Positions 1 to 64,000 of a stretch of 64,000 bases of DNA are shown in pieces. Positions within the stretch are counted from its first letter, which is position 1; each line of letters begins with the position of its first letter. The stretch comes from Salinilacihabitans rarus (GTDB lineage Archaea; Halobacteriota; Halobacteria; Halobacteriales; Natrialbaceae): positions 3,410,001 to 3,474,000 of the forward strand of contig NZ_CP100762.1 in the NCBI RefSeq assembly GCF_024296665.1. The letters are read 5' to 3'. Below the pieces are notes generated by a model that saw only the letters and a list, made by a program, of their open reading frames with translations, made no database searches and had not been told where the DNA came from. The translations under genes were made by a program, and so were the position numbers.

Positions 1-1644
1 TTCGACCTGAAACAGGACTATCGCCACCTTATCCACGAGTACGACGATCTCCTGGTGTTGCCGTGGTCGGAATTGAAGTTCAACCCGTTGAAGCCACCAG
101 AGGACGTCCCGCTGTTACGTTGGGCACAGGTCTTCGCCGAGATCTTCGGCCACGCGACGGCACTACTGTCCGGTTCCAAGAACTACCTGCTGAAGCACGT
201 AGTCAAACTCTACAAGCTCTACGACCTGTTCAACGACCGATCGCCACCGTATCCAAGCCTCCACGAACTCGAACTCCTGATCTGGGACGAGAACATCAAT
301 TACGTCCGGAAGACGTCGAACTATCGCGACACCGTCCTCAACCGGTTGGACGCGATGAACCTCGTTGCCGGAACTGTCTTCGACTGTAGCCACGGTCCAG
401 CCCTGAACACGCTGCTCGATCGGAACATCGTGTTCGAGTTCGACGGCCTCAGCCGAGACCTCCAGAATTTCTTGATGGAAATCCTCTTCGCGTCCGTCTA
501 CGAGTACCGGTTGGCGCAGAACCAGCGAGACACTGGCCTCGAGCACGTCTTCTTCCTCGACGAGGGAAAGCAGGTGTTCTCCGTCTACAAGGAACGCCAG
601 GACGCCGCGGGTATCCCTGAGATCGATCAACTGACCGCAAAGATGCGGGAATTCGGTGAAGGGCTCGTCGTCGCGGATCAGGAAGCGTCGAAACTCACCG
701 ACTCGATCAAGGCCAACACCGATACCAAGGTGTTGCTGCCGACTGGCGACCAGAAACAGTTTCGTGCGATTGCGGACTCGATGTCGCTGTCCGACCGCCA
801 GCAAGCGTTCGCACAACGGCTCGAGGTTGGAAAGGCGATCGTTCAGGTCGGGAATAAAGATCCAGTGCCAGTACACCTCCGGAATTACAGTGTGCAAAAG
901 ACGATCTCCGATCAGGAATTAGAGGAGCATCAGCGCGAAGCGTGGCAGCAACTCTCTCACGAACCACGTGAAATTGCACCTCGGTTAGATTACATGCTCA
1001 GTGGTGGACGGACAGGCGATCGAACCAGATCGGAGTCCAGTGACGATCACGGTGATGAAGGGGTGTCGAGGGATGCTGACCGGCTCCTCAAAGACGTGGT
1101 CGAACACCCGTTCAAGCCGTTGCTCGACCGATACCAGCAGTTCCCGAGTCGGTACAAGGGAAACAAGTTGAAGAACGAACTCGTCGACCACGGCCTCGTC
1201 ATCGAGAGAAAGGTAAAAGGTGGGGATCAGCGGAAGTTACTGGAACTTACCCAACACGGACGGGAGTACGTCGAGGACAATCTCGATTTCAATCCGAGAT
1301 TCGAGGGACGAGGCGGTATCGTTCATCGGTACTGGCAACACCGAATCAAAGAGCGATTCGAAGAGGCAGGCTGGACAGCCGACCTCGAAGGTGATGATGC
1401 GGATGTCTACGTTAGCATGGGAAACACAGATCTGGCAGTCGAAGTCGCGATGGGAAACAAGCCACGGGAACTGGAACATGTGGAAACGCACCTTGAGAAC
1501 GATATCGCTGTCTGGATCGTCTGTCGAACCGAGATCGTCAAAAAAGGACTACGACAACGGATAGCGGAACGCGATATCCAGAGTGAGCAGATCACACTTC
1601 ACCTGTTTCAGGACTTCAGCGAAACTAAGACACTCCCCGAATAG
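1..1644 (+). CDS. HerA/VirB4-like conjugation ATPase with C-terminal winged helix and nuclease-like domain (5' partial)
   Basis: The reading frame is open back to base 1, so the start and the Walker A motif lie outside the window. The visible part carries a Walker B-like strand (VFFLDEGKQVF, about residue 190) and, shortly after, a sensor-type segment around VVADQEASKL, as in HerA/TraG/VirB4 ATPases that move DNA during conjugation or hold it for processing. After about residue 350 comes a winged-helix segment (KLKNELVDHGLVIERK), then a C-terminal domain with a D...VEVA pattern like the PD-(D/E)xK nuclease core (ADVYVSM...LAVEVAMG). ATPase-nuclease-like fusions of this kind occur in archaeal mobile elements. 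The ATPase call is strong, the nuclease-like fold is inferred. Confidence 0.75.
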   Translation, partial: FDLKQDYRHLIHEYDDLLVLPWSELKFNPLKPPEDVPLLRWAQVFAEIFGHATALLSGSKNYLLKHVVKLYKLYDLFNDRSPPYPSLHELELLIWDENINYVRKTSNYRDTVLNRLDAMNLVAGTVFDCSHGPALNTLLDRNIVFEFDGLSRDLQNFLMEILFASVYEYRLAQNQRDTGLEHVFFLDEGKQVFSVYKERQDAAGIPEIDQLTAKMREFGEGLVVADQEASKLTDSIKANTDTKVLLPTGDQKQFRAIADSMSLSDRQQAFAQRLEVGKAIVQVGNKDPVPVHLRNYSVQKTISDQELEEHQREAWQQLSHEPREIAPRLDYMLSGGRTGDRTRSESSDDHGDEGVSRDADRLLKDVVEHPFKPLLDRYQQFPSRYKGNKLKNELVDHGLVIERKVKGGDQRKLLELTQHGREYVEDNLDFNPRFEGRGGIVHRYWQHRIKERFEEAGWTADLEGDDADVYVSMGNTDLAVEVAMGNKPRELEHVETHLENDIAVWIVCRTEIVKKGLRQRIAERDIQSEQITLHLFQDFSETKTLPE

Positions 1645-1774
1645 CCGCTCACCGAGGGTGTCATAGAACTAATCACAGCGGTTTGATTTGCCCGCGATTC
1701 GAGGAATGCTATAGTAGACTGAGCGTGCTTGTTGATCGCCGCGTTCCTACCAGTTGGTGTGAGTGTTCGTAACC

Positions 1775-2220
1775 TCATGCAAGATACAAGGCGTATACTG
1801 CGAATGATTTGATCGTAGAATATTTTCGGCGCAGGTAGCTCTCGTTCGCGAGCCGTTTCGCTGTCGTACTCCGTGGAGTGCCGGGGAATGAGCGATTGAG
1901 GTCCTCGTGGTAGATCGGGATGTAGCGCTGCTGGGCGAGAAAACCGGGCACGTTCAGCACGTGCAAACAGACGAGCGCTCCGTGGATGTCTTCGGGTTCG
2001 TAGTGGTCCGCGACCTCCTGAATGATTTTGATGCCGTTGAGTTCGTCGCCGTGTACCGCAGCAGTCAGAAAAATTGTCGGTCCCGCTTGCTCACCGTTGA
2101 TGACTGTGACCGGAATCTCGATCGGATCGTCGTTCCGACGGCGTACCTGAACTGTGTCTTCTCGCCCGGAGAGACCGTCTGGTCCCCAACTTCGAGCGAT
2201 TGGTGGGTGTCGTCAGTCAT
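1775..2220 (-). pseudogene. Broken succinylglutamate desuccinylase/aspartoacylase-family gene
   Basis: The ATG at 2220 opens a frame starting MTDDTHQSLEVGDQ; after about 30 codons the homology moves to another frame (DPIEIPVTVING ... VHGDELNG ... DLNRSFPG). VHGDE and DLNRSFPG are zinc-site and substrate motifs of the AstE/AspA metallo-hydrolase family. The shift lies near 2110-2150. The protein also stops after about 145 residues, whereas intact members have about 300, so the catalytic C-terminal half is gone. Its start overlaps the stop of the upstream methyltransferase gene (ATGA), so it was once translated from the same message. Frameshift plus truncation make it a clear relic. Confidence 0.85.
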
Positions 2221-2834
2221 GGGTCATCTCTCCGTGAGGCGTTGGTGTGTTCATGTTGTACGGGCCGCTGGCTCGGACGACCGATGAATCGAGGAACCGA
2301 CTCGCGGTACGCCTCGTACGCCTCTCCGTACTGGTCTCGGAGCCACGGTTCCTCCGCAAGCGGCGCCATCAGGAACCAGACGATCCCGAGTAAGACCAGA
2401 ACCACTGTCATCCAAGATCCAGCGATAACCGCTCCACCGATGAGCATCGTGACGTAGCTGACGTACTGCGGATTCCGAGAATACCGATACGGTCCATCAG
2501 TGTGTAATTGCCCTTCGAGACCGGCACTCTCGCGGAATCCGAGACGCCACACCGCCCAGAGAGAGACCAGCGCGCCAGCCAAGAGCAACAGTAGACTGGC
2601 AATCTGGAGGAGCGTCGAGGGACGGTACCAGCTCCACCAGTCGAGGTACGCCACTCCGAACAGACTTCCAACGTAGACGATCCATGCTGTCCAGCCGAGC
2701 CAAAACGTCCAGTTGCGGGTTCCGTGGGGCCAGAACCGGACTGACTGGCTCCGGATACTCACGAGAAGCCCACCGAGCAGTATCCCTCCGGACAGGAGTC
2801 CAAGGCCAAACAGCGATGTCTTGATGACGGGCAT
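2217..2834 (-). CDS. Membrane methyltransferase, isoprenylcysteine/phospholipid methyltransferase (PEMT/ICMT) family
   Basis: The 205-residue protein has about five membrane segments in its first 170 residues. It carries the family signature DGPYRYSRNPQYVS (about residues 113-126) followed by EEPWLRDQYGEAYEAYRESVPRF, which together form the SAM pocket in PEMT/ICMT-type enzymes. The methyl acceptor is unknown; such genes often travel with heavy-metal ATPases. It lies 15 bases downstream of the CopB-type ATPase on the same strand and overlaps the broken AstE-like gene by ATGA, so copZ, copB, this gene and the relic look like one transcription unit. Confidence 0.75.
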   Translation of the reverse strand: MPVIKTSLFGLGLLSGGILLGGLLVSIRSQSVRFWPHGTRNWTFWLGWTAWIVYVGSLFGVAYLDWWSWYRPSTLLQIASLLLLLAGALVSLWAVWRLGFRESAGLEGQLHTDGPYRYSRNPQYVSYVTMLIGGAVIAGSWMTVVLVLLGIVWFLMAPLAEEPWLRDQYGEAYEAYRESVPRFIGRPSQRPVQHEHTNASRRDDP

Positions 2835-2849
2835 GGGTGAGATTGTGGG

Positions 2850-5192
2850 TTACGCAGGCAGGGAGAGATCTACATTCCCTAGTCTGCGGGCGTTAATCGC
2901 GACGATGACCGTCGACAGCGACATAAACACGGCGCCGATCGCCGGCGACAGGAGGATACCGATGGGCGCGAGAATCCCCGCCGCAAGCGGGAGCGCAAAC
3001 ACGTTGTAGCCGGTCGCCCAGACAAGATTTTCTTGCATCTTCCGGTAGCTCGCCTTCGACAGTCGGATGAGCCGCACCACGTCCACCGGGTTGTTGTCGA
3101 CGAGGATGATATCGCCCGATTCGATGGCGACGTCGGTCCCCGATCCGATGGCGATACCGACGTCAGCTCGCGTGAGCGCCGGCGCGTCGTTGACACCGTC
3201 GCCGACCATCGCGACGAATTTCCCTTCCGACTGGAGTTGTTCGACCTTCGTGTCCTTCGCCTCGGGCAGCACCTCCGCGAAGTACTGGTCAATACCGAGT
3301 TCCTCGGACACAGCCCTCGCGACATCCTCGCTGTCGCCGGTGAGCATTGCCACTTCGATGCCCATCCCGTGCAGCGCCTCGATAGCCTGCCGGCTTGCTT
3401 CCCGAATGACGTCCGCCAGCGCGAACGCTGCGGCGATCTCGGATTCATCGTGGACCAGGTAGATGACCGTCTGTGCGTTCGAGCCGGCTTCCTCAGCGAA
3501 GGCAGCGATATCGTCGGGTCGTTCGATGCCGAGTTTCTCGATCAGGTTGGGGCCACCCAGATGAACTGTCTCGCCGTCGACGGTGGCTCTGACACCGAGA
3601 CCGCGGAGGTTTTCGAAGTTCGAGACGCTCGCTCGCTGGACCTCCCGTTCCTCGGCAGCATCCCGGATGGCGCGAGCGATCATGTGTTCGGAGTCGCCCT
3701 CGACACCAGCGGCGATTTCGAACACGCGCTCTTCACTCCAGTCGCCTGCCGTCTCGACGCCGACGACGCCCTGTTCGCCCTTCGTGAGCGTGCCCGTCTT
3801 GTCGAACATCACCGTATCGAGGTTCCGGGATTCCTCCATAGCTATGCGGTCGCGGATGAGCATCCCGTTCTGGGCAGCGGTCGAGGTGTTGATTGCGACA
3901 ACGAGCGGGACGGCTAGGCCGAGTGCGTGGGGACATGCGATGACGAGAACCGTGACCACGCGTTCGAGAACACCGATGTTGAACCCGACTGCGACGATCC
4001 ACGCGACGGCCGTAATGCCCGCAACGGCGAGTGCGATGTAGAACAGCCACCCTGCTGCGCGGTCCGCCAGGAGCTGCGTGCGGGATTTGGACTGCTGGGC
4101 TTCATCAACGAGCCGCATGATGCCCGCTAACGTCGTCTCCTCGCCCGTCTTCGTGATTCTGATGCGGAGGCTCCCGTCCTGGTTGACCGTCCCGGCGACC
4201 ACTTCCGAGCCGGGTTCCTTGCCCACGGACCTGGACTCGCCAGTGATCATCGATTCGTCGACGGATGACTCGCCCTCGGCGACCTCGCCGTCGGCGGGAA
4301 CCGAAGTACCGGGACGAACGAGTACGACGTCGTCCTCGGAGAGTTCGGAGACTGGCACTTCCTCGGTATCCCCACCCTCGGTGACGCGCTCGGCGGTGTC
4401 GGGCATGAGCTTCGCCAGTTCGTCGAGCGCACCGGAGGCCTGTCGAACCGAGCGCATCTCCATCCAGTGGCCCAGCAGCATGATGTCGATCAGCGTGACC
4501 AGTTCCCAGAAGAACGGCGTCGTCCCCTCGAGAAACAGGCTCGCGATCGAGTAGACGAACGCGACGGTGATCGCCAGCGAGATCAGCATCATCATCCCTG
4601 GCTCACGGTTCTCGAGTTCCGTCCGGGCCATCGAGAGGAACGGCACGCCACCATACGCGAAGATCACAACTGAGAGGACGGGTGTGATCCAGACGCTTCC
4701 AGGGAACGACGGCGCCGTGTAGCCGAAGACAGCCTGAATGAACTCGCTGAAGAAGATGACCGGCACTGAGAGCACGAGCGACACCCAGAACCGCCGCCGG
4801 AACATCTGCTCGTGGCCCGTGTGATCCGTGTGAGCGGCGTGATCTTCGTGGACGTCCGCGCTGTGGTCGTGTGCGTCGTGATCGTGTTCGCCCTCTCCAG
4901 TATGGGCGTGGCTGTGTCCGGGCTCGGCTTCGGGATCGTGGTGTGCGTGTTCGTCGGTGCTTCCGGGTTCCGTGGTAATCTCGCCCGTCCGGTCGTGGTT
5001 CGTGTGCTCGGAGGAGTGGGGAGGCTCCGTGGTGGATGAGGAATCCGTCGCTCGCCTCCCTCCATCTGCTTCTAACTGGCAGATACGGCAGCAGTAGACG
5101 GGTCTCTCGGAATCAGTTTCCGACGAAGCGTCCCGGATACGCTCGTGGTCTGGATGGTTGCTCATGGGTTGGGTGTTGGTACCGCCCCCCAT
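2850..5192 (-). CDS. copB: CopB-type (CPH) copper/silver-translocating P1B ATPase with His-rich N-terminus
   Basis: This is an integral-membrane ATP-driven exporter. The first 130 residues contain a CCRICQ cysteine motif and a tail rich in His and acidic residues ([19 protein letters not shown]) in place of HMA domains. The core has TGES (actuator), CPH in the sixth helix (Cys420), DKTGTLT with the phosphorylated Asp464, SEHMIARAI in the nucleotide domain, and GDGVNDAP. The CPH motif places it in the P1B-3 group, which exports Cu(II)/Cu(I) or Ag. The SEHP motif is SEHM here. Two starts are possible; the ATG at 5165 (MSNHPDHER) is as likely as 5192. It is transcribed after the copZ-like chaperone. 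Confidence 0.92.
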
Positions 5193-5288
5193 TATTCTGT
5201 CCGGGGCCTGATACTGCGCGGGACGATCAGGGCAAGCGGACTCGGAAGAAAACGACGGGGCGGTCGTCCGCGAACGTTCTGGGTGCTC

Positions 5289-5486
5289 TCAGGCGTGGGC
5301 TGTGTATCCAGCGTCTTCGACGGCTTGCACGAGGGCCGTGACGTCGGCGTCACCATCGACGCTCGCCTGTTCGGTCTCACGATCAGCGGTGGCGTCAGTC
5401 ACACCAGACACGTCTTGAAGTGCCTCTTCGACTGTCTGTTCGCAATGGCCGCAGGTCATTCCCTCGACGGTGATCGTTTGACTCAT
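5289..5486 (-). CDS. copZ: CopZ-like copper chaperone (single HMA domain)
   Basis: This 65-residue soluble protein is one ferredoxin-like HMA domain with the metal loop GMTCGHC (Cys12, Cys15) and the family ending DAGYTAHA. Such chaperones bind Cu(I) through the two cysteines and hand it to P1B ATPases or sensors. The ATG at 5486 gives the standard HMA length. It lies just upstream of copB on the same strand and is divergent from the Lrp-TRASH regulator, with which it shares a short promoter region. Confidence 0.92.
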   Translation of the reverse strand: MSQTITVEGMTCGHCEQTVEEALQDVSGVTDATADRETEQASVDGDADVTALVQAVEDAGYTAHA

Positions 5487-5540
5487 TCCAGTGAGAGATA
5501 CGGACGGCTCCTCTTTGTCGTTTGCTGCTTCGATACTGCG

Positions 5541-5580
5541 GTTCGAACGGTCGTGAAACGACGTATTCAAAAGTATCTGC
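5541..5580. promoter_or_regulatory. Divergent promoter/operator between copZ and the Lrp-TRASH regulator
   Basis: The 133-base gap holds a perfect palindrome GTTCGAAC (5541-5548), an inverted repeat GTCGT-gaa-ACGAC (5550-5562) and an AT-rich core ATTCAAAAGTAT (about 5565-5576). That core could serve as TATA box in either direction. A start site about 25 bases to the right would give the regulator a short leader before its ATG at 5620. The inverted repeats lie on the copZ side of the TATA-like core, where a regulator could act on both genes. No binding data; the assignment rests on symmetry and position. Confidence 0.5.
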
Positions 5581-5619
5581 TGGGGAATAGTATTGTATCC
5601 TAGGTCCCTATCGCCTCGT

Positions 5620-6210
5620 ATGCGGGACTTGGACGAAACCGACATGGAGATTCTCTCGCTGTTAGCCGAGAACGCCCGTCGCCCGTTCAGCGCGATCGGC
5701 GAGGAAGTTGGCCTCTCGGGACCAGCCGTCTCAGATCGCGTCACACGACTCCAAGAGACCGGGGTCATCGACCACTTCACTATCGATGTCGACCGTAGCC
5801 AACTCAGAGCTGGTGTGCCGGTACTTGTCCAGTTAGATATCTCATCTGAGTCGTTCGACGCGGTTCGTGAGCGGGTCAGAAACGACGACGCCGTCGAACA
5901 CGTGTTCATTACGTCGGAGGGTGACCTCTGGTTCTATGGACGTGCAGAAGCACAGAACGTCCGGGCGTGGGTGAACACGCTTCTCGATGGTGCTGACTCG
6001 GTTGATTACACAGTCACGTTAGTCGACGAAGTCGAGTGGACGCCATCGATCGACGGCGTCGAGTTCGCACTCACGTGTGCCGAGTGCAGTAATACTGTGG
6101 ATTCTGAGGGGGAGACGAGTCGTATTGGCGGAGAACTCTATCATTTCTGTTGTCCATCGTGTCAGAGTCGATTCGAAGATCGACACCAGCGTCTCGAAGA
6201 GGGCGTGTAG
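5620..6210 (+). CDS. Lrp/AsnC-type regulator with C-terminal TRASH metal-sensing domain
   Basis: The N-terminal 60 residues form an AsnC-type winged helix (DLDETDMEILSLLAENAR ... LSGPAVSDRVTRL). An alpha/beta regulatory domain follows, and the last 55 residues contain a TRASH motif: CAECSN, then FCCPSCQSRF. TRASH domains bind metal through cysteines. A haloarchaeal protein of this architecture (Halobacterium VNG1179C) is known to activate a copper ATPase gene. The ATG at 5620 is chosen over an upstream TTG because the Lrp domain begins there. It sits between copZ-copB (divergent) and copA (same direction), fitting a local copper regulator. Confidence 0.9.
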   Translation: MRDLDETDMEILSLLAENARRPFSAIGEEVGLSGPAVSDRVTRLQETGVIDHFTIDVDRSQLRAGVPVLVQLDISSESFDAVRERVRNDDAVEHVFITSEGDLWFYGRAEAQNVRAWVNTLLDGADSVDYTVTLVDEVEWTPSIDGVEFALTCAECSNTVDSEGETSRIGGELYHFCCPSCQSRFEDRHQRLEEGV

Positions 6211-6217
6211 CGCTGAC

Positions 6218-6234
6218 TTCGGTTTGGAACCGAA
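6218..6234 (+). promoter_or_regulatory. Perfect inverted repeat upstream of copA, candidate operator
   Basis: TTCGGTT-TGG-AACCGAA is a 7-base perfect inverted repeat with a 3-base centre. It lies 8 bases after the stop of the regulator and directly before the AT-rich AAAGTAAAC (about 6234-6242), which could be the copA TATA element. It shares a TTCG...CGAA character with the GTTCGAAC palindrome in front of copZ. It may be the operator of the Lrp-TRASH protein; alternatively it is a terminator hairpin, but no T tract follows. Confidence 0.45.
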
Positions 6235-6306
6235 AGTAAACGCCGTTGATTACCCTCACTATCCAAGCAGAAACTCACCTAACGGAGTAGCCCCTAAGAT
6301 ACGACA

Positions 6307-8931
6307 ATGGAAACGCGAACAGCACATCTTGACATAACGGGGATGACCTGTGCCAACTGCTCGGGGACAGTTAGCGACGCCCTGGAGTCACTCGACGGCG
6401 TCGTCGAGGCGAACGCCAATTTCGCCACGGACGAGGGCTCCGTCGAGTACGACCCTGACGAGGTATCGCTTGCAGAGATCTACGAGACGATCGAGGACGC
6501 CGGCTACGGTGCGGTGTCTGACACGGTGACCATAGGAATCTCCGATATGACCTGTGCCAACTGTGTGCAGACGAACGAGACCGCACTCGAGAACACGCCG
6601 GGTGTTATCGCGGCCGAGGCGAACTTCGCCACCGACGAAGCGCAGGTCAGGTACAACCCTGCGGACACGTCACTCGACGCGCTCTACGACGCTATCGAGG
6701 ATGCTGGGTACTCGCCGGTCCGTGAAGACAGCGACAGCGGTGAATCGGGTGAAGATGCTCGTGACGCTGCACGACAGGGTGAGATTCGAAAACAGCTTCG
6801 ACTGACGCTGTTCGGAGCCGCGCTGTCTGCCCCGATGCTGTTTTTCCTCGCAGAGAAGTTTCTGCTCGGCGGGGGAATTCTCCCGGAGACGGTCTTCGGC
6901 GTCGAATTCGGGTGGGTCGAGTTCCTGCTAGCGACACCCGTTCAGGCTGTGCTCGGCTGGCCGTTCTACAAGAACTCGTACAACGCGCTGGTCAACAACA
7001 GACGCGCCAACATGGACGTTCTCATCGCACTGGGTTCGTCAACTGCGTATTTCTACTCCGTTGCAGTACTTGCCGGATTGATCGCGGGGAGCTTGTACTT
7101 CGACACTGCCGCGTTGATCCTGGTGTTCATCACCCTTGGGAACTACCTCGAAGCCCGCTCGAAAGGGCAGGCAGGTGACGCCCTTCGGAAGCTCCTCGAA
7201 ATGGAGGCCGAGACAGCCACCCTCGTCGACGAGGACGGTACCGAAGTGGAAGTGCCACTCGAAGATGTCACCGTCGGCGATCGCATGAAGGTCCGTCCCG
7301 GCGAGCAGATTCCGACCGACGGCGTCGTCATCGATGGGCAGAGTGCTGTTGACGAGTCGATGGTCACCGGCGAGTCGGTCCCCGTCGAGAAAGGCGAGGG
7401 CGACGAGGTCGTCGGGTCCACCATCAACGAGAACGGTATGCTCGTCGTCGAGGCGACGAAGGTCGGAAAGGACACCGCCCTCCAGCAGATCGTTCAGACG
7501 GTCAAGGAGGCCCAGTCCCGCCAGCCAGACATCCAGAACCTCGCCGACCGCATCTCGGCGTACTTCGTCCCAGCGGTCATCGCGAACGCGTTACTATGGG
7601 GCACTGTGTGGTTCCTCTTCCCCGAAGCACTCGCCGGATTCGTCGACTGGCTCCCGCTCTGGGGTGCGGTCGCTGGCGGACCTGCCGTGGCTGGGGGCAC
7701 TGTCTCAGTCTTCGAATTCGCGCTCATCGTCTTCGCGTCGTCCGTGTTGATCGCCTGTCCCTGTGCGCTGGGGTTAGCAACGCCTGCTGCAACGATGGTT
7801 GGGACGACGATCGGTGCCCAGAACGGCGTCCTGTTCAAGGGCGGTGACATCCTCGAACGGGCGAAAGACGTCGACACAGTCGTCTTTGACAAGACCGGGA
7901 CGCTCACCAAAGGTGAAATGGAGCTGACTGACGTCGTCGTCTTCGATGGCGACGGACAGCCTCTCACAGACGGCGGCGACACAGCTACCGATGGCGGCCA
8001 ACTAACCGCACGCGATCGTCTTAGTGAGGACGACGTTCTCCGGTTCGCAGCGACGGCCGAAAGTGGAAGCGAGCACCCGCTCGCGCGGGCCATCGTCGAT
8101 GGAGCTGAATCCCGCGGTATCGACGTGACTGAACCAGACGACTTCGAGAACGTTCCCGGCCATGGCATCCGCGCAACTGTCGGCGACAGTGAGGTGCTGG
8201 TCGGTAACCGAAAGCTCCTCCGCGACAACGGGATCAATCCTGCACCCGCCCAGGAGACGATGGAGCGTCTCGAGAACGAGGGGAAGACGGCGATGCTCGT
8301 CGCCCGCGTGCCCGCTGGCACGGACGAGGGCGAACTCGTCGGTGTGGTCGCTGATGCTGACACGATCAAAGAAAGTGCGACCGAGGCCGTGAGCCAACTG
8401 CAGGAGCGCGGTGTCGACGTGATGATGATCACCGGTGACAACGAACGGACCGCCCGCGCCGTCGGCGAGCAGGTCGGCATCGACCCCGAGAACGTCCGCG
8501 CGGAGGTGCTCCCCGAGGACAAATCCGACGCCGTCGAGGCCATTCAGGACGAAGGTCGCAAGGCGATGATGGTTGGCGACGGCGTCAACGACGCACCCGC
8601 GCTGGCTGTCGCCTACGTCGGGACTGCCATCGGGAGCGGGACGGACGTCGCCATCGAGGCGGCGGACGTGACGCTGATGCGCGACGACCCGCTCGACGTG
8701 GTGAAGGCCATCCGCATCTCGGACGCGACACTCCAGAAGATCAAGCAGAACCTCGTGTGGGCGCTTGGTTACAACACGGCGATGATCCCGTTGGCTTCAC
8801 TCGGGTTACTCCAGCCCGTGCTCGCGGCCGGCGCGATGGCCTTCTCGAGTGTGTCGGTGCTGTCGAACAGTCTGCTGTTCCGTCGGTACACACCGGATCA
8901 CGATTACGAGTTGCTCGGCCGACTCCGCTAA
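6307..8931 (+). CDS. copA: CopA-type Cu(I)-exporting P1B ATPase with two HMA domains
   Basis: The 874-residue membrane ATPase has two N-terminal HMA domains, each with MTCANC (Cys15/Cys18 and a second near residue 82). An eight-helix core follows. The transport motif is CPC (Cys484, Cys486), which defines P1B-1 Cu(I)/Ag(I) pumps. TGES, DKTGTLT (Asp528), SEHPLARAI and GDGVNDAP are all intact. The segment after GDGVNDAP reads VAYVGTAIG rather than the bacterial QADVGIAIG. It is preceded by the Lrp-TRASH gene and a palindrome. Copper efflux is very likely; silver is possible too. Confidence 0.95.
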
Positions 8932-8951
8932 TCGACTCACCCAGAATCACC

Positions 8952-9177
8952 ATGTCCACCGCATCCCGCCAACTGGTTCGGTCGTATCTCGTCGAGACAG
9001 TCGGTGCCGAACTCACGTATCTCCGAGCTAGTGAAATCACCAGCGACCTTGACGACTCACCCCAGTTCGTCGCACAACACCTCAGCCTTCTACAGGAAGA
9101 CATCGTCGGCATGTCACTCGAACAATCGAGGCCGGTCGAAGAGCATGACATGGCGGGTCGAGGCGATTGACTTATGA
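8952..9177 (+). pseudogene. Small winged-helix protein (DUF7123-like), frameshifted
   Basis: The ATG at 8952 gives a 72-residue product ending out of family. In the next frame the sequence continues as GRSKSMTWRVEAIDL, which matches the (G)xTTWRVE end typical of small haloarchaeal winged-helix proteins, and then stops at TGA 9175-9177. That TGA overlaps the ATG of the following gene as ATGA, the normal coupling in this region. One extra base around 9126-9129 explains everything. The middle (LRASEITSDLDDSPQFVAQHL) is an HTH-like core. The family name is a recollection; the frameshift itself is read from sequence. Confidence 0.6.
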
Positions 9178-9614
9178 ATGCAACGATTATGATAACGCGG
9201 CAGTACGGTGCAGCGATCGCGCTCACCTCCGGTCTGTACTCGCTGATCTCCGCGACGGGTGGCAATGGGATGATGGGATCGACCAGCGGTCTCCTCATGA
9301 CCGTTCTCGGCTTTGTCGTTGTAATTCACGGCGTCGTCCTGCTGACGCCATACGCCAGCCGCCTCGGAAACGCGAGTGGCCCGCTGATGATCGGATACTC
9401 GCTGGTGATGCTCCTCAATCAGGCGCTCGTGGCCACCACTGGAAGCATGAACTGGGGGATGGGTGGCGGGATGGAGACCGGAATGAACGGCGGGATGGGG
9501 TCGGGGATGACTGCCGGGATGGCGTGGGACTTGGGAATGGTCGCGCTTGCCGTGTTGATGCTGATAAGCGGTGTCATCATGACGAACCGCTCTGGTTCGG
9601 AGACGGGAATGTGA
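9174..9614 (+). CDS. Membrane protein with Met/Gly-rich loop, function unknown
   Basis: The protein has 146 residues with about four hydrophobic helices (residues 11-28, 38-60, 70-90, 118-138). Between the third and fourth lies a stretch built of GM repeats (MGGGMETGMNGGMGSGMTAGM). Clustered methionines in exported loops are a common way to bind Cu(I) or Ag(I). It follows copA and the broken small winged-helix gene on the same strand. I do not recognise a family; the Met/Gly composition links it to the SHOCT proteins further along. Confidence 0.75.
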   Translation: MNATIMITRQYGAAIALTSGLYSLISATGGNGMMGSTSGLLMTVLGFVVVIHGVVLLTPYASRLGNASGPLMIGYSLVMLLNQALVATTGSMNWGMGGGMETGMNGGMGSGMTAGMAWDLGMVALAVLMLISGVIMTNRSGSETGM

Positions 9615-9673
9615 CCCGCCCCTCGTGTGCATAATACGTTGGTTCTCCCCGGTGAGACTCGAAATACGGGAAA

Positions 9674-10228
9674 TTAACCGAGAAGATATCGCGCCCAAGG
9701 ATACCGTTCGATCAGCGGAACGCCACCAATCTCGTACTGTTCGATGTACGCATCGAGACCAAGTATCCGCCCTGCCCCGAACGCGGCGACAGAGAGGAAC
9801 ACGAGCATGTACGCGAAATCGCCGTTGATATAGCCGTGTGCGACGTCCCAGTTCCCGAAGTAGAACAAGAGCATCATGAACGCCCCCCAGAACGCGGCGA
9901 GGCGAGTGAGTGCGCCGAATAGGAGGCCAAGTCCGATGAGCACTTCGCCCCACGGAACGGTGATGTTCACGAACTCAACGAACCACGGCGTGTTTCCCAT
10001 CGCCACGAACAGATCTGCGAGTGGACTTCCGTTGTTTGGGACTGCCCCCGTTAGATAGCCGCCAGCACTAAAATCTCCAGAGAGAACCTTGTCGAGGCCA
10101 CTCTGGAAGAACGCCAGCCCCATCATCAACCGAAGCGCGAAGATGAACCAGACACTCAGCGTGTGTAGGCGACCGCTTGCAGTGAACCCCCCAATCGTAC
10201 TTTCTAACTGGACTTCGTGAGATGCCAT
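9674..10228 (-). CDS. DoxX-family membrane protein
   Basis: The 184-residue protein has four transmembrane helices. It shows the DoxX pattern: an early helix with LRLMMGLAFFQSGLDKVL, a middle segment PWGEVLIGLGLLFGALTRL, and a Trp/Tyr-rich FYFGNWDVAHGYINGDFAYM. DoxX proteins are linked to quinone or thiol redox chemistry in membranes; the exact role here is unknown. The ATG at 10228 (MASHEVQLES) is preferred to upstream in-frame codons because the DoxX core starts soon after it. It stands alone between an aconitase relic and the convergent Met/Gly protein. Confidence 0.85.
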   Translation of the reverse strand: MASHEVQLESTIGGFTASGRLHTLSVWFIFALRLMMGLAFFQSGLDKVLSGDFSAGGYLTGAVPNNGSPLADLFVAMGNTPWFVEFVNITVPWGEVLIGLGLLFGALTRLAAFWGAFMMLLFYFGNWDVAHGYINGDFAYMLVFLSVAAFGAGRILGLDAYIEQYEIGGVPLIERYPWARYLLG

Positions 10229-10386
10229 ACCGTGTGCTGACTCTCGGACAACAAATAAACCCAGCCAGTACTTTACCTCCTCAGTATCTCTGAATAGAGG
10301 ACAGCAGTCAGACACGTCACAAAATCAGTATCACCAGTAGCGTTCTTCGTCGTGTCCGGAGAAGACGACTCTCTGGAGAGAGGTGG

Positions 10387-11097
10387 CTATTCCTCAGTGA
10401 GTAACCGACGGAGCACCAGATGAAGAATTCCACTATTTTCGACGTATCGAACGGCTGCAGGCGTCCCACCCTGTGCCGTGACCGGGAATTCGACGGTTGG
10501 GCCATGGGCATGTTCTGCGACGACGGTGAGATCGTCGTTCACGTCTAGGTTGTCAAGTCCGTGAATCGCGACCCGTTCCGAGCCGTCGAGGCCGAGCGAC
10601 TCCCACGAGTCACCGTCGACGAACTGGAGCGGCAAGACACCCATACCGACAAGGTTGTCGCGGAAGGTGCGCTCGTAGCTCTCGGCGATCGTCGCACGGA
10701 CACCTAGCAGATCCGTTCCCTTTGCCGCCCCAGTCACGACTCGATCCTGTTCCGAGTTCTTCACCCGCAAACACGACCAGTAGCGTGTCGTTCTCGCGAT
10801 AGCGACGGCTGGCTTCGAAGACCGTCGTCTGGTCATCGGTTGGGTGATAGATCGTGTAGCCGCCTTCGACGTCGTCGAGCATCTGGTTCTCGACGCGGAC
10901 GTTCGCGAACGTCCCACGCATCATTGCCTCGTGGTTCCCGCGTCGGGCGCCGTAGGTGTTGAATTCGTGGGTTCGACGCCGTGGTCGACGAGCCACTCTC
11001 CGGCCGGTTGCTCGCGAGTAAACGGCCCGGCGGGACTGATATGATCGGTCGTGACCGTCTCACCGAGCAGCATCAGCGTGCGGGCGTCTTCGATGCG
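10387..11097 (-). pseudogene. 3' remnant of an aconitase gene with two frameshifts
   Basis: Three frames read in turn give the aconitase C-terminal domain: ARTLMLLGETVTTDHISPAG; then EFNTYGARRGNHEAMMRGTF; then AAKGTDLLGVRATIAESYE to the end RRLLTEE. The first shift, near 10967, fits loss of one base from a TAC codon (EPYEFNTYG expected). The second, near 10724, is an extra G in a run of G (SSRDWAAKG expected). The first 400-plus residues with the Fe-S cysteines are missing, and the remnant begins inside the end of the SRPBCC gene. It cannot make an active enzyme. Confidence 0.88.
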
Positions 11098-11611
11098 GCT
11101 TCGGTTTCTCAGGTGCCGCCGATTCGATGCGGTCCTTGAAGAAGACGAGTTCCTTGTTCGTATGGTCGTAGAGTTTCGCCTTCCCGGCAAGAGCGGTCGT
11201 GAACACCCATTTCAGCGCTCGGCCCCGTCGGTTATTCGGGAAGTCCATCCAGACGGCGTGTGACATCCGAGTCCCGTCTTCAGTCTCTTCGAGTCGAATG
11301 GTACCTCCTTCGGGAATCCGAACGGTGACGAGTCCGCGAAGGAGCGGATAATACGCCGTCCCCGTCCAGACCGCCACGTTGGGATGGTCGATATACTGGA
11401 ATCGGCCATGCAGGTCGGCGTACATCCCGGCGACCTCTTCGGCCTGGTGGAACGTCCCGCCCTCGCGCGGGCGGTTGTCGGGCGTGTCGTATTCGAGCCC
11501 GTAGTGTTCCTCGGGGTTCGACGCCGTCCAATGGACTGGGTCGGTCACGTACTCCCAGATCTCCTCGGACGATGCGTCGATGACGATTTCGGCTTTGGCG
11601 GTGGCGTACAT
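11060..11611 (-). CDS. SRPBCC (START/polyketide cyclase-like) protein with fused foreign C-terminus
   Basis: Residues 1-165 make a helix-grip ligand-binding domain beginning with the family's AEIVIDASSEEIWEYVTDP. The substrate is unknown. After about residue 165 (FFKDRIESAAPE) the frame runs into the aconitase relic read out of frame and stops 12-15 residues later with a basic tail (HRRRPHADAAR). The natural stop has therefore been lost at the junction, near 11100. It is 16 bases downstream of the DUF5676-like gene on the same strand. The fold should survive the altered tail. Confidence 0.8.
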   Translation of the reverse strand: MYATAKAEIVIDASSEEIWEYVTDPVHWTASNPEEHYGLEYDTPDNRPREGGTFHQAEEVAGMYADLHGRFQYIDHPNVAVWTGTAYYPLLRGLVTVRIPEGGTIRLEETEDGTRMSHAVWMDFPNNRRGRALKWVFTTALAGKAKLYDHTNKELVFFKDRIESAAPEKPKPHRRRPHADAAR

Positions 11612-11627
11612 GGATTGACTCCCCGAT

Positions 11628-11927
11628 TTATGATGCGAAGGCGTTGTACAGCCACGCGAAGGCGTACATCAAGACGAAGCTGATCACCGCTGCCTCGACC
11701 ATGCCCGCCACAGTCCCGACGACGGTCGGTTCGAAGAACAGGTGCCACTGCTCCATCGCTTCGACTGCGCCCTCGTAGACGCCGATTGCTCCGAACACAC
11801 CGAGCAGGAGCATCGCGACGGCAGAGACAACTGCTGCTGCGCCCGCCAGTGCCAACGAATCGAGATGCATTACGTTGGTCGTGGAGTCCATTTCGTACGC
11901 GTCTTGGTTTGTGGTAGTAGTACTCAT
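11628..11927 (-). CDS. Small membrane protein, DUF5676-like
   Basis: The 99-residue protein has two transmembrane helices (about 26-49 and 70-96) after a Thr-rich hydrophilic start. Its second helix and ending (VGTVAGMVEAAVISFVLMYAFAWLYNAF) resemble the DUF5676 family, whose bacterial members end in AWLYN and are often found with copper or other metal-resistance genes. The biochemical role is unknown. It heads a short minus-strand unit with the SRPBCC gene. Family assignment is from recollection of the C-terminal signature. Confidence 0.65.
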   Translation of the reverse strand: MSTTTTNQDAYEMDSTTNVMHLDSLALAGAAAVVSAVAMLLLGVFGAIGVYEGAVEAMEQWHLFFEPTVVGTVAGMVEAAVISFVLMYAFAWLYNAFAS

Positions 11928-12235
11928 GACTAGAGATACGCTCTACTCCTTCATTCGGGTTGCTCTTACAATTCGAAAGGAAGAGTCTCCCTGGTAACAC
12001 GGCGCAAGAATATCGTGGGGGAAACAGCGGTACAACCCCCATATCTGTGTGACCGGTCCGTCGGAAGATCAAGCAGCAACTACCGACCGGAATCGGTGAC
12101 ACGCAGAAACTGATGTGCTCGAACGGTTGACCACAGCTGATAGCAAGCATCACCTTTGAATACAAGATTTACTCCGCCCACAGCCCCAGTTTCTTAAGAA
12201 CAAATACCAAAACAGATGACTGCGATAGTCTAGAT
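11928..12235. other. 308-base intergenic region with divergent promoters
   Basis: No coding potential is visible on either strand. The right end, before the permease ATG at 12236, holds an AT-rich stretch (TTCTTAAGAACAAATACC, about 12191-12208). Its CAAATACC part is about 30 bases from the ATG, fitting a leaderless start. The left end serves the DUF5676-like gene. The middle shows nothing I can name. Confidence 0.5.
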
Positions 12236-13639
12236 ATGCAAGCCGCCCTCGTTGACGGAATCCTCGAGTCCTTACGAATAGGTGTCGGCTTCCTCTGGAC
12301 CGCTGCGTGGGCGATCATCATGGGGCTCGTCATCACGAGTCTCGTTCAGGTTTACGTCTCGAAAGAGCGGATGGCCAAAGTACTCGGAGAGGGGAATCTG
12401 AGTGGCCTCACGAAAGCAACAGTGTTCGGCGCCGCGAGTAGTGGTTGTAGCTTCGGCGCGGTCGCCATTGGGAAGGGGCTGTTCAAAAAGGGAGCGCACA
12501 CGGTGAACTTCTTCGCGTTCATGTTCGCCTCGACGAACCTCATCGTCGAGCTCGGGCTGATGATACTCATCCTCCTCGGGTGGGAGTTTCTGGTTGCAGA
12601 ACTCCTTGGCGGCGTCATTCTCATTGCCGTGATGGCGATCCTCGTCCATCTGACGCTCCCCGAGAACCTGTTCGAGCAAGTCCGGAAGGAACTGAATCAA
12701 CGCGACGACGAGCAGGGAACCACCGAGGACCCGACCTGCGGGATGGAAGGCAAAGACGAGTACTCACTGGTGACCGACGGCGGCGAGACGCTGAAGTTCT
12801 GTTCGGAAGGGTGCATGGAAACCTACCAGCAGGAGACCGCTAGCAACGGCGGGTGGCGCGACGAACTCCTTTCGTGGGGTGGCTGGTACAAAGTCGGGAA
12901 TCAGTATCGTAAAGAGTGGTCGATGATCTGGAAAGACGTCATCGCGGGCTTTCTCATCTCGGGATTCGTTATCGTGTTCGTCCCCCAGCGGGTGTGGAAC
13001 ACGCTTTTCCTCCAAGGCGACGGGCTGCTCGTCAGCGCCGAGAACGCTATCATGGGTGTGGCGATCGCCGTCATCAGCTTCGTCGGGAGCATCGGCAACG
13101 TCCCGTTCGCCGTCGCGCTCTGGGGTGGCGGTGTCAGCTTCGCCGGGGTCATCGCGTTCGTCTACGCCGACCTCATCACGATTCCCGTGTTGAACGTCTA
13201 CCGGAAGTACTACGGCTGGAAGGTGATGCTGTACATCCTCGGCGTCTTCTTCGTGACGATGGCGTTCACGGGCTTTCTCATGGAGCAACTGTTCGCGGCG
13301 CTCGACATAATCCCGAACCTCGCTGGCGGGCAGACGGCGTCCGAACAGACGTACTTTGAGCTCAACTACACGTTCTACCTCAACATCATCGCGTTCGCAC
13401 TCTCCGGGTTTCTTCTCTACGTCTACCGCCGGGGATTAGGTGCGCCCGGGCAGTACCGCGACCCCGTCTGTGGGATGCGGACCGACGACAGCGGGCCGAG
13501 TCTCACCCACAACGGCGAGACGTACCACTTCTGTTCGAATCGGTGTAAGCGCTCGTTCGAGAAGCACCCATCCGAGTTCGCACATCAACATCCGCAGGTC
13601 TCAGGGACAGGAGATTCCCAGAGCCATGACCATCACTGA
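12236..13639 (+). CDS. Permease (PF03773-like) with two YHS/TRASH-type metal-binding motifs
   Basis: The 467-residue protein has two blocks of four membrane helices. The first block carries the permease signature AASSGCSFGAVAIGKGLFKKGA and the second SFVGSIGNVPFAVALWGGG, as in the ArsP_1/DUF318 permeases. A cytoplasmic loop (about residues 165-200) reads DPTCGM ... FCSEGCMETYQ, and a second copy at 409-445 reads DPVCGM ... FCSNRCKRSFEKHP: two YHS-type metal sites. The tail ends in HDHH. Family members export organic arsenicals or move other soft-metal species; the cysteine modules suggest a metal or metal complex as cargo or ligand. It stands alone with its own promoter. Confidence 0.85.
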   Translation: MQAALVDGILESLRIGVGFLWTAAWAIIMGLVITSLVQVYVSKERMAKVLGEGNLSGLTKATVFGAASSGCSFGAVAIGKGLFKKGAHTVNFFAFMFASTNLIVELGLMILILLGWEFLVAELLGGVILIAVMAILVHLTLPENLFEQVRKELNQRDDEQGTTEDPTCGMEGKDEYSLVTDGGETLKFCSEGCMETYQQETASNGGWRDELLSWGGWYKVGNQYRKEWSMIWKDVIAGFLISGFVIVFVPQRVWNTLFLQGDGLLVSAENAIMGVAIAVISFVGSIGNVPFAVALWGGGVSFAGVIAFVYADLITIPVLNVYRKYYGWKVMLYILGVFFVTMAFTGFLMEQLFAALDIIPNLAGGQTASEQTYFELNYTFYLNIIAFALSGFLLYVYRRGLGAPGQYRDPVCGMRTDDSGPSLTHNGETYHFCSNRCKRSFEKHPSEFAHQHPQVSGTGDSQSHDHH

Positions 13640-13771
13640 ACGCCGCATCGCGATATCGAGTTTCGCGGCCAAGCAGTCCCGTGTATTGCTTTGACCAATC
13701 AAAACTGGTACACCGATGCCTCACAAACACTCATACATGAGCAGGTACACCGGCGGATCGAGGTGGATGAA

Positions 13772-14365
13772 ATGAATCGACAGCGAGCCGACACAGTAGT
13801 CGGTAGCTTGGTCGCTGCTGTCATCATAGTCGGCGGTGCCCTTAGCTGGGAAGCGTACCAACAACAGCAGGCCTTCGAGCAAATGGGATCGATGATGGGT
13901 ACGTCAATGGGGACGGTTCACGGAACGAATCCACTCTGGTACGTCCTCGGGACCTTCCTCGTCTCGGCTGTCATCGGTGGGGGATATCTCACGGTTCGGG
14001 ACGAGGCCACCAGCACAGACGTAAACGACCGTTCACAGAATGAGATGGCGGATCCGACCGACCGTGAGAGCACCGAATCACCAGAGGGAACTATCCAATC
14101 GAATGGAGCCATCAATCCAGAGTCTCAGCCACAGGCTCGCGTATTAGACCTCCTGCCAGAAGATGAACGCCGTATCCTCGAACCAGTCATCTCCTCGCCC
14201 GGCATTACGCAGATCGAATTACGGGACCGTTCTGACTTCTCGAAAAGCAAGGTGAGCCAGACAGTTAGTGCCCTCGAGAAGCGCGGACTGTTGTACCGCG
14301 AGCGCCAGGGGCGAACGTATCGTATCTATCCGAGTGACGATTTGCAGCAGAATCAGGCGCATTAG
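13772..14365 (+). CDS. Membrane-anchored winged-helix regulator with Met-rich outer loop
   Basis: From the ATG at 13772 (RBS-like GGTGGA just upstream) the 197-residue protein has two membrane helices (about 10-28 and 53-72). The short loop between them reads FEQMGSMMGTSMGTVHG. A polar linker of about 50 residues follows, then a MarR-like/IclR-like winged helix (EDERRILEPVISSPGITQIELRDR ... SKSKVSQTVSALEKRGLLYRERQG). This is the layout of haloarchaeal membrane HTH proteins, but the methionine cluster points to Cu(I)/Ag(I) sensing outside the membrane with DNA binding inside. The target is unknown; neighbours are metal-handling genes. Confidence 0.8.
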   Translation: MNRQRADTVVGSLVAAVIIVGGALSWEAYQQQQAFEQMGSMMGTSMGTVHGTNPLWYVLGTFLVSAVIGGGYLTVRDEATSTDVNDRSQNEMADPTDRESTESPEGTIQSNGAINPESQPQARVLDLLPEDERRILEPVISSPGITQIELRDRSDFSKSKVSQTVSALEKRGLLYRERQGRTYRIYPSDDLQQNQAH

Positions 14366-14431
14366 CGATCGCTACTGCAGAGCCAGAACAGTATGGAACC
14401 GTGGTCGTGGGTGCTGCACTCAGGAGAGGAA

Positions 14432-14448
14432 GGGTTGGGTGCCAACCC
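14432..14448 (+). terminator. Hairpin downstream of the winged-helix gene
   Basis: GGGTTGG-GTG-CCAACCC is a perfect 7-base inverted repeat 67 bases after the stop of the regulator. It could end its transcript. It is not followed by a T tract, which archaeal terminators usually need, so the role is uncertain. The AT-rich ACGGTTAAATAG (about 14488-14499) further on may be the promoter of the secreted His/Met protein. Confidence 0.35.
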
Positions 14449-14591
14449 GGCGAATTCGAGCCGGATGAACGATCACATCCCTGAAAAACGGTTAAATAGC
14501 CCTATACACGCTCTCGAACGTTCTCCTGTGCGGATTTACACCCACGTCGATAACTCGCGAGCAGTCCTACGAGTAACCGAGGAGAAAGACA

Positions 14592-14885
14592 ATGACCAAC
14601 TTCAAACTCGGCCGCTGGCTGCTCGTGGCACTCGCGATCGTCGGACTCGCGTTCGCCGCCCCCGTGGTCAGCGCACACGGCAACGAAACGACCGCTGACG
14701 ACGCGCCCCCGTCCGATGGGGCCGCCGACTGGGCAGCCTGGATGGAGGCGCAGATGACCGAGCACATGGGCCCTGGTAGCGTCGAGTGGATGGAGTCGCA
14801 CATGGGTGTGACCGTCGACGAGATGGCCCAGGACATGGCTGACGACGACTACAACGGCGGGATGGACGGGCAGGGCCACTGCTGA
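14592..14885 (+). CDS. Secreted His/Met-rich small protein, probable metal binder
   Basis: The 97-residue protein starts with a Sec-type signal peptide (basic KLGR, hydrophobic core, cleavage after VVSA near residue 28). The mature part of about 68 residues is acidic and repeats HM and WM pairs (MTEHMGPGSVEWMESHMG, later DEMAQDMADDD) and ends GQGHC. His-Met motifs of this kind bind Cu(I)/Cu(II) in exported copper-resistance proteins. It lies 57 bases before the first SHOCT gene on the same strand, so the two are probably co-transcribed. No named family is recognised. Confidence 0.78.
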   Translation: MTNFKLGRWLLVALAIVGLAFAAPVVSAHGNETTADDAPPSDGAADWAAWMEAQMTEHMGPGSVEWMESHMGVTVDEMAQDMADDDYNGGMDGQGHC

Positions 14886-14942
14886 CGCCCCTGACCGTTT
14901 CGATCGCTTCAACCGAACACCGCGACTCACCAACTCAAGAGA

Positions 14943-15299
14943 ATGACGCAATTCACCACTCACATCGGACGCACTGCTCGTCGACTCGCGATATTCGCCG
15001 TCCCACTGCTGGTCGCGACGACTGGAACGGCTGCTGCCCACGGTAGCGGGAACTACGGCGGCGGTATGATGGGCGGGAGCGGCTGGGGCCTCTTCGGCGG
15101 AGCGATGGGGCTCTGGGGACTCCTTTGGATGGGGCTCCTCATCGCCGTCCCGCTCTACATCGTCTATGCGCTCCTCAACCGAGGTTCCGGCGGGAACGAT
15201 GAGCAGTCGCTATCGGTTCTCCGCGAGCGCTACGCCCGCGGGGAACTCTCGGATGACGAATTCGATCGGCGGCGAAAACAGCTCGAACGCACCGGATGA
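14943..15299 (+). CDS. Met/Gly-rich membrane protein with C-terminal SHOCT domain (1 of 4)
   Basis: The 118-residue protein has a signal-like first helix, an outer segment of Gly, Met and Trp (NYGGGMMGGSGWG), a membrane helix (about 58-76) and a C-terminal SHOCT domain (LRERYARGELSDDEFDRRRKQL). SHOCT is a short helical module thought to mediate oligomerisation or interaction. Three more proteins of the same layout lie within 4 kb. The stop codon is inside a long hairpin (15289-15327). The function is unknown; a role in holding copper at the membrane is inferred from the Met-Gly motif and the neighbours. Confidence 0.8.
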   Translation: MTQFTTHIGRTARRLAIFAVPLLVATTGTAAAHGSGNYGGGMMGGSGWGLFGGAMGLWGLLWMGLLIAVPLYIVYALLNRGSGGNDEQSLSVLRERYARGELSDDEFDRRRKQLERTG

Positions 15300-15327
15300 C
15301 TGGAACAGTTGCTGTTCCAACCGGTGC
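15289..15327 (+). terminator. Nested hairpin at the end of the first SHOCT gene
   Basis: An outer pair GCACCGG (15289-15295)/CCGGTGC (15321-15327) encloses an inner pair GGAACAG (15302-15308)/CTGTTCC (15312-15318). The structure overlaps the TGA stop at 15297-15299. It is either a terminator or a processing site between the SHOCT gene and the DUF302 gene. No poly-T follows. Confidence 0.5.
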
Positions 15328-15394
15328 ACCACACCCCCAACGCCCGCCGTTGCGGCACCCAACCGTTAACCCCGTGGACGGGGTATGACATTTC

Positions 15395-15811
15395 ATGGAA
15401 TACACAATACAGACTTCAGTCACCGGCAAGTTCGACGACGTCGTCGACATCACGATCGCAGCGCTCGAAGACGAAGGATTCGGCGTCCTCTGTGACATTG
15501 ACATTCAGGCGACACTCAAGGAGAAACTCGGCGAAGAGTTCCGCCAGTACCGCATTCTCGGTGCATGCAATCCCCCTCTGGCATACGAGGGACTGACCGA
15601 AGAAATCGAACTCGGCGCACTCCTCCCGTGTAACGTCATCGTCTACGAAACCGATGACGGCGATATCGTTGTGAGTGCCGTCGATCCGCAGCAATTGGTC
15701 GGCATCGCAGACAACGATGCGCTCGACTCCATCGCGACCGAGGTCAACGAGCGTTTCGAGCGTGTTCTCTCGGCCGTCCCCGACAAACTAGGCTCCACGT
15801 CGGAGGCCTGA
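15395..15811 (+). CDS. DUF302-domain protein
   Basis: The 138-residue soluble protein is a complete DUF302 domain: EYTIQTSV at the start, ALEDEGFGVLCDIDIQATLKEKL, then YRILGACNPPLAYEGL and LLPCNVIVYE. The family forms a small alpha/beta fold of unknown activity, found widely in sulfur- and metal-related gene clusters. Two cysteines sit at conserved sites (GACNPP and LLPCN). It lies six bases upstream of the second SHOCT gene, so the pair is an operon. Confidence 0.9.
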   Translation: MEYTIQTSVTGKFDDVVDITIAALEDEGFGVLCDIDIQATLKEKLGEEFRQYRILGACNPPLAYEGLTEEIELGALLPCNVIVYETDDGDIVVSAVDPQQLVGIADNDALDSIATEVNERFERVLSAVPDKLGSTSEA

Positions 15812-15817
15812 TCTTCG

Positions 15818-16162
15818 ATGTCTTCATCGAACCAACTCGACACCACGACCATCGTTCTCCTGACACTCGGAGCGATCATCCTGCTCCCGTTGCTCACAAT
15901 GGGGATGGGATTCGGCGGGATGATGGGGTACGGTGGGATGATGGGTCAGTATGGCGGAACTGGTGGATGGTGGCCGTTCATCGGGATGCTCGTCCCGCTC
16001 CTCATCCTCCTCGGCGGTGGCTACCTCGTCTTCCGGCGCATGAGCGAAACGCAGACATCTCGAAATCCCGCAATGGAGGAACTCCGCGCGGCATACGCTC
16101 GCGGCGACCTCACTGACGAAGAGTTCGAAGCCCGCCGCGACAGGCTCGAACGGTCGGAGTAA
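15818..16162 (+). CDS. Met/Gly-rich membrane protein with C-terminal SHOCT domain (2 of 4)
   Basis: The 114-residue protein has two membrane helices (about 9-28 and 47-66) joined by a loop of MGMGFGGMMGYGGMMGQYGG, and ends with the SHOCT motif MEELRAAYARGDLTDEEFEARRDRLER. The layout matches the genes at 14943, 17083 and 18599. It follows the DUF302 gene by 6 bases. A small GTGGG/CCCAC hairpin at 16183-16197 follows the stop and may end this transcript. Confidence 0.82.
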   Translation: MSSSNQLDTTTIVLLTLGAIILLPLLTMGMGFGGMMGYGGMMGQYGGTGGWWPFIGMLVPLLILLGGGYLVFRRMSETQTSRNPAMEELRAAYARGDLTDEEFEARRDRLERSE

Positions 16163-16310
16163 ACCAACGAGTACGCACTAAGGTGGGTATTTCCCACGCT
16201 TGTGTGATCGAATGCATTCGTGATGCTACTCCCGATCACCACTGTGTGAGCGCGCCTTCGAATCGAAGAGATGGAATTCTCTCAGCTTACGATTCTGAAT
16301 AGCAATGTGG

Positions 16311-16316
16311 TTAAGT
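16311..16316 (+). promoter_or_regulatory. TATA-like box of the thioredoxin gene
   Basis: TTAAGT is 22-27 bases before the GTG at 16338, the spacing expected for a leaderless haloarchaeal message. It supports the GTG over the in-frame ATG at 16305, which would lie upstream of the box. Confidence 0.5.
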
Positions 16317-16337
16317 CCCAATACCGTAGTATACTAT

Positions 16338-16646
16338 GTGACCGAAGTCATCCTCTTCACCCAAGAGACGTGCGGAGCATGCGCAACACAGCGAGAGAAA
16401 AACGAGGGCATCGAGGACGAATACCCCGACGTCGAGTTTCGAGAGGTCGACATCCAGAAAGATCTGGAAACGGCCGAGAAATACGGCGTCCGGAAGACGC
16501 CGACGACACTCGTCTACGCGAACGGTGAACAGACCGCCGAATTCATCGGCATCGTCGACCGGGAAGATCTGGAGTCAGCTATCGAGAGCGCGACCCAGCA
16601 GTCATCTGGATTCGCCCAGCGCCTCGTCGATGTCGTGCGCGGATAA
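16338..16646 (+). CDS. Thioredoxin-like protein with CGAC active site
   Basis: The GTG start gives a 102-residue thioredoxin fold: VILFTQETCGACATQ carries the CxxC redox pair (CGAC), VEFREVDIQKD follows, and VRKTPTTLVYANG holds the cis-proline. Such small thioredoxins reduce disulfides or metal-thiolates in the cytoplasm. The start is set by the position of the TATA-like box. It lies between the second SHOCT gene and the broken halocyanin gene and may support the redox state of metal-binding cysteines; that role is inferred. Confidence 0.85.
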   Translation: MTEVILFTQETCGACATQREKNEGIEDEYPDVEFREVDIQKDLETAEKYGVRKTPTTLVYANGEQTAEFIGIVDREDLESAIESATQQSSGFAQRLVDVVRG

Positions 16647-16671
16647 CGAACCAGCGACCGATTGAACTCAT

Positions 16672-17421
16672 ATGACGAACTATAGTCGACGATAGTCGAC
16701 GTCAGTTCCTGAGAGTGTTCGGTGCAGGCGCAGTCGCCAGCGCAGCCCTCTCTCAGCCAGCGAGCGCACAGGAGACGCTCATCGTGAAGATGGGCAACAA
16801 CTATTTCGACCCGATCGGGCTCCACGTCGAACCCGGCACGACCGTCCGCTTCGAGATAGCAGCCGGTGCACACTCGGCAACGGCCTACGAGAACCGGATT
16901 CCATCCGCCGCCAGCGGATTCGATCGTGGGATCATCTCGTCGGGAGGGTTCGAGTACACGTTCGAAGAACCAGGCACGTACGACTACTACTGCATCCTGC
17001 ACAAGTCGGTCGGGATGGCCGGTCGCATCGTCGTCGGCAGCCCTGGCGGTCCAGCCGAAGCAAATCCAATTCCAACGGTGACGTGCCCGAGAGCGACGCG
17101 ATCGTCGAACAGGGCGCGATAGCGTATGGATCCAACATCGGAAGTGGCGGGCTGCCGTTCGTCGGCGGGGCACTCGGAATGCTGGGGCTGGTCGGCGGAC
17201 TCCTCTACTGGGCACTGGGTCGAGGTGCTGCACCTCCAGAAAGTGACGATTCTGCGATGGAACTCCTCCAACGCCGTTACACACGAGGCGGGATCAACGA
17301 AGCGGAGTTCCAGCGACGCCGTGAGCGATTGGTGAAGAATCAAGAGAACGACTCTGTTGAAACACTCATTCTTCAGATGTGCTTTTGGCTGAAACAACTG
17401 TTACGGAGATATGCGAACTGA
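16672..17421 (+). pseudogene. Halocyanin (blue copper)-SHOCT fusion gene, broken by two frameshifts
   Basis: Read through the shifts, the protein has a Tat signal (SRRQFLRVFGAGA), a cupredoxin domain (LIVKMGNNYFDPIGLHVEPG ... AAGAHSATAYEN ... YYCILHKSVGM with His, Cys, His, Met copper ligands), a membrane helix and a SHOCT tail (LLQRRYTRGGINEAEFQRRRERL). The first shift is a 10-base tandem duplication in the signal (16682-16701), which puts a TAG after MTNYSRR. The second is one missing base near 17075-17085, between the cupredoxin and the helix. Internal starts at 16715 or 17083 could make pieces, without the Tat signal or without the copper domain. Confidence 0.85.
16682..16701 (+). repeat. 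Perfect 10-base tandem duplication
   Basis: ATAGTCGACG occurs twice in a row. Removing one copy restores MTNYSRRQFLRVFG, an ideal Tat signal in frame with the cupredoxin. Because a 10-base change shifts the frame, this duplication is the inactivating event. Loss of one copy by slippage would repair the gene. Confidence 0.95.
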
Positions 17422-17455
17422 CCGAGGAGAAGAACAGGCGGGAAAGAGAACTCAA

Positions 17456-17704
17456 TTATTCGATCGACTGGAGAAATTCGTCCAACGTATCCGTGAGCTC
17501 ACCAACCTCCTCTCCGTTGATTTCAGCCGAGTACCGGACGATGACCACATCCTTCTCATCGGTATGACGGGCTTTATCAATTTTCTCAACACCTTTCCAA
17601 ATCCCCGTGACTTCAACTTGGTCGTGTTCGGCGTGGTTGTACGTTTCACCACGATTTACGACTATATCTGAGTCAGAACCCGGCAACTCATCAGAATCAC
17701 CCAT
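17456..17704 (-). CDS. Small acidic hypothetical protein
   Basis: The ATG at 17704 gives 82 residues. The body (EVTGIWKGVEKIDKARHTDEKDVVIVRYSAE ... VGELTDTLDEFLQSIE) looks like a small beta-rich cytoplasmic protein with a helical, acidic end. It resembles conserved haloarchaeal hypothetical proteins, but I know no function. The frame continues upstream to 18019 without a good start, so the shorter version is preferred. It faces the broken halocyanin-SHOCT gene, whose stop is 34 bases away. The 287 bases between 17704 and 17992 show no gene. Confidence 0.55.
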   Translation of the reverse strand: MGDSDELPGSDSDIVVNRGETYNHAEHDQVEVTGIWKGVEKIDKARHTDEKDVVIVRYSAEINGEEVGELTDTLDEFLQSIE

Positions 17705-17991
17705 ACGAACCTGTGATAGCCGCTGGTCCTTGTCTCTGTTGCTGGATGCAGTATATCGTTCGCCTATACGTAACACGGCCACCGGGAACCGATCATGGCT
17801 GGAGGGTTTCAACAGAGCCCAGAGAACTGGAGCCCCTCGAATGCTGTGCGTGTGGAGGGCCTCACGCTCGCTGATCACGAGCCAGTAGTCGATCTTGATG
17901 CCGGACGATCCGTACCGAAACCAGGTATCACCAGCGGAGAATTGGGAGCACAGCGATTTATGCCGATAGCTACTGTACGTTCGAGGAACCA

Positions 17992-18156
17992 ATGGCTCGA
18001 TGCTACATCTGTGATTCACGGTGCGCCAGCGATGACGAGGTGTTCATCTGCGAGCACTGCGGGTGCTGCTGTCACCGGCACTGTATGGAAGAATACGACA
18101 CCGATGACTGCCCGAAGTGTGTGGGAGAGCCAATGATCGGGGCAATCGAATTTTAG
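17992..18156 (+). CDS. Cys/His-rich zinc-finger microprotein
   Basis: This 54-residue protein has ten cysteines and two histidines in CxxC pairs: CYICDSRC, then CEHCGCCCHRHC, then CPKC. The spacing resembles a cross-braced RING/B-box-like or treble-clef finger binding two metal ions. Small CPxCG-type zinc fingers are common and regulatory in haloarchaea. The ATG at 17992 is the only start before the first cysteine pair. It lies in the metal island beside a second Cys-rich microprotein, so Cu rather than Zn binding is possible. Confidence 0.7.
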   Translation: MARCYICDSRCASDDEVFICEHCGCCCHRHCMEEYDTDDCPKCVGEPMIGAIEF

Positions 18157-18251
18157 TAGTTCAGCCACACTACCGCCGGTGACAGCCCGGGGTCGAAGTA
18201 TGGATGTTTAGCTGGCGAAATACTTTCTTGACTCTTCCCCGTAGCACGGGT

Positions 18252-18473
18252 ATGTCTACGACCGTCGAACTCCCCGATGTCGATGAGACGTGCGCCTACT
18301 GCAGATCGCGTATCTTCGACCACGACCCGATCTGTGTGCGCGACTGTACCGACGACTGTGGGTCGCCGACGTACTTCTGCAACTACGCGTGTCTCTCGAC
18401 CTACGTGGACGAAACCAACTTGACGAGTGGCGACGCGTGTGAGTGGGCGCCTGACGACTCCGACTGCTGCTGA
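18252..18473 (+). CDS. Cys-rich small protein (zinc-ribbon-like)
   Basis: From the ATG at 18252 the protein has 73 residues with CAYC near the start, then CVRDCTDDC, FCNYAC, and a CC end. The first CxxC and later FCNxxC look like a split treble-clef or TRASH-like site. An AT-rich GAAATACTTTC at about 18218-18228 lies near 30 bases upstream, fitting a leaderless start. The upstream in-frame ATG at 18204 is less likely. The binding metal and role are unknown. Confidence 0.72.
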   Translation: MSTTVELPDVDETCAYCRSRIFDHDPICVRDCTDDCGSPTYFCNYACLSTYVDETNLTSGDACEWAPDDSDCC

Positions 18474-18598
18474 GTGGACTCACCTCAGTCAGAACACAGA
18501 GCAACGTATCGGCTATCCCCAAGTGAGGAGCCATCGCTGGAGCAGTACTGGTCGTCTAACTTTATGGACGCAGTCGACGAAGTCCGTAGTGGTTCACC

Positions 18599-18967
18599 AT
18601 GTCCACCGAGCGCACCTCCGACGGCCTGCTCCGCATCGTCCTGATCGTCCTCGCAGTGATCGTCCTGTTCCCACTGCTAATGATGGTATTCGCGGTGCCG
18701 ATGATGGGGATGATGGGGTGGTGGTGGGGCGGCGGGATGGCTGGCGGCCTCTCACCTCTGTGGGGCATCGGGATGATGCTCGTCTGGCTCGTCGTCCTCG
18801 TCGGTATCGGGTACCTCCTCTATCGCGGCCTCGTCGGCCGCGTTGGACCGTCGATGAGCTCAGACCGCGCCCTCGAGGAACTCCGAGTGGCGTACGCTCG
18901 CGGTGATCTCTCCGACGAGGAGTTCGAGGAACGTCGTGCGAAGCTCCGCCGCGAGGAGTCGCAGTAA
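18599..18967 (+). CDS. Met/Gly/Trp-rich membrane protein with C-terminal SHOCT domain (4 of 4)
   Basis: The 122-residue protein has two membrane helices (about 10-35 and 55-75) around MMGMMGWWWGGGMAGG, and ends with the SHOCT motif LEELRVAYARGDLSDEEFEERRAKLR. The SHOCT motif is nearly identical to those of the proteins at 14943 and 15818, pointing to paralogy. CTAACTTTATGG at about 18557-18568 is the likely TATA region. It lies nine bases before the CuA-like lipoprotein gene, so the two form an operon. Confidence 0.82.
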   Translation: MSTERTSDGLLRIVLIVLAVIVLFPLLMMVFAVPMMGMMGWWWGGGMAGGLSPLWGIGMMLVWLVVLVGIGYLLYRGLVGRVGPSMSSDRALEELRVAYARGDLSDEEFEERRAKLRREESQ

Positions 18968-18976
18968 TCCACCATC

Positions 18977-19564
18977 ATGTCCCCGACAGTACAGCGGCGG
19001 AAATTCCTGACGGCGCTCGGAGCTGGCATCACAAGTCTCGCGGGCTGTGTCAGGAACCTTCCAGGCAGTGGTGGCGGTGTCGACAGAACGATCTACATCG
19101 GAGCCTACCACTGGGGCTTCGTCATCTTTGACGAATCTGGCGAGGAACTGGAGCGTGTCAGCCTGCAACGTAACGATGTTCTTCGAGTCGTTTCGTTCAA
19201 CACGCTCTCGAGTCAAGCCATTCAATCTCTTCCATCATCGATCCGCGAGGCCATCCCCGACCACGAAGCGCTCGAAGAGCGAAACGAAGAGCGCATCCCG
19301 CCCCCTGCTGACGGCGACTTCCACGAACTGCTGGAAGAAGCAAACGAGCAGTATCCCGACCACAGCATCGCGATCATGCCATCTGGACAGGTTCACATGG
19401 CTGGTGGTATGATGCACCCAGTCGCGCTCCCTCAGAGTGCCACCAGACCTGCCGTTCGTCAACTCAGTGCGACGCGACGTGGCGATTACACGCTGAGCTG
19501 CCTGACCTACTGCGGCTACGGCCATCCCTACATGGAGATCGACGGCGGCATCATCGTCACGTAA
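18977..19564 (+). CDS. Tat-exported lipoprotein with CuA-like copper centre
   Basis: The 195-residue protein begins with a Tat motif and lipobox (RRKFLTALGAGITSLAGC), so it should be anchored outside the membrane. The last 25 residues contain C-x3-C-x3-H-x2-M (Cys175, Cys179, His183, Met186), the ligand pattern of the dinuclear CuA site in cytochrome oxidase subunit II and nitrous-oxide reductase. An upstream QVHMAGG supplies the further His. There is no membrane helix pair as in CoxB and no oxidase gene nearby, so it may take up or relay copper or electrons alone. Confidence 0.8.
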   Translation: MSPTVQRRKFLTALGAGITSLAGCVRNLPGSGGGVDRTIYIGAYHWGFVIFDESGEELERVSLQRNDVLRVVSFNTLSSQAIQSLPSSIREAIPDHEALEERNEERIPPPADGDFHELLEEANEQYPDHSIAIMPSGQVHMAGGMMHPVALPQSATRPAVRQLSATRRGDYTLSCLTYCGYGHPYMEIDGGIIVT

Positions 19565-19592
19565 GCATTCGTCGCTTACCACGAACCGACGG

Positions 19593-20972
19593 TCAACTGC
19601 TTCCAGTACTATCGTCTGACGAGCCCGTGAACTGCCTCGCTTGCTCGATCCAGGACGTCACTCGTGATTCACTGAGACCGAGTCGGTCAGCGAGCGAGAC
19701 TGGTTCTGCGGCTGCGAGTTTCGTCACCGTCGTGATCCCGACGTCGTGGAGACGCGCCTCGTACGTCGGACCGATTCCGTCAAGCGTCTGTAACGATCGA
19801 TCCTGGTCAGTCTCTGCTTCAGCTTCACCCTGATCGACTGTGGCCGACTCCTCAGATTGTGTTGCCGACCGCTCACGGAACCACGTCGCAACGCGGGGCC
19901 ACAACTCCGCATGAGCCTTTCCCGAGACGGCCATCCCGACGTGACCGGTCGGAAACTCGTAGATGTCGGTGTCCGCACTCGGAATAACGTCAGTAAAGGG
20001 CTTGCTCGCCTCCGGAGGGATGAGATGGTCGAACGAGCCGATGATCTGTAACATAGGCATCGTGAGATTCTCGATGTCGACAGGGCCGCCGTCTAGTACC
20101 AGTTCGTTCTGGTAGAGTGCGTTCTCTTGGTAAATGTCCTCGATGAACTGGCGGTAGGCTTCCCCCGCGACGTCAACCCCATCGCGGACCCAGCGTTCCA
20201 TCCGGCCGAAGTTCTCCACGGCGGTCCTGTCGTCGAGGTTGTCGAGGAGGATTGTGTATTTGCCGAGATACGTATCGACGGGGTTCATCTGGGCGAACCC
20301 CGCAGCGAGAAACTCCGCTGGAACGTTCCCGTACGTCCCGGTGATCGCTCCCGGATCGAAGTACTCCTCGCTCCCCCATTGTTCGAGGATGCCACCGGTG
20401 TCGTCGAAACAGAGGCCCGTCGCCATGAGCCCGAGATTGTTGACCTTCTCCGGATGGAGCGCCGCATACATTGTACTCAGCGTCCCGCCCATGCAGTAGC
20501 CGAGGATGTTGATGGCGTCAGTTCCAGTTCGCTCAAGGACAACGTCGGCGCAGTTGTCGATGTATCGATTCACGTAGTCGCCGAGCGTCAGCGACGCGTC
20601 GAGCCGGGACGGTTCACCCCAGTCGATGAGATAGACGTCGAAGCCGTCCTCGAGGAATCGGCGAACTACACTCTTGTCGGGCTGCAGATCGAGAATGTAG
20701 GGCCGATTGATCAGCGCATAGACGACGAGGAGCGGTGTGTCGTGCGGGTCGTCTGTGAGTGGTTCATAGTGGAGGAGATCGAGTTTGTTCTCGGAGTAGA
20801 TAGCCTCACTCGGGGTCTGTCCTACCTCGACGGAAGCGATGTCACCGAGTCGCTCTGGAAGAAGGCGCATAGTCTCAGCGGCTTCCGTTCCCTGGGTTTG
20901 TATTCTGCGTTGAATCTTCAGTGGGGCCGTGAACGGATTCATGGTCTTGACTAGGCTGTACAGACGAGTCAC
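19593..20972 (-). CDS. phaC: Polyhydroxyalkanoate synthase (class III-like PhaC) with C-terminal helix-hairpin-helix
   Basis: The alpha/beta-hydrolase core has the lipase-like box GYCMGG with the catalytic Cys near residue 167. The Asp and His of the triad are in GSFDHLIPP and PTGHVGMAV. It polymerises hydroxyacyl-CoA into storage polyester. After about residue 395 an extra segment ([24 protein letters not shown]) forms a helix-hairpin-helix pair, rare on PHA synthases. The GTG at 20972 overlaps the upstream stop as GTGA; the ATG at 20942 is the alternative start. It is co-transcribed with the MaoC-type hydratase. No PhaE partner is visible. Confidence 0.9.
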
Positions 20973-21601
20973 TCCGGAAGCGGATCGATCAGCACCGTTG
21001 CCGTCCCGTCGAGGACGATCTCGTCAGCGTCGTTTTCGATGCGCGTCGTGAGTCGATACCGGTCGTCTTCGAGTTCGTCGACGATCTTGCACTGGGTCGT
21101 CAGCGACTCGCCGATGTCGACCGGCCGCCGGAAGTCCAGATTTTGCGAGATGTAGATCGTGAGGCCAGGGAAACACGCGAGGGCAGCGCTAATCAGTCCC
21201 GAGACAAGCGTCCCGTGGACGATCCGGTGGTCGAACCGGGTCTTCTCGGCGAACGCGTCGTTGAGGTGGAGGGCATTCGTGTCGCTGGTCGCTTCGGCGA
21301 ATTTCCGGACGTCGTCGTCGGTGATAACTTTCGAGAAGCTAACGCGGTCGCCCTCCTGGAGTGACGCGGGATCTTCGATGTCGATGTCGAACTCGCCTTT
21401 TGCACGGCCATATGGTAGTCGTGGGAGAACGGCTCCACTCGCCTCGACAAGGTGCGGGTGTGGGGTTTCGACGTACTTCTTGGGGCCGCTTTCGAACAGT
21501 TCGAGGCAGTCCGTAGAACAGAAGCGGCGAGAGTTCGTGACCGACTGAAAACAGCGGTAGATCGGATGGTACGTGTTATCGATGTAAGCCCCGAAGCTCA
21601 C
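20969..21601 (-). CDS. phaJ: MaoC-type (R)-enoyl-CoA hydratase with N-terminal degenerate TRASH motif
   Basis: Residues 75-205 form a hotdog-fold MaoC hydratase with the active-site Asp/His pair in [12 protein letters not shown] and [10 protein letters not shown]. Such PhaJ enzymes supply (R)-3-hydroxyacyl-CoA to PHA synthase, matching the overlapping phaC. The first 60 residues carry a TRASH-like motif: [12 protein letters not shown] is intact but the first cysteine pair reads CFQS. The start is uncertain; GTG 21601 is the most upstream codon and no ATG lies before the hydratase. A TATA-like TATTATAAAG (minus strand, about 21610-21620) is unusually close to it. Confidence 0.85.
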
Positions 21602-21777
21602 GACACCGGCCTTTATAATATCCTAGATAGTATTACGAGTCGAGGAAACCAGGAACGCTGACGAGGGAAAATGCAATACGGAGATGGGGTGACTGTCGAC
21701 ACGGTCGTTGGGTCTGTGTCGTTCAACGTCGATTTGACCCCTGTTTGATGGGTGAAATCACACGGATTGTGAGAGAA

Positions 21778-21820
21778 GCCTTCCAAGCTCATGGCCCGGG
21801 TTCAAATCCCGGTCCGCGCA
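21778..21820 (+). tRNA. 3' half of tRNA-Gly(TCC), attachment-site duplicate (not a functional gene)
   Basis: These 43 bases match a haloarchaeal tRNA-Gly from the anticodon stem on: anticodon loop CTTCCAA (anticodon TCC), stem GCTCA, T arm CCGGG-TTCAAAT-CCCGG, and acceptor strand TCCGCGC plus A73. No matching 5' acceptor strand GCGCGGA lies in the preceding 80 bases, and the D arm is absent or unrecognisable. A perfect 3' half beginning near the anticodon is the classical product of tyrosine-recombinase integration. It marks the right end of the island. Confidence 0.88.
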
Positions 21821-21869
21821 TGTTTTCACGCGAGCAACCCCGCGAGCGTGGAATATCGTCCTCGAACCC

Positions 21870-22163
21870 TCACTCCTCGCCCAGCCGCTCCGAGAGCCGG
21901 TCGAACCGGTCCCGGGCGGACTCGCGGCGCTCGCGGGTCGTCTCGGGCAGGTACGTCGCCTCGACCACCTCGCCGTCCTCGACGACCACCTCGAACACCG
22001 CGCCCTCGCGGCGCCCGTCGGCCGGGAGGTCCGCGGCGGGGAGGGTCCGTTCGTCGACGACCCGCCCCTCCGCTTCGAGCAGCAGGACGGCCGTCTCGCC
22101 GTCGACGATGCGGTCGAGGACGGCGGTGACGGGGCCGTCGGCGTCGGGATCGAACTCGCTCAT
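21870..22163 (-). CDS. DUF3006-domain protein
   Basis: The 97-residue acidic protein matches DUF3006: AVLDRIVDGETAVLLLEAEG, then LPADGRREGAVFEVVVEDG. The fold is a small beta barrel. In bacteria and haloarchaea DUF3006 genes often follow ComEC-like metallo-hydrolases, as here: the ATG overlaps the stop of the hydrolase gene (ATGA). The function is unknown, perhaps an accessory to the hydrolase. It is the first core gene beyond the tRNA fragment. Confidence 0.88.
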   Translation of the reverse strand: MSEFDPDADGPVTAVLDRIVDGETAVLLLEAEGRVVDERTLPAADLPADGRREGAVFEVVVEDGEVVEATYLPETTRERRESARDRFDRLSERLGEE

Positions 22164-23155
22164 GGGGTCGCCGTAGGCGCTCCGTGACCGTCAATGGAGG
22201 GGCCGACGGCCGCCTCGCCGTCGTCCGGCTTCTCGTCGAGCAACGCCCCGGGGTCGGTCGGGCCCTCGCGTTCGGTCTCGACCGCGACCGACTCGCCGTC
22301 GGTCCGGACGACGACGTCGCCGTGGACGGCCGTCCAGTAGGTCTCGACGCCGCGGTCGGCGAACGTCGCCAGCACCTCGTCGTGTGGGTGGCCGTACTGG
22401 CTGTCCTCGGCGCTCGAGACGACCGCCACCGCGGGGTCGACGGCGTCGAGGAACGGCTCGCTCGAACTGGTCGACGAGCCGTGGTGGCCGGCCTGGTAGA
22501 CGTCGGCGTCGAGCGCCTCGCCGTGGGCCTCGACCAGCCGCCGCTCGACGTCGGCCTCCGCGTCGCCGGTCGTCAGGTACCGCACCTCGCCGAACTCGAC
22601 GACGAGGGCGACGCTGTTCTCGTGGAACCCCTCGCCTACGTCCCCCTCCGGCGGGTTGTAGAACTCGACGGTCGCGTTCCCGAACCCGGCGGCGTCGCCC
22701 GCCCGGACCTCGTACAGCGTCACGTCGTGGTCCTCGACCGCGTCGAGGTAGCGGTCGTAGGTCGCGGAGGTGTGGACCACGCCGGAGTCGTAGGCGGTGC
22801 CGACGCCGTCCCCCTCGGTCTCGACGTGTTCGATCACCGCGGCGTGGCCCCCGATGTGGTCGGCGTGGGCGTGGGTCGCGACGAGGTGGTCGATTCGGTC
22901 GACGTCGTGGGCGTCGAGGGCGTCGATCACCGCCGCGCCGTCGGCCTGCCAGCCGCCGGAGTCGATCAGCATCGTCTCGCCGGAGGGCTCGATCAGCAGC
23001 GTCGCGTCGGCCTGTCCGACGTCGAGGTGGTGGATTTCGAGGTCGCCCTCGGGTTCGTCGGCGGCTGCCGGGTCGTCGCCCGTCCCGGTGTCGCCCGCAC
23101 AGCCGGCGAGGACGACGAACAGGGCGACGAGGACGACGAGCAGAGCACGTCTCAT
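22160..23155 (-). CDS. ComEC-like metallo-beta-lactamase-fold lipoprotein
   Basis: The 331-residue protein starts with a lipoprotein signal (VVLAGC, Cys at about 19) and acts outside the membrane. The hydrolase fold has THAHADHIGG as the zinc-binding motif, TTGDAE, and YQAGHHGSS, the combination seen in the nuclease domain of ComEC/Rec2. Such proteins degrade extracellular DNA or phosphodiesters; this one has no channel domain, so nutrient DNA use or uptake support are both possible. It is followed by DUF3006. Confidence 0.88.
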   Translation of the reverse strand: MRRALLVVLVALFVVLAGCAGDTGTGDDPAAADEPEGDLEIHHLDVGQADATLLIEPSGETMLIDSGGWQADGAAVIDALDAHDVDRIDHLVATHAHADHIGGHAAVIEHVETEGDGVGTAYDSGVVHTSATYDRYLDAVEDHDVTLYEVRAGDAAGFGNATVEFYNPPEGDVGEGFHENSVALVVEFGEVRYLTTGDAEADVERRLVEAHGEALDADVYQAGHHGSSTSSSEPFLDAVDPAVAVVSSAEDSQYGHPHDEVLATFADRGVETYWTAVHGDVVVRTDGESVAVETEREGPTDPGALLDEKPDDGEAAVGPSIDGHGAPTATP

Positions 23156-23206
23156 AGGAGGCGATCGGACGCCGGTCGGAAGGCGGTTCCGGTCGGCCGC
23201 CGACGG

Positions 23207-23920
23207 TCAGCCGTAGGTCTCCCGCACGTACGCCGCGAGTTCCGCGACCGTGTCGACGTCGTACGTCCAGAAGCCCACGAACTGGCCGGGCTCGCGCTCC
23301 TCGGCGAGCAGGGCGCAGGCCTGCAGTTCGTCGTCGCCGCCGTCGAAGGTGAGAAACCAGTAGTCGCCGATCTCGCCGTCGGTCACCGGGTGGAGGGTCA
23401 CGTGCTCCGCGTCGGACGGCTCCCGGTCGGGCCGGCCGTAGACGTGGATCTCGAGGTCGGTCTCCGCGCCCAGTCGCTCGTAGACGGGAAGCTGGGTCCG
23501 GAAGGTCGACAGCCGCTGGAAGCCGGCCCGCAGGCGGCCCCAGCCGACCCGCCACGCCCGGTTCTCGATCTCGCGGGTCGTCGCCAGCAGTTGCTGCCGG
23601 TCCAGCGAGCGCCAGAGCGTGTTGTCGAGGACGCCGAGGATCGTCCGGTACTCGGCGTCGACGAGTTCGTCGGTCCAGGGACGGTAGACGGGCGGTTCGA
23701 GGAACTCGCGGACCTCGGCGAGGCCGACCGAGGCGACGAACTCCCCGTCGCGACGGAGCACGAGAAACCCCTGTGAGCTGTACGCCGGCAGCGAGCGGTG
23801 GTCGACCGAGACGTTCCGCGAGTCGAACTGTTCGACGACGTCGTAGTCGTGTTCGGGAGCGTAGACGGTGAGGTCGAGGCGCCGGCGCTCGACGCGGTCG
23901 AGGAACTCGCGGAAGCTCAC
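23207..23920 (-). CDS. DICT sensory-domain protein
   Basis: The GTG at 23920 overlaps the upstream stop (GTGA) and gives 237 residues. The sequence begins SFREFLDRVERRRLDLTVYAP and keeps the DICT pattern through the Arg/Glu region (LLATTREIENRAWRVGWGRL) to the end FVGFWTYDVDTV. DICT is a sensory domain found with light- or redox-responsive regulators. The neighbouring DUF7344-type winged helix is its probable DNA-binding partner. Confidence 0.82.
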   Translation of the reverse strand: MSFREFLDRVERRRLDLTVYAPEHDYDVVEQFDSRNVSVDHRSLPAYSSQGFLVLRRDGEFVASVGLAEVREFLEPPVYRPWTDELVDAEYRTILGVLDNTLWRSLDRQQLLATTREIENRAWRVGWGRLRAGFQRLSTFRTQLPVYERLGAETDLEIHVYGRPDREPSDAEHVTLHPVTDGEIGDYWFLTFDGGDDELQACALLAEEREPGQFVGFWTYDVDTVAELAAYVRETYG

Positions 23921-24330
23921 GGCCGTCCCTCCGGCCCGGTCTCGGCCTCGCAGGCCAGGCGGACGAACTCCCGGACCGTCCCGGAACACGACAGCGACAC
24001 CTCGCCCGACTCGTGGTCGTACCGGACTACGCCCACGTCGGCCATCGCGGGCAGGTGTCTGTGGGTCAGGTCGACGTAGACGCCGTCCCGGAGGCGCTTG
24101 CTCGCGGTGCCGTAGGTCGTCGCGTTCGTCCACCCGACGACGACGTCGGCCAGTTCGTCGAGCGCCACCGTCCCGTGTTCGAGGAGGAAGTAGAGGGCGT
24201 ACCGCCGGTCCCGGTTGCGGAGGACGCGGAACACGTCGTCGTCGAGGCCGTCCTCGTCCTCGCTCTCGTCCCCGTTTCCGTCTTCACCGGGGCCCGCGTT
24301 CGTGCGGCGTCGTCGTCGGTCGTCGGGCAT
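23917..24330 (-). CDS. DUF7344-type winged-helix transcriptional regulator
   Basis: The 137-residue protein has a charged start and a winged-helix core. It shows the family hallmarks DVFRVLRNRDRRYALYFLLE, then LADVVVGW, then TASKRLRDGVYVDLTHRHLPAMADVGVV. Haloarchaea have many such regulators, usually with an unknown signal. It is translationally coupled to the DICT protein, suggesting a two-piece sensor-regulator. Confidence 0.85.
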   Translation of the reverse strand: MPDDRRRRRTNAGPGEDGNGDESEDEDGLDDDVFRVLRNRDRRYALYFLLEHGTVALDELADVVVGWTNATTYGTASKRLRDGVYVDLTHRHLPAMADVGVVRYDHESGEVSLSCSGTVREFVRLACEAETGPEGRP

Positions 24331-24408
24331 CAGCCTCCGTGAAGGTATGCTAAAGCGGAGAGTGGTCCTTTGCCTTGCACACGCAACCGGCGGGTCGAGG
24401 CCGGCGCG

Positions 24409-24948
24409 TTAGTCCGAGCGGTCGTGGAGGTCGACGGTCGCGGCGAAGACGACCCCGAGGACGATCCCGAAGACGACGTGTCCGAGGAGGCTCTCGGCGG
24501 CGGCGATCGGGAACTCGCCCCCGGGCGACGCCCCGATCGTCTGGGACCACACGGGCAGGACGATCACGGGGAGGATCGCCCAGACTGCCAGCCCGAAGGC
24601 GAAGCCGGCGGCGACGATCCGCAGCGAGACACCGGTCTCCGAGAGGGCGTCCGTCTCGACGTCCGACCGGAGTACCCCGAGGATCGCCGGCCGCGTGACG
24701 AGGAAGCCGAAGACGACCCCGAGGACGATCCCGTGGGCGACGTGGACGGCCCACCCGGTGAGCGTGCCCGGTTCGAGGCCGTAGATCGCCGGGATCGTCG
24801 CCTCGACGACCTCGGGATCGAACAGCCACACGAGGACCCCGAACGCGAGCGCACCGACCGCACCGCCGAGCGCGCCCCCGATCGGCCACCCGAGGCCGCT
24901 GCTGCTGCCGAACTCGGTCGCAGCGTCGGTGTCGGACTCGGCGCTCAT
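24409..24948 (-). CDS. Four-helix membrane protein, function unknown
   Basis: The 179-residue protein has four membrane helices in two similar pairs. Each pair contains the pattern GHxVxGxVLGxVF (VHVAHGIVLGVVFGFL and LGHVVFGIVLGVVFAA), so it is an internal duplication. The His-Gly helix motif could bind a cofactor, but nothing more can be said. It is divergent from the GNAT gene at 25042. Confidence 0.72.
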   Translation of the reverse strand: MSAESDTDAATEFGSSSGLGWPIGGALGGAVGALAFGVLVWLFDPEVVEATIPAIYGLEPGTLTGWAVHVAHGIVLGVVFGFLVTRPAILGVLRSDVETDALSETGVSLRIVAAGFAFGLAVWAILPVIVLPVWSQTIGASPGGEFPIAAAESLLGHVVFGIVLGVVFAATVDLHDRSD

Positions 24949-25041
24949 GGCGGGGATCGTACCACGATGGGGGGCAAAAGGGTTCGCGCGGCACACCGCG
25001 GCGTCCGTCAGGGTTACGACGCAGGGCGTCGAACCGCGGGC

Positions 25042-25578
25042 GTGGAGTTCGAGATACTGGGCTGGCCGCCCGACGGGCCGAAACTCCCCCTCGACCACGA
25101 GCGGTTCGCCTACGCCGGGAAGTTCGTGATGACCAACACCGGCAAGGCGGTCGCCCGCGAGGACGGCGGGATCGTCGCGGCGGTCGCGTTCAACGAGGAC
25201 CGGACCGACGACGCGACGCTGTGGCTGCGGTACGTCACCGTCGCCGCCGACCGCCGCGGCGAGGGGATCGGCCCGCGCCTGCTCGCGCTCGTACGCGACC
25301 GCGCGCTCGACCGCGGCTACGACCGCCTGCGCATCGCGGTCAACAACCCCTTCGCCTACGAGGCGCTCTATCGCGTCGGCTTCTCCTTCACCGGCGAGAC
25401 GACCGGCATCGCCGAACTGGCGCTCGCGTATCCCGGTCCCGCCGACGACCCCGACGCGCGGGCGGCCGCCTACCGCGACGGCCTCGACCGGTTCCGCGAG
25501 CGGGACCTCTCGGCGGCCGAGCGGGAGTTTCTCGACTCCCGGGGCGAGCGGCCGCCGGCGCCGACGGCGGACGAGTAG
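25042..25578 (+). CDS. GNAT-family N-acetyltransferase
   Basis: The GTG start gives 178 residues. The acetyl-CoA motif is [22 protein letters not shown] (motif A, R/Q-x-x-G-x-G/A), followed by [19 protein letters not shown]. The acceptor is unknown. The frame is open much further upstream, but that part is antisense to the previous gene and has no family homology. FEN1 follows 56 bases later on the same strand. Confidence 0.88.
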
Positions 25579-25633
25579 AGCCGAGCGGGCGGGAAGCCAA
25601 CTATCAAATCCCTCTCGTGCCAACGAGTGGGTA

Positions 25634-26611
25634 ATGGGAAACGCAGCACTCCGGGACATCGCGGTCATCGAGGAGATTCCCTTCTCGGCGGTCGAGGGCG
25701 TCGTCGCCGTCGACGCCCACAACTGGCTCTACCGGTACCTGACGACGACCGTCAAGTGGACCGCGAGCGAGACGTACACGACCCCCGACGGGACCGAGGT
25801 GGCGAACCTGATCGGCATCGTTCAGGGGCTGCCGAAGTTCTTCGAGAACGACGTCGTTCCGGTGATGGTCTTCGACGGCGGCCCCTCCGAACTCAAGGAA
25901 GAGGAGATCGAGTCCCGCCGCGAACAGCGCCGGAGCTACGAGGAGCAACTGGAGGTCGCCCGCGAGGAGGGCGACGAGGTCGCCGTCGCTCGACTGGAGT
26001 CGCGCACCCAGCGGCTGACGCCGACGATCCAGGAGACCAGCCGCGAACTCCTGCGGTTGCTCGACGTGCCGGTCGTCGAGGCCCCGGCGGAGGGCGAGGC
26101 GCAGGCGGCACACATGGTCCGGCGCGGCGACGCCGACTACGTCGGCTCCGAGGACTACGACGCGCTGCTGTTCGGCGCGCCGCTGACGCTGCGCCAGTTG
26201 ACGAGCAAGGGCGACCCCGAACTGATGGACCTCGACGCGACGCTCGCGAAACACGACCTGACGCTCGAACAGTTGATCGACGCGGCGATCCTGATCGGGA
26301 CGGATTTCAACCCCGGCGTGAACGGCATCGGCCCGAAGACGGCCCTCTCGGCGATCGAGGAACACGGCGACATCTGGGGCGTCCTCGAAGCGCGCGGCGA
26401 GCACGTCGAGTACGCCGACCGCGTCCGGCAACTCTTCCGCGACCCGAACGTGACCGACGACTACGCGTTCGACACCGACCTCGATCCCGACCTGTCGGCG
26501 GCCCGCGAGTACGTCGTCGACGAGTGGGGCGTCGACGCGGGCGAGGTCGAACGCGGCTTCGAGCGCATCGAGGAGAGCGTCGCGCAGACGGGGCTGGACC
26601 GCTGGACCTGA
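25634..26611 (+). CDS. fen: Flap endonuclease 1 (FEN1)
   Basis: The 325-residue structure-specific nuclease removes 5' flaps in Okazaki-fragment maturation and repair. The metal-binding acids are visible in [45 protein letters not shown] and [20 protein letters not shown] (with the H2TH helix). The C-terminus QTGLDRWT is a PIP-box-like motif for PCNA. The length is normal for archaea. It stands alone in direction against the ABC-2 genes that follow. Confidence 0.96.
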
Positions 26612-26619
26612 CCGGCGGA

Positions 26620-27465
26620 CTACCGCACGTCCGCGCTCGCCGCCCGCCCGATCGCGTACACCGCGACGCTCCCGAACGCGACCGCGAGGCCGACCAGCAC
26701 CGCGAGCGCGGGGACGAGCGTGTCCCACATCCCGCCGAAGCGAGTCACCTCGATCACGGTCATCGTGTCCTCGCCGAGCATGGCCGCGCGGGCGGCGTCG
26801 GCGCCGTAGGTTACGGGATTGAACGCCGCGACCGTCCGGATCCACCCCGGGAGCGCCGACAGCGGGAGGAAGGCGCTGGAGACGAACAGCAACGGTAGCT
26901 GGACGAGGTTCGCGCCGATGATCGTCGACTCCTCGTCGCGGGTGAGCACGGCGAGAACGTTCGAGAGCGCGGTGAACCACAGCGAGAAGACGACGGCGAT
27001 GGCGGCGATGCCGACGGCGCCGAGGAAGCCGGTGGCGACCTCCGCGCCGAGGGCGACGCCGAGGCCGAGTACGATCACGACCTGTGCGACGATGCGGACG
27101 AGTTCGGCGAGGGTCTTCCCGACGAACACCGCGGTGCGGTTCATCGGGCTGACGAGCGTCTTCTCGAACATCCCGTTCTCGATGTCGTTGACCAGCCCGA
27201 TGCCCGAACTCGCCGCGGCCACCAGCGCGACCTGAACGACGATGGCGGGCACGAGGTACGTCTCGTAGCTGATCCCCTCGAGGGCGGCGGTCGCGACGCC
27301 GCCGAACACCTGCGTGAAGAGGACGAGGAAGATGATCGGCTGGACGAGCGAGACGACGAGCACGAACGGGTTGCGGATCGACTTGCGCGTCCACCGGACG
27401 AACGTGATCCGGACGTCGCTGGCGAAGCCGCCGCCGTGGCCGCCCGCGGGGGCGGGCACGCTCAC
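26620..27465 (-). CDS. ABC-2 type transporter permease
   Basis: The 281-residue protein has six membrane helices with the ABC-2 pattern: RKSIRNPFVLVVSLVQPIIFLVLF at the start, NGMFEKTLVSPMNRTAVFVGK in the middle, and FNPVTYGADAAR near the end. It pairs with the ATPase encoded immediately upstream; its GTG overlaps that gene's stop (GTGA). DrrB-type exporters of drugs, lipids or polysaccharides share this layout. The substrate is unknown. Confidence 0.9.
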   Translation of the reverse strand: MSVPAPAGGHGGGFASDVRITFVRWTRKSIRNPFVLVVSLVQPIIFLVLFTQVFGGVATAALEGISYETYLVPAIVVQVALVAAASSGIGLVNDIENGMFEKTLVSPMNRTAVFVGKTLAELVRIVAQVVIVLGLGVALGAEVATGFLGAVGIAAIAVVFSLWFTALSNVLAVLTRDEESTIIGANLVQLPLLFVSSAFLPLSALPGWIRTVAAFNPVTYGADAARAAMLGEDTMTVIEVTRFGGMWDTLVPALAVLVGLAVAFGSVAVYAIGRAASADVR

Positions 27466-28541
27466 TGGCGGTCACCCCCGTCGGCCGAATCGCCGGCCGG
27501 CGTTCCGTTCCCGTCCTCACTCCCGTCCCCGTCCACCCCGCCGTCGCCGACCGCGCCCGCCGTCGCGTCCGCGGCGGGCCGGGCCGTCGACTCGCTCCCG
27601 TCGCCGGTGACCGCGAGGAAGACGTCGTCCAGCGTCGGCGCGCGGACGTCGAAGCCCGTCACGCCGATTCCGGCGTCCCGGAGGGCGACCAGCAGGTCGG
27701 GCCCCTTCGAGCGGGCGTCCCGGGCGGTCACCGACAGACCCGACTCGGTCGACTCGACGGTCGCGCCGGCGGCGAAGACCTCGCCCTCGCGGGCGACGGC
27801 GGCGGCCCGCTCGCGGTCGGCGGGGTCGGCGAGTTCGACGTCGAGGATCTCGCCGCCGACGCGCCGCTTCAGTTCGGCGGGTGACCCCTCGGCGACGACG
27901 CTCCCGCGCTGGATCACCGAGAGCCGCTCGCACAACTGGTCTGCCTCTTCGAGGTACTGGGTCGTCAGGAAGACGGTCGTCCCCGCGTCGTTGATCCGCC
28001 GGAAGTACTCCCACAGGCGGTTGCGCGCGGCGGGGTCGAGCCCGGTCGTCGGTTCGTCGAGGAAGACCAGCGGCGGCCGGTGGACGAGCGCCGTCGCGGC
28101 GTCGAGGCGCTTTTTCATCCCGCCGGAGAAGTCGTCGGCCACCTTGTCCGCGACGGCCGCCAGCTCGACCAGTTCGAGCAACTCGTCGATGCGGTCGGCC
28201 CGCTCGCCCCGGGGGACGCCGTAGGCGGCGCAGGCGTACCGGAGGTTCTCGCGGGCCGTGAGTTCGGGGTCGACGCTCGTCTCCTGGGCCATGTAGCCGA
28301 TCGACGAGCGCACCCGCCGGGGGTCGGCGAGCGCGTCGACCCCCTCGATCCGGACGGTCCCCGCGGTCGGGCGCAGCAGCGTCACCAGCGTCTTGATCGT
28401 CGTCGTCTTCCCCGCGCCGTTCGGCCCCAGGAACCCGAAGAACTCGCCGCGTTCGACCAGCAGGTCCACCCCGCGGACGGCCTCGGTGCCGTCGGCGTAG
28501 GTCACCTCGACGTCGCGGGCTTCGATCGCGTACTCCGTCAC
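27462..28541 (-). CDS. ABC transporter ATP-binding protein (DrrA-like)
   Basis: The GTG at 28541 gives 359 residues. Walker A is GPNGAGKTT, the signature DFSGGMKKRL, Walker B VFLDEPTTGLD, and the switch region TTQYLEEAD. The C-terminal 100 residues are a DrrA-type regulatory domain ending in a low-complexity Gly/Asp/Ser tail (about residues 318-359). It energises the ABC-2 permease encoded next. Confidence 0.92.
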   Translation of the reverse strand: MTEYAIEARDVEVTYADGTEAVRGVDLLVERGEFFGFLGPNGAGKTTTIKTLVTLLRPTAGTVRIEGVDALADPRRVRSSIGYMAQETSVDPELTARENLRYACAAYGVPRGERADRIDELLELVELAAVADKVADDFSGGMKKRLDAATALVHRPPLVFLDEPTTGLDPAARNRLWEYFRRINDAGTTVFLTTQYLEEADQLCERLSVIQRGSVVAEGSPAELKRRVGGEILDVELADPADRERAAAVAREGEVFAAGATVESTESGLSVTARDARSKGPDLLVALRDAGIGVTGFDVRAPTLDDVFLAVTGDGSESTARPAADATAGAVGDGGVDGDGSEDGNGTPAGDSADGGDRQ

Positions 28542-28579
28542 ACGAGCGGTAAGGCCCGCCGGGAGGAAATACCCCTCGC

Positions 28580-28792
28580 TCACCCCTCGGCCGGTCCGAG
28601 GTCGTACCCCATCGCCTGCGCGTGCAGGTGCGCGAACGCCAGGAACGGCCCGCGAACCTTCTCGGTCGGCTCGAACTCCACCCGCGGGGGGACCTCGTCG
28701 TACGACTTCCGGGAGAGCAGCCCCGCGGCCGTCAGTTCGCGCAACCGCACCGAGAGGGCGTTCGCCGGGGCCTCGACTTCCGAGAAGCGCAC
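28580..28792 (-). pseudogene. Truncated HxlR-type winged-helix regulator
   Basis: The 70 residues from a GTG at 28792 match the C-terminal two-thirds of HxlR proteins: RFSEVEAP-ANALSVRLRELTAAGLLSRKSYDEVPPRVEFEPTEK. The N-terminal helix with the Cys-Pro and the start of the HTH (about 35 residues) is absent in all frames upstream. It is adjacent and divergent to an NmrA-type reductase gene, the usual partner of HxlR regulators. The remnant may still fold as a partial wing, but DNA binding is doubtful. Confidence 0.6.
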
Positions 28793-28984
28793 GGTTCGAT
28801 TCCGTCGTCGCGCCGGTCCCGTCGTCCATGCGAGACGCGACGACCTCCGGGGACGCGTGCTTCGCTTTTCGAACCGTCGAGCGAGCGCCGTCGAGGCGCC
28901 CACTACTTCGATCCTCCGAAGTCGGGCGCTTAAGTCCGCGGCGCTCCTTTCGGGTGACATGCGAACCACAGCGGGGATGTGGCG

Positions 28985-29821
28985 ATGAGGCGGGTCCTCG
29001 TCACCGGCGCGACCAGCACGGTGGGCGGCCACGTCGTCGACGGCCTCCGCGACCGCGAGGGGGTGGCCGTCCGGGCGGCCAGCCGCGACCCGGCGGCCGT
29101 CGGCGCGGGCGTCGAGCGCGTCCGCTTCGACTTCACCGACCCCGCGACCTACCGCGCCGCGTTCGCCGACGTCGACGCGGTCTTCCTCGTCCGGCCGCCG
29201 GCCATCTCCCGGGTCCGCCGGGACCTCGTCCCCGCGCTGTCGGCCGCCGTCGGCGCGGGCGTCGAGCGCGTCGTCTTCCTCTCGGTGCTCGGCGCGGAGC
29301 GCAACCCCGTCGTCCCCCACACCCGGATCGAGTCGTGGCTCGCGGAGGCGCCACTGGAGACGACGTTCCTGCGCGCTTCCTTCTTCCTGCAGAACCTCGC
29401 GACGGTCCACCGCGAGGAGATCCGCCGCGGCGAACTGTTCGTCCCCGCCGGGGACGGCGAGACGAGTTTCGTCGACGTCCGCGACGTCGCCGCCGTCGGC
29501 GTCGAGTGCCTCGACGGCGGCCCGACCGGCGCCCTCGACCTCACCGGGCCGGAGGCCCTCGACTACGGGACGGTCTGCCGGCGCCTCTCGGCGGTCCTCG
29601 GCCGGGAGGTCGAGTACGCGAACCCGTCGCTGGCGCGCTTTCTCGTCCGCCGGTTGCGGACGGACCGCGACCCGGCGCGGGTCGCCGTGATGGCCGGCAT
29701 CTACACCACGGCCCGCCTCGGCCTCGCGGGCCGGGTGACCGACGACGTCCGGCGGGTGCTGGGGCGCGATCCTCTCGACGTCGAGACGTTCGCCCGCGAC
29801 TACCGCGAGGTCTGGGCCTGA
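28985..29821 (+). CDS. NmrA-type NAD(P)-binding protein (atypical SDR)
   Basis: The 278-residue protein has the Rossmann motif VLVTGATSTVGGHV and the NmrA-like layout with VFLVRPPAISRVRRDLVPAL, FLSVLGAERN, ESWLAEAPLETTFLRASFFLQNL. The catalytic Tyr-x3-Lys of classical SDRs is missing, as in NAD(P)-sensing or quinone-reducing NmrA/QOR2 relatives. The ATG at 28985 follows a TATA-like CTTAAG (about 28929-28934). A truncated HxlR gene lies divergent upstream. Confidence 0.85.
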   Translation: MRRVLVTGATSTVGGHVVDGLRDREGVAVRAASRDPAAVGAGVERVRFDFTDPATYRAAFADVDAVFLVRPPAISRVRRDLVPALSAAVGAGVERVVFLSVLGAERNPVVPHTRIESWLAEAPLETTFLRASFFLQNLATVHREEIRRGELFVPAGDGETSFVDVRDVAAVGVECLDGGPTGALDLTGPEALDYGTVCRRLSAVLGREVEYANPSLARFLVRRLRTDRDPARVAVMAGIYTTARLGLAGRVTDDVRRVLGRDPLDVETFARDYREVWA

Positions 29822-29861
29822 CCGGTCACGTCGCCGAACGGTGACGCGCGCCGGGAACGCC

Positions 29862-29867
29862 CTATAT
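29862..29867 (+). promoter_or_regulatory. TATA-like box of the matrixin-like gene
   Basis: CTATAT lies 27-32 bases before the GTG at 29894, the distance expected for a leaderless transcript. It supports the GTG as the true start. Confidence 0.55.
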
Positions 29868-29893
29868 GGATCGGCGGGCCGTATCGCCTCCCG

Positions 29894-30649
29894 GTGAACC
29901 GACGACGGGTGCTCGCGGCTGTCGGCGGGGGATGTGCCCTCCCCGCGCTCTGGTACGCCGGCCGCTCCCCCCGGCGGTCGATCGACGTCCGATTCTGGCT
30001 CAGCGAGCGCGCCGCCCGCCACGACGGCGTCGGCCGCCGGATCGAGTCGTACGTCGGCGACGCGCTCGGCGAGGCCTTCGACGACGTGACCGTCTCCGCG
30101 GGCGGCGTCGTCGGCGTCGACACCGAGCACGGCTTCCGGGTGACCCGCTCCGGGGAGTGGCCCCGCCTCGTCGGGACGGAACTCGCCGCCGCCCGCGGCC
30201 TCGACCCGGTCGACGACGTCAACCTGCTCGTGACCGACGGGCCGGTCGACCGCACGCCCGCCGGCGCGGCGGTGCCCCACGTGGCCTCCGCCGGCGGGGC
30301 CCGCCACCTCGGGTCGGTCCCGGCCCGCGAGGCCGTCGACGACGTGGTCCCGTACACGACGCGCTGGCGCGTCGTCCAGTTGCTGCTCCACGAGGTCGGC
30401 CACGCCCTCGGCCTCGACCACGACCACGGGTCGATCGTCGGCGATGCGGAGGCGACCGTCGCCTCGCCGATGATCAGCGCGTACGCGTGGCTCGACGAGC
30501 GCGCCGGCCACGACCGGTTCGACGCCGACCGGAGCGCCTGCGGCCGGACGTACCCGGCGGACCGCGGCGGCGAGCGACGCCTCTCGCTGTCGTTCTCGGA
30601 GTGTGCCGTCGCCCGCCTGCGCTCGTACGACGGCGGACTGCTCCCCTGA
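29894..30649 (+). CDS. Matrixin-like zinc metalloprotease, exported
   Basis: The 251-residue protein has a short signal with RRR before a hydrophobic stretch (VLAAVGGGCALPALWYAG), possibly Tat. The active site is HEVGHALGLDHDHG (HExxHxxGxxH zinc site), in a domain that resembles archaemetzincin/matrixin proteases. It lies seven bases from the stop of the convergent NDH-2 gene. The substrate is unknown. Confidence 0.82.
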   Translation: MNRRRVLAAVGGGCALPALWYAGRSPRRSIDVRFWLSERAARHDGVGRRIESYVGDALGEAFDDVTVSAGGVVGVDTEHGFRVTRSGEWPRLVGTELAAARGLDPVDDVNLLVTDGPVDRTPAGAAVPHVASAGGARHLGSVPAREAVDDVVPYTTRWRVVQLLLHEVGHALGLDHDHGSIVGDAEATVASPMISAYAWLDERAGHDRFDADRSACGRTYPADRGGERRLSLSFSECAVARLRSYDGGLLP

Positions 30650-30655
30650 CGGCCG

Positions 30656-31804
30656 TCACCGGCCGCGCCGGCGCGTCCCGGGGTCGAGTTCGGACTGGAC
30701 GAGGTCGACCGCGTTGCGGACCGCGCCGACCGACGAGAGGTAGCCGGCGCCGACGGTCGCCTTCAGCGCCGTCGCGGCCCGACCCGTCACGACCGCCGGC
30801 CCGACCTGCGCGACGGCGTCGTCGCCGACGCTGACCAGCCAGCCGGGGGACTCGAACGAGAACTGTTCGAGACGCGGCTCGAAGAGCCCGCCGCGTCGCT
30901 CGTGGTCGACGATCCGGGCGACGTTCTCGGCGACCGTCCGCGCCTCGCGCACCGCCGACTGGGCGCTCGCGGGCACCGCCTCGCCGTCGGCGTCGACGAC
31001 GCGGGCGACGTCCCCGAGGGCGAACGTCCGCCGGTCGAGTCGGAGGTCGCCGCGGACGGTCGACCGCTCGCCGTCGAGCGCGCCCGGCCCGGCGATGCCG
31101 CCGGTCCAGACGAAGACGTCGTACGGCACCGGCCCGTCGTCGGTGTGGATCGTCGCCTCGTCGGCGCGTGCGACCGCCGTCCCCGTCCGCACGTCGACGC
31201 CCTGTGCTTCGAGCGCGTCGCGGACCGCCCGTCGGAAGTTCGACGGGAAGGCCGGCGCCACCTCGTCGAGGCGTTCGAGTAGCGTGATCGTCGCCTCGCG
31301 ACCGTCCTCGTCGACGAGCGCCGCGAGTTCGCCGGCGACCTGGACGCCCGAGAGGCCGGCGCCGCCGACGACGAGGCGGGGGTCGTCGCCCTCCAGCGCG
31401 TCGAGGACGTCCCGACGGATCGCCCGGGCGTGGTGGAGCCGCTTCAGCGGCGTCGCGCGCTCGCGGACCCCTTCGAGGCCGTAGTGGGCGGTCTCGGCGC
31501 CCAGACAGACCGCACAGACGTCGTAGGAGAGCGTGCCGTCGGTGCAGGTGACGGTCCGGGCCTCGCGGTCGACGTCCTCGACGCGGGCGACGCGGACCGT
31601 CGCGCGGTCGACGACGTCGGGCAGCGGGATCGAAATCTCGGCGGCGAGCGACGGCCGGCGGATCACCCGGTGGAGTTCGTGCTGGACGAGGTGGTCGGGC
31701 GACTCGTCGACCAGCGTGAGGTCGACGTCCGCGGGGAGTTTTCGTTCGAGCAGGCGGGTGAGCGTCAGGCCGGCGTAGCCCGCGCCGAGCACGACGACGT
31801 GCAT
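30656..31804 (-). CDS. ndh: Type II NADH dehydrogenase-like FAD oxidoreductase (NDH-2)
   Basis: The 382-residue protein has the FAD-binding VVVLGAGYAGLTLTRLL, a second Rossmann motif VVGGAGLSGVQVAGELA for NAD(P)H, and the FAD-closing ALGDVARV. NDH-2 enzymes oxidise NADH and reduce membrane quinone without pumping protons. The C-terminal 60 residues may attach to the membrane. In this genome it would run beside the proton-pumping complex I encoded at the window's end. Sulfide-quinone reductase relatives share the fold, so the exact donor is not certain. Confidence 0.85.
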   Translation of the reverse strand: MHVVVLGAGYAGLTLTRLLERKLPADVDLTLVDESPDHLVQHELHRVIRRPSLAAEISIPLPDVVDRATVRVARVEDVDREARTVTCTDGTLSYDVCAVCLGAETAHYGLEGVRERATPLKRLHHARAIRRDVLDALEGDDPRLVVGGAGLSGVQVAGELAALVDEDGREATITLLERLDEVAPAFPSNFRRAVRDALEAQGVDVRTGTAVARADEATIHTDDGPVPYDVFVWTGGIAGPGALDGERSTVRGDLRLDRRTFALGDVARVVDADGEAVPASAQSAVREARTVAENVARIVDHERRGGLFEPRLEQFSFESPGWLVSVGDDAVAQVGPAVVTGRAATALKATVGAGYLSSVGAVRNAVDLVQSELDPGTRRRGR

Positions 31805-31852
31805 GGTCGACCTAGGGGGTCGAAGACTAAAGGTGTGCCCGGGGCCGGACGC

Positions 31853-34800
31853 TCACCGATCGGCCGCCGGCAGCGTGACGGTGAACACCGACCCCTCGCC
31901 GGGGTCGGAGTCGACGCGGATCTCGCCGCCGTGGCGCTCGACGATCCGCCGACAGAGCGCCAGCCCGATCCCGGTGCCCGGGTGCTCGTCGCGGCCGTGG
32001 AGACGCTGGAAGACCTCGAAGATGCGCTCTTGCTCGTCGGGGGCGATACCGACCCCCTCGTCGCGCACCGCGATCCGCCAGCGCCCTCCGGCGCGCTCGG
32101 CGTCGATCTCGACTCGCGGCGGTTCGTCGCCGCTGTACGCGATGGCGTTGCTCAGCAGGTTCTGGAACACCTCGCGAAGCTGGCTGGCGTCGCCGTCGAC
32201 GCGCGGGAGGTCGCCGACCGCGATTTCGGCCCCGCTCTCCTCGATCCGGATCCGGAGGTCCTCGCGGACGTCCTCGACGACGTCGGTCAGGTCGACCGCT
32301 TCGAACGGATCGCCCCGCGTCTCGACCCGGGAGTACGCGAGCAGGCCGTCGATCATCTCGCGCATGCGGTCGGCGCCGTCGACGGCGTACCCGAGAAACT
32401 CCCGGCCGTCGGCGTCCAGTTCGTCCCCGTACCGTCGGTCGATAAGCTGGAGGTAGCTCGACACCATCCGCAGGGGCTCTTGCAGGTCGTGGGAGGCGCT
32501 GTAGGCGAACTGTTCGAGGCGCTCGTTCGACTCCTCGAGTTTCCGCTGGTACTCCTTGCGCTCGGTGATGTCGGTGAGGGCGCCGGGGAACGTCACGGGT
32601 TCGCCGTCCGCGTCGCACTCGACGTGGCCGCGGGCGACCACCCAGCGGAGGTCGCCGTCGGCGTCGCGGACGCGGTACTCCGACTCGTACTCGCCACAGG
32701 CCTCGACGGCCGCTTCGATCTCCCGCTCGACGCGCTCGCGGTCGGCCTCGTGGATGGCGGAGACGAACCGGTCGAGCGAGACGCCCTCGCGGGCGGCTGC
32801 GGGGTCGACGCCGAACGTCCGGGCGAACGAACCGCCCGCGGCGAACCGATCCTCGGGGATCCGGTACTCCCACGTGCCGACCGCGCCGGCCTCCGTCGCC
32901 GCCTCCAGTTGCGCCTTGGCCTCCTCGAGGTAGCGTTCGTACTCCTTGCGCTCGGTGACGTCCTGTGACATCGCCATCCCGGCGAACACCGCCCCGCTCT
33001 CGTCGGTCACGGGGACCGTCCAGAACCGGAGGCTCAGACCGGCGTACTCGACCTCGAAGGTGTGTGACTCCCCGGCCAACGCGGCCCGGTAGTGCGGTTC
33101 GAGGAGTTCGATCTCCTCGTCGTTGCTGCGCTCGTAGAGCGTCTTCCCCATCGTCTCCTCCGGGGTCATGTCGAACGTCTCGTACAGTTCCCCGCCCGCG
33201 ACCAGATACCGGAGCTCCTCGTCGAACAGCGTGACGATGCCGTTCGGGAAGTTGTCGACGAGCGTCCGGTACCGTTGTCTGGACTCCTCGAGTTGGCGCA
33301 TGCGCTCCTTCCGTTCGGTGACGTCCTGTGACATCGCCGTGACGGCGAAGACCTCGCCGGCGGCGTCGCGCACCGGGAGGAAGTGGAACTGGTAGGTCCT
33401 GCCCTCCATCACGTCCTCGAACTCCGTGGCCTCGCCGTCGAGGGCCGCCTCGTAGGCGGGGACGACGACGTCCGCGACATGCGACGGGAGCGCGTCGCGA
33501 ACGAGTTCGCCTTCGAGGTCCTCCCGGTTCAGGTTCGCGTCGGCCTCGACCGTGCCGCCGAAGGTGACGTAACGGAGGTCCTCGTCGACGAGGGCGACGG
33601 CGCCGCTGGGGTAGTGTTCGACGAACGTCTCGCTCCAGCGCCGGTACTCTTCGAGTTGGCGCTCGTACTCGACCCGGTCGGTGACGTCCTGGGACATTCC
33701 CAGCCCTGCCACTACGGTGCCGTCCTCGTCGTACACGGGGACGACCCGGAAGTGGCGAACCTCCCCGCCGAACTCCACCTCGAATTCGCTGCGTTCGCCG
33801 TCGAAGACCGCCCGGTACCGCGGCTCGATTTCGTCGGCCATCGCGTCCGGGAGCATCTCGCGGACCGTCCTGCCTTCGAACTCGTCGACCGAACTCGCGA
33901 GTCCGTCGAAGATCTCGCCGCCAAGGAACCGGTACCTGAGGTCCTCGTCGAACATGCCCACGGCCCCGTTCGGGAAGTTGTCGACGAGCGTCTGGTAGCG
34001 TCGCTCGCTCTCGGCGAGGGCGCGCTCGCGTTCTTTCCGGCCGGTGATGTCACGGAAGTAGACCGAAAGCCCCGTCTCGGAGGGGTAGGCCCGGACGTCG
34101 AACCACTTCCCGAGGGAGGGAAGCCGCTCCTCGTAGGACGTCGGCTCCTGGGTTTCGAGGGCGCGGTGGAACGCCTCGTAGCCGCGGGTGCCCCGCGCGT
34201 CCGGGAAGACGTCCCAGACGACCTCGCCGAGTAGCTCTTCGGCCGGCCGACCGAGCAGGTCCTCGGCGCGCTCGTTGACGTGGGTGAACCGCCACTCCTC
34301 GTCGACCGCGTAGACGGCGTCGGAGACGCGCTCGAAGACCTCCGCGAGTTCGGTCGAGAGCCTGTCGCTCCGGCGTTCGAGTTCGCGCGTGCGCTCTTTG
34401 AGGGCGGTGACGTCCTCGCCGGTGGTGACGACGCGGTCGACCGCGCCGTCCTCGTCGAACAGCGGGACGGCGCTGACCGAGAGCCAGCGCGATTCGCCCC
34501 CGGGGCGTTCGACTTCGAGGAGCCGGTCGGAGACCGCCTCGCCGGTCTCCAGGGCCGTCGCGAAGGGGTGTTCGTCGATCGATAGTTCCCGGCCCGCCTC
34601 GTCGTAGGTCGGCCGGACGCTCGAGAACGCCGTGCGTTCGCGCGCGGAGACGTCGAGCAGTTCCCTGGCGCGCTCGTTTACCCGCGTAACCTCGCCGTCG
34701 GCCTCGAGGACCACGACGCCGACGGGACTGGTCTCGAGGACGCGCTCGAGCAGGTCGCGCTCGCGCCGGAGTTCCCGCTCGGCGCGCTCGCGCTCGCTGA

Positions 34801-35197
34801 CGTCCCGTGCGACGCCGATGGTGCCGCGGAAGTCGCCGTCCTCGACGAGCGGGCGCAGGCGGAGTTCGAGGGGGAGCGTCCGGCCGTCGGCGGTGTGCGC
34901 CGCGAGTTCGAGCGTGTCGTTCGGGCCCTCCCCGCTCGCGAACTGCCGGCGGACGGCGCGGTCGATCCGGGCGGCGTCCGCCGGGAAGACGAGCGAGACG
35001 TGCTCGCCGAGCAGGTCCTCCCTGTCGTGGCCCGTCATCTCGACGAACGCGTCGTCGACGGCCTCGAACCGGCCGGCGGCGTCGAGCTGGTAGATACCGT
35101 CGTCGACCGCGTTCACGAGCGTTTCGTACCGTCGGAGCGCCGCGTCGTCGCTCGCCGAGTCCCAGAACGTTTCGGTGGCCCCCGCCCGGTCGGTCAT
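31853..35197 (-). CDS. Seven-PAS sensor histidine kinase
   Basis: The 1114-residue soluble protein consists of seven PAS domains (about residues 20-140, 148-275, 280-395, 400-520, 525-640, 645-765, 770-890), a HisKA domain with SASHDLQEPLRMV (phosphoaccepting His) and a HATPase with NLLSNAIAYSG, DEGVGIAPDEQ and GTGIGLALCRR. PAS 4-6 share NFPNG or HYPSG, then a DEDLRY-like segment, and MSQDVT at the end, so they arose by tandem duplication. No receiver domain or response regulator is nearby. A TATA-like box lies 24-33 bases upstream. Confidence 0.93.
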   Translation of the reverse strand: MTDRAGATETFWDSASDDAALRRYETLVNAVDDGIYQLDAAGRFEAVDDAFVEMTGHDREDLLGEHVSLVFPADAARIDRAVRRQFASGEGPNDTLELAAHTADGRTLPLELRLRPLVEDGDFRGTIGVARDVSERERAERELRRERDLLERVLETSPVGVVVLEADGEVTRVNERARELLDVSARERTAFSSVRPTYDEAGRELSIDEHPFATALETGEAVSDRLLEVERPGGESRWLSVSAVPLFDEDGAVDRVVTTGEDVTALKERTRELERRSDRLSTELAEVFERVSDAVYAVDEEWRFTHVNERAEDLLGRPAEELLGEVVWDVFPDARGTRGYEAFHRALETQEPTSYEERLPSLGKWFDVRAYPSETGLSVYFRDITGRKERERALAESERRYQTLVDNFPNGAVGMFDEDLRYRFLGGEIFDGLASSVDEFEGRTVREMLPDAMADEIEPRYRAVFDGERSEFEVEFGGEVRHFRVVPVYDEDGTVVAGLGMSQDVTDRVEYERQLEEYRRWSETFVEHYPSGAVALVDEDLRYVTFGGTVEADANLNREDLEGELVRDALPSHVADVVVPAYEAALDGEATEFEDVMEGRTYQFHFLPVRDAAGEVFAVTAMSQDVTERKERMRQLEESRQRYRTLVDNFPNGIVTLFDEELRYLVAGGELYETFDMTPEETMGKTLYERSNDEEIELLEPHYRAALAGESHTFEVEYAGLSLRFWTVPVTDESGAVFAGMAMSQDVTERKEYERYLEEAKAQLEAATEAGAVGTWEYRIPEDRFAAGGSFARTFGVDPAAAREGVSLDRFVSAIHEADRERVEREIEAAVEACGEYESEYRVRDADGDLRWVVARGHVECDADGEPVTFPGALTDITERKEYQRKLEESNERLEQFAYSASHDLQEPLRMVSSYLQLIDRRYGDELDADGREFLGYAVDGADRMREMIDGLLAYSRVETRGDPFEAVDLTDVVEDVREDLRIRIEESGAEIAVGDLPRVDGDASQLREVFQNLLSNAIAYSGDEPPRVEIDAERAGGRWRIAVRDEGVGIAPDEQERIFEVFQRLHGRDEHPGTGIGLALCRRIVERHGGEIRVDSDPGEGSVFTVTLPAADR

Positions 35198-35220
35198 CGC
35201 CTACTAGTGACGGCGCGAGC

Positions 35221-35230
35221 GGATAAACTC
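35221..35230 (-). promoter_or_regulatory. TATA-like box of the PAS kinase gene
   Basis: GAGTTTATCC on the minus strand is 24-33 bases before the ATG at 35197, consistent with leaderless transcription. Confidence 0.5.
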
Positions 35231-35281
35231 GGTGCCGAGTCGGAACGCCGACGGACGCGTCGAGCGGGTCCGGTCGCGACG

Positions 35282-36259
35282 TTAGAACAGGTGGTCGTCC
35301 TGTAGCTGCGCCGGGCCGCCGACGCCCCACGTGGTCGTCGAGACGCCGGTGTCGGCGATCTGTTCCTCGACGTACTCGGCGTGGTCCTCGGTGGTGTTGA
35401 CGTAGACGCTGGCCCCGGTGTCGGTCGAGAAGTAAGCGGGGACGTCTTCCTCCTCGCGGAGTTCCCGCACGCGGTTGAAGACGGCGAGGGTGGCCGGCTG
35501 CCAGTAGACCCACCCCTTCGGCCCGGTCATCGTCGTCGCCGCGAGCGAGAGCGAGTCGTGCTCGGCCAGTTCGAACGCGCGGTCGAAGTCGTCCTCGCGG
35601 AGCGCGTCGCGCATCTCGGCGATCTGGCCGTGGACGTGGGCCATCCGCGCGTCGAACATGTGGCTGTCGACGGCCTCGTCGTGGGCGTCCTCGGTCTCCT
35701 TGTGGTAGGGGACGAGCGCGACGACGACCTTCAGCTCCTCGTGGAGGTTCGTGGGGATCCGCCGGGAGCGGCAGTCCTCGTCGTTGAGGCCGGTGTACAG
35801 CTGAGAGAACGCGCCGGTCACCGCCCGGGCGGCCGAGGCGGAGCCGACGCGGGCGATCGTCGAGATCTCCTGGAGCGAGGCGTCGAGTTCGGCGGCCTCC
35901 GCGAGCGCGCGGGCGGCCGCGGCGAAGCCGGACGAGGACGAGCCGAGTCCGACGTTCGAGGGGAAACTGTTCTCGCTCTCGATGCGGACGGGGTAGACGG
36001 TGTGGGCGGCGTCGGACATCGACCGGGCCTTCTCGACGACGGCTTCGAGGCGGTCGAACGCGCGCCCGTCGAGTTCCTCGCCGTCGACGACGTAGGTGTC
36101 CTCCTCGTAGTCCATCGAGAACTCGACGGTGGTGCGGGTGTGACTCGGTGCCGTGCAGACGCTGATGCTGTCGTGGTACGGCAGTCGCTCGACGTCGTCG
36201 CGCATCCCGTGGTACTTGACCAGCCCCTGGATCGGGTGGGCCGTGGCCGTCGCCTTCAT
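35282..36259 (-). CDS. mvaD: Phosphomevalonate/diphosphomevalonate decarboxylase
   Basis: The 325-residue GHMP-fold enzyme carries out the ATP-dependent decarboxylation step of isoprenoid synthesis. In Haloferax the homologue was shown to act on mevalonate 5-phosphate, in the alternative archaeal pathway. The ATP-binding loop is SNVGLGSSSSGFAAAA, with NSFPSN before it; the catalytic Asp is in YFSTDTGASVYV. The ATG at 36259 is set by a TTTAAG box 25-31 bases upstream. It stands alone. Confidence 0.92.
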   Translation of the reverse strand: MKATATAHPIQGLVKYHGMRDDVERLPYHDSISVCTAPSHTRTTVEFSMDYEEDTYVVDGEELDGRAFDRLEAVVEKARSMSDAAHTVYPVRIESENSFPSNVGLGSSSSGFAAAARALAEAAELDASLQEISTIARVGSASAARAVTGAFSQLYTGLNDEDCRSRRIPTNLHEELKVVVALVPYHKETEDAHDEAVDSHMFDARMAHVHGQIAEMRDALREDDFDRAFELAEHDSLSLAATTMTGPKGWVYWQPATLAVFNRVRELREEEDVPAYFSTDTGASVYVNTTEDHAEYVEEQIADTGVSTTTWGVGGPAQLQDDHLF

Positions 36260-36283
36260 ACCCTGACACGGGCAGGACGCCCG

Positions 36284-36290
36284 CTTAAAG
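36284..36290 (-). promoter_or_regulatory. TATA-like box of the mvaD gene
   Basis: CTTTAAG on the minus strand lies 25-31 bases upstream of the ATG at 36259, the usual position for leaderless haloarchaeal messages. Confidence 0.55.
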
Positions 36291-36324
36291 GTCACGGCAT
36301 CCGACCGGTGCGGACGTGCCGGGG

Positions 36325-36654
36325 CTACTGGAGCGCCCGCTGGAGCGACTCGCGCCACTCCGCGGCCGCCTCGGCGTCCTCTTCGAGGTCGAGGACGCGA
36401 CCTTCGAGCGAGTCGAGGCGCGCGTCCACGTCCGTTTCGAGGTCGTCGAGTCGATCCTCGATCGAGTCGAGGCGGGCCTCGACGTCGGCGCTGGCGTTCG
36501 AGCCGGCGGCGTTGTCGACGTCGAGCGCGCGCCGGAGCGCAGTCTTTCTCGCGCCGCCCTGGTCGTCTTTGAGTTCGGTGAGCAGGCCGTCGATGAGGTC
36601 GTCCCGCCGTCCCGCTCCATCCGATGGCGTCAGTGCGTCGTTGCGTGTCGTCAT
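36325..36654 (-). CDS. Small coiled-coil protein
   Basis: The ATG at 36654 gives 109 residues. Residues 55-95 are heptad repeats (VEARLDSIEDRLDDLETDVDARL), predicted to form a parallel coiled coil. The first 50 residues are polar. No enzyme or binding motif is seen; a scaffolding or partner-binding role is possible. It is divergent from nth. Confidence 0.7.
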   Translation of the reverse strand: MTTRNDALTPSDGAGRRDDLIDGLLTELKDDQGGARKTALRRALDVDNAAGSNASADVEARLDSIEDRLDDLETDVDARLDSLEGRVLDLEEDAEAAAEWRESLQRALQ

Positions 36655-36826
36655 GGTCTCGATGGGGGGTTCGGCCGGTCGAGCCGCCCCGGCCTTTCCC
36701 GTATCATACACCTCTTCGATAATAATTGTATCTCTCGAACGGACGCATCAAATTGTCGTGACGTCCGCTCGACGGCCGCCGCCGGGAACCGAACGCCTGA
36801 AATGGTCGCTCTCGCAAGGCGAGTGC

Positions 36827-37510
36827 ATGGGAACCCCCCGCGAGAGCCGCGCGGAGCAGGCCGCCGAGGTCGTCGACCGCCTCGAACGCGAGTACCCCGA
36901 CTCGACCATCTCGCTGCGGTACTCGAACCGGCTCGAACTGCTGATCGCGGTGATCCTCTCGGCGCAGTGTACGGACGAACGGGTCAACGCGGAAACTGAG
37001 CACCTCTTCGAGACGTACGACGGACCCGAAGACTACGCGAACGCGCCCCAGGAGGAACTCGCCGAGGACCTGAACTCGATCACCTACTACAACAGCAAGG
37101 CCGAGTATATCCGCGAGTCCTGCCGGATGATCGTCGAGGAACACGACGGCGAGGTCCCCGACACCATGGACGAGTTGACCGACCTCCCGGGGGTCGGCCG
37201 CAAGACCGCGAACGTGGTGCTCCAGCACGGCCACGACGTCGTCGAGGGGATCGTCGTCGACACGCACGTCCGTCGGCTCTCCCGCCGACTCGGGCTGACC
37301 GAGGAGGAGTACCCCGAGCGAATCGAGGCGGACCTCGTGGAGGTCGTCCCCGAGGACTACTGGCAGCAGTTCACCCACCTCTGTATCGACCACGGCCGGG
37401 CGGTCTGCACGGCGCGCAACCCCGACTGTTCCGACTGCGTCCTCGCGGACGTCTGTCCCTCCGAGAAGGGCGACGGCGAGGTCGACCTCGCCTCCGGCGA
37501 GCCCTGGTGA
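36827..37510 (+). CDS. nth: Endonuclease III (DNA glycosylase/AP lyase)
   Basis: The 227-residue base-excision repair enzyme removes oxidised pyrimidines. It has the HhH motif LPGVGRKTANVVL with the catalytic Lys, VDTHVRRLSRRLGL with the catalytic Asp, and the C-terminal 4Fe-4S loop C-x6-C-x2-C-x5-C (CTARNPDCSDCVLADVC). Length and spacing are standard. Confidence 0.96.
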   Translation: MGTPRESRAEQAAEVVDRLEREYPDSTISLRYSNRLELLIAVILSAQCTDERVNAETEHLFETYDGPEDYANAPQEELAEDLNSITYYNSKAEYIRESCRMIVEEHDGEVPDTMDELTDLPGVGRKTANVVLQHGHDVVEGIVVDTHVRRLSRRLGLTEEEYPERIEADLVEVVPEDYWQQFTHLCIDHGRAVCTARNPDCSDCVLADVCPSEKGDGEVDLASGEPW

Positions 37511-37568
37511 GCGGACGCCGACCCTCGCAAGCCCAACCCCTTTTCGCGCGACGGCGGTACCCCCGCCC

Positions 37569-37796
37569 ATGCCCGAGGACGACGAACACGGCCGCGACGT
37601 CGAACTGGCCCGGGAGAACTCCGAGGCAGACGACGAGGACGAGGAACTCACCGAGGAGCAACGGGAGGCCCGGCGCCGTCAGGAGGAGGAACAGCGCCGA
37701 CAGGACGTCGAACACCGGTCCGACGAGCGCGAGAACGACGCGCTCGACAACGCGAACCCGGACCACCACCGCGACGAGGAGCCGTACAACGGCTAG
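37569..37796 (+). CDS. Very acidic small protein, function unknown
   Basis: The 75-residue protein is almost all charged residues (EELTEEQREARRRQEEEQRRQ) and probably forms one long helix or is disordered. It has no known motif. The stop TAG overlaps the stop of the opposite gene at 37793, with CTAG as a shared palindrome. It follows nth by 58 bases. Confidence 0.65.
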   Translation: MPEDDEHGRDVELARENSEADDEDEELTEEQREARRRQEEEQRRQDVEHRSDERENDALDNANPDHHRDEEPYNG

Positions 37797-38275
37797 CCGA
37801 CCCGGTACCGGAGGACGTAGCGGACGACCCCCAGCAGGTAGGCGACGATCCAGAAGACGACGTAGCCGAAGACGCCGAGCCGGAGCCGGCGGCGCCACGC
37901 GCTCGCGTGCTCGTGGAGGTCGTCGAGCGGCACGTCCGGGTCGGGGTCGGCGTAGCGGTCGTGGGCGCGTTTCACCTGCAGGATGCGGACGATACCCGTG
38001 AGTCCCACGAGCAGCATCGCGTACGCCTGCAGGCCGAAGAAGGCGTGGACCGCGAGCAGGCCGCCGATCTGGTCGGCCGCCCGCGGGAGCATCCAGACGA
38101 CGACCGGGCCGGTGGTAAGCGCCAGCCCGGTGAAGACGACCGCGAGGTGGCGGCGCAACACGGCCCACGTGACCACCTCGGCGTCGAGCACGATCCACGC
38201 GCCGTACACGTAGAACGGGAAGCTGACGGTCACGAGGGCGAGTACGGCCGTCGCGAGCGCCAGTTCCGAGGGCAT
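37793..38275 (-). CDS. Five-helix membrane protein of the cytochrome b cluster (DUF7321-like)
   Basis: The 160-residue protein has four or five membrane helices. Histidines within helices (LRRHLAVVFTGLAL; LLAVHAFFGLQAYAM) could bind heme, as in small cytochrome b561-like proteins. Haloarchaea keep such a protein next to the Rieske/cytochrome b genes; the DUF number is recalled, not verified. It is divergent from the next gene at 38427. Confidence 0.7.
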   Translation of the reverse strand: MPSELALATAVLALVTVSFPFYVYGAWIVLDAEVVTWAVLRRHLAVVFTGLALTTGPVVVWMLPRAADQIGGLLAVHAFFGLQAYAMLLVGLTGIVRILQVKRAHDRYADPDPDVPLDDLHEHASAWRRRLRLGVFGYVVFWIVAYLLGVVRYVLRYRVG

Positions 38276-38426
38276 ACGCGAGGGTCGGTCGGGCGGGGAA
38301 TAAGCGGACCGGTGGTTCGTACCGCCTGCGAGACGGCCGCTCGTGTGGAACCGATCACCGGAACCGACGGTCACGGCGTGTGACACACCGTCACGCTAAC
38401 GGCCGTCGCCGCCGTACCCGGACGGG

Positions 38427-39242
38427 ATGAGCGACGCCCCCGGCGACCGGCCGGACGACTCCCCTGCGGACGCCGACGCCGCGGTGGATCGGGACCTCGA
38501 GGAACTCCGCCGGCGCGTCGAGGAGAAGTACGACTTCGAGGAGTTCGGCCCGGCGCAGATGGCCGAGATGACCGGCGAGGAGTGGGAGGCGGCCTTCGAC
38601 CCCGACGTCTGGATCACCGGCGACGAACTCCTCAAGCGCGTCGAGCGAGAACTCAAAGCCCGCATCGCCGACCGGGACGTGTTCGCGACCCTCGAATACG
38701 CCGCCGTCGACGGCGAGCGGCGTCTGGTCGCGTACTCGGACGCCGACTACGCCGTCGTCTACCCCGACGGGAGCGTCGAGGGCCGCGGGACCGTGGTCCG
38801 CGACGTCGAGTCGACGGTCGCGCTCTGTTCGATGACCGACTACGAGGTCGACGACCCGCCCGAGCGCTGGGCGCTACCGGGACCGGGCGAGGTCTCGACG
38901 TCGGGGAGCGAACTCGGTAACTGGATGTTACAGCTACTCGCCGCCGCCCAGATCCTGCTCGGACTCGTCGCGCTCGCGGCCTGGCTGACCGGCGGCGTCC
39001 GCTCGCAACTCGTACTCGGGGTCACCGGCCTCGCGCTGGTCGTCGTCGGCGTCTTCCTGTTCGCGCTGGTCGCGAACGCCCGTCTGGCCGGCCGGTTCCG
39101 CGCCGAACAGTACCGCCGGCGCCTGCGATCGATCGGCCGCGGGGCCGACGAGCGCCCGTCGTTCCTGCCGTTCGACGACGAGGCGTTCGAGCGCGCCGAC
39201 CGCGAGGCGACCGGCGACGACCGGCGACGCTTCGAGTCGTGA
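38427..39242 (+). CDS. Membrane protein preceding the halocyanin gene (DUF7319-like)
   Basis: The 271-residue protein has an acidic soluble N-terminal 165 residues (LRRRVEEKYDFEEFGPAQMAEM; GEEWEAAFDPDVW), two membrane helices (about 170-192 and 200-222), and a basic tail. No catalytic motif is visible. It is in a conserved position before the halocyanin/Rieske operon and may help assemble the complex; that is inferred from position only. Confidence 0.7.
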   Translation: MSDAPGDRPDDSPADADAAVDRDLEELRRRVEEKYDFEEFGPAQMAEMTGEEWEAAFDPDVWITGDELLKRVERELKARIADRDVFATLEYAAVDGERRLVAYSDADYAVVYPDGSVEGRGTVVRDVESTVALCSMTDYEVDDPPERWALPGPGEVSTSGSELGNWMLQLLAAAQILLGLVALAAWLTGGVRSQLVLGVTGLALVVVGVFLFALVANARLAGRFRAEQYRRRLRSIGRGADERPSFLPFDDEAFERADREATGDDRRRFES

Positions 39243-39330
39243 TCGACGACCGTCACCGCGAGACGAAATCCCGACAGAGAAGCTCGTAAACAGCTATTAA
39301 TGGCGGAACGAGCCGCTTATCGGCGCGGGA

Positions 39331-39337
39331 TTTAAGG
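39331..39337 (+). promoter_or_regulatory. TATA-like box of the halocyanin/Rieske/cytochrome b operon
   Basis: TTTAAGG is 27-33 bases before the ATG at 39364, so the operon message is probably leaderless. The operon genes that follow have gaps of 0-5 bases and share this promoter. Confidence 0.6.
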
Positions 39338-39363
39338 AACGCGCTCCCGTGGTTCGCCCACCC

Positions 39364-40029
39364 ATGGAGCGACGGGCGTTCGTCGTGGCGGCTGGCGGTC
39401 TGACGGCGAGCGCCGCGGCCGCCGCGGTCGCGGGTCCCGTCGCGGGACAGGACGAGGGAGGCGGCGACGGCGAGAACGGCGGCGGACAGGACGGCGACGG
39501 CGGAGCGGGCAACGAGAGTCAGGACGGCGGAGACGAGACCGCCGGCGGCCAGCAAGGCGGCGACGGCGGTGGCGGCGCCACCGAGGAGGTGATCGTCGGC
39601 CCCGGCGGCGAGAACGTCTTCGAACCCGAGACGCTGACGATCGAACCCGGGACCACCGTCGTCTTCAGGTGGGACTCGGACAACCACAACGTCCACCCGA
39701 CGTCGGTGCCCGACGGCGCCGAGTGGGAGGGCCACCTCGACATCGAGAACGAGGGGTTCGAGTACGAGCACACCTTCGAGACCGAAGGTACCTACGAGTA
39801 CCAGTGTGACCCCCACGTCAGCGTCGGCATGGTCGGCACCGTCGAGGTCGGCACCCAGGAGGCGGCGGCCGCCGGCGGCGAGGTCGACATCCACGACGTC
39901 GGCGTGCCGATCCAGAAGCACTTCGTCGGTCTGGCGACGTTCCTCGCCATCTTCGTCTCGCTGGTCTTCACGTTCTACCTGCTGAAGTACGGCGAATCGG
40001 CCCACACGAGCAGCCCCGGGAGGAAGTAA
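39364..40029 (+). CDS. Halocyanin-like blue copper protein, membrane anchored
   Basis: The 221-residue protein has a signal at the N-terminus, a long Gly/Asp/Asn/Gln linker (about residues 27-75), a cupredoxin domain and a C-terminal helix (about 185-207). Copper ligands are in DNHNVHPT (His), YEYQCDPHVSVGM (Cys, His, Met). It is an electron carrier at the outer face, probably taking electrons from the Rieske/cytochrome b complex encoded downstream. The linker is unusually low in complexity. Confidence 0.92.
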   Translation: MERRAFVVAAGGLTASAAAAAVAGPVAGQDEGGGDGENGGGQDGDGGAGNESQDGGDETAGGQQGGDGGGGATEEVIVGPGGENVFEPETLTIEPGTTVVFRWDSDNHNVHPTSVPDGAEWEGHLDIENEGFEYEHTFETEGTYEYQCDPHVSVGMVGTVEVGTQEAAAAGGEVDIHDVGVPIQKHFVGLATFLAIFVSLVFTFYLLKYGESAHTSSPGRK

Positions 40030-40030
40030 C

Positions 40031-40441
40031 ATGTCATCGTCAGGAAGCACCTACGGCGACGTCCACCGGTACGAACCGCCGCGGGAGAGCACGGCCGCAG
40101 CGATCGCGATCGTCCTGCTGACGCTCGTCCAGATCGTCTTCGTCGCGCTGTTCGTCTACGGGCTGGCGTCGAACTGGGCGCTGTCCAGCGTCGACGGCGG
40201 TACGGGCAACATGTTCCTCGGGTTCCTGCTCGCGGCGATCTTCCTCAACCTCGGGTTCATCCTGTTGCTGTACCGCAAGGAGTTCCTCCCGGACGTGATG
40301 ATCGTCAAGAAGCGTCGGCGCAAGTGGGAGGACATCTACGTCCGCGAGGAGGACGTCGAGGGCCGACGTCTCGCCGACGAGGCCGGCGCCGGCGCGTTGG
40401 ACGTCCTCAAGCGCGCGATCTACCCCTACTACAAGCGATAA
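40031..40441 (+). CDS. Small membrane protein of the Rieske/cytochrome b operon (DUF7318-like)
   Basis: The 136-residue protein has two membrane helices (about 24-46 and 57-77) and a conserved basic/acidic tail (DVMIVKKRRRKWEDIYVREEDVEG ... RAIYPYYKR). The stop overlaps the ATG of the Rieske gene (TAATG). No cofactor site is evident, so it is probably a structural subunit or assembly factor. The family number is recalled. Confidence 0.75.
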   Translation: MSSSGSTYGDVHRYEPPRESTAAAIAIVLLTLVQIVFVALFVYGLASNWALSSVDGGTGNMFLGFLLAAIFLNLGFILLLYRKEFLPDVMIVKKRRRKWEDIYVREEDVEGRRLADEAGAGALDVLKRAIYPYYKR

Positions 40442-41295
40442 TGGCAGACGACAAGTACCCGACCGACTCGGATCGACGCCGGTTCGTCAAGGGCGTCGTC
40501 GGCGGCGCAGCCCTCTCGGGGGTGCTCACCGTCGGCGCGGCGGCCGTGAGCTCCGCGACCGACCCGACGGAGGCCGGCGGCGGGATCATGGAGTACCGCA
40601 GCGCCGTCAGGGACCTCGGCCCCGCGCCCCGGGGGCTCCCGCAGATCCCGATCGAGATCGACGACGACGGCTACCTCCAGGGGCTCTGGCCCGAACCGGA
40701 GACGGTGACCGCGGGCGGTCAGGAGGTCGTGGTCTCCGAGACCGAGATCGCGGGCACGGAGTACACGACCGAGTGGTACCAGTACTGTGGCGTCCAGACC
40801 TTCGAGGGGATCGCCCCCGACGCCGACGGTCAGGACGCGTACTTCCGGTACCCCGAGGCGCTGCCGACCAGCGAGTACCCGTGGATGGAGGAGGTCGAGG
40901 GTCGCGAGCAGATCAACGTCGAGCAGTTCGCCGACTACGAGCAGTGGGGCAACGAGGTCGGCGACACCGGGGTCGGCAAGCCCGCCGTGGCGACCTGGCG
41001 CTCGCAGGACGTCCCGCCGGAGGAGACGGTGCCGGTCATCATCATCCGGAGCACGCAGGTCGAGGAGGCCGCCCAGGAGGACGAGTGGCTCGCCGAGACC
41101 TGTCCACAGGGTTTCATCGCCTACCTCAACAAGTGTACGCACTTCTGTTGCGTGCCGGGCTACAAGCGCCTCGACGAGGCCGCGGAGTACAACGCCGAGA
41201 ACAAGATCTACTGCAACTGCCACCAGTCGGTCTACGACCCGTTCAACAACGAACCGGACACGTTCGTCTCCTTACCGCGACCGGAGGGCGAGTGA
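40441..41295 (+). CDS. Rieske iron-sulfur protein of the cytochrome b complex
   Basis: The 284-residue protein has a Tat motif (DRRRFVKG) followed by a hydrophobic helix. The Rieske cluster ligands are CTHFCC and CNCHQSVYD (two Cys, two His); the canonical forms are CTHLGC and CPCHGS, so the loop residues are variant. It takes electrons from quinol and passes them to halocyanin. The 90-residue segment between helix and cluster is longer than in bacterial Rieske proteins. Confidence 0.95.
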   Translation: MADDKYPTDSDRRRFVKGVVGGAALSGVLTVGAAAVSSATDPTEAGGGIMEYRSAVRDLGPAPRGLPQIPIEIDDDGYLQGLWPEPETVTAGGQEVVVSETEIAGTEYTTEWYQYCGVQTFEGIAPDADGQDAYFRYPEALPTSEYPWMEEVEGREQINVEQFADYEQWGNEVGDTGVGKPAVATWRSQDVPPEETVPVIIIRSTQVEEAAQEDEWLAETCPQGFIAYLNKCTHFCCVPGYKRLDEAAEYNAENKIYCNCHQSVYDPFNNEPDTFVSLPRPEGE

Positions 41296-41296
41296 G

Positions 41297-42091
41297 ATGA
41301 GCCTGAAACCGCGAGACGAGTACGACCACCGGGGCTGGATCGAGGAGAAGGACCTCACGCCGGTCGAGCGGACGTACCTCGCGACGCTGATCTGGCTCGA
41401 CCGTCGGCTCCGGCTGGTCGACTACCTCGAACTGCTGGAGGACGCCTACTACAAGGTCAACCTCCAGATGCCCAAGAGCCACACCGAGCAGTACAACCTC
41501 GACAACAAGTTCTGGTACTGGTACCCCCTGTACGCGCTCGGGTTCTTCTCGATACTCGCCTACGTCGTGGCGTCGGTGACCGGCGCGCTGCTGGGCTTTT
41601 ACTACGCGCCGTCGACGGCCGGCGAGACGCCGGTGGCCTACGAGACGCTGACCGCGATCATGATGGACCTCAACTTCGGGTTCATGCTCCGGAGCATCCA
41701 CCGCTGGTCGGCGCAGGTGATGACCGCGGCGGTGTTCCTGCACATGCTGCGGGTCTACTTCGTCGGCGGCTACAAGGAGCCCCGCGAACTCAACTGGCTG
41801 ATCGGCGTCGCCCTGCTCGGGCTGACGGTGCTGTTTGGCTACACCGGCTACCTGCTGCCGTGGAACCAGCTTGCGTTCTGGGCCGGCCAGATCGGCGTCG
41901 AGATGGCGCTGTCGGTCCCGATCGTCGGCGAGTGGTCCGCCCAGCTACTGTTCGGCGGCTTCAGCCTCGGACAGCCCACCCTCCAGCGGATGTACATCCT
42001 GCACGTGTTCGTCCTGCCGTTCGTGGTGACGGCGCTGATCGCCATCCATGTCGGCCTCGTCTGGATGCAGGGCATCGCGGAACCGCACTGA
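41297..42091 (+). CDS. Cytochrome b N-terminal subunit (b6-like)
   Basis: The 264-residue protein holds the first four helices of cytochrome b. Heme ligands are in the paired His of helix 2 (LRSIHRWSAQVMTAAVFLHMLRV) and helix 4 (MYILHVFVLPFVVTALIAIHVGL). PWNQLAFW follows the quinol-site helix. Quinol oxidation and heme-b electron transfer take place here. It is split from the C-terminal part, as in b6f complexes. Confidence 0.95.
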   Translation: MSLKPRDEYDHRGWIEEKDLTPVERTYLATLIWLDRRLRLVDYLELLEDAYYKVNLQMPKSHTEQYNLDNKFWYWYPLYALGFFSILAYVVASVTGALLGFYYAPSTAGETPVAYETLTAIMMDLNFGFMLRSIHRWSAQVMTAAVFLHMLRVYFVGGYKEPRELNWLIGVALLGLTVLFGYTGYLLPWNQLAFWAGQIGVEMALSVPIVGEWSAQLLFGGFSLGQPTLQRMYILHVFVLPFVVTALIAIHVGLVWMQGIAEPH

Positions 42092-42096
42092 TCGAC

Positions 42097-42903
42097 ATGA
42101 CCGACACGAACCACGACCCCCGATCCGACGGCGGCACCGACACCGACTCCGAGAGCGACGGCGCACAGGCCGACGGCCGCGGCCCGGGCATCGTCCCCCC
42201 GGACGACGAGGTGCCGACGTGGCGCGAGCGCAAGGAGCGTACGACGGCGCTCTCGCGGCTCACCTACGAGTACTTCGAGCGCGCCCGCCGCGAGGACCAG
42301 AACCTGCGCAACGAGTCGACGTACATCGAGCGGGACGTGCTCGCCTTCCCGGCGTGGCCCCACGAGACGATCCGCAACCTCGCCATCGCGAGTTTCTTCA
42401 CCGGGATGCTCGTCTTTCTGGCGGCGACGCTGCCGCCGCACCTCGGCGACCCGGCGAACCCGGCGGAGACGCCGGAGGTCATCCTGCCGGACTGGTACCT
42501 CTACTGGTCGTTCGGGCTGTTGCACCTCAACCCGATCAACCCCGAACTGTCGATCCTGGGCGGCGAGAAGTTGCTCTCCGACGAGTTCTACGGCATCCTC
42601 GCGCACGTCGTCGTCCTCGGGACGATCGCGCTCGTCCCCTTCCTCAACAAGGGGAACGCGCGACGGCCGGTCGAACAGCCGTTCTGGGGGGCCGTCGGCG
42701 TCTTCGGCGTCGTCTTCGCGTTCACGATCAGCCTGCTCCCGCTACAGGACACGATGCCGTTCCCCGTCGCGGTCGCGTTCGACCTGACGTTCATCGTCCC
42801 GGTCGTGGCCGGGGCCATCGCCTACGCCGTCCTGAAGACCATGCGAGAGGGGTACATGTACGAACTCAACCGCCGGTACTACCGGCTCAGACCGCCACGA
42901 TAG
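42097..42903 (+). CDS. Cytochrome b C-terminal subunit (subunit IV-like)
   Basis: The 268-residue protein starts with about 75 polar residues, then helices including LPDWYLYWSFGLLHLNP, a PEWY-like motif of the quinol site (PDWY), and FLNKGNARRPVEQPFWG. It completes the quinol-oxidising core with the preceding gene. The acidic N-terminal extension is a haloarchaeal feature. Confidence 0.9.
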   Translation: MTDTNHDPRSDGGTDTDSESDGAQADGRGPGIVPPDDEVPTWRERKERTTALSRLTYEYFERARREDQNLRNESTYIERDVLAFPAWPHETIRNLAIASFFTGMLVFLAATLPPHLGDPANPAETPEVILPDWYLYWSFGLLHLNPINPELSILGGEKLLSDEFYGILAHVVVLGTIALVPFLNKGNARRPVEQPFWGAVGVFGVVFAFTISLLPLQDTMPFPVAVAFDLTFIVPVVAGAIAYAVLKTMREGYMYELNRRYYRLRPPR

Positions 42904-42905
42904 CC

Positions 42906-43304
42906 ATGTCGAGATCGACACGCTTCACGTCCACGGACGCGAACGCCGACGCCTCGGCGCCCGACCGCCCGAACGCGAACGCGAACGCGAACGCGGACGA
43001 CGCGACCGACGGCCCGCGGTCCGGAGCGGCCGGCCGCCGCGAGGTCGTCGTCCCCCTGCGGCTGTACAAGACCGTCACCGTCTTCTCGACGCTCGTCGCC
43101 GTCGGGGCCGTCCTGAGCGGGTTCGTCGTCCTCGACCGCGCGACCGAGAGCGCCGGCGCCGCACCCTCGGACGTGAACGTCGCGCTGGCGCTGCTCGGCG
43201 TCGCCGCCATCGCCCTCGGCGCGGCGACTTACGCCTTCTCGACGCGGTTCAGGACCGACGGGATGGCACCCGAGGGCGCGGACGGAGGTGATCGCGGTGG
43301 CTGA
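42906..43304 (+). CDS. Small membrane protein of the cytochrome b operon (DUF7315-like)
   Basis: The 132-residue protein has two membrane helices (about 55-74 and 87-107). Its N-terminus has an Asn-Ala repeat (NANANANA, about residues 24-31) coded by GCGAAC repeats. It begins two bases after the cytochrome b stop. No motif suggests a cofactor. Family number is recalled. Confidence 0.7.
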   Translation: MSRSTRFTSTDANADASAPDRPNANANANADDATDGPRSGAAGRREVVVPLRLYKTVTVFSTLVAVGAVLSGFVVLDRATESAGAAPSDVNVALALLGVAAIALGAATYAFSTRFRTDGMAPEGADGGDRGG

Positions 43305-43557
43305 CGAGTTCGTCAAGGGCTTTGCCATCCTCACCGGCGGCCTGCTGATCTGGCTGATGTTCGCAAGCTGGTTCAACACGCCGGACTTCTACGGCGAGCA
43401 ACTCATCGGCCCCGACCCGGAGAACCCCGACACGTACACGCAACTCGCGCTCGTGGTGCGGGACGTCGCGCTCTACTTCGCGATTCTGGGGGCGCTGACG
43501 TTCTGGGTGATCATCCCCGCCGGCCGCCGCGCCCGCGGCTACTACGCGGACCGCTAG
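43288..43557 (+). CDS. Small membrane protein of the cytochrome b operon (DUF7314-like)
   Basis: The GTG at 43288 gives 89 residues; a second GTG at 43297 is equally possible. Two membrane helices (about 10-27 and 58-78) flank a conserved polar loop (FNTPDFYGEQLIGPDPENPDTYTQ). The start overlaps the previous gene and its TAG stop overlaps the TAG of the opposite gene. Probably the last gene of the operon. Confidence 0.75.
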   Translation: MIAVADEFVKGFAILTGGLLIWLMFASWFNTPDFYGEQLIGPDPENPDTYTQLALVVRDVALYFAILGALTFWVIIPAGRRARGYYADR

Positions 43558-44009
43558 ACGACGGTCTCCCAGAGCGGCCGGACGAGGAAGAACAGCGACT
43601 GGTAGGCGATATAGAGGAAAGCGAGCATCGAGAGGGTAATCGCCCCCTTCGGGCGCTCGAAGGGCTTGTCGGTGCGTGCCTCGACGAGACGGGCCTCGAA
43701 CTCGAAGAAGTCCGCGACGAACACCCCCAGCGCCAGCGTCGTGAAGACGACGCCGCCGTGGAGGTGGACCGTGATGTAGTAAAAGCCCCCGAGGACGATC
43801 AGGAACGTCGTCGCTTCGAGCGGGAGGCTCCGGCTGACGGCGTCGGCGCCCTCCTCGCGGGCCGTGGCGACGTAGCCGCGGTAGGCGACCGCCCGGACGA
43901 GGAGGTTGGCGACCACGAGAACCAGCAGAATCACCTCGATGAGCACCACGTCCCCCACGAGTTCGGTGCCGAGGACGTCGACCGGGCCGAACAGCGCTGG
44001 CTCGACCAT
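43554..44009 (-). CDS. Four-helix membrane protein (DUF7313-like)
   Basis: The 151-residue protein has four membrane helices; the third segment contains FYYITVHLHGGVVF with two His that could bind heme or metal. Haloarchaea keep this gene at the end of the cytochrome b region. It converges with the operon at an overlapping TAG/CTA. The role is unknown. Confidence 0.7.
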   Translation of the reverse strand: MVEPALFGPVDVLGTELVGDVVLIEVILLVLVVANLLVRAVAYRGYVATAREEGADAVSRSLPLEATTFLIVLGGFYYITVHLHGGVVFTTLALGVFVADFFEFEARLVEARTDKPFERPKGAITLSMLAFLYIAYQSLFFLVRPLWETVV

Positions 44010-44069
44010 GTCCGTCCCACGCCCGCGCGCTCATTAGTGCTTTCCCCGGCGGCCGGCGGTAGGATCGGC

Positions 44070-44861
44070 TTACTCGCGGTCGAGCAACGCGAGCGTCGAC
44101 AGCGATCCGGACGCGGCGATCGAGACCCGCGTCTTCGGCGCGAGGGTCTCCAGTACGCGGCCGTCGGCCGCGAGCGCGACGTCGCCCTCGTCGCGTTCGA
44201 CCGACAGCGCGAGGTCGTCGTCGGGGAGGACCCACCGGCGCGTCCGGGTGACGAACGGCGCGACGGGGACGACGGCGACGGCCTCGACCGTCGGGGCGAC
44301 CTGCGGCGCGTTGGCGGCGCCCGCGTAGCCGTGGGTGCCGGCCGGCGTCGCCACGACGACGCCGTCGGCGCGAAACTGCGCGACGCGCTCGCCGCGGCTG
44401 TAGACGGCGTACTCGGAGATGCGCGCGGGCTCGTCGGTGAAAAGCGAGACGTCGAACAGTGCGCGCCCACCGGCGTCGCGACCGTCGCTCGCCTCGACCC
44501 CGAGCACCGGCCGCCGGCGTTCGACCGCCTCGCCCGCGAGGGCGGCGTCGACCGCCGTGGCCGCGCGCTCGGGGGGTACCGATCCGAGGCCCGCCCCCGC
44601 GTCGACCGGGAGGACGGGCGCGTCGGGATCCGCGTCCGCGAGCGCAGAGAGTGCCGACTCGCCGACGGCGACGATCGCCGTCGGGTCGGCCGCGAGCACC
44701 TCGGGGACGCCGCCGACGACGCTCTCGCCGCCGCGGTCGGCGACTACCGACTCGACGTTCGCGAGGCCCGCCTCGCCGTGGGCGGGTTCGTCGGCCGACC
44801 GTGCGGGATCGACGACGCCGACCAGCGGCGCGTCGCCCGCCGTCCACGCGGCGCGCTCCAT
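44070..44861 (-). CDS. NAD kinase-like protein with altered nucleotide motif
   Basis: The 263-residue protein resembles NAD(+) kinases in its C-terminal half, where GVVVATPAGTHGYAGAANAP replaces the usual SxPxGSTAY segment. The N-terminal GGDGT motif, which holds the catalytic Asp and ATP phosphate, reads VAVGESALSALAD here. Haloarchaea have a second NAD kinase of the usual type, so this one may bind NAD without being a kinase. It is close to the M28 peptidase on the same strand. Confidence 0.7.
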   Translation of the reverse strand: MERAAWTAGDAPLVGVVDPARSADEPAHGEAGLANVESVVADRGGESVVGGVPEVLAADPTAIVAVGESALSALADADPDAPVLPVDAGAGLGSVPPERAATAVDAALAGEAVERRRPVLGVEASDGRDAGGRALFDVSLFTDEPARISEYAVYSRGERVAQFRADGVVVATPAGTHGYAGAANAPQVAPTVEAVAVVPVAPFVTRTRRWVLPDDDLALSVERDEGDVALAADGRVLETLAPKTRVSIAASGSLSTLALLDRE

Positions 44862-44911
44862 GTCGCGTCCTTCCGCCGGGGTGACCAAAAACGTGCGGAT
44901 GTCCCTCCGCC

Positions 44912-46222
44912 TCACCCGTCGTAGGGCCAGTCGCCGGTGATCTTCATCCCCTCGGCGAGGTCCTCGTCCTCGAGGGCCGCGGCGATCTCCTCGGGGTCGC
45001 GGTGCTCGGGACGCACCTCGTCGCCTGCGAGCAGGACCGCGAGGTCGGTCAGCAGGATCGCCTGCTCGCGGAGGTCGCGTTTCTCGAGTTTGTCGAGCGT
45101 GTCGGCGGCGGTGTGGCCCCAGCCACGGCCGACCTCGTCGGAGGTGCTCGTCGCGTGGTAGCCGGGGACGCCCCACTGGACGAACGGCCAGTGGTCGCTG
45201 TGAGGTCCCATCCGGGGGATCGTCTCGATCGGGTGGCCGTGGCGCTCGGCGACGTCGTTCGCGGCCTCTTCGAGGGCGTCGAAGCCGTGGGTCGTCAGCG
45301 AGAGCGTCCGCCCGCGGACGACGCCGTCGCTGTTGAGGATCGCTTCAATCGTATCGTGGTCGGTCGTCTCGGCGTGGTAGCCGGAGCCGACGAGGCCGAC
45401 CTCCTCGGCGCCGTAGGCGACGAACTCGACGCGGGTGTCGAGTTCGTCCTCCCGGGTCGCGAGCGCGTTCGCGATCTCGACGACCATCGCGGTGCCGGCG
45501 CCGTTGTCCAGCGCCCCCTCGGCGATGTCGTGGGCGTCGACGTGGCTCGTCACGAGCACGCGCTCGTCGGTGTCGGGGCCGAGTTCCGCGTGGACGTTCT
45601 GACTCTCCGCCCCGTGAATCTCGGCGTCGACGGAGACCTCGACCGCCTCGCCCTCGAACCGCCGGACGAGGCGCGCGCCGACCTCCGCGGAGACGCCGAC
45701 AGCGGGGATCTCGCCGATGGGGTCCTCGTCGGTGCCGACGCTACCCGTCGGCGGGAGACAGCCCTCGACGTGGTTGCGGTAGACGAACGCGGCCGCGCCG
45801 CCCTCGACGGCGTGGTAGTACTTCTCCCGGCGGTGGACGTAGCGGTCGTAGTACGACGGGATGTCGCTGCGGACGACGACGACCTTCCCCTCGACGTCGG
45901 TCTCCGCGAACGTCTCCGGCAGCCCGTAGCCGAGGTCGACCAACTCGCCTTCGACGGCCCCCGCGGGGCTTCGCGGCAGCGCGATGCAGTCGAGGTCGAG
46001 GCCGTCGGCGACGACGGCGCTGTCGCCGCGTGCCCACCCCTGTATCGGGAACGTCTCGAGGCGTGCGTCCCGCGCGCCGACCTCGTGCAGGGCGTCGCGG
46101 GTCAGTTCCGCGGCCTCGCGTTCGCCCTCGTTTCCTGCCATCCGATCGCCGACGTCGACGAGTCGTTCGAGGTGGTCCCATCCGACGTCGCTGGTGAAGG
46201 TCTCGCCGATCCACGTAACCAT
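44912..46222 (-). CDS. M28-family zinc aminopeptidase
   Basis: The 436-residue soluble protein has a PA-type insert (residues 70-180) and the M28 catalytic domain. Zinc ligands are in SHVDAHDIAEGALDNGAG (His and Asp), GAEEVGLVGS (Glu), ILNSDGV (Asp) and GHTAADTLDKL (His). It releases N-terminal amino acids from peptides. No signal peptide is present, so it is cytoplasmic. Confidence 0.9.
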   Translation of the reverse strand: MVTWIGETFTSDVGWDHLERLVDVGDRMAGNEGEREAAELTRDALHEVGARDARLETFPIQGWARGDSAVVADGLDLDCIALPRSPAGAVEGELVDLGYGLPETFAETDVEGKVVVVRSDIPSYYDRYVHRREKYYHAVEGGAAAFVYRNHVEGCLPPTGSVGTDEDPIGEIPAVGVSAEVGARLVRRFEGEAVEVSVDAEIHGAESQNVHAELGPDTDERVLVTSHVDAHDIAEGALDNGAGTAMVVEIANALATREDELDTRVEFVAYGAEEVGLVGSGYHAETTDHDTIEAILNSDGVVRGRTLSLTTHGFDALEEAANDVAERHGHPIETIPRMGPHSDHWPFVQWGVPGYHATSTSDEVGRGWGHTAADTLDKLEKRDLREQAILLTDLAVLLAGDEVRPEHRDPEEIAAALEDEDLAEGMKITGDWPYDG

Positions 46223-46381
46223 ACGCCGGCATGGGACCGGGGGCGCCCTAACTGTTCGGGAACCGGTCGTCTCGACGGATCGTCACTTCGCCGCCCGTCC
46301 TCGCGTTCCGTGCCGACGATTCTACTATCGGATACTTAAATGCGGCAACGATCGGACGGCGAAACTCCCTCATGCCTATTC

Positions 46382-46390
46382 TTTATTATC
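46382..46390 (+). promoter_or_regulatory. TATA-like box of the E1-alpha gene
   Basis: TTTATTATC lies 39-47 bases before the ATG at 46429, predicting a short 5' leader of about 18 bases. The in-frame TTG at 46402 would lie upstream of the predicted transcript start. Confidence 0.55.
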
Positions 46391-46428
46391 GATAACGACG
46401 TTTGACCGATGGACCCTCGGTGACACAG

Positions 46429-47496
46429 ATGTCGAGCCCGGCAGACGATATCGTGCGGGTGGTACCGTCCGACGGCGATCCGGACGCGCGGTCGACCGAC
46501 GTTCCGGAGGCGGACCTGCTCCGGTGTTACGAGACGCAGGTCCTCGCGCGGACGTTCGACGAGAAGGCGATCAGCCTCCACCGGCAGGGCCGGATCGGCA
46601 CGTACGCGCCGATGCGGGGCCAGGAGGGCGCACAGGTGGGCGCGGCGCTCGCGCTGTGCGAGACCGACTACCTCTTTCCCACCTACCGCGACCACGCGAT
46701 GTACCTCGCGCGGGGGCTTCCACCGGCCGCTGTCGTCCGCCACCTGCTGGGGCGGGGCAACTACGTCGACCGGTGGGAGGCGGACGTCGCGGAGCGTACG
46801 TTCCCGATCACGATTCCGATCGCGACCCAGCTCCCCCACGCCGTCGGCGTCGGGATGGCCGCCGACTACGCCGGCGACGACTGCGTGGCCCTCGCCAGCC
46901 TCGGCGACGGCGCCACCTCGGAGGGCGACTTCCACGAGGCGTTGAACGTCGCGGGCGTCTTCGAGGCGCCCGCGGTGTTCTTCTGTCAGAACAACGGCTG
47001 GGCCATCTCGGTGCCCCGGGAGCGCCAGACCGCGAGCGCGACCATCGCCGGGAAGGCCGAGGCCTACGGCATCGAGGGCGTCCGCGTCGACGGCAACGAC
47101 CCCGTCGCGGTCTACGACGTCGTCCGCGAGGCGATCGAACGCGCCCGCGACGGCGGCGGGCCGACGTTGATCGAGGCCGTCACCTACCGGAAGGGGCCAC
47201 ACACGACGACCGACGACCCCTCCCGGTACCGCGACGAGGACGAACCCGAGGAGTGGCCGGACCCGATCGAACGGACGCGGACGTACCTCGAACGGACCGT
47301 CGGCTGGACGGACGCGGACGACGAGGCGCTGCGCGAGCGGGCCCGGACCGCCGTCGAGGAGGCCGTCGAGGCGGCGGAGGCCGAGGCCGATCCCGACCCG
47401 GCGACGCTGTTCGACCACGTCCACTCGGACGGCCACCCGCGCTACGAACGCCAGCGCGAGCGCCTGCCCGAGGCGCCGCGGTCGCTCGACGGGTGA
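46429..47496 (+). CDS. 2-oxoacid dehydrogenase E1 component, alpha subunit (orphan)
   Basis: The 355-residue protein belongs to the thiamine-diphosphate E1-alpha family (pyruvate or branched-chain 2-oxoacid dehydrogenase). TPP and Mg binding is GDGATSEGDFHEALN ... NNGWAISVP; RGQEG (as MRGQEGAQVG) and FPTYRDHAMYLARG are also present. E1 needs a beta subunit; none is near, so the partner must be elsewhere or shared. The ATG at 46429 follows a TATA-like TTTATTATC by 38 bases. Confidence 0.9.
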   Translation: MSSPADDIVRVVPSDGDPDARSTDVPEADLLRCYETQVLARTFDEKAISLHRQGRIGTYAPMRGQEGAQVGAALALCETDYLFPTYRDHAMYLARGLPPAAVVRHLLGRGNYVDRWEADVAERTFPITIPIATQLPHAVGVGMAADYAGDDCVALASLGDGATSEGDFHEALNVAGVFEAPAVFFCQNNGWAISVPRERQTASATIAGKAEAYGIEGVRVDGNDPVAVYDVVREAIERARDGGGPTLIEAVTYRKGPHTTTDDPSRYRDEDEPEEWPDPIERTRTYLERTVGWTDADDEALRERARTAVEEAVEAAEAEADPDPATLFDHVHSDGHPRYERQRERLPEAPRSLDG

Positions 47497-47577
47497 ACGA
47501 ACCCCGAGTCCGGCCGGCCCCGCCGGCCGCGGCGCCCGGGGGTGGGAAAAACGAGGTGGGTAACCGCGAGCGCGTAC

Positions 47578-47832
47578 TTACAGTTCGCCTTCCTCTTTCA
47601 GGCCCTCGATGACGTCGTCGGCGAGGTCCTCGGCGTTGTCGTAGGGGAACTCCTGATAGCTCGAAAGCTTCGTGCCGAGTTCCATCGCGGTGAGGCTGAG
47701 GTCGCCGGACTCGAACGTCGTCGACGGGCCGTTCGGCAGCGCCGGCACGAGTTCCATCTGGTTCGACACGGGGAAGTCGGCGCCACCGAAGGCGTCGACG
47801 AACTGCTCTCTGAGTTCGGCTTCGTCTGCCAT
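47578..47832 (-). CDS. MTH865-like small protein
   Basis: The 84-residue soluble protein matches the MTH865 family: LREQFVDAFGGADFPVSNQMELVPALPNGP, then AMELGTKL and FPYDNAEDLADDVIEGLKEEG. The family has an EF-hand-like helical fold of unknown function and is common in methanogens and haloarchaea. It is divergent from the polyprenyl synthase gene. Confidence 0.88.
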   Translation of the reverse strand: MADEAELREQFVDAFGGADFPVSNQMELVPALPNGPSTTFESGDLSLTAMELGTKLSSYQEFPYDNAEDLADDVIEGLKEEGEL

Positions 47833-47944
47833 ACCTCCCTCTGGTGGTGCCGCCCGGTTAAACGTTCTGGAACAACGATAAATTCGTTGTGGGTTTCGAC
47901 AGTCGAACTGAAAGCTTTTGCTTCCGCTCTGTGACCGAACGAGT

Positions 47945-49009
47945 ATGCGGGAGACGCTTGCCGAGTGGCGGCCGGTGATAGACGAGGCCATCGCCGACCT
48001 CCTCCCACGTGACGTCGACGCCGAGTACCTCGAGTCGTTCTTCGGCGAGCCCACCTACGAGTACGATCCCGACGGCATCCAGCGCGCGCTCTCGGACCCG
48101 ATCTGGGACCTCCTCGACCGCGGCGGGAAGCGCTGGCGCGCGGTGCTCTTTCTGGTCTTCGTCGAGGCGTTCGGCGAGGACCCCGCCGACTACCTCCCGT
48201 ACGCCTGCATCCCGGAGATCCTCCACAACGGGACGATCATCGTCGACGACGTCGAGGACGAGGCGACGATGCGACGGGGCGAACCGGCGTTACACCACCT
48301 CTACGGTCGGGACGTCGCGCTCAACGCCGGCAACGCGATGTACTTCCTGCCGCTGAAGGTGCTCACCCACGACCCCGCCGACCTCCCGGCGGAGCGACGG
48401 CTGGCCGCCTACGAGATGCTGATGGACGAACTGAACCGCACCCACCTCGGACAGGGGATGGACATCTGCTGGCACAACGAGCGCGACGTCCGCGTCTCCC
48501 GCGAACAGTACCTCGAGATGTGCGCGTGCAAGACCGGCTGTCTCGCCCGGATCGTCGCCCGCCTCGCGGCGATCATCACCGACCAGCCCCCCGAGGTCGA
48601 GGACGCAGTCGCCCGCTACGCCGAGCACACCGCCGTCGCCTTCCAGATCGGCGACGACATCCTCGACGTCGAGAACTCCCTCGGGCGGGCCGGCGAGTTC
48701 GGCAAGGAGTTCGGCAACGACGTCCGCGAGGGCAAGAAGACCCTGCTGGTCATCCACGCCATCGAGGAGGCCGATCCCGCCGCCGCCCACCGCCTCCAGG
48801 AGATCCTCGCCGCCGACGAGAACACGGACGAGGAGATCCTCGAGGCGCTGTCGATCATCGAGGGGGCCGGCAGCATCGAGTACGCCCGCGAGCGCGCGCT
48901 CGACCTCGCCGCCGAGGCACGCGCCGAGGTCGAGGACCTCGACCTCGAACCCGGCCCGACCGAGGAACTGCTGGAGTTCACCGAGTTCGTCGTCGAGCGC
49001 GACATCTGA
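47945..49009 (+). CDS. idsA: Polyprenyl (geranylgeranyl/farnesylgeranyl) diphosphate synthase
   Basis: The 354-residue all-helical prenyltransferase joins isopentenyl units for archaeal lipids. The first Asp-rich motif is DDVED (HNGTIIVDDVEDEATMRRG) and the second is GDDILDVEN. The chain-length residues before the first motif are CIPEILHN. AACAACGATAAATTC at about 47869-47883 is the likely promoter. The product length (C20 or C25) cannot be told from motif alone. Confidence 0.9.
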   Translation: MRETLAEWRPVIDEAIADLLPRDVDAEYLESFFGEPTYEYDPDGIQRALSDPIWDLLDRGGKRWRAVLFLVFVEAFGEDPADYLPYACIPEILHNGTIIVDDVEDEATMRRGEPALHHLYGRDVALNAGNAMYFLPLKVLTHDPADLPAERRLAAYEMLMDELNRTHLGQGMDICWHNERDVRVSREQYLEMCACKTGCLARIVARLAAIITDQPPEVEDAVARYAEHTAVAFQIGDDILDVENSLGRAGEFGKEFGNDVREGKKTLLVIHAIEEADPAAAHRLQEILAADENTDEEILEALSIIEGAGSIEYARERALDLAAEARAEVEDLDLEPGPTEELLEFTEFVVERDI

Positions 49010-49070
49010 GCCGGCGCGACGCGCGTCGCGCCGCCGGGAACTATTGTCCCGCGCGTCGAACCACACGGGT

Positions 49071-49436
49071 ATGAGCGATCGCTCCGCACGGGCCGCGAGC
49101 CCGTGGCCGCTCCTCGTCGCGCTCGGCCTCGTCCTCTCGGAGGTCGGCATCGTCGTCGACCTCTTCCCGGTCGCCGTCGGGGGACTCGTGCTGTTCGCCT
49201 GGAGCGTCGCGGGCATCCTCGCCGAGTCGGGCCACGTCGCCAGCCCGCGGGCGCTCGTGGCGGGCTTCGGCGGCCTGTTCGTCCTCGCCGGGGCCGCGAT
49301 GGTGGGCGTCGACGCCGGCGCGGTCCCCGCGGGGCCGGCCGAGGGGCTGGTCGGCCTGTCGAGTCGCGGCCTCGCGGTGGCCGTCGCCGGCGCCGTCGCG
49401 GTCGTCGTCGGCGTCGGCGGCCGGCTGCGCGACTGA
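49071..49436 (+). CDS. Four-helix small membrane protein (DUF7541-like)
   Basis: The 121-residue protein is almost wholly hydrophobic with four helices rich in Val, Ala and Gly, and a short polar start. It has no cofactor motif. It heads a set of small membrane proteins (49479, 49819 minus, 49879) of the kind found near haloarchaeal terminal-oxidase genes, though no oxidase is in view. Confidence 0.65.
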   Translation: MSDRSARAASPWPLLVALGLVLSEVGIVVDLFPVAVGGLVLFAWSVAGILAESGHVASPRALVAGFGGLFVLAGAAMVGVDAGAVPAGPAEGLVGLSSRGLAVAVAGAVAVVVGVGGRLRD

Positions 49437-49478
49437 GCCCACCCGAACCGACTTACGCCCGGCGGCCGTACGATCGGT

Positions 49479-49730
49479 ATGAGTCGGAGCGCGTTCGACG
49501 CGGAGGTCAGGCTCGACCTCGCGGTCAACTTCATCCCGTTCGCGATCCTCTGTTTCTTCGTCGCGCTGTTCGCCGCGTTCAACCCGTGGGGGTTCGACCT
49601 CCTGCGCTCGGGGCTGCAGTTCGCCATCGTGGTCGTGACGGCCACCCTCCTCATGCTGATCACGTACGTCGGGGCCCGTGCCATCGAGGGCGACGCGCGC
49701 CGGGACGAACCGGAGACCGACTGGCGGTGA
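49479..49730 (+). CDS. Two-helix small membrane protein (DUF6684-like)
   Basis: The 83-residue protein has two helices (about 17-36 and 44-68). Its motif NFIPFAILCFFVALFAAFNPWGFDLL and ending EGDARRDEPETDWR resemble a haloarchaeal family recalled as DUF6684, linked to cytochrome oxidase regions. Function unknown. Confidence 0.72.
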   Translation: MSRSAFDAEVRLDLAVNFIPFAILCFFVALFAAFNPWGFDLLRSGLQFAIVVVTATLLMLITYVGARAIEGDARRDEPETDWR

Positions 49731-49732
49731 GG

Positions 49733-49819
49733 TCAGTTCGTCACGAGGACGACGCCCGTCAGCGCCATCGCGAGCGCGACCCCGACGAGCAACAGGAGGA
49801 ACAGTTCCTTCTCGGACAT
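49733..49819 (-). CDS. 28-residue single-helix membrane microprotein (candidate)
   Basis: On the minus strand an ATG at 49819 opens a 28-codon frame beginning MSEKELFLLLLVG and ending in TGA at 49735-49733. The product is one transmembrane helix with a charged MSEKE start. The frame fills the gap between two membrane-protein genes exactly, and a TTTTGC stretch lies about 25-30 bases upstream. Small subunits of this size occur with haloarchaeal oxidases. It could be chance. Confidence 0.5.
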   Translation of the reverse strand: MSEKELFLLLLVGVALAMALTGVVLVTN

Positions 49820-49878
49820 GGTCGCGGGTTCGACGGCGAGGCGCAAAAGGCTACTCGCGCCGCGCCGTGGGGTCGGCC

Positions 49879-50148
49879 GTGAGCGACGCCCCGCCGACCG
49901 CGACGGGCCGGCGCGCCGTCCTCGCGCTCGCGTGCGGGCTGGTGACCGCGGGGGCCGCCTTCGGCGGCGTCCTCGGCCGGTTCGTCCCCGCCCAGACCGG
50001 CGTCGAGGAGGTCACGGTGCTCGCGGTCACGGTCGCGATTTCGCCGGCGACGCTCGCCCTCTACGGCGCCGCGGCCGTCGGCGCGCTCGTCGGACTCGGC
50101 CTCCTCGCCGTCGAGGTCGCCTCGCGGTTCGACGACGGGGCCGCGTAA
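49879..50148 (+). CDS. Two-helix small membrane protein
   Basis: The GTG at 49879 gives 89 residues with two helices (about 12-32 and 52-78) and a short acidic tail. There is no recognisable motif. It belongs with the two preceding small membrane proteins in the same direction. The antisense frames across this region are shadows of its G+C-rich codon use. Confidence 0.65.
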   Translation: MSDAPPTATGRRAVLALACGLVTAGAAFGGVLGRFVPAQTGVEEVTVLAVTVAISPATLALYGAAAVGALVGLGLLAVEVASRFDDGAA

Positions 50149-50163
50149 CCGCCGGTCTCGCGC

Positions 50164-50370
50164 TCACCCGTCGAGCAGCCCCAGTTCCCGGCCGACCAGA
50201 TCGGCGAGGTGGTCCGCGACTTCGGGGTCGACCTCGGCGATCTGCTCCCCGTCGTGGAGCCGGTCGTTGTGGCGCTCGATCGCGTCGGCCACCGTCGACA
50301 GCGGCACGCGCGAGGTGGTCTCGCAGTCGGTACACCTGATCGTGACTCGCGGCTCGTCGTCCCCGTCCAT
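50164..50370 (-). CDS. Small protein with one CxxC site
   Basis: The 68-residue protein starts with IRCTDCETTSRVPLSTVADAIERHNDRLHDGE. One CxxC with a nearby His suggests a half zinc ribbon. The rest is helical and acidic. No function is known. It lies downstream of the methylmalonyl-CoA mutase gene on the same strand. Confidence 0.68.
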   Translation of the reverse strand: MDGDDEPRVTIRCTDCETTSRVPLSTVADAIERHNDRLHDGEQIAEVDPEVADHLADLVGRELGLLDG

Positions 50371-50440
50371 CGTTCCGAGAATCTTCCTACGACGGTAATA
50401 AGGTCGCGGGTCGTCGCCGCGACCTGCGAACCGCGGCCGA

Positions 50441-52141
50441 TCAGGCCAGCCCGATCTGCTCGCTGAACGCGCCGTGGTGGTCCTCGAAGACGCCCATGAT
50501 CTCGCCCATCGTCGCGTACGTCTTGACGGCGTCGACGATGTACGGCATCGTGTTCTCGCCCGCCTCGATCGCCTCCGAGAGCGCTTCGAGGGACGCCTCG
50601 ACGGCCGCGTCGTCGCGCTCGGCTTTGACCTCCTCCAGCCGGGCGAGCTGTGTCTCCTGGGCGGTCTCGTCGACCTGGAGGATGTCGGGGCTGGTGTCCT
50701 CCTCGATGGTGTACTCGTTGACGCCGACGACGACCTCCTCGCCGGCCTCGACGCGCTCCTGGTACTCGTAGGAGGCCTCCTGGATCTCCCGGAGGAAGTA
50801 GCCGTCGTCGATCCCCTGCAGGATGCCGTCGCGGACCGACCCCTCGCCCATCTCGCGGATCTCCTCGATGTAGCGCATCGCCCGCTGTTCGATCTCGTCG
50901 GTGAGCGCCTCGACGGCGAACGAGCCGCCGAGCGGGTCGACGATGTCGGCGACGCCCGACTCCTCGGCGATGATCTGCTGGGTCCGCAAGGCGACGCGCA
51001 CCGCCTTCTCGCCTGGCAGGGCGAGCGCCTCGTCGAAGCTGTTGGTGTGCAGGCTCTGGGTGCCGCCGAGGACGCCCGCGAGCGCCTGGATCGTCACCCG
51101 GACGACGTTGTTCAGCGGCTGCTGGGCGGTCAGCGACTGGCCCGCCGTCTGGGTGTGGAACTTGAGTCGTTTCGATTCGGGCGTTTCGGCGTCGTACCAG
51201 TCGTCCATCACCCGCGCGTAGATGCGCCGGGCGGCGCGGAACTTCGCGACCTCCTCGAAGAAGGAGTTGTGGCAGTTGAAGAAGAAAGACAGTCGGGGCG
51301 CGAAGTCGTCGACGTCCAGCCCGCGCTCTATCCCGTCTTCGACGTAGCCGAAGCCGTCCGCGAGGGTGAAGGCGAGTTCCTGGACGGCGGTCGAACCGGC
51401 CTCGCGGATGTGGTAGCCCGACACCGAGATGGGGTGGAACTTCGGCGTCTCGGCGGCGCTGAACTCGACGACGTCGGTGACGAGGTCCAGCGAGGGCTCC
51501 GGCGGGATGACCCACTCCTTCTGGGCGATGAACTCCTTGAACATGTCGTTCTGGAGGGTGCCGCGGATCTGCTCGCGCGGGACGCCCTGCTGGTCGGCCA
51601 GCGCGACGTACATCGCGTAGATGACCGGCGCGGAGGGGTTGATCGTAAAGGAGGTCGAGACCTCCCCGAGGTCGATCCCGTCGAAGAGGATCTCCACGTC
51701 ACGGAGGGTGTCGACCGCGACGCCCTCCTTGCCCACTTCGCCGTCTGCCATCGAGTCGTCGGAGTCGATGCCCATCAGCGTCGGCATGTCGAACGCCGTC
51801 GACAGCCCCGTCTGGCCCTGCTCGATCAGGTAGTGAAAGCGGTCGTTGGTCTCCTCGGCGGTGCCGAAGCCGGCGAACTGGCGCATCGTCCACGTCCGCC
51901 CGCGGTACATCGTCGGGTACGGGCCGCGCGTGTACGGCGGCCGGCCGGGGAAGCCGAGGTCTTCGAGGTAGTCGAGGTCCGCGACGTCGTCGGGGGTGTA
52001 GAGCCGGTCGACCCCGAGGTTCGAGACGGTGGCGAACCGGTCCTGGCGTTCGCCGAAGCGCTCGAGGGTGGGATCGAGCGTCTCGGCTTCCCACTCCGAT
52101 TCGGCCTCGCGGATCGCCGCGAGATCCTCATCGTCGTACAT
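50441..52141 (-). CDS. mcmA1: Methylmalonyl-CoA mutase, large catalytic subunit
   Basis: The 566-residue TIM-barrel part of the B12 enzyme interconverts methylmalonyl-CoA and succinyl-CoA. Typical segments are PPYTRGPYPTMYRGRTWTMR (CoA entry), SVSGYHIREAGSTAVQELAF and FFFNCHNSFFEEVAKFRAAR. The B12-binding domain is absent, as expected for archaea where it is a separate small subunit; it is not near. GGTTAAGG (52166-52173) lies 25-32 bases upstream. Confidence 0.95.
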   Translation of the reverse strand: MYDDEDLAAIREAESEWEAETLDPTLERFGERQDRFATVSNLGVDRLYTPDDVADLDYLEDLGFPGRPPYTRGPYPTMYRGRTWTMRQFAGFGTAEETNDRFHYLIEQGQTGLSTAFDMPTLMGIDSDDSMADGEVGKEGVAVDTLRDVEILFDGIDLGEVSTSFTINPSAPVIYAMYVALADQQGVPREQIRGTLQNDMFKEFIAQKEWVIPPEPSLDLVTDVVEFSAAETPKFHPISVSGYHIREAGSTAVQELAFTLADGFGYVEDGIERGLDVDDFAPRLSFFFNCHNSFFEEVAKFRAARRIYARVMDDWYDAETPESKRLKFHTQTAGQSLTAQQPLNNVVRVTIQALAGVLGGTQSLHTNSFDEALALPGEKAVRVALRTQQIIAEESGVADIVDPLGGSFAVEALTDEIEQRAMRYIEEIREMGEGSVRDGILQGIDDGYFLREIQEASYEYQERVEAGEEVVVGVNEYTIEEDTSPDILQVDETAQETQLARLEEVKAERDDAAVEASLEALSEAIEAGENTMPYIVDAVKTYATMGEIMGVFEDHHGAFSEQIGLA

Positions 52142-52165
52142 GATCGTAATTTTTGCCGGACGGTC

Positions 52166-52173
52166 GGTTAAGG
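52166..52173 (-). promoter_or_regulatory. TATA-like box of the methylmalonyl-CoA mutase gene
   Basis: CCTTAACC on the minus strand, 25-32 bases before the ATG at 52141, predicts a leaderless message. Confidence 0.55.
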
Positions 52174-52193
52174 ATTCCGGGTGTCGACGGCCG

Positions 52194-52931
52194 TCAGCGT
52201 CGCACTTCCCGCTCGTGTTCGACGCCGACGCGCTCGAACTCCCAGGGTACCTCGACGACGTTCGTCGGCGTCCCGGCCAGTCCGTCGCGGCTGACGATCT
52301 CGAACGTCCGGTTGCGGGCCTCGGGCGTGAACGGCGCGGCGGCCATCACCCGCGCGACGTCCGCCCGCGGGATCGACCCGGACACCGAGTCGCCGCCCTC
52401 GCCGACGACGACCTCGCCGGTCGGCGTCGCGTTCGTCAGTCTCCCCGGTCGGAAGATCGTGTAGCCGAGCCCCGACCGCCGCAGCGCCGTCTCGGCGTCG
52501 CGTTTCGCCCGCAGGGTCGCACGGAGCAACAGCCTGCCGGCGAGGGACATTCCCGCCTTCGAGGTGCCGACGCCGATCGCGCTCAGCAACACGAAGTGGT
52601 CGACGCTCTCGCCGACGGCGGCGGTCGCGAGGTTGATCGCGCCCGTCCGGTCGACGAGTCGGCCCCCGAGGACGTGGCGCGGCCCCGGCGACGTCCCGAG
52701 CGCGCAGTAGACGACGTCACAGCCCTCGACTGCCCGGACGGCGTCGGCGGACTCGAAGAAGTCGGCGACCACCACCTCGTCGGCGCCCAGCCGTTTCAGG
52801 GCGTCCGCCGTCGCGTACGAGCGGGTGGTCGCCCGCACGGTGAGGTCGGTCGGTCGGAGGACCGAGAGCAGTTCCCGGCCGGTGTCGCCGCTCGCTCCCG
52901 CGATCAGCACGCGTTCGCCCGTCGAAGCCAT
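52194..52931 (-). CDS. NAD(P)-binding protein of the atypical SDR/NmrA group
   Basis: The 245-residue protein begins with the dinucleotide site VLIAGASGDTGRELLSVL and has CDVVYCALG, FVLLSAIGVG and LGYTIFRPGRLTN, the standard layout of atypical SDRs. The catalytic Tyr-x3-Lys pair is absent. It may act on a complex I or cofactor substrate as other members do; no direct clue is present. Confidence 0.85.
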   Translation of the reverse strand: MASTGERVLIAGASGDTGRELLSVLRPTDLTVRATTRSYATADALKRLGADEVVVADFFESADAVRAVEGCDVVYCALGTSPGPRHVLGGRLVDRTGAINLATAAVGESVDHFVLLSAIGVGTSKAGMSLAGRLLLRATLRAKRDAETALRRSGLGYTIFRPGRLTNATPTGEVVVGEGGDSVSGSIPRADVARVMAAAPFTPEARNRTFEIVSRDGLAGTPTNVVEVPWEFERVGVEHEREVRR

Positions 52932-53015
52932 ACCGCGTCTAGCCCGCCGACGGTCATAACGCTCACCAGCGGTCGGACCGCGTGACTGCCACCGGGGCGG
53001 ACACGAGTTGGCCCC

Positions 53016-53825
53016 TCACCGTCGGTCGGACTGGAGGCGCTCGGTCGTCTCGACCAGCGGGTGGGCCGCGTAGTCGACCACCTCGATGTCCTCGAGGTCG
53101 GACAGGCCCTCGCGCTCGGCGGTCCGTTCCATCCCGAGGTCGATCCGGTGGTCGACGACGATGACGTAGGCGTCCATCTCGTCGATGCCGAGGCGGTTGG
53201 CCGCGAGCACGCGGTGGTGGCCGTCGGCGAGCAGCAACGTCCCCTCGTTGTCGATGACGACCAGCGGCTCCGCGAGGCCGTGTTCGAGTTCGTACCGCCG
53301 GCCTTCGAGTTCGTCGGCGTAGACCCGTCCCTGCGTCGGGGTGAGTTCCGCCAGCGGGACGGTCCGGCGCTCCTCGCGCAACTCGACCGCGTGGATGTTC
53401 TCCAGCGTGCGCATCAGCTTCCCCACCTTCTCGGGGGTGGCACGCTCGATCTGGCTGCGGACGACGTCGGAGTTCGAGATGATGCCGACGAGGTTGCCCG
53501 CGTCGTCGACGACCGGTAGCTTCTGGATGCCCGACCGGAGGATGACGCGGGCGGCGTCGGTCACCTTCATCTTCGGGTGGGCGACGATGAGGTCCGTCGC
53601 CATCACCTTGAAGATCGGCTCCTCGTCGTCGGCCAGCAACAGGTCGCGCGCGCTGACGAACCCCTCGACGCGGCGGCGCTCGCAGACCGGGAAGCCGCTG
53701 TGCTCGTCGCTCTCGGCGATGCGGACCGCGACGTCGCGGACCGTGGCGTCCGGCGAGACCGTCGCGACGTCCCGGGTCATGTACTCGTCGACCCGCGGTT
53801 TGCTCCCGTCCGGCGCGAGGTCCAT
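53016..53825 (-). CDS. CBS-domain pair fused to a ParB/Srx-like domain
   Basis: The 269-residue protein has two CBS domains (about 15-70 and 75-135; YMTRDVATVSPDATVRDVA, then LPVVDDAGNLVGIISNSDVV) that sense adenosyl ligands. A ParB/sulfiredoxin-type domain follows with VPLAELTPTQGRVYADEL and LLADGHHRVLAANRLG (residues 150-235). Free-standing CBS-ParB proteins are found in archaea; they could be small kinases or nucleases controlled by nucleotide binding. The start is the ATG at 53825. Confidence 0.85.
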   Translation of the reverse strand: MDLAPDGSKPRVDEYMTRDVATVSPDATVRDVAVRIAESDEHSGFPVCERRRVEGFVSARDLLLADDEEPIFKVMATDLIVAHPKMKVTDAARVILRSGIQKLPVVDDAGNLVGIISNSDVVRSQIERATPEKVGKLMRTLENIHAVELREERRTVPLAELTPTQGRVYADELEGRRYELEHGLAEPLVVIDNEGTLLLADGHHRVLAANRLGIDEMDAYVIVVDHRIDLGMERTAEREGLSDLEDIEVVDYAAHPLVETTERLQSDRR

Positions 53826-53871
53826 GGGCGAAGCCAACGGTTCGATCGCGGAAAAGTCCTCCCTTCGGTCC

Positions 53872-55380
53872 TCACGCCGACTCGACGTCCTCACGGTCTC
53901 CCTCCGCCTCCTCGTCGGGCGCGAACAGCCACTCGCTGGTCTGACTGTACGCCCCCGCCGGCGTCCCCGGCCGCGTCCGGATCGCCTCGAAGAACCGGTC
54001 GACGATCACCTCCTCGACGATGCTGACGATCGACTCCACCTCGTCCTCGTCGTCGGTCCCGGCGAGGATGCCGATTTCGAGTTGCGCGCCGGCCATGTCG
54101 GCGTGGCCGCCGGCGCTGCCGATCTGGCCGAACGCGTCCCGCAGCGTCTCCCCGAGGTCGACGTCGTTCGCCCGCGAGCGCGCGGAGACGTACACCTCCT
54201 CGTCGCGGAAGCCGAAGACGAGCGTCGTGTCGATGCCCGTCATCGACAGCAACTGGTCGGCCGCCTGTGGGATCGCGTCGCGGCTGGCGATTCGGCCGGC
54301 GCTGGCCGCGACGACCGACCCCCGCTGGGTCCGGTTCTTGATCGCCCGTGCGATCGTGTCGAACGTCTCGCCCTCGACGGTGGGCTGTTCGATCCGTTCC
54401 AGCAGGCGCTCGTCGACCAGCGGACGCAGCGTCGCCGCGGCCTCGAAGTCGCTGGCCGCCACCTCGCGGGTGAAGTCGTCGGTGTCGATCTGGATGCCGT
54501 ACAGCAACGCCGTCGCCGTCCGCCGGTCGACGTCGAGGCCGAACCGGTCGAGGTAGTCGACGAGCATCGTGCTCGTCGCGCCGACGTCCTCGCGGAGGTC
54601 GACGAACGCCCCCGGGACCGGCCCGCGGGGCGGGTGGTGGTCGATGACGACGTCGGCCTCGAGGTCCTCGGGCAGGCCGTCGTTGACCCCCGGTCGGGAG
54701 TGGTCGACCAGCGCGAACGACGCGAACTCCGCGAGCGAGTCCTCGGGGGCGAGGTTGCGCAACTCGAGGTCGAGCAGGTTGACCATCGCCCGGTTCTCCT
54801 GGTGGGAGATCTCGCCGTAGTAGCAGGCCTCCGCTTCGACGCCGACGGCCGCCGCGATGTTCCGGAGCGCGACCGCGCTCGCGATGGCGTCGGGGTCGGG
54901 GTTGTCGTGGGCGACGACCGCCAGCGGGCCGTCGAGCCGCGAGAGGTGTCGGCGCAACGCGGCGGCTTTCTCGGCGTCGGGGGTCGTCGTCCGGTCGAGC
55001 ACCGCCTCGGCGACCGTCGCCTCCCGGTCGACCACCCTGTCGGCGAGGGCGGTGATCGCGTCACGGTCGTCGTCGGTCGGGTCGGCGCCGACGTCGGCGA
55101 CGAACGTGGCCGCCGGGAACGCCTCGCGGGCGCGTTCGAGCGCGGCCCGGTTCGTCGCGGGACGGTCGCTCGCGACGAAGACGATATCCGGCGTTTCGAT
55201 GGCGGCGAGGACCGACGGGTCAGTCGGGTCCGCACACTCGGCGGGGACGTTGCCCTCGCGGAGGGTCTCGGCGAGGTCCGGGTCCTCGGTGACGACCAGC
55301 AGGCGGCCGTCGTGCTCGGGGGATCGGTCGATGACGCGTCGACCGACGGTCCCGCACCCGAGCACGAGCCGAAAAACCAT
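53872..55380 (-). CDS. TrkA-N/DHH-DHHA1 phosphoesterase
   Basis: The 502-residue protein has an N-terminal Rossmann TrkA-N domain (LVLGCGTVGRRVI, residues 1-125), a DHH phosphoesterase domain (VVAHDNPDPDAIASA, ALVDHSRPG, VVIDHHPP) and a DHHA1 domain (GSAGGHADMAGAQL, with the GGGH-like motif). DHH enzymes of this type degrade short oligonucleotides, pAp or cyclic dinucleotides; a TrkA-N fusion suggests control by NAD(H) or a nucleotide. It follows nuoN by 38 bases, perhaps at the end of the same message. Confidence 0.88.
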   Translation of the reverse strand: MVFRLVLGCGTVGRRVIDRSPEHDGRLLVVTEDPDLAETLREGNVPAECADPTDPSVLAAIETPDIVFVASDRPATNRAALERAREAFPAATFVADVGADPTDDDRDAITALADRVVDREATVAEAVLDRTTTPDAEKAAALRRHLSRLDGPLAVVAHDNPDPDAIASAVALRNIAAAVGVEAEACYYGEISHQENRAMVNLLDLELRNLAPEDSLAEFASFALVDHSRPGVNDGLPEDLEADVVIDHHPPRGPVPGAFVDLREDVGATSTMLVDYLDRFGLDVDRRTATALLYGIQIDTDDFTREVAASDFEAAATLRPLVDERLLERIEQPTVEGETFDTIARAIKNRTQRGSVVAASAGRIASRDAIPQAADQLLSMTGIDTTLVFGFRDEEVYVSARSRANDVDLGETLRDAFGQIGSAGGHADMAGAQLEIGILAGTDDEDEVESIVSIVEEVIVDRFFEAIRTRPGTPAGAYSQTSEWLFAPDEEAEGDREDVESA

Positions 55381-55418
55381 ACCGCGCGTTGCCACCCCGG
55401 ACGGTAAAAGCTACCGGC

Positions 55419-56933
55419 TCAGGGGACGACCGCCGCCGCGGCGTCGATCGCGAACTCGGCGACGGGCCCGAAGCCCGGCAGCAGCGCGACGGTCACGACG
55501 GCGGCGACGACGATCGCCGCGTACAGCCCGGTCGGCTGCGAGAGCGAGTCGCGTCCGGCGACGGGGTCTTCGATCCACAGCGCCTTCACCAGCCGCGAGT
55601 AGTAGTACAGCGACAGCGCGCTGTTGACGACGAGCGCGGCGGCGACGACGAGCAGGCCGGCCTCGATGGCGCCGACGTACAGGAAGTACTTGCTCCAGAA
55701 GCCACCCAGCGGCGGCACGCCGGCGAGACTGAACAGGAAGACGGCCATCGCGGCGCAGGCGATCGGCGCCTGCTTCGAGAGGCCGTTGTAGTCGGCGAAG
55801 GTGCGGCCGACGCCCCAGTGCTCGGCCAGACCCACGAACAGGAACGCGCCCGTGTTCATGAAGCCGTAGACGAGCAGGTGCATCATCGCCGCCCCGAGGA
55901 CGAGGTCGTTCGCCCCCGCGCCGAGGCCGGCCAGACCGATCAGCGCGTAGCCGGCGTGGCCGACCGAGGAGTACGCCAGCATCCGCTTGACGTTCTCCTG
56001 GGTCGCGGCCGCGAAGTTGCCGAGCGTCATCGTCACCAGCGCGAGGACGACGAACGCGAGCGTCCAGTCGATGCCGATGACCGCCGTCGCCTCTTCGAGC
56101 GGGAACGCCGTCGTGAACACGCGGATCGTGATCACGAAGCCGGCGGCCTTCGAGGCCGACGAGAGAAACGCCGAGATGGGTGCGGGCGCGCCCTCGTACG
56201 CCTCGGGCGCCCAGAAGTGAAACGGGACGCTGGCGGTCTTGAACGCGAAGCCACCCAGCAGCATCACGATGCCCAGCCCGAGCAGGCCGCCGAACTCCGC
56301 GGCGCCGCCGAGGTTGTTGGCGATGGCCTCGAGCTGGAGGTGGCCGGTGGCGCCGTAGACGAGGCTGACGCCGTAGACGAACACCGCCGAGGAGAGCGCG
56401 CCGATCAGGAAGTACTTCAGGCCGGCTTCGACGCTCCCGCGGTTGGTCTTGAGGATCGAGACGAGCGCGTACGACGGCAGGCTGCTCAGTTCGAGGGCGA
56501 TGAACACCGTCACGAGGCTGTTGGCCGCCGCCATCGTCGTCATCCCCGTCGCGGCGAGCATGACAAGCGAGTAGTACTCGGCCTGGTAGGCGTGGCCCTC
56601 CATGTAGTCGTAGCTGGCGATCGAGACCAGCGTGGCGACGACCGCGACGACGATGCTGAAGAACAGCGTCAGCTGATCGACGACGAACTGGCCGCCGAAG
56701 AGATCGACGACGCCGTTGCCGCCGTCGACACCCGGCGTCCCCACGCCGGCGAGGACGAACCAGACGGCGACCGTCAGCGAGGCGAGCGAGCCGACCGTCG
56801 CGGTGCCCGCGAGGACGGTCCGGTTCGTCGAGCGCGGTTCGATGCTGTCGTAGACGAACAGCGCCAGCGCGGTCAGCGCGAACAGCAACGCGGGCGCGAG
56901 CGCCGTCCACTCGGGCAACTGGATCGGTTCCAT
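55419..56933 (-). CDS. nuoN: NADH-quinone oxidoreductase subunit N
   Basis: The 504-residue antiporter-like subunit has 13-14 membrane helices, with the proton-pathway Lys in SSASKAAGFVITIR and the Glu in FIALELSSLPSYAL. It is the last gene of the complex I set. The start ATG overlaps the nuoM stop region (base 56933). Length is normal. Confidence 0.95.
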   Translation of the reverse strand: MEPIQLPEWTALAPALLFALTALALFVYDSIEPRSTNRTVLAGTATVGSLASLTVAVWFVLAGVGTPGVDGGNGVVDLFGGQFVVDQLTLFFSIVVAVVATLVSIASYDYMEGHAYQAEYYSLVMLAATGMTTMAAANSLVTVFIALELSSLPSYALVSILKTNRGSVEAGLKYFLIGALSSAVFVYGVSLVYGATGHLQLEAIANNLGGAAEFGGLLGLGIVMLLGGFAFKTASVPFHFWAPEAYEGAPAPISAFLSSASKAAGFVITIRVFTTAFPLEEATAVIGIDWTLAFVVLALVTMTLGNFAAATQENVKRMLAYSSVGHAGYALIGLAGLGAGANDLVLGAAMMHLLVYGFMNTGAFLFVGLAEHWGVGRTFADYNGLSKQAPIACAAMAVFLFSLAGVPPLGGFWSKYFLYVGAIEAGLLVVAAALVVNSALSLYYYSRLVKALWIEDPVAGRDSLSQPTGLYAAIVVAAVVTVALLPGFGPVAEFAIDAAAAVVP

Positions 56934-58468
56934 CAGAACTCACCTCCGTTCAGGATCGGGTCGACCGCGTCCGTGATCATCTCGAACAGCAGGTCGTCGG
57001 GGGCCACGCCGAGCGCGACGATCAGCGCCAGCAGGACGATCATCGGCGCGACGTCGTGCAGCGGGGCGCGGCCGATCTCGTAGTCGGTTTCGAGCCGGTA
57101 CGGGCCGAAGGCGGTCCGCTGGAGCGCGAACAGCAGGTAGCCCGCGACGATGACGATGCCGAACATCGCAAGTGCCGTGAACGCGGGCGCGTACGCCAGC
57201 AGTTCGGACTGGAAGGCGCCGAAGAAGATCGTGAACTCGCCGTAGAACCCGCTCATCAGCGGCAGGCCCATGTACGCGAACGAGCCCGCGACGAGGATGC
57301 CGATCGCGACCGGCATCCGGTCGGCCAGCCCGGACATATCCGTGACCATCCGGGTGTGGGTCGCGTTGTAGACGACGCCGACGGCCATGAACATCAGCCC
57401 CGAGATGAGCCCGTGGCTGACCATCTGGAACGTCGCGCCGCCGACGCCGAACGTGGTGTACGCGACCAGCCCGAGGATGACGTAGCCCATCGACGACACC
57501 GACGAGTAGGCGACGATCCGCTTCAGGTCGGTCTGGGCCAGCGCCAGCATCGCGCCGTAGATGACGCTGATCACGGCCACCGCGGCGATCGGGATCGCGT
57601 ACGCCTCGACCTGCTCGGGGAACATCGTGAAGTTGAACCGGAGCATGGCGTACGTGCCCATCTTCAGCAGGACGCCCGCCAGCAGCACCGACGCCGGGGT
57701 GGGCGCCTCGACGTGAGCGTCCGGCAGCCACGTGTGGAAGGGGACCACCGGCACCTTCACGGCGAAGCCGAGGAACATCGCGACGAACGCGAGCGACGCC
57801 AGCGTCCCCGGCGCGATGCCAAGCACCGTCCGCTGGACGCCGTCGCCGTTGACCATCGCGTCGGCGATTTCGGGCAGCCCGAAGCTGGTGACCGGGTCGC
57901 CGAGCCCGAACACGAGCGCGATGACGGCACCGAACATCACCAGCGACGCCACGTTCGTGTAGACGAAGAACTTGATCGCGGCGTACTTCCGGCGCGGGCC
58001 GCCCCAGACCCCGATCATGAGGTACATCGGGATGAGCACGGCCTCCCAGAAGACGAACCAGAGGAAGAAGTCAAGCGCCGCGAAGACGCCGATCAGGTTC
58101 GCCTCGATGAACAGCAACAGGCCGTAAAACTGCGACTCGCGCTCGTCGATCGGCGTCCACGAACTGACGATGGCCAGCGTGACGAGCACCGTCGTCAGCA
58201 CCACGAGCGGCATCGAGATGCCGTCGAGGCCGACGAACCAGGTGATCGCGTACTCGCCCAGCGAGATCCACTCCGCGCGGGACTCGAAGGCGAGGTCGCC
58301 CCCGAGCAAGGCGTTGCCGCTGCCGTCGAACGCCGTGAACATCCACAGCGAGAGCGCCGCGGGCACGAGGCTGACGGCGAAGGCGAGTTTGCCCGCGACT
58401 CGGTTCGGCGCGAGGAACGTCACCAGTGCGCCGGTCAGTGCGACCGCGATCAACGCTTCGATCATCAT
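56933..58468 (-). CDS. nuoM: NADH-quinone oxidoreductase subunit M
   Basis: The 511-residue antiporter-like subunit has the signature PFHTWLPDAHVEAPTPASVLLAGVLLKMGTYAML with the pathway Lys, FFLWFVFWEAVLIPMYLMIG with Glu, and LKRIVAYSSVSSMGYVILG. The ATG at 58468 overlaps the nuoL stop (ATGA). Proton pumping in complex I. Confidence 0.96.
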   Translation of the reverse strand: MMIEALIAVALTGALVTFLAPNRVAGKLAFAVSLVPAALSLWMFTAFDGSGNALLGGDLAFESRAEWISLGEYAITWFVGLDGISMPLVVLTTVLVTLAIVSSWTPIDERESQFYGLLLFIEANLIGVFAALDFFLWFVFWEAVLIPMYLMIGVWGGPRRKYAAIKFFVYTNVASLVMFGAVIALVFGLGDPVTSFGLPEIADAMVNGDGVQRTVLGIAPGTLASLAFVAMFLGFAVKVPVVPFHTWLPDAHVEAPTPASVLLAGVLLKMGTYAMLRFNFTMFPEQVEAYAIPIAAVAVISVIYGAMLALAQTDLKRIVAYSSVSSMGYVILGLVAYTTFGVGGATFQMVSHGLISGLMFMAVGVVYNATHTRMVTDMSGLADRMPVAIGILVAGSFAYMGLPLMSGFYGEFTIFFGAFQSELLAYAPAFTALAMFGIVIVAGYLLFALQRTAFGPYRLETDYEIGRAPLHDVAPMIVLLALIVALGVAPDDLLFEMITDAVDPILNGGEF

Positions 58469-60501
58469 ACGAACCACCCTCCGAGGACGCCGAGCAGTAG
58501 CAGTAACGCGATGAACCCGGCGGTCAACAGCGCCGCGTAGTTGGTCACGATACCCGTCTGGACGCGTTTCACCCAGCTACTGCCGAACAGGCTGACGCTC
58601 GAAACGCCGTTGACGACGCCGTCGACGACGCTGCCGTCGAAGCGGTCGGCCGCCCGCGCCAGCGGGAGCGTGACGCCCCGTGCGAGCCACACCTGGTACT
58701 CGTCCTGATAGTAGTTGCTGTACAGGACGTCGTAGACCGCGCCGAGGCGCGCGGTGTGGCGTTCGGGTTCGGGCACGTTGTAGAGGACGTGTGCGAGCGC
58801 CGCGCCGCCGACCGCGAGGCCGAGCGACAGCCCCGCGCTGAGCAGGACGGTCGTAGCCTCGGAGCCGACGTAGCCCTCCGCGAACGGCACCGTCTCGTGG
58901 TAGGCGTGGTAGGTCAGCCCCTCGACGGCGCCGTACTCGCCGTCGAGCCACGATTCGAGGAACGTCAGGTCGACGCCGGCCAGCTTGTACACCGGCGCGA
59001 GGTTGGCGAACCCGGCGACGAGCGCGAGGACGCCCAGCACCACCAGCGGGGCCTTGATCGACCAGCCGACGGGATGGGGGTCCTCGGCGGCCTCGGTGCG
59101 GGGTTCGCCGTGGAAGGTCAGGAAGACCATCCGGAACGTGTAGAAGCCGGTGAAGAACACGGCCACGAGTCCCATCGCGAACGCCGCGAGGATGACCGGC
59201 TGTTCGAGGCCGACGATCAGCGCGTCGAACAGCACCTCGTCTTTCGACCAGAAGCCCGAGAACGGGACGATACCCGCGAGCGCGAGCGCGCCCGCGAGGA
59301 ACGTCCAGTAGGTGACCGGCGCCTTGTCCTTCAGCCCGCCCATCTTCCACATGTCCTGTTCGTGGTGCATGAGGACGATGACGGACCCGGCGCCGAGGAA
59401 CAGCAGCGCCTTGAAGAACGCGTGGTTCATGAGGTGGAAGACCCCGGCGACGTAGCCGCCGACGCCGAGGCCCAGCATCATGTAGCCGTACTGGCTGATC
59501 GTCGAGTACGCCAGCACCTGCTTGACGTCGTCTTTGACGACGCCCATCGTCGCGGCAAAGAGCGCCGTGAAGCCGCCGACGAACGCGATGATCGCGAGCG
59601 CGGTCGGGCTGAGCGCGTAGTAGCCGAACATCCGCGCGACGAGGTAGACGCCGGCGGCGACCATCGTCGCCGCGTGGATGAGCGCGGAGACGGTGGTCGG
59701 ACCCTCCATCGCGTCCGGCAGCCACGTGTGCAGCGGGAACTGCGCGGACTTGCCGACCACGCCGCCGAGCACGAGCAGGCCGGTCAGCGTCACCCAGCTT
59801 TCGGCGCCGAAGCCGAACAGGGTGTCGCCGGCGTCGATGGCCTCCTCGGCGGCGACGACGAACGAGCCGTCGCCGGCGAACCCGACCGTGCCGAACGTCG
59901 CCGCGATGGCGACGACGCCGACCAGGAAGAAGTAGTCGCCAAAGCGGGTGACGAGGAACGCCTTCTTCGCGGCCGAGGGGGCGCTACGGGTGCGGAACCA
60001 GAAGCCGATCAGCAGGTACGAGCACAGCCCCACCAGTTCGAAGAACATGAACGCCATCAGCAGGTTGTCCGCGAAGACGAACGCGAGCATGCTGAAGGTA
60101 AAGAGGCCGAGTTCGGCGTAGTACCGCGGCAGGCCGGTCTCGCCCTCGGCGTTCATGTACCCGAGGCTGAAGACGTGTACGAGGAACGCGATCAGCGAGA
60201 CGATCACGAGCATCAGCGTCGACAGCGGATCGAGCAGGATGCCGAACGTGAACTCGATCGTGCCGGCGCCGGTCTCGGCGACGACGTCGCCGACCGCCCA
60301 CTCGTAGAGCGTCTCGTGGTAGGTCTCGCCGCCCGCGACGGTCGCCAGCGCCCACAGCGACAGCAGCAGCGAGGCCGCCGTCGCGAGGATGCCCGCGAGC
60401 GCGCCCCGCTTCGGCATCCGGGCGCCGAAGACGAGCGCGATGACAAACGCCGCGAGGGGGAACAGCGCGATCGCCGGAGCGAAGTCGAATGCGCCTGCCA
60501 T
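58465..60501 (-). CDS. nuoL: NADH-quinone oxidoreductase subunit L
   Basis: The 678-residue antiporter-like subunit includes the C-terminal lateral helix region. Markers are FPLHTWLPDAMEGPTTVSAL, FMFFELVGLCSYLLIGFW and KQVLAYSTISQYGYMMLGLG. It begins one base after the nuoK stop (TAA-C-ATG). Length is usual. Confidence 0.96.
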   Translation of the reverse strand: MAGAFDFAPAIALFPLAAFVIALVFGARMPKRGALAGILATAASLLLSLWALATVAGGETYHETLYEWAVGDVVAETGAGTIEFTFGILLDPLSTLMLVIVSLIAFLVHVFSLGYMNAEGETGLPRYYAELGLFTFSMLAFVFADNLLMAFMFFELVGLCSYLLIGFWFRTRSAPSAAKKAFLVTRFGDYFFLVGVVAIAATFGTVGFAGDGSFVVAAEEAIDAGDTLFGFGAESWVTLTGLLVLGGVVGKSAQFPLHTWLPDAMEGPTTVSALIHAATMVAAGVYLVARMFGYYALSPTALAIIAFVGGFTALFAATMGVVKDDVKQVLAYSTISQYGYMMLGLGVGGYVAGVFHLMNHAFFKALLFLGAGSVIVLMHHEQDMWKMGGLKDKAPVTYWTFLAGALALAGIVPFSGFWSKDEVLFDALIVGLEQPVILAAFAMGLVAVFFTGFYTFRMVFLTFHGEPRTEAAEDPHPVGWSIKAPLVVLGVLALVAGFANLAPVYKLAGVDLTFLESWLDGEYGAVEGLTYHAYHETVPFAEGYVGSEATTVLLSAGLSLGLAVGGAALAHVLYNVPEPERHTARLGAVYDVLYSNYYQDEYQVWLARGVTLPLARAADRFDGSVVDGVVNGVSSVSLFGSSWVKRVQTGIVTNYAALLTAGFIALLLLLGVLGGWFV

Positions 60502-60502
60502 G

Positions 60503-60811
60503 TTACCACCTCATCGCCGACGGGACGGTGACGTCGACGTCCCGGAAGTTGCGGTACAGCACCATGATGATCCCGAGTCCGACGGCGACCTCGGCGGCGG
60601 CCAGCGCCATCGTAAACAGCGCGAACACCTGGCCGGTGAGGTTGCCGTGGTAGAACGCGAACGCGATCAGGTTGACGTTGGCCGCGTTCAGCATGATCTC
60701 GACGGACATCAGGAACAACAGCGCGTTGCGACGCGTCAGGATGCCGAACAGCCCCACGCAGAACAGGGCCATCGACAGGAGGACGTAGTACTCGATCGGG
60801 ACGGCGCTCAC
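60503..60811 (-). CDS. nuoK: NADH-quinone oxidoreductase subunit K
   Basis: The 102-residue, three-helix subunit has the conserved Glu in LMSVEIMLNAANVNLIAF and a second in LAAAEVAVGLGIIMVLYR, both part of the proton path. The GTG at 60811 overlaps the stop of the upstream gene (GTGA). Confidence 0.95.
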   Translation of the reverse strand: MSAVPIEYYVLLSMALFCVGLFGILTRRNALLFLMSVEIMLNAANVNLIAFAFYHGNLTGQVFALFTMALAAAEVAVGLGIIMVLYRNFRDVDVTVPSAMRW

Positions 60812-61221
60812 GCGTCCTCACCTCCGTCCGTCCGGGCGCCGCCGTCGGCCGCGGCCGCCCCGGCGGGGGCACCCTCCGCGGCGGAGTCCGACGGCGTGCT
60901 CGAAAGCGCGGTCACGGGCTCGCCCGCCTCCTCGCGTTTCGCCAGCACGAGCGCGGCGTCGAGCGCGGCGTCGAGCAGGATCGCGACCAGCAACAGCGCG
61001 GCGAGGAACGGCTCGGTGCCGGCGACCGCCTCGCTTTGCAGCGCCGACAGGTCCAGCAGGGCGTAGCCGATCTCGGCGGTGATCACGAGGTCCCCCGGGA
61101 AGCCCTGCGGGCTGCCGAACGGCGTGTTGAGGACGACCAGCGCCATCACGGCGAACAGGCCGACCGCGAGGAGACCCGGCGCGAGGGCGCTGCCGAGCCT
61201 GAGTTTCGGTCTCGTCGTCAT
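60808..61221 (-). CDS. nuoJ2: NADH-quinone oxidoreductase subunit J, C-terminal part
   Basis: The 137-residue protein has two to three helices and corresponds to the C-terminal half of NuoJ (EIGYALLDLSALQSEAVAGTEPFLAALLLVAIL). In haloarchaea subunit J is split in two genes. The C-terminal 40 residues are a low-complexity Ala/Gly/Asp tail, weak in conservation. The ATG at 61221 overlaps the nuoJ1 stop (ATGA). Confidence 0.85.
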   Translation of the reverse strand: MTTRPKLRLGSALAPGLLAVGLFAVMALVVLNTPFGSPQGFPGDLVITAEIGYALLDLSALQSEAVAGTEPFLAALLLVAILLDAALDAALVLAKREEAGEPVTALSSTPSDSAAEGAPAGAAAADGGARTDGGEDA

Positions 61222-61481
61222 GTCTGTACCACCTCGTCTCGTTCGGCCCGCGTCAGCATCACGGCGAACGTGATGAGTACCAGGACCCCGCCCACGTAGA
61301 CGAGGACCTGCATCACGGCGACGAACTCCGCCGCCAGCATCACGTAGTAGACCGCGACGCTCAACAGCGTCACGCCGAGCAGGAGCGCGGAGTGCCACGG
61401 GTCCTGCACGAGCACGACGCCGATCGCGCTGGCGAGCGTGACGAACGCGAACAGCGCGAACGCGATCAGCTCGTATGTCAT
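61218..61481 (-). CDS. nuoJ1: NADH-quinone oxidoreductase subunit J, N-terminal part
   Basis: The 87-residue protein has three helices, with the NuoJ core VMLAAEFVAVMQVLVYVGGVLVLITFAVML, including the helix 3 pi-bulge region involved in coupling. It is separated by 61 bases from nuoI. Together with nuoJ2 it makes a full subunit J. Confidence 0.9.
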   Translation of the reverse strand: MTYELIAFALFAFVTLASAIGVVLVQDPWHSALLLGVTLLSVAVYYVMLAAEFVAVMQVLVYVGGVLVLITFAVMLTRAERDEVVQT

Positions 61482-61542
61482 TGGTTCGATGTGGTTTGGT
61501 GTGCCCTTTGTAGATTTCGGGACGGACGGGCCGTCCGCTCGG

Positions 61543-62004
61543 TTACTGGTAGTCTACGTCTCCTTCGCCCTCGCCGATCCACGCGCCCCGGTCGGGTTCG
61601 CGCGACTCCAGCGGGTCGATGTCCTTGTACCACGGCACTGCCTTCAACTGCTCTTTGTTGTAGACGAAGTCGTGTTTCGTGTCGGCGGTGAACTCGAAGT
61701 TCTGGGTGAGCAGGATGGCGTCGACCGGACAGACCTCCTCGCACAGCCGGCAGTAGACACACTGACCGATGTGGAGGTTGTACTGCTCGCCGTTTCGCTT
61801 GTCGTCCGTGACGATCTGGATCGTGTCGTTCGGACAGACGTTCTCGCACTGGCGACACCAGATACACCGCTCCTGGCTGAACTTGTGGACCCCCCGGAAC
61901 CGCGGGGAGACGTCCGGCGCATCGTCCGGGTACTCGACGGTGAACGTGTTGCCGTCCAGCGCGTGTTTCATCGTCGTCGCCATCGATTTGAGCAGTCCGA
62001 TCAT
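61543..62004 (-). CDS. nuoI: NADH-quinone oxidoreductase subunit I
   Basis: The 153-residue protein has two 4Fe-4S ferredoxin motifs: CIWCRQCENVCPND and CVYCRLCEEVCPVD. These carry electrons from the input side to the quinone site. The ATG at 62004 overlaps the nuoH stop (ATGA). Confidence 0.96.
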   Translation of the reverse strand: MIGLLKSMATTMKHALDGNTFTVEYPDDAPDVSPRFRGVHKFSQERCIWCRQCENVCPNDTIQIVTDDKRNGEQYNLHIGQCVYCRLCEEVCPVDAILLTQNFEFTADTKHDFVYNKEQLKAVPWYKDIDPLESREPDRGAWIGEGEGDVDYQ

Positions 62005-63101
62005 GCGCTGATCACCCCCACGATGACCGCGGTGAGCACGAGGTTCGCGAACGACAGCACGAGCATCCCCTTCCAGCCGATCTCGATCAGTTGGTCGATC
62101 CGGACGCGCGGTATCGCCGAGCGCATCCACTGGGTCAGCAGGAACACCGCCCAGATCTTCACGGTGAACCAGACGATGCCCAGTTCGGCCGGGCCGGGGC
62201 CGGCGGGCCCGCCGAGGAAGATCGTCGCGATGATCGCGCCCCCGAGGAAGATGTGCAGGAACTCCCCGAGGTAGACCAGCACGAAGTAGACCGAGGAGTA
62301 CTCGGTCTGGTAGCCGGCGACGATCTCGGTCGGCGCCTCCGGGATGTCGAACGGGTTGCGCCCGACCTCCGCGAGGTTGGCCGCGAGGAACAGCGCGAAC
62401 GCGAACGGGTTGACGATCGCGAACCACGCCGGGATCGTCCACTCGAGGCCCGGGATCGTGAACAGCGCCGTCTCGTTCTGGACGGCGACGATCTCGCTCA
62501 TCCGCAACGACCCGGCGAAGATCACCACCGACATCCCCGTCACGACGAGCGGGATCTCGTAGGCGATGTTCTGGGCGACCGCACGCAGGCCGCCGAGCAG
62601 CGAGTACTTGTTCGCCGACGAGTAGCCGGCCATCACCAGCCCGATGCTCACGATGCCGGCGACGGCGAAGACGTAGGCGAGGCCGACCTCGGGGTCGGCG
62701 AGGTGGATGCCGCTTCCCATCGGGATGACGGCGAAGCCGAGGATCGCCGACCCGGCGACGACGATCGGCGCGAGGTCGAACGCCGGGCGGTCGGCGTTCT
62801 CCGGCACGATCAGTTCCTTCGAGAGCAGGCGCACCGAGTCAGCGACGATGATGAGAAGTCCCCACGGGCCGACGCGGTTGACCGCGATCCGGTCGGTGAA
62901 CGCCGCGGTGATCTTCCGCTTCGCCCACGGGCCGGCGACGCCGGTCATCGCGAGCATCAGGCTCCCGACGATGAGCGCCGCGACGAACGCCGCGACCGCC
63001 TCGCCGAGGACGCCGAACTCGCCGAGGCCGGTGAGGTCGGCGATCCGCTCGGGCAGCAAGACCGTGTCGTCGGCCTGCAAGACCGGCGCGCTCGCCGTCA
63101 T
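62001..63101 (-). CDS. nuoH: NADH-quinone oxidoreductase subunit H
   Basis: The 366-residue membrane subunit has eight helices and forms the quinone tunnel. Markers are NRVGPWGLLIIVADSVRLLSKE, YEIPLVVTGMSVVIFAGSL, AEVGRNPFDIPEAPTEIVAGYQTEYSS. The ATG at 63101 overlaps the nuoD stop (ATGA). Confidence 0.96.
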   Translation of the reverse strand: MTASAPVLQADDTVLLPERIADLTGLGEFGVLGEAVAAFVAALIVGSLMLAMTGVAGPWAKRKITAAFTDRIAVNRVGPWGLLIIVADSVRLLSKELIVPENADRPAFDLAPIVVAGSAILGFAVIPMGSGIHLADPEVGLAYVFAVAGIVSIGLVMAGYSSANKYSLLGGLRAVAQNIAYEIPLVVTGMSVVIFAGSLRMSEIVAVQNETALFTIPGLEWTIPAWFAIVNPFAFALFLAANLAEVGRNPFDIPEAPTEIVAGYQTEYSSVYFVLVYLGEFLHIFLGGAIIATIFLGGPAGPGPAELGIVWFTVKIWAVFLLTQWMRSAIPRVRIDQLIEIGWKGMLVLSFANLVLTAVIVGVISA

Positions 63102-64000
63102 CGGTCCACCTCCCCGAGGACGATGTCGAGGCTCCCCAGCGACGCGACGAGGTCCGGGACGTAGCCGCCCTCGACCATCTCCGGCAGCGACGAGAGGTTG
63201 TGGAACGACGGGCTACGGATCTTGAAGCGTGCGGGTTTGTCCGTGCCGTCGGAGCGGACGTAGATGCCGAGTTCGCCCTTCGCGGCCTCGACGGCCCGGT
63301 AGATCTCGGCGTCGGCGTCCGGCTTCAGGGTGCGGGGCACGTTGCTCTGTACCTCGCGTTCGTCCTCGGGCCAGTCTTCGAGCAGGTCCAGACACTGCTC
63401 GATGATCTTCGCCGACTCCTCGACCTCGCGCATCCGCACGAGCACGCGCGAGTAGTTGTCACAGCCGTCCTCGGTGACGACGTTCCAGTCGAGGTTCGGG
63501 TAGTAGCCGTAGGGGTCGTCACGCCGCAGGTCGTAGTCGACGCCCGACGCGCGGGCGACCGGCCCCGTACAGCCGTACTGCTTTGCGACCTCGGGTTCCA
63601 GCACGCCGGTGTCGACGCAGCGTAGCTGGAAGATCTCGTTGTGGGTGATGAGGTCGTGGTACTCGTCGACCTTCGCGGGCAGTTCGTCGACGAAGTCGCG
63701 GGCCTTCTCGATGAACTCCTCGCGGGGCTCCGGCAGGTCCCAGGCGACCCCGCCCAGCCGGAAGTAGTTGTACATCAGCCGCTGGCCGGTGAGGTCTTCG
63801 AGGATGTCCTGGACGACCTCGCGGTCGCGGAAGGCGTACTGGAAGACGGCGGTGAAGTCGCCGAAGACGTCCAGCCCGAACGTCCCCAGCGCGATCATGT
63901 GCGAGGCGATCCGGCAGAGTTCGGCGCCCATCGTCCGCAGCACCTGCGCGTACTCGGGCACCTCGATGTCGGCCAGATCCTCCGCCGCCCGGGCGTAGGC
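63098..64000 (-). CDS. nuoD: NADH-quinone oxidoreductase subunit D/CD (5' partial)
   Basis: The frame is open to the window edge. The 300 residues seen are the C-terminal part of the 49-kDa-type subunit (ELCRIASHMIALGTFGLDVF, YGCTGPVARASGVDYDLRR, RFKIRSPSFHNLSSLPEM), which forms the quinone site with subunit H. Whether it is fused to NuoC, as in many haloarchaea, cannot be seen. The stop overlaps the nuoH ATG (ATGA). Confidence 0.95.
   Translation of the reverse strand, partial: AYARAAEDLADIEVPEYAQVLRTMGAELCRIASHMIALGTFGLDVFGDFTAVFQYAFRDREVVQDILEDLTGQRLMYNYFRLGGVAWDLPEPREEFIEKARDFVDELPAKVDEYHDLITHNEIFQLRCVDTGVLEPEVAKQYGCTGPVARASGVDYDLRRDDPYGYYPNLDWNVVTEDGCDNYSRVLVRMREVEESAKIIEQCLDLLEDWPEDEREVQSNVPRTLKPDADAEIYRAVEAAKGELGIYVRSDGTDKPARFKIRSPSFHNLSSLPEMVEGGYVPDLVASLGSLDIVLGEVDR

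Follow-up and report, generated by a model that had tools for sequence, protein, structure and literature searches.

A 44-bp tRNA-Gly(TCC) fragment in Salinilacihabitans rarus very probably marks the right end of a 38.5-kb integrative element

The insertion of integrative elements into tRNA genes is a well-known event, and the element from Salinilacihabitans rarus (G000) described here adds a further member. According to a review of archaeal recombinases, the anticodon loop and stem match the 7-bp overlap and the core sites, and the att repeats of pNOB8-type elements are 40–50 bp long (PMC8371274). The S. rarus element resembles the tRNA-gene elements with classical tyrosine recombinases (pNOB8/XerA/SNJ2 group; PMC8371274) in that its integrase gene is whole beside attL and its att site is the 3' part of the tRNA gene including the anticodon loop, with a length of 44 bp that falls within the above range; it differs from this group in having a conserved right-end block of its own and haloarchaeal transfer genes. 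With integrative and conjugative elements (ICEs) it shares an integrase, att repeats, VirD4- and VirB4-like ATPases and a variable cargo, but unlike them it has no recognisable relaxase, and its excision and transfer are predicted from its genes. In the searched part of the text of PMC9259645, fusexin-carrying integrated mobile elements of haloarchaea are described with an XerC/XerD recombinase, HerA, VirB4 and TraG/VirD4, and the signature gene set of our element is similar to this one; those elements, however, are insertions of >50 kb as against 38.5 kb, and that part of the text does not mention tRNA. The fusexin (fsx1) profile PF10699 matched no genome, controls included.

The fragment lies in the window, i.e. 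the whole stretch of 64,000 nucleotides that was analysed, base 1 of which is position 3410001 of a genome assembled as a single contig of 3,622,565 bp. An earlier note on this DNA had read 43 bases at 21778–21820 as a tRNA-Gly(TCC) 3' half; this identity holds, and the length has to be corrected by one base, as the exact repeat comprises 44 bp and starts at 21777. Its sequence, AGCCTTCCAAGCTCATGGCCCGGGTTCAAATCCCGGTCCGCGCA, runs from A28 in the 5' anticodon stem through the loop CTTCCAA (21780–21786) and the T arm to the discriminator A. The partner copy has the same orientation and is located 38,490 bp upstream, within an intact tRNA-Gly(TCC) that ARAGORN places at genome positions 3393260–3393331, 16.7 kb ahead of base 1 of the window; in the window itself ARAGORN found no whole tRNA, in agreement with the remark that the 5' half is missing at the fragment, and an Rfam search of the window gave no matches. 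A whole-genome search with the 34-base core of the repeat (≤3 mismatches) returned two sites, both on the plus strand, and none for the reversed control, which excludes a chance match. We regard it as nearly certain that the 44 bp are the attR of a 38.5-kb haloarchaeal integrative element inserted in tRNA-Gly(TCC), with the following parts:

Genome 3393287–3410000, upstream of the window: left 16.7 kb of the element, with attL/tRNA-Gly, the integrase and most transfer genes
1–21820, plus strand: the other, right-hand 21.8 kb of the element, which measures 38.5 kb in all
21536–21772, no strand assigned: conserved noncoding right-end block, 237 bp, 71–91% DNA identity to nine other copies
21777–21820, plus strand: attR, 44-bp exact 3' part of tRNA-Gly(TCC), partner copy at genome 3393287–3393330 in the intact tRNA
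21821–21857, plus strand: hairpin CGAGCAA...GCGAGC of the native tRNA-Gly 3' flank type, as in the 3' flanks of relatives

The earlier note had predicted that an intact tRNA-Gly(TCC) would lie upstream of base 1 with an integrase near it, and this is the arrangement that we found: on the same strand as the tRNA gene and beginning 184 bp past it, there is a 373-aa tyrosine recombinase (PF00589, E 3.3e-15). Its catalytic residues, assigned by eye in the alignment, are R (AGLRP), K, YxxR (WYSIRHS) and the last Y (RYDQ). The open frame of 375 aa is unbroken beside attL, and the protein is the single genome-wide match to the integrase. A split integrase of the SSV-type (suicidal) was considered and ruled out by this undisrupted frame. 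By sequence, no solved structures related to the integrase or to the VirB4-like protein (see below) were detected.

The element has a GC content of 57.3%, against 70.4% in the left flank and 71.1% in the right flank, and the abrupt change of gene content noticed earlier at the fragment is indeed present, with metal-related cargo to the left and collinear high-GC genes to the right. In the relative G001 the corresponding locus comprises the left-flank gene, tRNA-Gly(TCC) and eleven matches to right-flank ORFs in the G000 order, with no element between them. Thus, both features whose lack was to speak against an integrative element, namely an upstream tRNA-Gly(TCC) and a relative with an empty site, have been found, and the flanking genes of that site are those of G000. 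Most family genomes listed contain a single att core. The left flank of G000 is not identical to the G001 empty site, as a stretch of ~6.3 kb (genome about 3386900–3393260; L003, L004), made up of genes high in GC with an ABC transporter among them, is absent from G001; in G000 it separates the tRNA from the conserved left-flank gene and represents a separate, second difference at the locus. The hairpin motif CGARCRA occurs in the 3' flanks of tRNA-Gly(TCC) in 27 of 42 relatives, and in G000 it is present after attR and absent after attL, which matches the displacement expected from integration. In three other loci (L128 in G084, L037 in G025 and L134 in G090) the tRNA-side copy keeps a 3' hairpin too; there, the element seems to supply the tRNA 3' half together with a terminator-like hairpin.

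In the mechanism that we propose, the tyrosine recombinase would join an element site bearing the equal 3' part of the tRNA to the chromosomal tRNA-Gly(TCC), with strand exchange most likely in or just past the 7-nt anticodon loop. The left limit of repeat identity falls at positions 28–31 in G000, G025 and G094, and the identity is longer in some other elements. At attL, the host 5' half would be combined with the 3' half from the element, so that a working tRNA is rebuilt, while at attR the original 3' half of the host would be left over together with its hairpin. The expected attB would consist of the tRNA followed directly by TGTTTTCACGCGAGCAACC. Excision is plausible, given that the integrase gene is whole.

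Among the products of the left half of the element are a VirD4/TraG-like ATPase (both PF12696 and PF10412 exceed their gathering cut-offs), a VirB4-like ATPase (NF045975 2e-30, NF045971 2e-24, both under the equivalog cut-offs), membrane proteins and a DUF932 protein. The window opens within a 667-aa protein that we read as HerA/TraG-like from its P-loop motif; a Pfam scan of its in-window part gave no match. Pfam and NCBIfam scans covering most of the element proteins revealed no relaxase family, and an unrecognised archaeal type is possible. The presence of VirD4-, VirB4- and HerA-like proteins together with membrane proteins makes conjugation-like transfer probable. The genes of the right half, which apart from the HerA/TraG-like backbone gene are cargo, are:

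55–1644, plus strand: HerA/TraG-like P-loop protein, 667 aa (whole gene at genome 3409641–3411644; P-loop motif only; counterparts in G066, 56%, and G124, 90%)
2850–5192, minus strand: copper-type P1B ATPase (TIGR01511 4e-181)
5593–6210, plus strand: Lrp/AsnC-type regulator with a C-terminal TRASH domain (PF24273, PF13404)
6307–8931, plus strand: copper-type P1B ATPase with two HMA domains (TIGR01511, PF00403 twice)
10387–10917, minus strand: remnant with an aconitase C-terminal fragment (PF00694, profile positions 93–129 of 131)
12236–13639, plus strand: ArsP-type permease with YHS domains (PF03773 2e-59, PF04945)
15395–17421, plus strand: DUF302, thioredoxin-like, cupredoxin and SHOCT proteins
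19593–20972, minus strand: class III-type PHA synthase PhaC with a C-terminal HHH domain (TIGR01836 5e-120, PF14520)
20969–21601, minus strand: MaoC-like hydratase, true start possibly further in (PF01575)

By moving in this way, the element would probably spread functions predicted in copper handling and PHA synthesis. The broken genes reported to the left of the fragment are represented by at least one remnant, the aconitase C-terminal fragment. The PHA synthase with its C-terminal helix-hairpin-helix and the MaoC-like hydratase (19593–21601) adjoin the attR end.

Related elements with equal ends occur at the same site in other genomes. The integrase of G066 is 95% identical to the G000 protein, and in that genome the equal repeats are separated by 63.8 kb. 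At the two ends of these elements, the first 1,386 bp and the last 319 bp are each 89% identical, the interior is mostly different, and the VirD4, DUF932 and HerA-like genes are 55–56% identical. In G035 the integrase is broken (92%) and the span is 6.0 kb. The right-end block also terminates spans of 2.4–25 kb in G102, G084, G025, G107, G073 and G104; of the integrase, G102 and G084 keep no more than fragments. In G104 (L126/L127, C1:187.8–212.8 kb) a single tRNA-Gly(TCC) is occupied by two elements in tandem, and three att cores are present; of the integrase of the second element only fragments are left. Taken with the repeats, the intact tRNA, the integrase and the empty site, these elements bear out the earlier reading of the tRNA 3' half as the right end of an integrative element.

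Other explanations of the locus concern either the origin of the fragment or the present state of the element. Although duplication can give rise to tRNA fragments, an origin by ordinary duplication or gene decay in place of a recombination scar is hardly credible here: the copy stops exactly at the discriminator base, there is an integrase beside its partner, the hairpin of the 3' flank has been displaced and an equal arrangement recurs in independent elements. The conservation of the element ends in other genomes excludes this origin in practice. A provirus in place of a conjugative element is very improbable. Archaeal proviruses also use tRNA genes, and the DUF932/TIGR03299 family is described as phage/plasmid-like, but VirB4- and TraG-type families are encoded, Pfam and NCBIfam scans revealed no capsid, terminase or spike family, and the right-end/att pattern was unmatched in viral contigs.

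It is possible, though we consider it unlikely, that the element did integrate in this way but is now immobile, a fixed genomic island in which transfer or excision functions have decayed. Many of its relatives at the site are clearly remnants, in which the integrase is broken and the span amounts to 2.4–6 kb; its own cargo includes a gene remnant, and searches of IMG/VR viral contigs and PLSDB plasmids for the right-end/att sequence turned up no free or excised form. Decay of these functions is at odds with the frames of the integrase, VirD4-like and VirB4-like proteins in G000, all open and full length, and with the two element ends, which are intact and match G066. We favour an element that would still be capable of excision and conjugation-like transfer, as suggested by the intact integrase, the intact ends and the ATPases of type IV secretion system (T4SS) type. 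For such a probably mobile haloarchaeal element with genes for copper handling and PHA synthesis exact ends are now defined, so that, with the integrase intact, its excision and transfer can be put to a direct test in archaea.

The earlier note had foreseen neither the conjugation-like module nor the conservation of the right-end block, nor that the element is mosaic in relation to others; this mosaicism is the least expected detail of the element. The right-end block of G000 is 80–90% identical to those of the type A elements G066 and G035 and 71% to that of G107, and it is 85–91% identical to those of the type B elements G104, G025, G073 and G102, whereas the integrases of types A and B that were compared share only 46–48% aa identity. 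G124 presents a further combination, with DUF932 and HerA-like genes 90–92% identical to those of G000, VirD4 78% over its length and VirB4 only 29%; at its backbone locus (L148–L149, C1:705–725 kb) no homologue of the G000 integrase was detected. The discordance of integrase, right-end and backbone identities among the elements indicates that integration, transfer and cargo modules recombine. The common right end may reflect sites that both integrases need, or exchange in tandem arrays, and the block offers a handle on the DNA required by the integrases. We tentatively suggest, as a rather doubtful possibility, that the block is an exchangeable unit of two integrase lineages sharing one tRNA-Gly(TCC) site. 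If so, complete elements and the 2.4–6 kb remnants could be cross-mobilised by either integrase, and tRNA-Gly(TCC) would serve as a hub of exchange where modules of the integrase/left arm and of the right arm enter new combinations. Other roles considered for the element ends were rejected: RNAalifold gave a z of about -2 at best for RNA structure in the right-end block, with indels between the copies; the copies, differing by indels, have no common ORF; and the candidate arm-type repeats common to the left and right ends amount to ~2 independent 8-mers, not above chance.

Integration at tRNA-Gly(TCC) has recurred in this family, with occupants ranging from 2.4-kb remnants to a 64-kb element. 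Integrase homologues were found 70–400 bp downstream of a tRNA gene and on the same strand in 48 of the 52 cases examined (a few loci counted twice), the targets being tRNAs for Gly, Glu, Met, Arg and Pro. Within the clade of the G000 integrase, which has a support of 100/100, the targets are tRNA-Gly genes with the anticodons TCC, GCC and CCC, and other lineages in the tree, the deep branches of which are weakly supported, reach Gly(TCC) separately. The integrases of L045 and L114–L116, 71–77% identical to that of G000, lie beside tRNA-Gly(GCC) and tRNA-Gly(CCC), and they form a natural set for the study of a shift in target choice among isoacceptors.
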